Positions 1 through 10,117 of a stretch of 10,117 nt of DNA are shown here, piece after piece. Numbering within the stretch: position 1 is the first letter of the stretch; each line of letters opens with the position of its first letter. A model generated the notes under the pieces. It did not search any database and was not told where the DNA came from. It worked only from the letters and a program-made list of their open reading frames with translations. Source of the stretch: Solirubrobacterales bacterium (GTDB taxonomy: Bacteria; Actinomycetota; Thermoleophilia; Solirubrobacterales; Solirubrobacteraceae); assembly GCA_013695395.1 (NCBI GenBank), contig JACDAP010000025.1, positions 1 through 10,117 of the forward strand, given 5' to 3'. The position numbers and the translations under genes are program-made.

Positions 1-52
1 CCGAGGCCATGAGCAGCGCGGTCAGCGACACCTCGCCGCGCTCGCCCCTCAT
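1..52 (-). CDS. N-terminus of a pilin-like protein (partial, runs off left edge)
   Basis: Only the first 17 codons are in the window, reading MRGERGEVSLTALLMAS. A short charged leader followed by the start of a hydrophobic helix is the layout of a type IV prepilin or pseudopilin. The ATG overlaps the stop of the upstream PilV-like gene in an ATGA arrangement (positions 52-49), so the two are translationally coupled. Aligned with the usual G-FTLIE motif, V-S-L-T-A takes the place of F-T-L-I-E. Position -1 is then Glu and Glu5 is Ala, so the cleavage motif is degenerate. By position in the cluster it is probably a PilW- or PilX-like minor pilin, but the body of the protein is not visible. A short membrane protein unrelated to pilins remains possible. 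Confidence 0.7.
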   Translation of the reverse strand, partial: MRGERGEVSLTALLMAS

Positions 53-1635
53 CGGGTCACCGGCCCCAGGACGGTCGACTCGGCCAGGTGCTTGTCGACG
101 GCGGTCACGTAGTAGCTGTGCGGAATCCCGCCGGAGGAGGCGTCCGTCCACGTCGTACTCGTCACGTCGGTGAGGTCGATGCGGTCTGTGGCGGCCGTGC
201 CGTCGCGATAGATGTTGAAGTGGTCGACCGCGTCCCCCAGGTCCGGGTCGGGGCCACTCGGCGCGGACCAAGTCAGCTGAACACCCGTGCTGACCAGGAC
301 GGCCGAGAGGTTGGTCGGCGGCGGCGGCGGCCGGTTGGTCTGAGTGACGGTCACGCCGCTGGAGACGTCACCCTCGCGCAGGTTGCCGAGCGGGTCGCGG
401 TCGACGGCGACGACCTCGTAGGTCACCAGAGCGGCGTTGGGCGGGTTCGTGTCGCGGCAGCTCGTGACCCGCGCCAGTGTGCAGACCTCCGTCCGTCCCA
501 GCCCGAGGACGGAGCGGTAGACGCGGTGGCCTTCGACGTCGAGCTCCTTGGCCGGGCTCCACTCGATCTCCACCACCGTGCCGTTGCGCCCGGCCCCGAC
601 GCGGGCGGGGACGAACGGCCGGCGCCGGTTGACCACGACGGCGGCCGAGCGGGTGGCGCCGAACTGGCCGTACTGATTGAACCCCTTGGCGGAGACGAGG
701 CGGCTGCCGTCGAGCGTCTCCCCGTTGGCCGGCTGGGCTCCCGGCGTGGTGGTGACGGATCCGAGATTCCACTGGCCGGTCCACGTCCCGGGCGTGACGG
801 CCGTCCCGGTCCCGACCTGGCGCCCGTCGACGGCGAACGAGACGGTCGCGGGCGCCGGCGCCACGGTGGCGGTCAGCGAGACGGTCGAACCCGTGGTCAG
901 CGTCGAGGGCGTGGCGGTCAGCGTCGTGGCCGCGGGCGCCGCGGCGCTCCCGGGGGAGTTGACCGTCGTGGTCTGCAGGTTCCAGCCGCCGGGCCAGCGC
1001 ACGAGCGAGACGACGCGCTTGTAGTCAGCCGGAGCGGTGTCGGGTGTGACCCCGCAGCTTCCGAGCAGGCAGAGGCTGGCCGTCAGCTCCGCGAGGCCGT
1101 CGACGGTGCCGTTGAGGTCGACATCGATCCCGCAGTCCCCGGCCGTGACGCCGGCCCCCGCACCCCCGACCGGAGTGAGCAGGTCGCCGGAGACCGAGAG
1201 CCATTGGCTGCACTCCTCCGTGCTGGCGCCCGTGGCGCTGCGGCAGAAGACGCCGGCCTCGTGCGGCCCGATCCCGTCCCGCGGATCGTCGACGGTGCAC
1301 ACGCCGATCGAGATCGTGAAGACGGCCCCGCGGCGGTTGACCGTCCATCCCAGCCCGCCGAGCTGGCTGTCCCCGAGCCCAGGCCGCTGGCTGACCAGGC
1401 CGGCCAACGTGTTGGGGGTCATCTGCTCGTAGGGGATCGAGCGAGCCGCCTCGATGACCTCGCGCTGGAGCGCGGTGCCCGCCTCCCGCGTCTGCGTGTT
1501 CCTAGAGGTCGAGGACGCGTTGTCGAGGAGCGTCAGGATCCCGGACATGCCGACGAGCAGGAGCGCGGCGGCGACGAGGGTCTCCACCAGCATGAAGCCG
1601 CCCTCGCCCTCGTGGATCCTCGCTCGGAACGCCAT
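49..1635 (-). CDS. PilV-like large minor pilin with Ig/Fn3-type C-terminal domains
   Basis: This is a 528-aa type IV prepilin-like protein. The leader is 13 residues ending EGG, cleaved before FMLVE, with Glu5 present at residue 18; a hydrophobic helix runs to about residue 37. Residues 50-215 resemble the PilV-like protein at 6337-7173, sharing an R-E-x-G-T-x-L-x-R-E-V stretch and the signature RRG...IGxC-DDPxDGIG. Residues 171-179 (DVDLNGTVD) look like a DxDxNG calcium-binding loop. Residues about 236-336 look like an Ig-like domain; about 340-430 and 438-525 look like two Fn3 modules, each with a W-S-(P/A) strand and a YxVxAVD ending, separated by a proline run. Ordinary PilV-like pilins are far shorter, so this may be a pilus-tip or adhesive subunit (inference). 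The ATG at 1635 is supported by an in-frame TAG four codons upstream. The 3' end overlaps the next pilin gene. Confidence 0.88.
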   Translation of the reverse strand: MAFRARIHEGEGGFMLVETLVAAALLLVGMSGILTLLDNASSTSRNTQTREAGTALQREVIEAARSIPYEQMTPNTLAGLVSQRPGLGDSQLGGLGWTVNRRGAVFTISIGVCTVDDPRDGIGPHEAGVFCRSATGASTEECSQWLSVSGDLLTPVGGAGAGVTAGDCGIDVDLNGTVDGLAELTASLCLLGSCGVTPDTAPADYKRVVSLVRWPGGWNLQTTTVNSPGSAAAPAATTLTATPSTLTTGSTVSLTATVAPAPATVSFAVDGRQVGTGTAVTPGTWTGQWNLGSVTTTPGAQPANGETLDGSRLVSAKGFNQYGQFGATRSAAVVVNRRRPFVPARVGAGRNGTVVEIEWSPAKELDVEGHRVYRSVLGLGRTEVCTLARVTSCRDTNPPNAALVTYEVVAVDRDPLGNLREGDVSSGVTVTQTNRPPPPPTNLSAVLVSTGVQLTWSAPSGPDPDLGDAVDHFNIYRDGTAATDRIDLTDVTSTTWTDASSGGIPHSYYVTAVDKHLAESTVLGPVTR

Positions 1636-1768
1636 CTCACCGTGCTATCGGCGGAGAATCAGATTCCGACGAGCGCCCTGGCCGAGTGACTAGACGCCAG
1701 GTCCCAATCCTGGGTAGGTTCTCGAACCCATGTCGCTGTCGTGAGCCGGTTCAGCGACGCACCGACGC

Positions 1769-3094
1769 TCAGACCGGAGAGATCTGGGAGGGCGGCCGCG
1801 ATGATCCCGGCGTGGGCAGTCCATCCGGCCATTCGGTCGGTCCGCGACGCTCGGCAGCCGGGGCGGCGAGGAGGCTCGGCATCGACGCCGCCAGCGTCAC
1901 GTGGACACCTCGAAGCGCGGTGGAGACCCGTCGAGGAGCGAACAGCCGCGCGCAGAGCAGGAACCAGAGTGGGACCGCCCACGCGAGGAACACCACCCCC
2001 TCGAGGTCGACGTGCGTCCCGCGCAGAGCGTTGAAGGACGCCGCCGTCGCCAGGGCCACGATTCCGCTCAGGACCGGCGGGCGACGCCGGAGCCCGCATT
2101 CCCACGTGAGCAGGACGATGACGAACGGGACGAAGTAGTAGTTGATGCTCCAGGTGTCGAGGAGACAGCGGGTGAGAAAGGCGAGCGCGAGCGCCAGAGC
2201 CGCGTCACTCGCGCGAGCACCGTCGATCCTCGAGCGCGCCAGCGCCCACACGGCGCCGACCCCGAGTCCGCCGAGTGCGACCAACGGATGGGTCAGCTTG
2301 GCGATCAGCGGCGGAGCGATGCGCGCACCCTCGGGGGCTCCGGGCGTGGGATTGCCGGGCTCGCCGAGGAACCAGAAGAGCTGCCACGGGTGGAACAACG
2401 TCCCGGAGGAGGTGGCCAACCGCGTCCCCTCGGTGACCCGCCCGGCCGCCAGCACCAGCGGCACCATGACCGCCGCGGCGATCACCCCCGCGATCGCACC
2501 GGCCCGCAGACGATCACCGTGCGTCGGGAGAACGGAAAGGACAGGGACCACCGCGAACACGGCCCACGCCTTGTTCGCCAGGGCCGCGCCGAGCAGCGCA
2601 CCCGCCAACCACGTGCGCCCGCTGATCGCGGCACCGACGGCGGCGGCGCACAGCACCCCGCCGAGCAGCTCCTCGGCGTGCCCGAACTGGAGAGCCGCGA
2701 AGAAGAGCGGATGGACGATGCACAGCGCCAGCGCCACCCACGCGCCGAGCGGGGAGCGTGCGCGGAGACGATGGAAGAGCACCATGCCGAGCGCCGCAGC
2801 GGCGAGGATCGCCGGCACGGCGAAGGCGCGGAAGACGGCCAGCTCACCGCCGCCGAGCAGGGCGGTGACGCGGGCGAAGGGTGCCCGGAGGAGGAGCGAG
2901 CCGCCGTAGAGCGGCGCAGCGTCGTAGAAGTCGCCCCACCGGCCCTCGGCGATGGCGGTCGCGGAAGGGAGCGCCTCGATGTCGTAGTCGCTGAAGGCGA
3001 AGTCGACGAGCCCGATCGCGGCGAGGTAGCACGACGCGACGAGGCAGAAGAGCAGCGGAGGGAGCTCGCGACGGACGGTGCTCAGCGACGGCAT
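1769..3094 (-). CDS. Multi-pass membrane protein, GT-C glycosyltransferase-like
   Basis: This is a 441-aa very hydrophobic protein with about ten predicted membrane segments, e.g. around residues 11-33, 88-108, 116-136, 143-158, 162-188, 197-217, 270-287, 297-313, 319-332, 342-355 and 366-384. The first outer loop holds a DYDIE motif (residues 36-40), followed by a long soluble stretch. An acidic motif at this place, with many helices, is typical of GT-C (dolichol/polyprenyl-phosphate-sugar dependent) transferases. An FGHAEE motif (137-142) and an NKAW motif (174-177) are further landmarks. The last 50 residues are Pro/Ser/Arg-rich and probably cytoplasmic. The start has AGAGGA about 7 bases upstream. 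It lies between two pilin genes, so modification of pilins or surface glycans is a reasonable idea. No catalytic family was confirmed, and a generic hypothetical membrane protein is the alternative. Confidence 0.75.
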   Translation of the reverse strand: MPSLSTVRRELPPLLFCLVASCYLAAIGLVDFAFSDYDIEALPSATAIAEGRWGDFYDAAPLYGGSLLLRAPFARVTALLGGGELAVFRAFAVPAILAAAALGMVLFHRLRARSPLGAWVALALCIVHPLFFAALQFGHAEELLGGVLCAAAVGAAISGRTWLAGALLGAALANKAWAVFAVVPVLSVLPTHGDRLRAGAIAGVIAAAVMVPLVLAAGRVTEGTRLATSSGTLFHPWQLFWFLGEPGNPTPGAPEGARIAPPLIAKLTHPLVALGGLGVGAVWALARSRIDGARASDAALALALAFLTRCLLDTWSINYYFVPFVIVLLTWECGLRRRPPVLSGIVALATAASFNALRGTHVDLEGVVFLAWAVPLWFLLCARLFAPRRVSTALRGVHVTLAASMPSLLAAPAAERRGPTEWPDGLPTPGSSRPPSQISPV

Positions 3095-3145
3095 CTGCGT
3101 TCCTCTCGTGGTGCGGCGGTGACGTGAGGTGGGTCCGGACGTGCG

Positions 3146-3171
3146 AAGGGCGGGCCCGGAGGCCCGCCCTT
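3146..3171 (-). terminator. Hairpin terminator after the major pilin gene
   Basis: A perfect 11-bp GC-rich stem (AAGGGCGGGCC pairing with GGCCCGCCCTT) closes a 4-base loop. It begins 27 bases past the pilin stop codon and ends 51 bases before the GT-C-like gene. No clear U-tract follows on the minus strand, which is common for high-GC actinobacterial terminators. It would separate an abundant major-pilin transcript from the genes beyond it, either fully or as an attenuator. Confidence 0.72.
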
Positions 3172-3198
3172 GCGGAAGTGCTGCGGTGGGGCTAGGTG

Positions 3199-3609
3199 CT
3201 ACCAGCCACCGGAGGAGTTGCAGCCGCCGACGCCGGACGCGCTACAGGTGCGGGAGAACTCGCCCGAGCCGGTCTTCGTGATGGTGAACGTACGGCCGTC
3301 CTTGGAGGCGGCGACGACGTTGTACAGACTGTCGACGACCGCGCTGACGGTGACGGTGCCCGCCACGCCCGGCGCGTTCGTGCAGTCGGCCGGCTGCTGC
3401 GTGAGGCAGGACTCGACCTGGGTGATCGCGTTACGAGCATCGGACTTGGCCGAGGAATCCTCGGCCTTCTTCGACTGACCCAGGAAGGTCGGAAGGGCGA
3501 TCGCGGCGAGGATGCCGATGATCAGGATGACGACCAGGAGCTCGATCAGGGTGAAGCCCTTCTCGTCGTCGTTGGCGCCACGAAGGCGGTTGAGCATGCG
3601 CTGCAGCAT
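3199..3609 (-). CDS. pilA: Major type IV pilin, PilA-like
   Basis: This is a 136-aa prepilin: an 18-residue charged leader ending DDEKG, cleavage before FTLIE, Glu5 at residue 23, and a classic hydrophobic helix with the conserved Pro22 of the mature form (residue 40, ALPTFLGQ). The mature protein is about 118 aa, in the range of compact major pilins and type II secretion-type pseudopilins. Four cysteines (68, 76, 122, 130) could form two disulfides, one of them near the C-terminus. The sequence ends in a Gly/Ser tail with a terminal Trp. The frame stays open upstream to 3696, but the ATG at 3609 is chosen because AGGAGG lies 7 bases before it and because the upstream codons fall in the structured leader. 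The riboswitch upstream and the strong terminator downstream suggest its own regulated, high-level transcript. A pseudopilin such as GspG is the main alternative. Confidence 0.93.
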   Translation of the reverse strand: MLQRMLNRLRGANDDEKGFTLIELLVVILIIGILAAIALPTFLGQSKKAEDSSAKSDARNAITQVESCLTQQPADCTNAPGVAGTVTVSAVVDSLYNVVAASKDGRTFTITKTGSGEFSRTCSASGVGGCNSSGGW

Positions 3610-3616
3610 TCGAGTT

Positions 3617-3622
3617 CCTCCT
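3617..3622 (-). promoter_or_regulatory. Strong Shine-Dalgarno site of the major pilin gene
   Basis: AGGAGG is followed by a 7-base spacer and then the ATG at 3609. It is the best ribosome-binding site in the window and decides the pilin start over the longer open frame. The minor pilin genes have much weaker or coupled sites, in line with the higher output expected of the major subunit. Confidence 0.88.
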
Positions 3623-3678
3623 AAGGATCTCTTGACCATGGAATATGAGTGGCCAGCTCCGCGGACGTCGGGTTCCCG

Positions 3679-3700
3679 CGGGGTCATGCTGTGCACCCCG
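3679..3700 (-). promoter_or_regulatory. Candidate expression-platform hairpin of the riboswitch
   Basis: CGGGGT (3700-3695) and ACCCCG (3684-3679) form a perfect 6-bp stem around a 10-base loop, directly after the riboswitch. Its first base, C3700, is also the last base of the P1-closing CACC. The hairpin and a fully closed P1 therefore compete at that point. No U-tract follows, so it cannot be said whether this acts as a terminator, an anti-terminator or a spacer structure. Confidence 0.4.
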
Positions 3701-3777
3701 GTGATGGCTGGGCAGCCTCCCGATGAGGAGGTCCCTGGCTTTGCGTCCCCCTCTCACGAGAGGTTTGCCCTTGCACC
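3700..3777 (-). ncRNA. c-di-GMP-I (GEMM-I) riboswitch in the major pilin leader
   Basis: On the minus strand this matches the GEMM-I architecture in order. GGTG (3777-3774) can pair with CACC (3703-3700) as P1. GGGCAAACC lies at 3770-3762. P2 is CCTCTC/GAGGGG with one G-U wobble and a GTGA (GNRA) tetraloop at 3757-3754. The invariant GACGCAAAGCC lies at 3747-3737. A second arm holds CCTCC/GGAGG (3731-3727 with 3720-3716) and GGCT/AGCC (3717-3714 with 3709-3706); these overlap by two bases, so exact pairing on that side is uncertain. The AGGG run before CAAACC keeps a G where the cGAMP-preferring variants carry A, so c-di-GMP is the likely ligand. The aptamer ends 90 bases before the pilin ATG, and the class is known upstream of pilus and motility genes in other bacteria. 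Confidence 0.88.
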
Positions 3778-3830
3778 TCGGCGCTGGCTTGCTTGCACCC
3801 CTCTGGTCGGCCGCGTGGGGTGGCGGCTTT

Positions 3831-3863
3831 AGGGTCTGGACCCCATCCCCGCAGGTTCTGGAC
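3831..3863 (-). repeat. Two GTCCAGAMCCT direct repeats, 22-bp period, upstream of the riboswitch
   Basis: GTCCAGAACCT (3863-3853) and GTCCAGACCCT (3841-3831) match at 10 of 11 bases and start 22 bp apart, close to two helical turns. They lie between the minor-pilin stop codon and the riboswitch, where a promoter or regulator site is expected. A protein-binding role is inferred only from spacing and location; chance similarity in GC-rich DNA is possible. Confidence 0.4.
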
Positions 3864-3870
3864 GTTTGTT

Positions 3871-3900
3871 GTAGTCCCGTTGCCGAGGAGGAGCGGTCAA
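3871..3900 (-). promoter_or_regulatory. Possible major pilin promoter
   Basis: TTGACC (3900-3895) resembles a -35 box and overlaps the stop codon of the PilX-like gene. An 18-base spacer leads to GACTAC (3876-3871), a poor -10. Transcription from here would give a leader of about 250 bases that includes the riboswitch. The weak -10 makes this tentative; read-through from the minor-pilin operon is an alternative. Confidence 0.22.
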
Positions 3901-5540
3901 CGCGTCGGGTTCAGGTCCCGGAACGTGCCCGGGACCACACCGGAGGTGCCGTACGCGGTGAGTGCGTTGACGATGGCGACGTCCGAGTGGATCGCCGAGC
4001 CGTAGGTCGACAGCTGGCTGCTTATGCCGGCCAACACGGTGGTGGCCGGAGTCGGGGGGATCGACAGGGTGCACAGCCCCAACACACGCAGGAGGCATCC
4101 GCCGTTGACGAGCGTCGTCACGAGGTCGTTGGCCCCCAACAGCCTCAGCGTGCTCACGACGAGCCCTGGGCAGGCGAAGATCGAGCAGATCAATTGATCT
4201 GCGTCGAAATCGGGGGGGACCGTCGCGACCATGGCGTTCTTGCCGTCGGCGTTGACCGAGCCGCGAACCCGCGCGCCCTTGTCGATCCGGACGAGCTCCC
4301 GGGTGGGCGTCGACTGCGACTGGTCGGCCGTCTGTTGGTTCAGCGCGTAGACGTTGCCCGTGAAGAGGTTCCTGGTCGCGGTCGGCGAGTAGGCGGCCCC
4401 GGTGTTCTCGCCGCGCAGGATCACGCGACCGCTGCCGATCACCAGCGCCTTGTAGCGCCGGCTCGCGGCGCTGAGGTCGATGACGCAGTACTGGTCGCCG
4501 GTTCCGACCCGCTCGATGAACACCACCGAGTTCTGCGTCGGGCTGCCGGTGATCGTGCACGCCTGCGTCGTCGCCACCGAGGAGGAACCCGGGGAGGTCT
4601 CCGAGTAGGTGCCCGAGGCACGCGCCTGCGAGCGCAGCTGTCCGATCGTCTGGACGTCGGTGGAGCTCGTCGTGGGGTACTGGGTGAACGCGCCGTTCGT
4701 GACGAGCGTGTTCACGGCGGGAACGGCACTCAGGGCGCCGATCGCGCCGGTGACGCAGGTCTTCTGCAGGCTCACGTCGTTGAGCAGCCCGCATCGCAAG
4801 CCCGTCACGCCCGAGGTGGGCACCGGGAACAGCGGGTCGGCCGCGACCACCGGGTTGGTCCCGAGCAGGTTGCCCGTCAGGCCGCTGAGCACCGTTGTGT
4901 TCGTGATCGCGGCCGTCGCGGTCGGGAGATCCTCCGAGACGTTGCCGGCGACCAGGCCGTACTTGGATTGGAGCACCGGGCCGGAGCGCACGCGAACCAG
5001 GCCGACGACTCGCCGCGGCCGGCCCTCGACGACCGATGAGGCCCGCACCCAGAGCAGGTTGTTGCCGTTGGCGTCCCAGTTGACCGTGCCGTTGGTGAGG
5101 GTCGCCTCGTTCCACACGGTCGTCGCGTTGTCGTCGTCGCAGACGTTCAGCTGCCACGTCGCGCCCGTGTACGCGACGTCGACGTACGCGGCGTTCAGCT
5201 GCGGCTGGATCAGCGCGGCGACGGTGCCCGCGGGCGCTGTGGCCCCGAGCGTCGCCGACGCAGCCGGCGTCGAACAGGCGGCTTGAACCGGCGAGTTGAT
5301 CGTGCCGCCCCCGGATGAGGCGGGCCAGTTGCGGCCGAGCACGAAGGCCTCGCTGGTGAGCACGCTCTCGCTGAGGTTGAAGCCGCGATCACGCGTCCGC
5401 TCGAGCTGCGACGAGCTCGCCTGGATGTCGACGACCGACAGCAGGGCCAACCCGAAGCCCAGCATGACCACGATCGCCAGCATCGAGGTGACGAGGACCG
5501 ATCCTCGCTCCCCGTCTCGGCCCGGTCGGCTCAGCTGCAT
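3897..5540 (-). CDS. PilX-like large minor pilin / pseudopilin
   Basis: This is a 547-aa protein with a short basic leader (MQLSRPGRDGERG) followed by a hydrophobic helix (SVLVTSMLAIVVMLGFGLALL, roughly residues 14-34). A segment then matches the PilX N-terminal layout, with Arg-rich turns and an N-L-S-E-S-V-L stretch near residue 55-61. As in PilX proteins, the FTLIE motif is loose: Ser replaces Phe1, and residue 5 is not Glu. The rest is a large Ser/Thr/Ala-rich exported domain with scattered cysteines and beta-rich segments; no catalytic motif is visible. The frame stays open far upstream, but the ATG at 5540 is chosen because it directly precedes the leader, has AGGTGG about 4-5 bases before it, and overlaps the PilW-like stop by 10 bases. 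It sits third in the order PilV-PilW-PilX, as in minor-pilin operons that prime pilus assembly. Confidence 0.85.
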   Translation of the reverse strand: MQLSRPGRDGERGSVLVTSMLAIVVMLGFGLALLSVVDIQASSSQLERTRDRGFNLSESVLTSEAFVLGRNWPASSGGGTINSPVQAACSTPAASATLGATAPAGTVAALIQPQLNAAYVDVAYTGATWQLNVCDDDNATTVWNEATLTNGTVNWDANGNNLLWVRASSVVEGRPRRVVGLVRVRSGPVLQSKYGLVAGNVSEDLPTATAAITNTTVLSGLTGNLLGTNPVVAADPLFPVPTSGVTGLRCGLLNDVSLQKTCVTGAIGALSAVPAVNTLVTNGAFTQYPTTSSTDVQTIGQLRSQARASGTYSETSPGSSSVATTQACTITGSPTQNSVVFIERVGTGDQYCVIDLSAASRRYKALVIGSGRVILRGENTGAAYSPTATRNLFTGNVYALNQQTADQSQSTPTRELVRIDKGARVRGSVNADGKNAMVATVPPDFDADQLICSIFACPGLVVSTLRLLGANDLVTTLVNGGCLLRVLGLCTLSIPPTPATTVLAGISSQLSTYGSAIHSDVAIVNALTAYGTSGVVPGTFRDLNPTR

Positions 5541-6340
5541 TCGACCACCTTCTGCGTGGTGCTGGTGACGCCGGCAGCGTCGGTGACGGTCGCGACGATG
5601 TTCGTGATGCCCTTGGGGATCTGCACTGGCGTCCCGGCGCTGCCGACCCCGAGCGAGACGCCGCCGGTGGTCGCGTAGGTGACGCCGGCCAGGCTCAGGC
5701 CGTTGGCGACGGTGCCGTTCAAGCTGAGCAGCGCCCCCGAGCTGTTGCAGGACGCTGTCACGTCCTCCGGGTTCACGATGAGGCTGCCCGCGGTCCGGCG
5801 CACGGTCGCGCTGGCTCTGAGCGTCGAGCTGGCGGTGTTGCCGCCGCCGCTGGCGTCGAGGTTGAGCGTGATCCCGACGCTGCGGACCGAGGCGGGCGTG
5901 GCCGAGCTGGCCGCGCCGTCGTAGGTGAAGGCCGTGGTGGTGCTGGCAGGCAGCGCAGCGACCACTCCCGCGGTGAATCCGCCACCCCCTGCTCCGCAGG
6001 CGCCCGTCGGCATCGTGGAGGTCGTCGAGACCGAGCGATGGAGCTGCCCCCCGGCGACGCACAGCCGCACGGTGCGTTGGCCGGTGGGTTCTATGACCGA
6101 GTACACGAGATCGTCGCCCTGGGCACGGCGGATGGTGGCCGCAGCACGGAGCTCGTCGACGGCGCGGTTCATCTCCGAGCGAGCCCGGTCGTTCGCCGTG
6201 GTCTGCCGGTTCTGCTGGGCGGCGTTGGAGCCGAACAGGTCGAAGGAGCTCAGGATCGCGAAGAGCACGATGATCGAGAGCGACATCACGACCAACAGCT
6301 CCACGAGCGTGAACCCCTCCTGACCGCGACGGTCGCTCAT
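5531..6340 (-). CDS. PilW-like minor pilin
   Basis: This is a 269-aa prepilin with a 9-residue leader (MSDRRGQEG), cleavage before FTLVE, Glu5 present at residue 14, and a hydrophobic helix to about residue 33. A polar helix rich in Arg/Glu (residues 40-66, including RARSEMNRAVDELR) follows, typical of PilW/PulJ-type minor pilins. The last 80 residues are beta-rich and end in a GITNIVATVTDAAGVTST stretch that resembles the end of HYR/Ig-like modules, so the tail may be an immunoglobulin-fold extension. Its ATG shares bases with the PilV-like stop (ATGA at 6340-6337), and its own end overlaps the PilX-like start. Three genes are therefore coupled in one operon. Assignment to PilW rather than PulJ/GspJ rests on context. 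Confidence 0.88.
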   Translation of the reverse strand: MSDRRGQEGFTLVELLVVMSLSIIVLFAILSSFDLFGSNAAQQNRQTTANDRARSEMNRAVDELRAAATIRRAQGDDLVYSVIEPTGQRTVRLCVAGGQLHRSVSTTSTMPTGACGAGGGGFTAGVVAALPASTTTAFTYDGAASSATPASVRSVGITLNLDASGGGNTASSTLRASATVRRTAGSLIVNPEDVTASCNSSGALLSLNGTVANGLSLAGVTYATTGGVSLGVGSAGTPVQIPKGITNIVATVTDAAGVTSTTQKVVECS

Positions 6341-7173
6341 GAGATCGGGGTCGGGCAGCCGGCGGGGAGCACAGCCGGTGCGACCGGGGTCGTGGTCGGG
6401 CAGTTGTTCGGCAGGCCGTTGGTCAGGAGCGTCACCTGCGAAACGCTCCGTGCTCCGTTCTCGTTCCAGGCGACGAGCACCGCGATGCGCCGCAGGTCGT
6501 CCGGGCGGCTGTCGAAGTTGACGGTCTGCGAGCCTCCGCCCGGGCAGAGGCTCGTCGGGGCCGCGCTGCTCAGAAGCCCGCTGAGGCTGTTGAAGACCGG
6601 ATTGCCCGTGCCGACCGTGTTGCAGACGGTCGCAAGCAGGCTTCCCCCGATGCTGGCGTTGACCCCGAGCACCGTGACGCCGGCGGCGGTCGCGGTGGGC
6701 GGGTTGCCTGTGCCGCCGCCGGGCCCGCCCCCGCCGGTCGCCCCGGCGCAGAACTGCGCAGGGGCGCCGTACCCGATGCCGTCGCTCGGATCGTCGATCG
6801 AGCAGGCCCCGATCGTCACGGTGTAGGTGCGTCCGCGCCGCTGCACGGTGAAGCTCGAGCCGGTCATGGGTCCCGCGTCGGGGAGCGCAGCGCGCAGCAG
6901 GCCGGGAGCCGCGGCGGCGGTCAGCGTCGTGTACTCCAGTTGCCGGCTGCGCTCGACGACCTCGCGAGCCAGGTTCGTGCCCTGTTCTCTGGCGGTCGTC
7001 GCACGCGTGCTCGCCAGCCCGCCTTCGAGCAGCACCAGCGTGCTGAGGACGCCGACCACCAGGATCACGCTCGCGACGAGCACCTCGATGATCGTGAAAC
7101 CCGCCTCCCCGGAGCGCTCGCCGCTGATCGAAGGATCCACGGTCCAGCTATCGGCAGCAACGGCCGATCGCAT
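6337..7173 (-). CDS. PilV-like minor pilin
   Basis: This is a 278-aa prepilin with the cleavage motif EAG before FTIIE; Glu5 is present (residue 30 from this start) and a helix follows to about residue 49. Residues 62-82 (the RE-GT-L-REV-E-R motif) and 110-142 (RRG...IGACSIDDPSDGIG...FC) match the large PilV-like pilin at the left of the window, so the two are paralogues. A Gly/Pro-rich linker lies at about 145-160, and cysteines flank the C-terminal half. The ATG at 7173 gives a 25-residue leader but has no visible Shine-Dalgarno. A GTG at 7140 would give a more typical 14-residue leader and is a real alternative. This is the first gene of the minor-pilin operon and is divergent from the zinc-motif gene. 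Confidence 0.86.
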   Translation of the reverse strand: MRSAVAADSWTVDPSISGERSGEAGFTIIEVLVASVILVVGVLSTLVLLEGGLASTRATTAREQGTNLAREVVERSRQLEYTTLTAAAAPGLLRAALPDAGPMTGSSFTVQRRGRTYTVTIGACSIDDPSDGIGYGAPAQFCAGATGGGGPGGGTGNPPTATAAGVTVLGVNASIGGSLLATVCNTVGTGNPVFNSLSGLLSSAAPTSLCPGGGSQTVNFDSRPDDLRRIAVLVAWNENGARSVSQVTLLTNGLPNNCPTTTPVAPAVLPAGCPTPIS

Positions 7174-7225
7174 GACGAAGTGGGGATGCCTGGCCCGACA
7201 TCCGTCCACCACGGCGGCCGGTCGC

Positions 7226-7231
7226 TACGCT
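7226..7231 (+). promoter_or_regulatory. -10 box of a probable leaderless promoter
   Basis: TACGCT fits TANNNT and ends 6 bases before the GTG at 7238, so transcription would begin at or very near the start codon. No Shine-Dalgarno is present, which agrees with leaderless translation. No convincing -35 is seen. Confidence 0.5.
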
Positions 7232-7237
7232 CGCGCC

Positions 7238-7411
7238 GTGTCCGATGCCGAAGCTTCCGTCGAACCGCGTCCCTGCTCGCCGTGCCGCGGGACCGGCAAG
7301 GTGACGTCGAACCTCGGAGGTTCGCCGTCCACGAAGAGCTGTCCCTGGTGCGAGGGCTCCGGCGTGTTCATCCCCGAGCACGACGCACAGGCCGCAGGCA
7401 ACCCGAGCTGA
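7238..7411 (+). CDS. Small double CxxCxGxG zinc-motif protein
   Basis: This is a 57-aa protein with two CxxCxGxG units, CSPCRGTG at residues 13-20 and CPWCEGSG at 35-42, joined by a 14-residue linker. This is the repeat found in the zinc-binding domain of DnaJ, where two such units form one zinc site. No J-domain is present. It is probably a stand-alone zinc-ribbon protein; its partner and role are unknown. The GTG start is chosen because an actinobacterial-type -10 box lies just upstream and because the open frame further upstream runs antisense through a pilin gene. The synthetase gene follows after 12 bases, so the two are probably co-transcribed. Confidence 0.72.
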   Translation: MSDAEASVEPRPCSPCRGTGKVTSNLGGSPSTKSCPWCEGSGVFIPEHDAQAAGNPS

Positions 7412-7423
7412 GGCCCCGACCGC

Positions 7424-8323
7424 TTGCCCACGGGCCGCTACGCCCCCTCCCCCACCGGCACGCTCCACCTCGGCAACCTGCGCACCGCGCTCCTGGCGTG
7501 GCTCTTCGCGCGCTCGACGGGGTCGCGGCTCCGTATGCGGGTGGAGGACGTCGACACCGGGCGCTCGCGGGAGCACTTCGTCGCCGAGCAGCTCGCCGAC
7601 CTGGCAGCCATCGGGCTGGACTGGCACGGGGAGGTCGTGCGGCAGTCCGAGCGCGGCGAGCTCTACGCGGCCGCGCTCGCGGCGCTCGAGGAGCAGGGGC
7701 TCGTCTACCCCTGCTGGTGCACCCGCGCCGAGATCCGGGAGGCGGCGGCCGCGCCGCACGGAGAGCTCCCCGAGGGCGCCTACCCCGGCACGTGCAGGGA
7801 GCTGAGCGCGGCTCAGCGTCGAGAGCGCGAGGCGAGCGGGCGCCCGGCGGCACTCCGGGTCCGGGCTGGCGCCGCTGAGGTCGGCGTCACCGACCGCGTG
7901 CTCGGGGACGTCCGCTCGGTCGTCGACGACTTCGTGCTCCGCCGCTCCGACGGCGACTGGGCGTACATCCTCGCGGTGGTCGTCGACGACCATGAGCAGG
8001 GCGTCGAAGAGGTGGTCCGGGGCGCGGATCTGCTCGAGACGACCCCGCGCCAGGCCTGGCTGCACCGGACGCTCGGATACGGCGAGCCGCCCGCCTACGC
8101 GCACGTCCCGCTCATGCTCGGCGCCGACGGGGCGCGACTGGCCAAGCGGCACGGCGCCGTCACGCTGGCCGACCGGGCGGCGCAGGGTCAGTCGGCGGAC
8201 GACGTCCGTGCGGAGCTCGCCGCATCCGTCGGGCTCTGCCGACCCAACGAGCGGCCGGCGGCGGCCGAGCTCATCGCGCGGTTCGCGGTCGATGGCCTCG
8301 ACGCATCACCCGTTTCTGGCTAG
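7424..8323 (+). CDS. gluQ: Glutamyl-Q tRNA(Asp) synthetase
   Basis: This is a 299-aa class I synthetase-like enzyme that activates glutamate without tRNA and attaches it to queuosine at position 34 of tRNA(Asp). The Rossmann-fold signature YAPSPTGTLHLGNLRTAL (residues 6-23) contains the HIGH motif, and LAKRHGA (239-245) stands for KMSKS. A zinc site of the GluQ type is visible: CWC at 97-99, then Y120 and C124 (YPGTC). The length is right for GluQ and much shorter than GluRS (about 470-500 aa), since the anticodon-binding domain is absent. The TTG at 7424 is the only usable start: an in-frame TGA lies at 7409-7411 and the next candidate starts fall past the signature. Its activity implies that this organism has queuosine in tRNA. 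The stop codon is part of the next gene's promoter. Confidence 0.9.
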   Translation: MPTGRYAPSPTGTLHLGNLRTALLAWLFARSTGSRLRMRVEDVDTGRSREHFVAEQLADLAAIGLDWHGEVVRQSERGELYAAALAALEEQGLVYPCWCTRAEIREAAAAPHGELPEGAYPGTCRELSAAQRREREASGRPAALRVRAGAAEVGVTDRVLGDVRSVVDDFVLRRSDGDWAYILAVVVDDHEQGVEEVVRGADLLETTPRQAWLHRTLGYGEPPAYAHVPLMLGADGARLAKRHGAVTLADRAAQGQSADDVRAELAASVGLCRPNERPAAAELIARFAVDGLDASPVSG

Positions 8324-8326
8324 ACT
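8298..8326 (+). promoter_or_regulatory. Promoter of the toxin-antitoxin operon
   Basis: TCGACG (8298-8303) resembles a -35 box and is followed after exactly 17 bases by TAGACT (8321-8326), a good TANNNT -10. The antitoxin ATG begins 10 bases after the -10, so the leader would be only a few bases. The -35 lies inside the synthetase gene and the -10 begins with its TAG stop codon. Confidence 0.55.
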
Positions 8327-8333
8327 TCTAGCC
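8318..8333 (+). promoter_or_regulatory. Inverted-repeat operator over the antitoxin promoter
   Basis: GGCTAGA and TCTAGCC form a perfect 7-bp inverted repeat separated by 2 bases. It covers the whole -10 hexamer and the predicted start of transcription. Type II antitoxins bind such palindromes at their own promoters, alone or with the toxin, so this is a likely autorepression site. That function is inferred from position and symmetry. Confidence 0.6.
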
Positions 8334-8336
8334 ACT

Positions 8337-8609
8337 ATGGAGCATCTTGCATTGGCCGACGTCAAGAACCGCCTGTCAGAGGTCGTCGACGGGGTCGAGC
8401 GCGAACACGGACGTGTCGTGATCACCAAGCACGGACGTCCGGCCGCGGTCGTCCTGAGCATCGAGGACCTCGAGTCGCTGGAGGAGACGCTCTCGGTGCT
8501 GAGCAACCAGCCACTGATGGAGGGCCTCCGGGCGGGGATCGCCGAGTTGGACGCCGGCAGGGGCGTCACGCTCACGAAGGAAGAAGCGCTCGCGCAGCTC
8601 CGTCGCTGA
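8337..8609 (+). CDS. Phd/YefM-family antitoxin
   Basis: This 90-aa protein has the Phd/YefM N-terminal DNA-binding fold. LALADVKNRLSEVVDGVE is the helical part, and RVVITKHGRPAAVVLSIEDLESLEETL is the family's strand-turn-strand with the characteristic HGRPAAV motif (residues 32-38). The C-terminal half (about 55-90) is a charged tail expected to wrap the toxin. It is the first gene of a two-gene operon, and its TGA overlaps the toxin ATG by one base, giving translational coupling. The upstream palindrome suggests autoregulation. RelB is a looser name sometimes used for such proteins, but the motif favours Phd/YefM. Confidence 0.88.
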   Translation: MEHLALADVKNRLSEVVDGVEREHGRVVITKHGRPAAVVLSIEDLESLEETLSVLSNQPLMEGLRAGIAELDAGRGVTLTKEEALAQLRR

Positions 8610-8893
8610 TGTCGTGCGACGCGTTCGAGGTGGTGTGGAGCCCTCCGGCCCTCCGCTCGCTCAATCGGCTTCCCGAGAAGGTTGCTCTCGCGGTCGTCGA
8701 GTTCGTGCAAGGTTCGCTCGCGGGCAGCCCGCACCGGCTTGGTAAGGCCCTGCAGCTGCAGCTCACCGGAGTCCATAGCGCCCGCCGCGGGGACTACCGC
8801 GTCCTGTGCCGCATCGACGTTGGCGCCCGAAAGGTCGAGATCGCCCTCGTCGAGCACCGCTCCGACGTCCACCGCACACGCAGCGCCCAATAG
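8609..8893 (+). CDS. RelE/ParE-superfamily toxin
   Basis: This 94-aa protein has the RelE fold signature: an N-terminal strand (EVVWSP), two helices (ALRSLNRLPEKVALAVVEFV), a basic G-KALQLQLTG-HSARRGDYRVLCRID core and a C-terminal VEHRSDVHR. It would be a ribosome-associated mRNA endonuclease that is neutralised by the upstream antitoxin. R59, R60, R64 and R84 are candidate catalytic or RNA-contact residues. The end of the protein reads DVHR where related toxins commonly have DVYR, so the aromatic hydroxyl used in some RelE enzymes is replaced by His88. The start overlaps the antitoxin stop (TGATG). A ParE-type gyrase poison is a less likely alternative given the GDYRV..I core. Confidence 0.87.
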   Translation: MSCDAFEVVWSPPALRSLNRLPEKVALAVVEFVQGSLAGSPHRLGKALQLQLTGVHSARRGDYRVLCRIDVGARKVEIALVEHRSDVHRTRSAQ

Positions 8894-8896
8894 GGT
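8891..8896 (+). promoter_or_regulatory. -10 box of a probable near-leaderless RNase D promoter
   Basis: TAGGGT fits TANNNT and ends 8 bases before the ATG at 8905. Its first three bases are the TAG stop codon of the toxin gene. No Shine-Dalgarno is visible before the start, in line with leaderless or near-leaderless expression independent of the toxin-antitoxin operon. No good -35 is seen. Confidence 0.42.
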
Positions 8897-8904
8897 CAGG
8901 CGCC

Positions 8905-10071
8905 ATGGCTCCCGACACCGCCGCCATCGCCCGCCGCGCCCGCGAGACCCGTCGCCTCGGCATCGACACCGAGTTCGTCGGGGAGGGGCGTTACCGGCCG
9001 TTGCTCTGCCTCGTCCAGGTGGTCGTGCTCGACGCACAGGGCGAGTCCGAGGTGACGATCCTCGACCCGCTCGACGGCGCGGGCTTCGACGAGGCGCCGA
9101 TCGCCGCGCTACTCGCCGACCCGGAGATCGAGATCGTGCTCCATGCTGGTCGCCAGGACGTCGCACTGCTGAACCGCGTCTGGCGCTGCGAGCTCACGAA
9201 CATCTTCGACACGCAGGTCGCCGCCGGGTTCGCCGGGATGCGCGCGCAGCTCGGCTACGAGGCGCTCATCGGCGAGGTCCTCAAGATCCGCCTGAACAAG
9301 TCCGCGAGCTTCACGAAGTGGGACACGCGGCCGCTCTCGCGCGAGCAGCTCGAGTACGCGCGAGAGGACGTGCTGCAGATCATCCAGCTCGCCGAGGCCC
9401 TCCAGGACCGGCTCGCGGCCATGGGTCGGCTCGACTGGGCGGTCGAGGAGTGCACGTTCCTCGAGGAGATCCGTGACGACCGCTCCGCCGAGACGATCTT
9501 CGCGAAGCTCCCGCGCATCGGCGGCCTCGATGCCGCCTCGCGAGCGGTCGCGCACGAGCTCGTCTCCTGGCGCGAGAGCGCGGCGCAGGAGGCGGACAAG
9601 CCCGTCTCCGGCGTGCTCCAGGACGCGGCGCTCGTCGAGATCGCCAAGCGCAAGCCCGCGACGCCTGAGAAGCTCCGCCAGATCCGCGGGCTTCACGAGG
9701 GGATCCTCAGGCGGCGGGGGCCCGAGATCGTCGAGGCGGTCGCGCGGGGCCGGGAGCGTGAGCCGATCCCCTCGACGAGCGAGCGCCCCGCGCAGCCCTC
9801 GCCGCAGGACGCACCGCTGATCGCGCTCTCCGAGGCGCTCGTGCGCACGCGCGCGCTGGAGCACGACCTCGCGTACGAGCTGATGGCCGCGCGTGCCGAC
9901 CTCCAGGCCATCGTGCTCGCGGTCCGGGACGGCACGCCGCCGCCCGACGTCCGCACGCTCCGCGGCTGGCGCCGGGAGCTGATCGGCGACGAGCTGCTCT
10001 CGCTGCTGGAGGGCGACCTCGCGCTCGCCATGGGTCCCGACCGCCGCCTCGAGGCGATCGCCCGGGACTGA
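8905..10071 (+). CDS. rnd: Ribonuclease D-like 3'-5' exonuclease with HRDC domain
   Basis: This is a 388-aa DEDDy exonuclease, matching the usual RNase D length. Exo I is IDTEF (D21, E23). Exo II lies in HAGRQDVALL (D85), with a supporting FDTQ at 101-104. Exo III is YAREDVLQI (Y151, D155). All four acidic residues and the tyrosine are present, so it should be active on 3' ends of RNA, as in tRNA maturation. An HRDC-like helical domain follows at about 205-285 (including SWRESAAQEADKPVSGVL and a PATPEKLRQIRGL segment). The C-terminal 100 residues form a second helical region. The frame is open further upstream, but the ATG at 8905 is chosen because it follows the toxin stop, has a -10 box nearby, and places the D-T-E motif near the N-terminus as usual. 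Confidence 0.92.
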   Translation: MAPDTAAIARRARETRRLGIDTEFVGEGRYRPLLCLVQVVVLDAQGESEVTILDPLDGAGFDEAPIAALLADPEIEIVLHAGRQDVALLNRVWRCELTNIFDTQVAAGFAGMRAQLGYEALIGEVLKIRLNKSASFTKWDTRPLSREQLEYAREDVLQIIQLAEALQDRLAAMGRLDWAVEECTFLEEIRDDRSAETIFAKLPRIGGLDAASRAVAHELVSWRESAAQEADKPVSGVLQDAALVEIAKRKPATPEKLRQIRGLHEGILRRRGPEIVEAVARGREREPIPSTSERPAQPSPQDAPLIALSEALVRTRALEHDLAYELMAARADLQAIVLAVRDGTPPPDVRTLRGWRRELIGDELLSLLEGDLALAMGPDRRLEAIARD

Positions 10072-10094
10072 ACCCGCGGGCCTGCCGCCGCGAC

Positions 10095-10110
10095 GCGGGG
10101 CACGCCCCGC
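10095..10110 (+). terminator. Candidate terminator after RNase D
   Basis: GCGGGG and CCCCGC form a 6-bp stem with a CACG loop, 23 bases past the RNase D stop codon. There is no U-tract, and the window ends 7 bases later, so the next gene and its orientation cannot be seen. Confidence 0.4.
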
Positions 10111-10117
10111 TCAGAAC

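Follow-up and report, generated by a model that had tools for sequence, protein, structure and literature searches.

The window, meaning the whole stretch of 10,117 nucleotides analysed here, comes from the genome of a Solirubrobacterales bacterium (assembly of 637 contigs, 87% complete), and its minus strand carries a type IV pilin locus with a structured leader. In the direction of transcription, the features are:

6337..7212, minus strand: minor pilin-like protein with N_methyl domain (PF07963, E 8.5e-5), upstream of pilA on the same strand
5531..6340, minus strand: minor pilin-like protein with N_methyl domain (PF07963, E 4.9e-6), likewise upstream on the same strand
3897..5567, minus strand: PilX-like open frame, named by reading, start approximate, no Pfam match
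3804..3831, minus strand: sigma-28/WhiG-type promoter-like sequence TAAA-N16-GCCGACCA, matching at 10/12 positions (2 mismatches)
3783..3788, minus strand: 5' strand (GCCAGC) of P0, a conserved outer helix, near the presumed transcript start; AGCCAG is enriched upstream
3700..3779, minus strand: c-di-GMP-I (GEMM-I) aptamer, by RF01051 score and covariation in 40 relatives
3777-3774 with 3703-3700, minus strand: aptamer helix P1, GGUG with CACC, by inspection
3704, minus strand: U in place of C92, a ligand-contacting base in Vibrio Vc2; 175 of the 177 distinct aptamers surveyed have C here
3652..3657, minus strand: 3' strand (GCUGGC) of P0; CTGGC is conserved in this segment
3617..3622, minus strand: Shine-Dalgarno sequence AGGAGG of pilA, by sequence, score 6/6
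3199..3609, minus strand: pilA-like type IV pilin of 136 aa, ATG at 3609 (N_methyl, PF07963, E 3.4e-10)
3146..3171, minus strand: strong G+C-rich hairpin after pilA, by sequence, a possible terminator without a U-run

The product of 3609-3199(-) has the N-terminal methylation motif of type IV pilins, and its start lies 90 nt from the end of the aptamer; the PilX-like frame ends about 118 bases before the aptamer. The sequence-only reading had placed the minor pilins upstream, which is right for the two N_methyl proteins and the PilX-like frame (7212-3897) but leaves out a further protein (1635-49) downstream of pilA, past the G+C-rich hairpin, which has a pilin-like N-terminus on reading the sequence and no Pfam match. 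A pilus motor with the c-di-GMP-binding MshEN domain had no match in the genome, at its 87% completeness. Elsewhere in the window, 8609-8893(+) encodes a ParE-type toxin domain (PF05016, E 3.8e-7), and this gene likely belongs to a toxin-antitoxin pair.

At gathering thresholds, the sole RNA match found by cmscan in the window is RF01051 (c-di-GMP-I, GEMM-I) at 3779-3700(-), which at 49.3 bits against a cut-off of 35 belongs to the family by score (E 3.1e-7; three sources searched, 4227 families). The covariance-model search on the minus strand thus agrees with the sequence-only reading, which had called a GEMM-I aptamer directly 5' of a compact pilin resembling PilA, in a genome of actinobacterial type, and the diagnostic blocks that it named are all present (GGGCAAACC, a P2 capped by the GNRA-type loop GUGA, and GACGCAAAGCC). 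The sister family RF03167 (c-di-GMP-I-GGC) also matches, at 3778-3699 (45.1 bits, E 3.5e-8), and was rejected as the proper family because this is below its own cut-off of 59. Matches to Xoo5 and CRISPR-DR29, the latter being the hairpin after pilA, were set aside as both lie under their own cut-offs. A covariance model built here from 40 relatives, the window among them, gives the aptamer 70.7 bits, a score that the window owes to this construction; nowhere else in the window does it exceed 6.3. Across the 40 aligned sequences (window included), both sides have changed in 13 of 18 pairs, with support for the P2 and P3 helices, and pairing is kept in 94.6% of cells; neither value was reached in any of 500 shuffles.

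The aptamer resembles the RF01051 family in its P2 with a GNRA loop, its P3, its core GGCAAACC/GACGCAAAGCC and its equivalents of G20 and A47. Unlike the typical member, it has U for C92, an outer helix P0 (GCCAG/CUGGC) near the transcript start and an order-wide position behind WhiG-type promoters. It is a sound GEMM-I aptamer before a pilin, which is ordinary for its class; what is unusual is that it probably stands in series with an anti-sigma factor binding the same messenger, and that it has a natural U92 pocket.

Three RF01051 matches occur in the source genome, one before pilA, one on contig C51 before an ice-binding-like secreted protein (PF11999, E 2.1e-64) and one on contig C434 before a protein without a Pfam match. 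On C51, a WhiG-type match of 10/12 ends 25 bases before the aptamer (locus L005). More widely, RF01051 is matched in 7/8 genomes of the genus, 164/399 of the class and 155/396 of the phylum, and the aptamers stand before pilins in those genus loci with enough sequence. The sequence-only reading had considered this use less familiar in the lineage, which holds for print but not, given the class and phylum counts, for nature. The titles and abstract openings searched, with most subscription journals outside their scope, gave no c-di-GMP riboswitch joined to a pilin, WhiG or RsiG in actinobacteria. The best named relatives of the pilin come from Solirubrobacterales and other Thermoleophilia. Among 80 named pilin loci, our model detects 37 aptamers, spread over 33 loci (nearly all positives in Thermoleophilia), which is a lower bound because some of the other 47 loci have incomplete upstream sequence, and a pilin motif lies downstream of all 36 distinct aptamers from these loci. 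Two adjacent pilins each have their own aptamer in L118/L123, L124/L129, L043, L048, L056 and L060. Cultured species with such loci include Patulibacter medicamentivorans, Paraconexibacter antarcticus and Solirubrobacter soli (loci L053, L060 and L078), of which the RsiG of P. medicamentivorans has already been studied (PMC8325347).

Upstream of the aptamer lies a promoter-like sequence missed in the first reading, which suggests a second c-di-GMP input on the same transcript. Under the published rule for WhiG/sigma-28 promoters (-35 TAAA, 15-16 bases, -10 GCCGATAA, at most 2 mismatches overall; PMC8325347), 3831-3804(-) is the only match in the window (0.02 expected), and its -10 ends 24 nt before the aptamer. 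With the N15 spacer, no match at up to 2 mismatches occurs anywhere in the window. When TAAA-N15/16-GCCGATAA was sought in the 100 bases upstream of aptamers, 27 of 52 pilin leaders scored at least 10/12 (at least 11 in 13, and 12 in 3), against 0.5% of shuffles, and 25/52 scored below this; 38/126 other GEMM-I leaders also reached at least 10/12 (shuffles 0.4%). In the 27 pilin leaders, the distance from the end of the -10 to the aptamer is 15-35 bases in 22 and 68-72 in 5. A consensus-free count of 6-mers in 41 pilin upstreams found AGCCAG most enriched (23, with 2.3 expected), together with CCGATA (18; 0.9), CGTCCA (18; 1.4), GCCGAT (14; 1.8) and TAAAGG (10; 0.8). Further upstream, at 3858-3870 on the minus strand, the window has AACAAACGTCCAG, close to the recurring ACGAACGTCCAG; an element near ACGAACGTCCAG occurs 65-92 bases before 13/41 pilin aptamers (shuffles 0.9%) and 2/42 others, and is perhaps an activator site.

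The genome encodes both WhiG and RsiG. A FliA/WhiG sigma factor at C277:5913-6593 scores 281.1 bits (cut-off 189.6), its closest solved relative being S. venezuelae WhiG (entry 6pfj, 261.2 bits), and the alignment to 6pfj keeps K57, G61 and R62, the c-di-GMP contacts of S. venezuelae WhiG (PMC8325347). RsiG lies at C458:9906-10118 (PF22802, 71.9 bits, cut-off 27) with 85 residues from its likely start, and its segment E-IDI-S-YK-R-RIL-H-GKI-D fits E(X)3S(X)2R(X)3[Q/H](X)3D once, as the H variant of a single motif. Single-motif RsiG is known from Rubrobacter and Thermoleophilia, including P. medicamentivorans (PMC8325347). In the class, RsiG is matched in 308/399 genomes, that is, in 151/164 with RF01051 vs 157/235 without it, as raw counts over related and variably complete genomes. 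WhiG/RsiG control of type IV pili has been proposed in Rubrobacter from promoter matches and mapped starts, in a paper whose main text makes no mention of riboswitches (PMC8325347). The (RsiG)2-(c-di-GMP)2-WhiG switch of Rubrobacter radiotolerans resembles the present case in its encoded WhiG and single-motif RsiG, its promoter type (TAAA / GCCGATAA) and its type IV pilus gene targets, and differs in that the transcript here also bears a c-di-GMP riboswitch (PMC8325347).

Since a WhiG-type promoter-like sequence lies upstream and the genome encodes WhiG and RsiG, one transcript is probably read twice by c-di-GMP. We favour, with moderate confidence, a reading in which pilA is controlled by WhiG/RsiG at initiation and then by an OFF riboswitch in its leader. 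The pilA promoter would be of the sigma-28/WhiG type, and RsiG loaded with c-di-GMP would capture WhiG, turning transcription off at high c-di-GMP. After initiation, the transcript would start just before P0 and fold the GEMM-I aptamer, where binding of c-di-GMP would alter the leader and thereby lower pilin output. Both locks would act in the same direction, with low c-di-GMP permitting pili and high c-di-GMP shutting them.

CTGGC, of the outer helix P0, occurs between the aptamer and the Shine-Dalgarno sequence in 28 of the 40 pilin leaders without a T-run (shuffles 7.5%), 25 of the 40 having an exact pairing of it with GCCAG upstream of P1, and GCCAG sits where a WhiG-type promoter would begin the RNA. 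By eye, the P0 pairing is kept with other letters in L048 (GTCAG/CTGAC) and L185 (CGCTCC/GGAGCG). Its duplex energy averages -16.7 vs -13.9 in shuffles (window z -0.9), a modest gain, so that conservation is the stronger support for P0. We rejected a platform with CUGGC capturing GCCA of P3, as P3 is GUUCC in L051, L058 and L059 (by eye), and P0 fits better because CUGGC (in L051 and L059) and the upstream CCAG persist despite the changed P3. Masking of the Shine-Dalgarno sequence coupled to P1 was also rejected, since RNAfold with and without the forced aptamer gave no consistent change: predicted exposure shifted by more than 0.15 on binding in 8/49 leaders, 6 down and 2 up. In the window, RNAfold predicts that the ligand fold costs 9.2 kcal/mol relative to the free ensemble, and that the Shine-Dalgarno exposure is 0.52 with and without the forced aptamer, independent of P1.

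The direction of switching is most readable in nine relatives of the same class (family f9: L029, L030, L162, L172, L195, L234, L244, L245 and L256), pilin leaders with a T-run hairpin between aptamer and gene. In 9/9, the 5' part of this hairpin contains GGTTTGCC, which is perfectly complementary to the aptamer core GGCAAACC, a match expected by chance in 0.27% of leaders. Terminator-like hairpins occur in 11/51 pilin leaders and 19/126 others, and the core complement in 1 of the others. The f9 terminator arm is a possible antiterminator that would capture the core directly, and the ligand should favour termination because an arm paired with the core would be incompatible with the ligand fold and would also leave the terminator weaker. 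On the simplest reading of these sequences, f9 would antiterminate without ligand and terminate with it, so that the nine relatives look like OFF switches. This mechanism is not transferable to the window, whose leader has neither a terminator with a T-run in 3050-3950 nor a core complement; for the window riboswitch itself, we lean only somewhat towards OFF. It is possible but rather unlikely that the same two sensors are combined with an ON switch, in which case pilin production would be confined to an intermediate band of c-di-GMP, because the anti-sigma factor stops transcription at high c-di-GMP. This would suit a window platform that has no terminator and whose Shine-Dalgarno exposure is P1-independent in RNAfold, and type IV pili of Clostridioides difficile are increased through a c-di-GMP riboswitch; against it stand the nine relatives, the ones with a readable platform.

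The double control that we prefer also depends on the promoter, and the riboswitch may instead be the only c-di-GMP input, with the promoter-like sequence arising by chance or used by another sigma factor. Across the whole genome, the pattern has 30 matches at up to 2 mismatches vs 12 for the reversed control (at up to 1 mismatch, 0 and 1), which makes the promoter match weak on its own, and the window -10 GCCGACCA departs from the consensus GCCGATAA. We nevertheless judge a riboswitch acting by itself improbable: in relatives, the promoter-like sequence is enriched and recurs at a set position before the aptamer, WhiG and RsiG are both encoded, and no sigma-70 promoter match occurs within 3050-3950.

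The pocket of the aptamer, with the Vc2 (Vibrio) numbering placed onto the window in this analysis, keeps the ligand-contacting G20 equivalent (3769) and the A47 equivalent, while the ligand-contacting C92 is U. As C92 is not part of the Rfam cut-off, U92 lowers the claim of tight c-di-GMP binding and leaves family membership by score intact. The direct c-di-GMP control of the pilin announced by the sequence-only reading was accordingly too strong as worded, control by the ligand being something that we infer. In a survey of 177 distinct aptamers (from 197 rows), 170 are G20/C92, 5 are A20/C92 and 2 are G20/U92, and A47 is kept in all 177; these rates are not frequencies, because most class aptamers are the best of a ranked list that is biased against pocket variants. 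Both G20/U92 aptamers, those of the window and L040, stand before pilins, and probably arose independently because their P3 helices differ. L121, the closest relative from the genus, reads GC at the place of the window's AU. From the sequence, U92 should weaken c-di-GMP binding: in the Vibrio aptamer, G20A/C92U lowers c-di-GMP affinity from 0.011 to 4900 nM (PMC9049102), and the literature searched yielded no affinity value for C92U singly.

Of the GGDEF domains encoded in the genome, the 16 scorable ones all have canonical GHxxGD, a seventeenth is degenerate, and 0/16 have the Hypr serine at the selectivity position. That serine marks cGAMP-making Hypr enzymes (PMC8835794). The likely ligand is c-di-GMP, judging from these sequences. 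The cGAMP riboswitches of Geobacter (GEMM-Ib) likewise have a GEMM-I fold with pocket changes, and the window is unlike them in keeping G20 and in a genome with no Hypr GGDEF among the 16 scored (PMC8835794). That the pocket has drifted or been retuned, with G20/U92 giving weak c-di-GMP binding or a preference for a mixed dinucleotide, for example 3',3'-cGAMP, seems quite improbable, since no GGDEF enzyme scored has the Hypr serine and the rest of the aptamer is wholly kept, even though U92 is confined to two aptamers before pilins, U could by our reasoning pair with adenine, and engineered changes alter ligand choice (G20A binds cGAMP and G20A/C92U binds c-di-AMP; PMC7288161, PMC9049102). The third GEMM-I aptamer of the genome, on C434 (L006 1501-1577 = G000:C434:2655-2731), carries A20, the substitution by which Geobacter-type aptamers of this fold come to accept cGAMP.

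Returning to control by two sensors, tfoY of Vibrio cholerae is an earlier case of a single gene answering to c-di-GMP at several levels. As proposed for the gene here, it is under c-di-GMP both at transcription and through a GEMM-I riboswitch; a transcription factor that binds c-di-GMP is combined with Vc2, a riboswitch that works as an off switch (PMC7371385). In tfoY, the factor-driven transcripts lack the riboswitch (PMC7371385), whereas here a single type of promoter-like sequence sits immediately 5' of the aptamer. For the Thermoleophilia as a whole, we propose tentatively, at slightly under an even chance, that the major pilin is under two serial c-di-GMP sensors on a single transcript, an arrangement that would be of class-wide age and reused for other surface proteins, and that in some lineages, this one included, C92U retuning lets the sensors answer different c-di-GMP levels or dinucleotides. 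The two sensors are known separately, and their union on one transcript, if true, would be a natural case of one messenger read by a protein and an RNA, giving a sharper response if both repress and a band if they are opposed. It would also provide a regulatory model for pili of deep-branching actinobacteria, which have received little study, and the natural U92 pocket would indicate how much GEMM-I ligand recognition can change in nature.

As a separate observation, genome G357 contains a pair of GEMM-I aptamers, spaced by about 2.1 kb, in three copies (L132, L134 and L135 with L136, L137 and L139), in which the sequences of the first aptamer are identical and the second differs in one copy.
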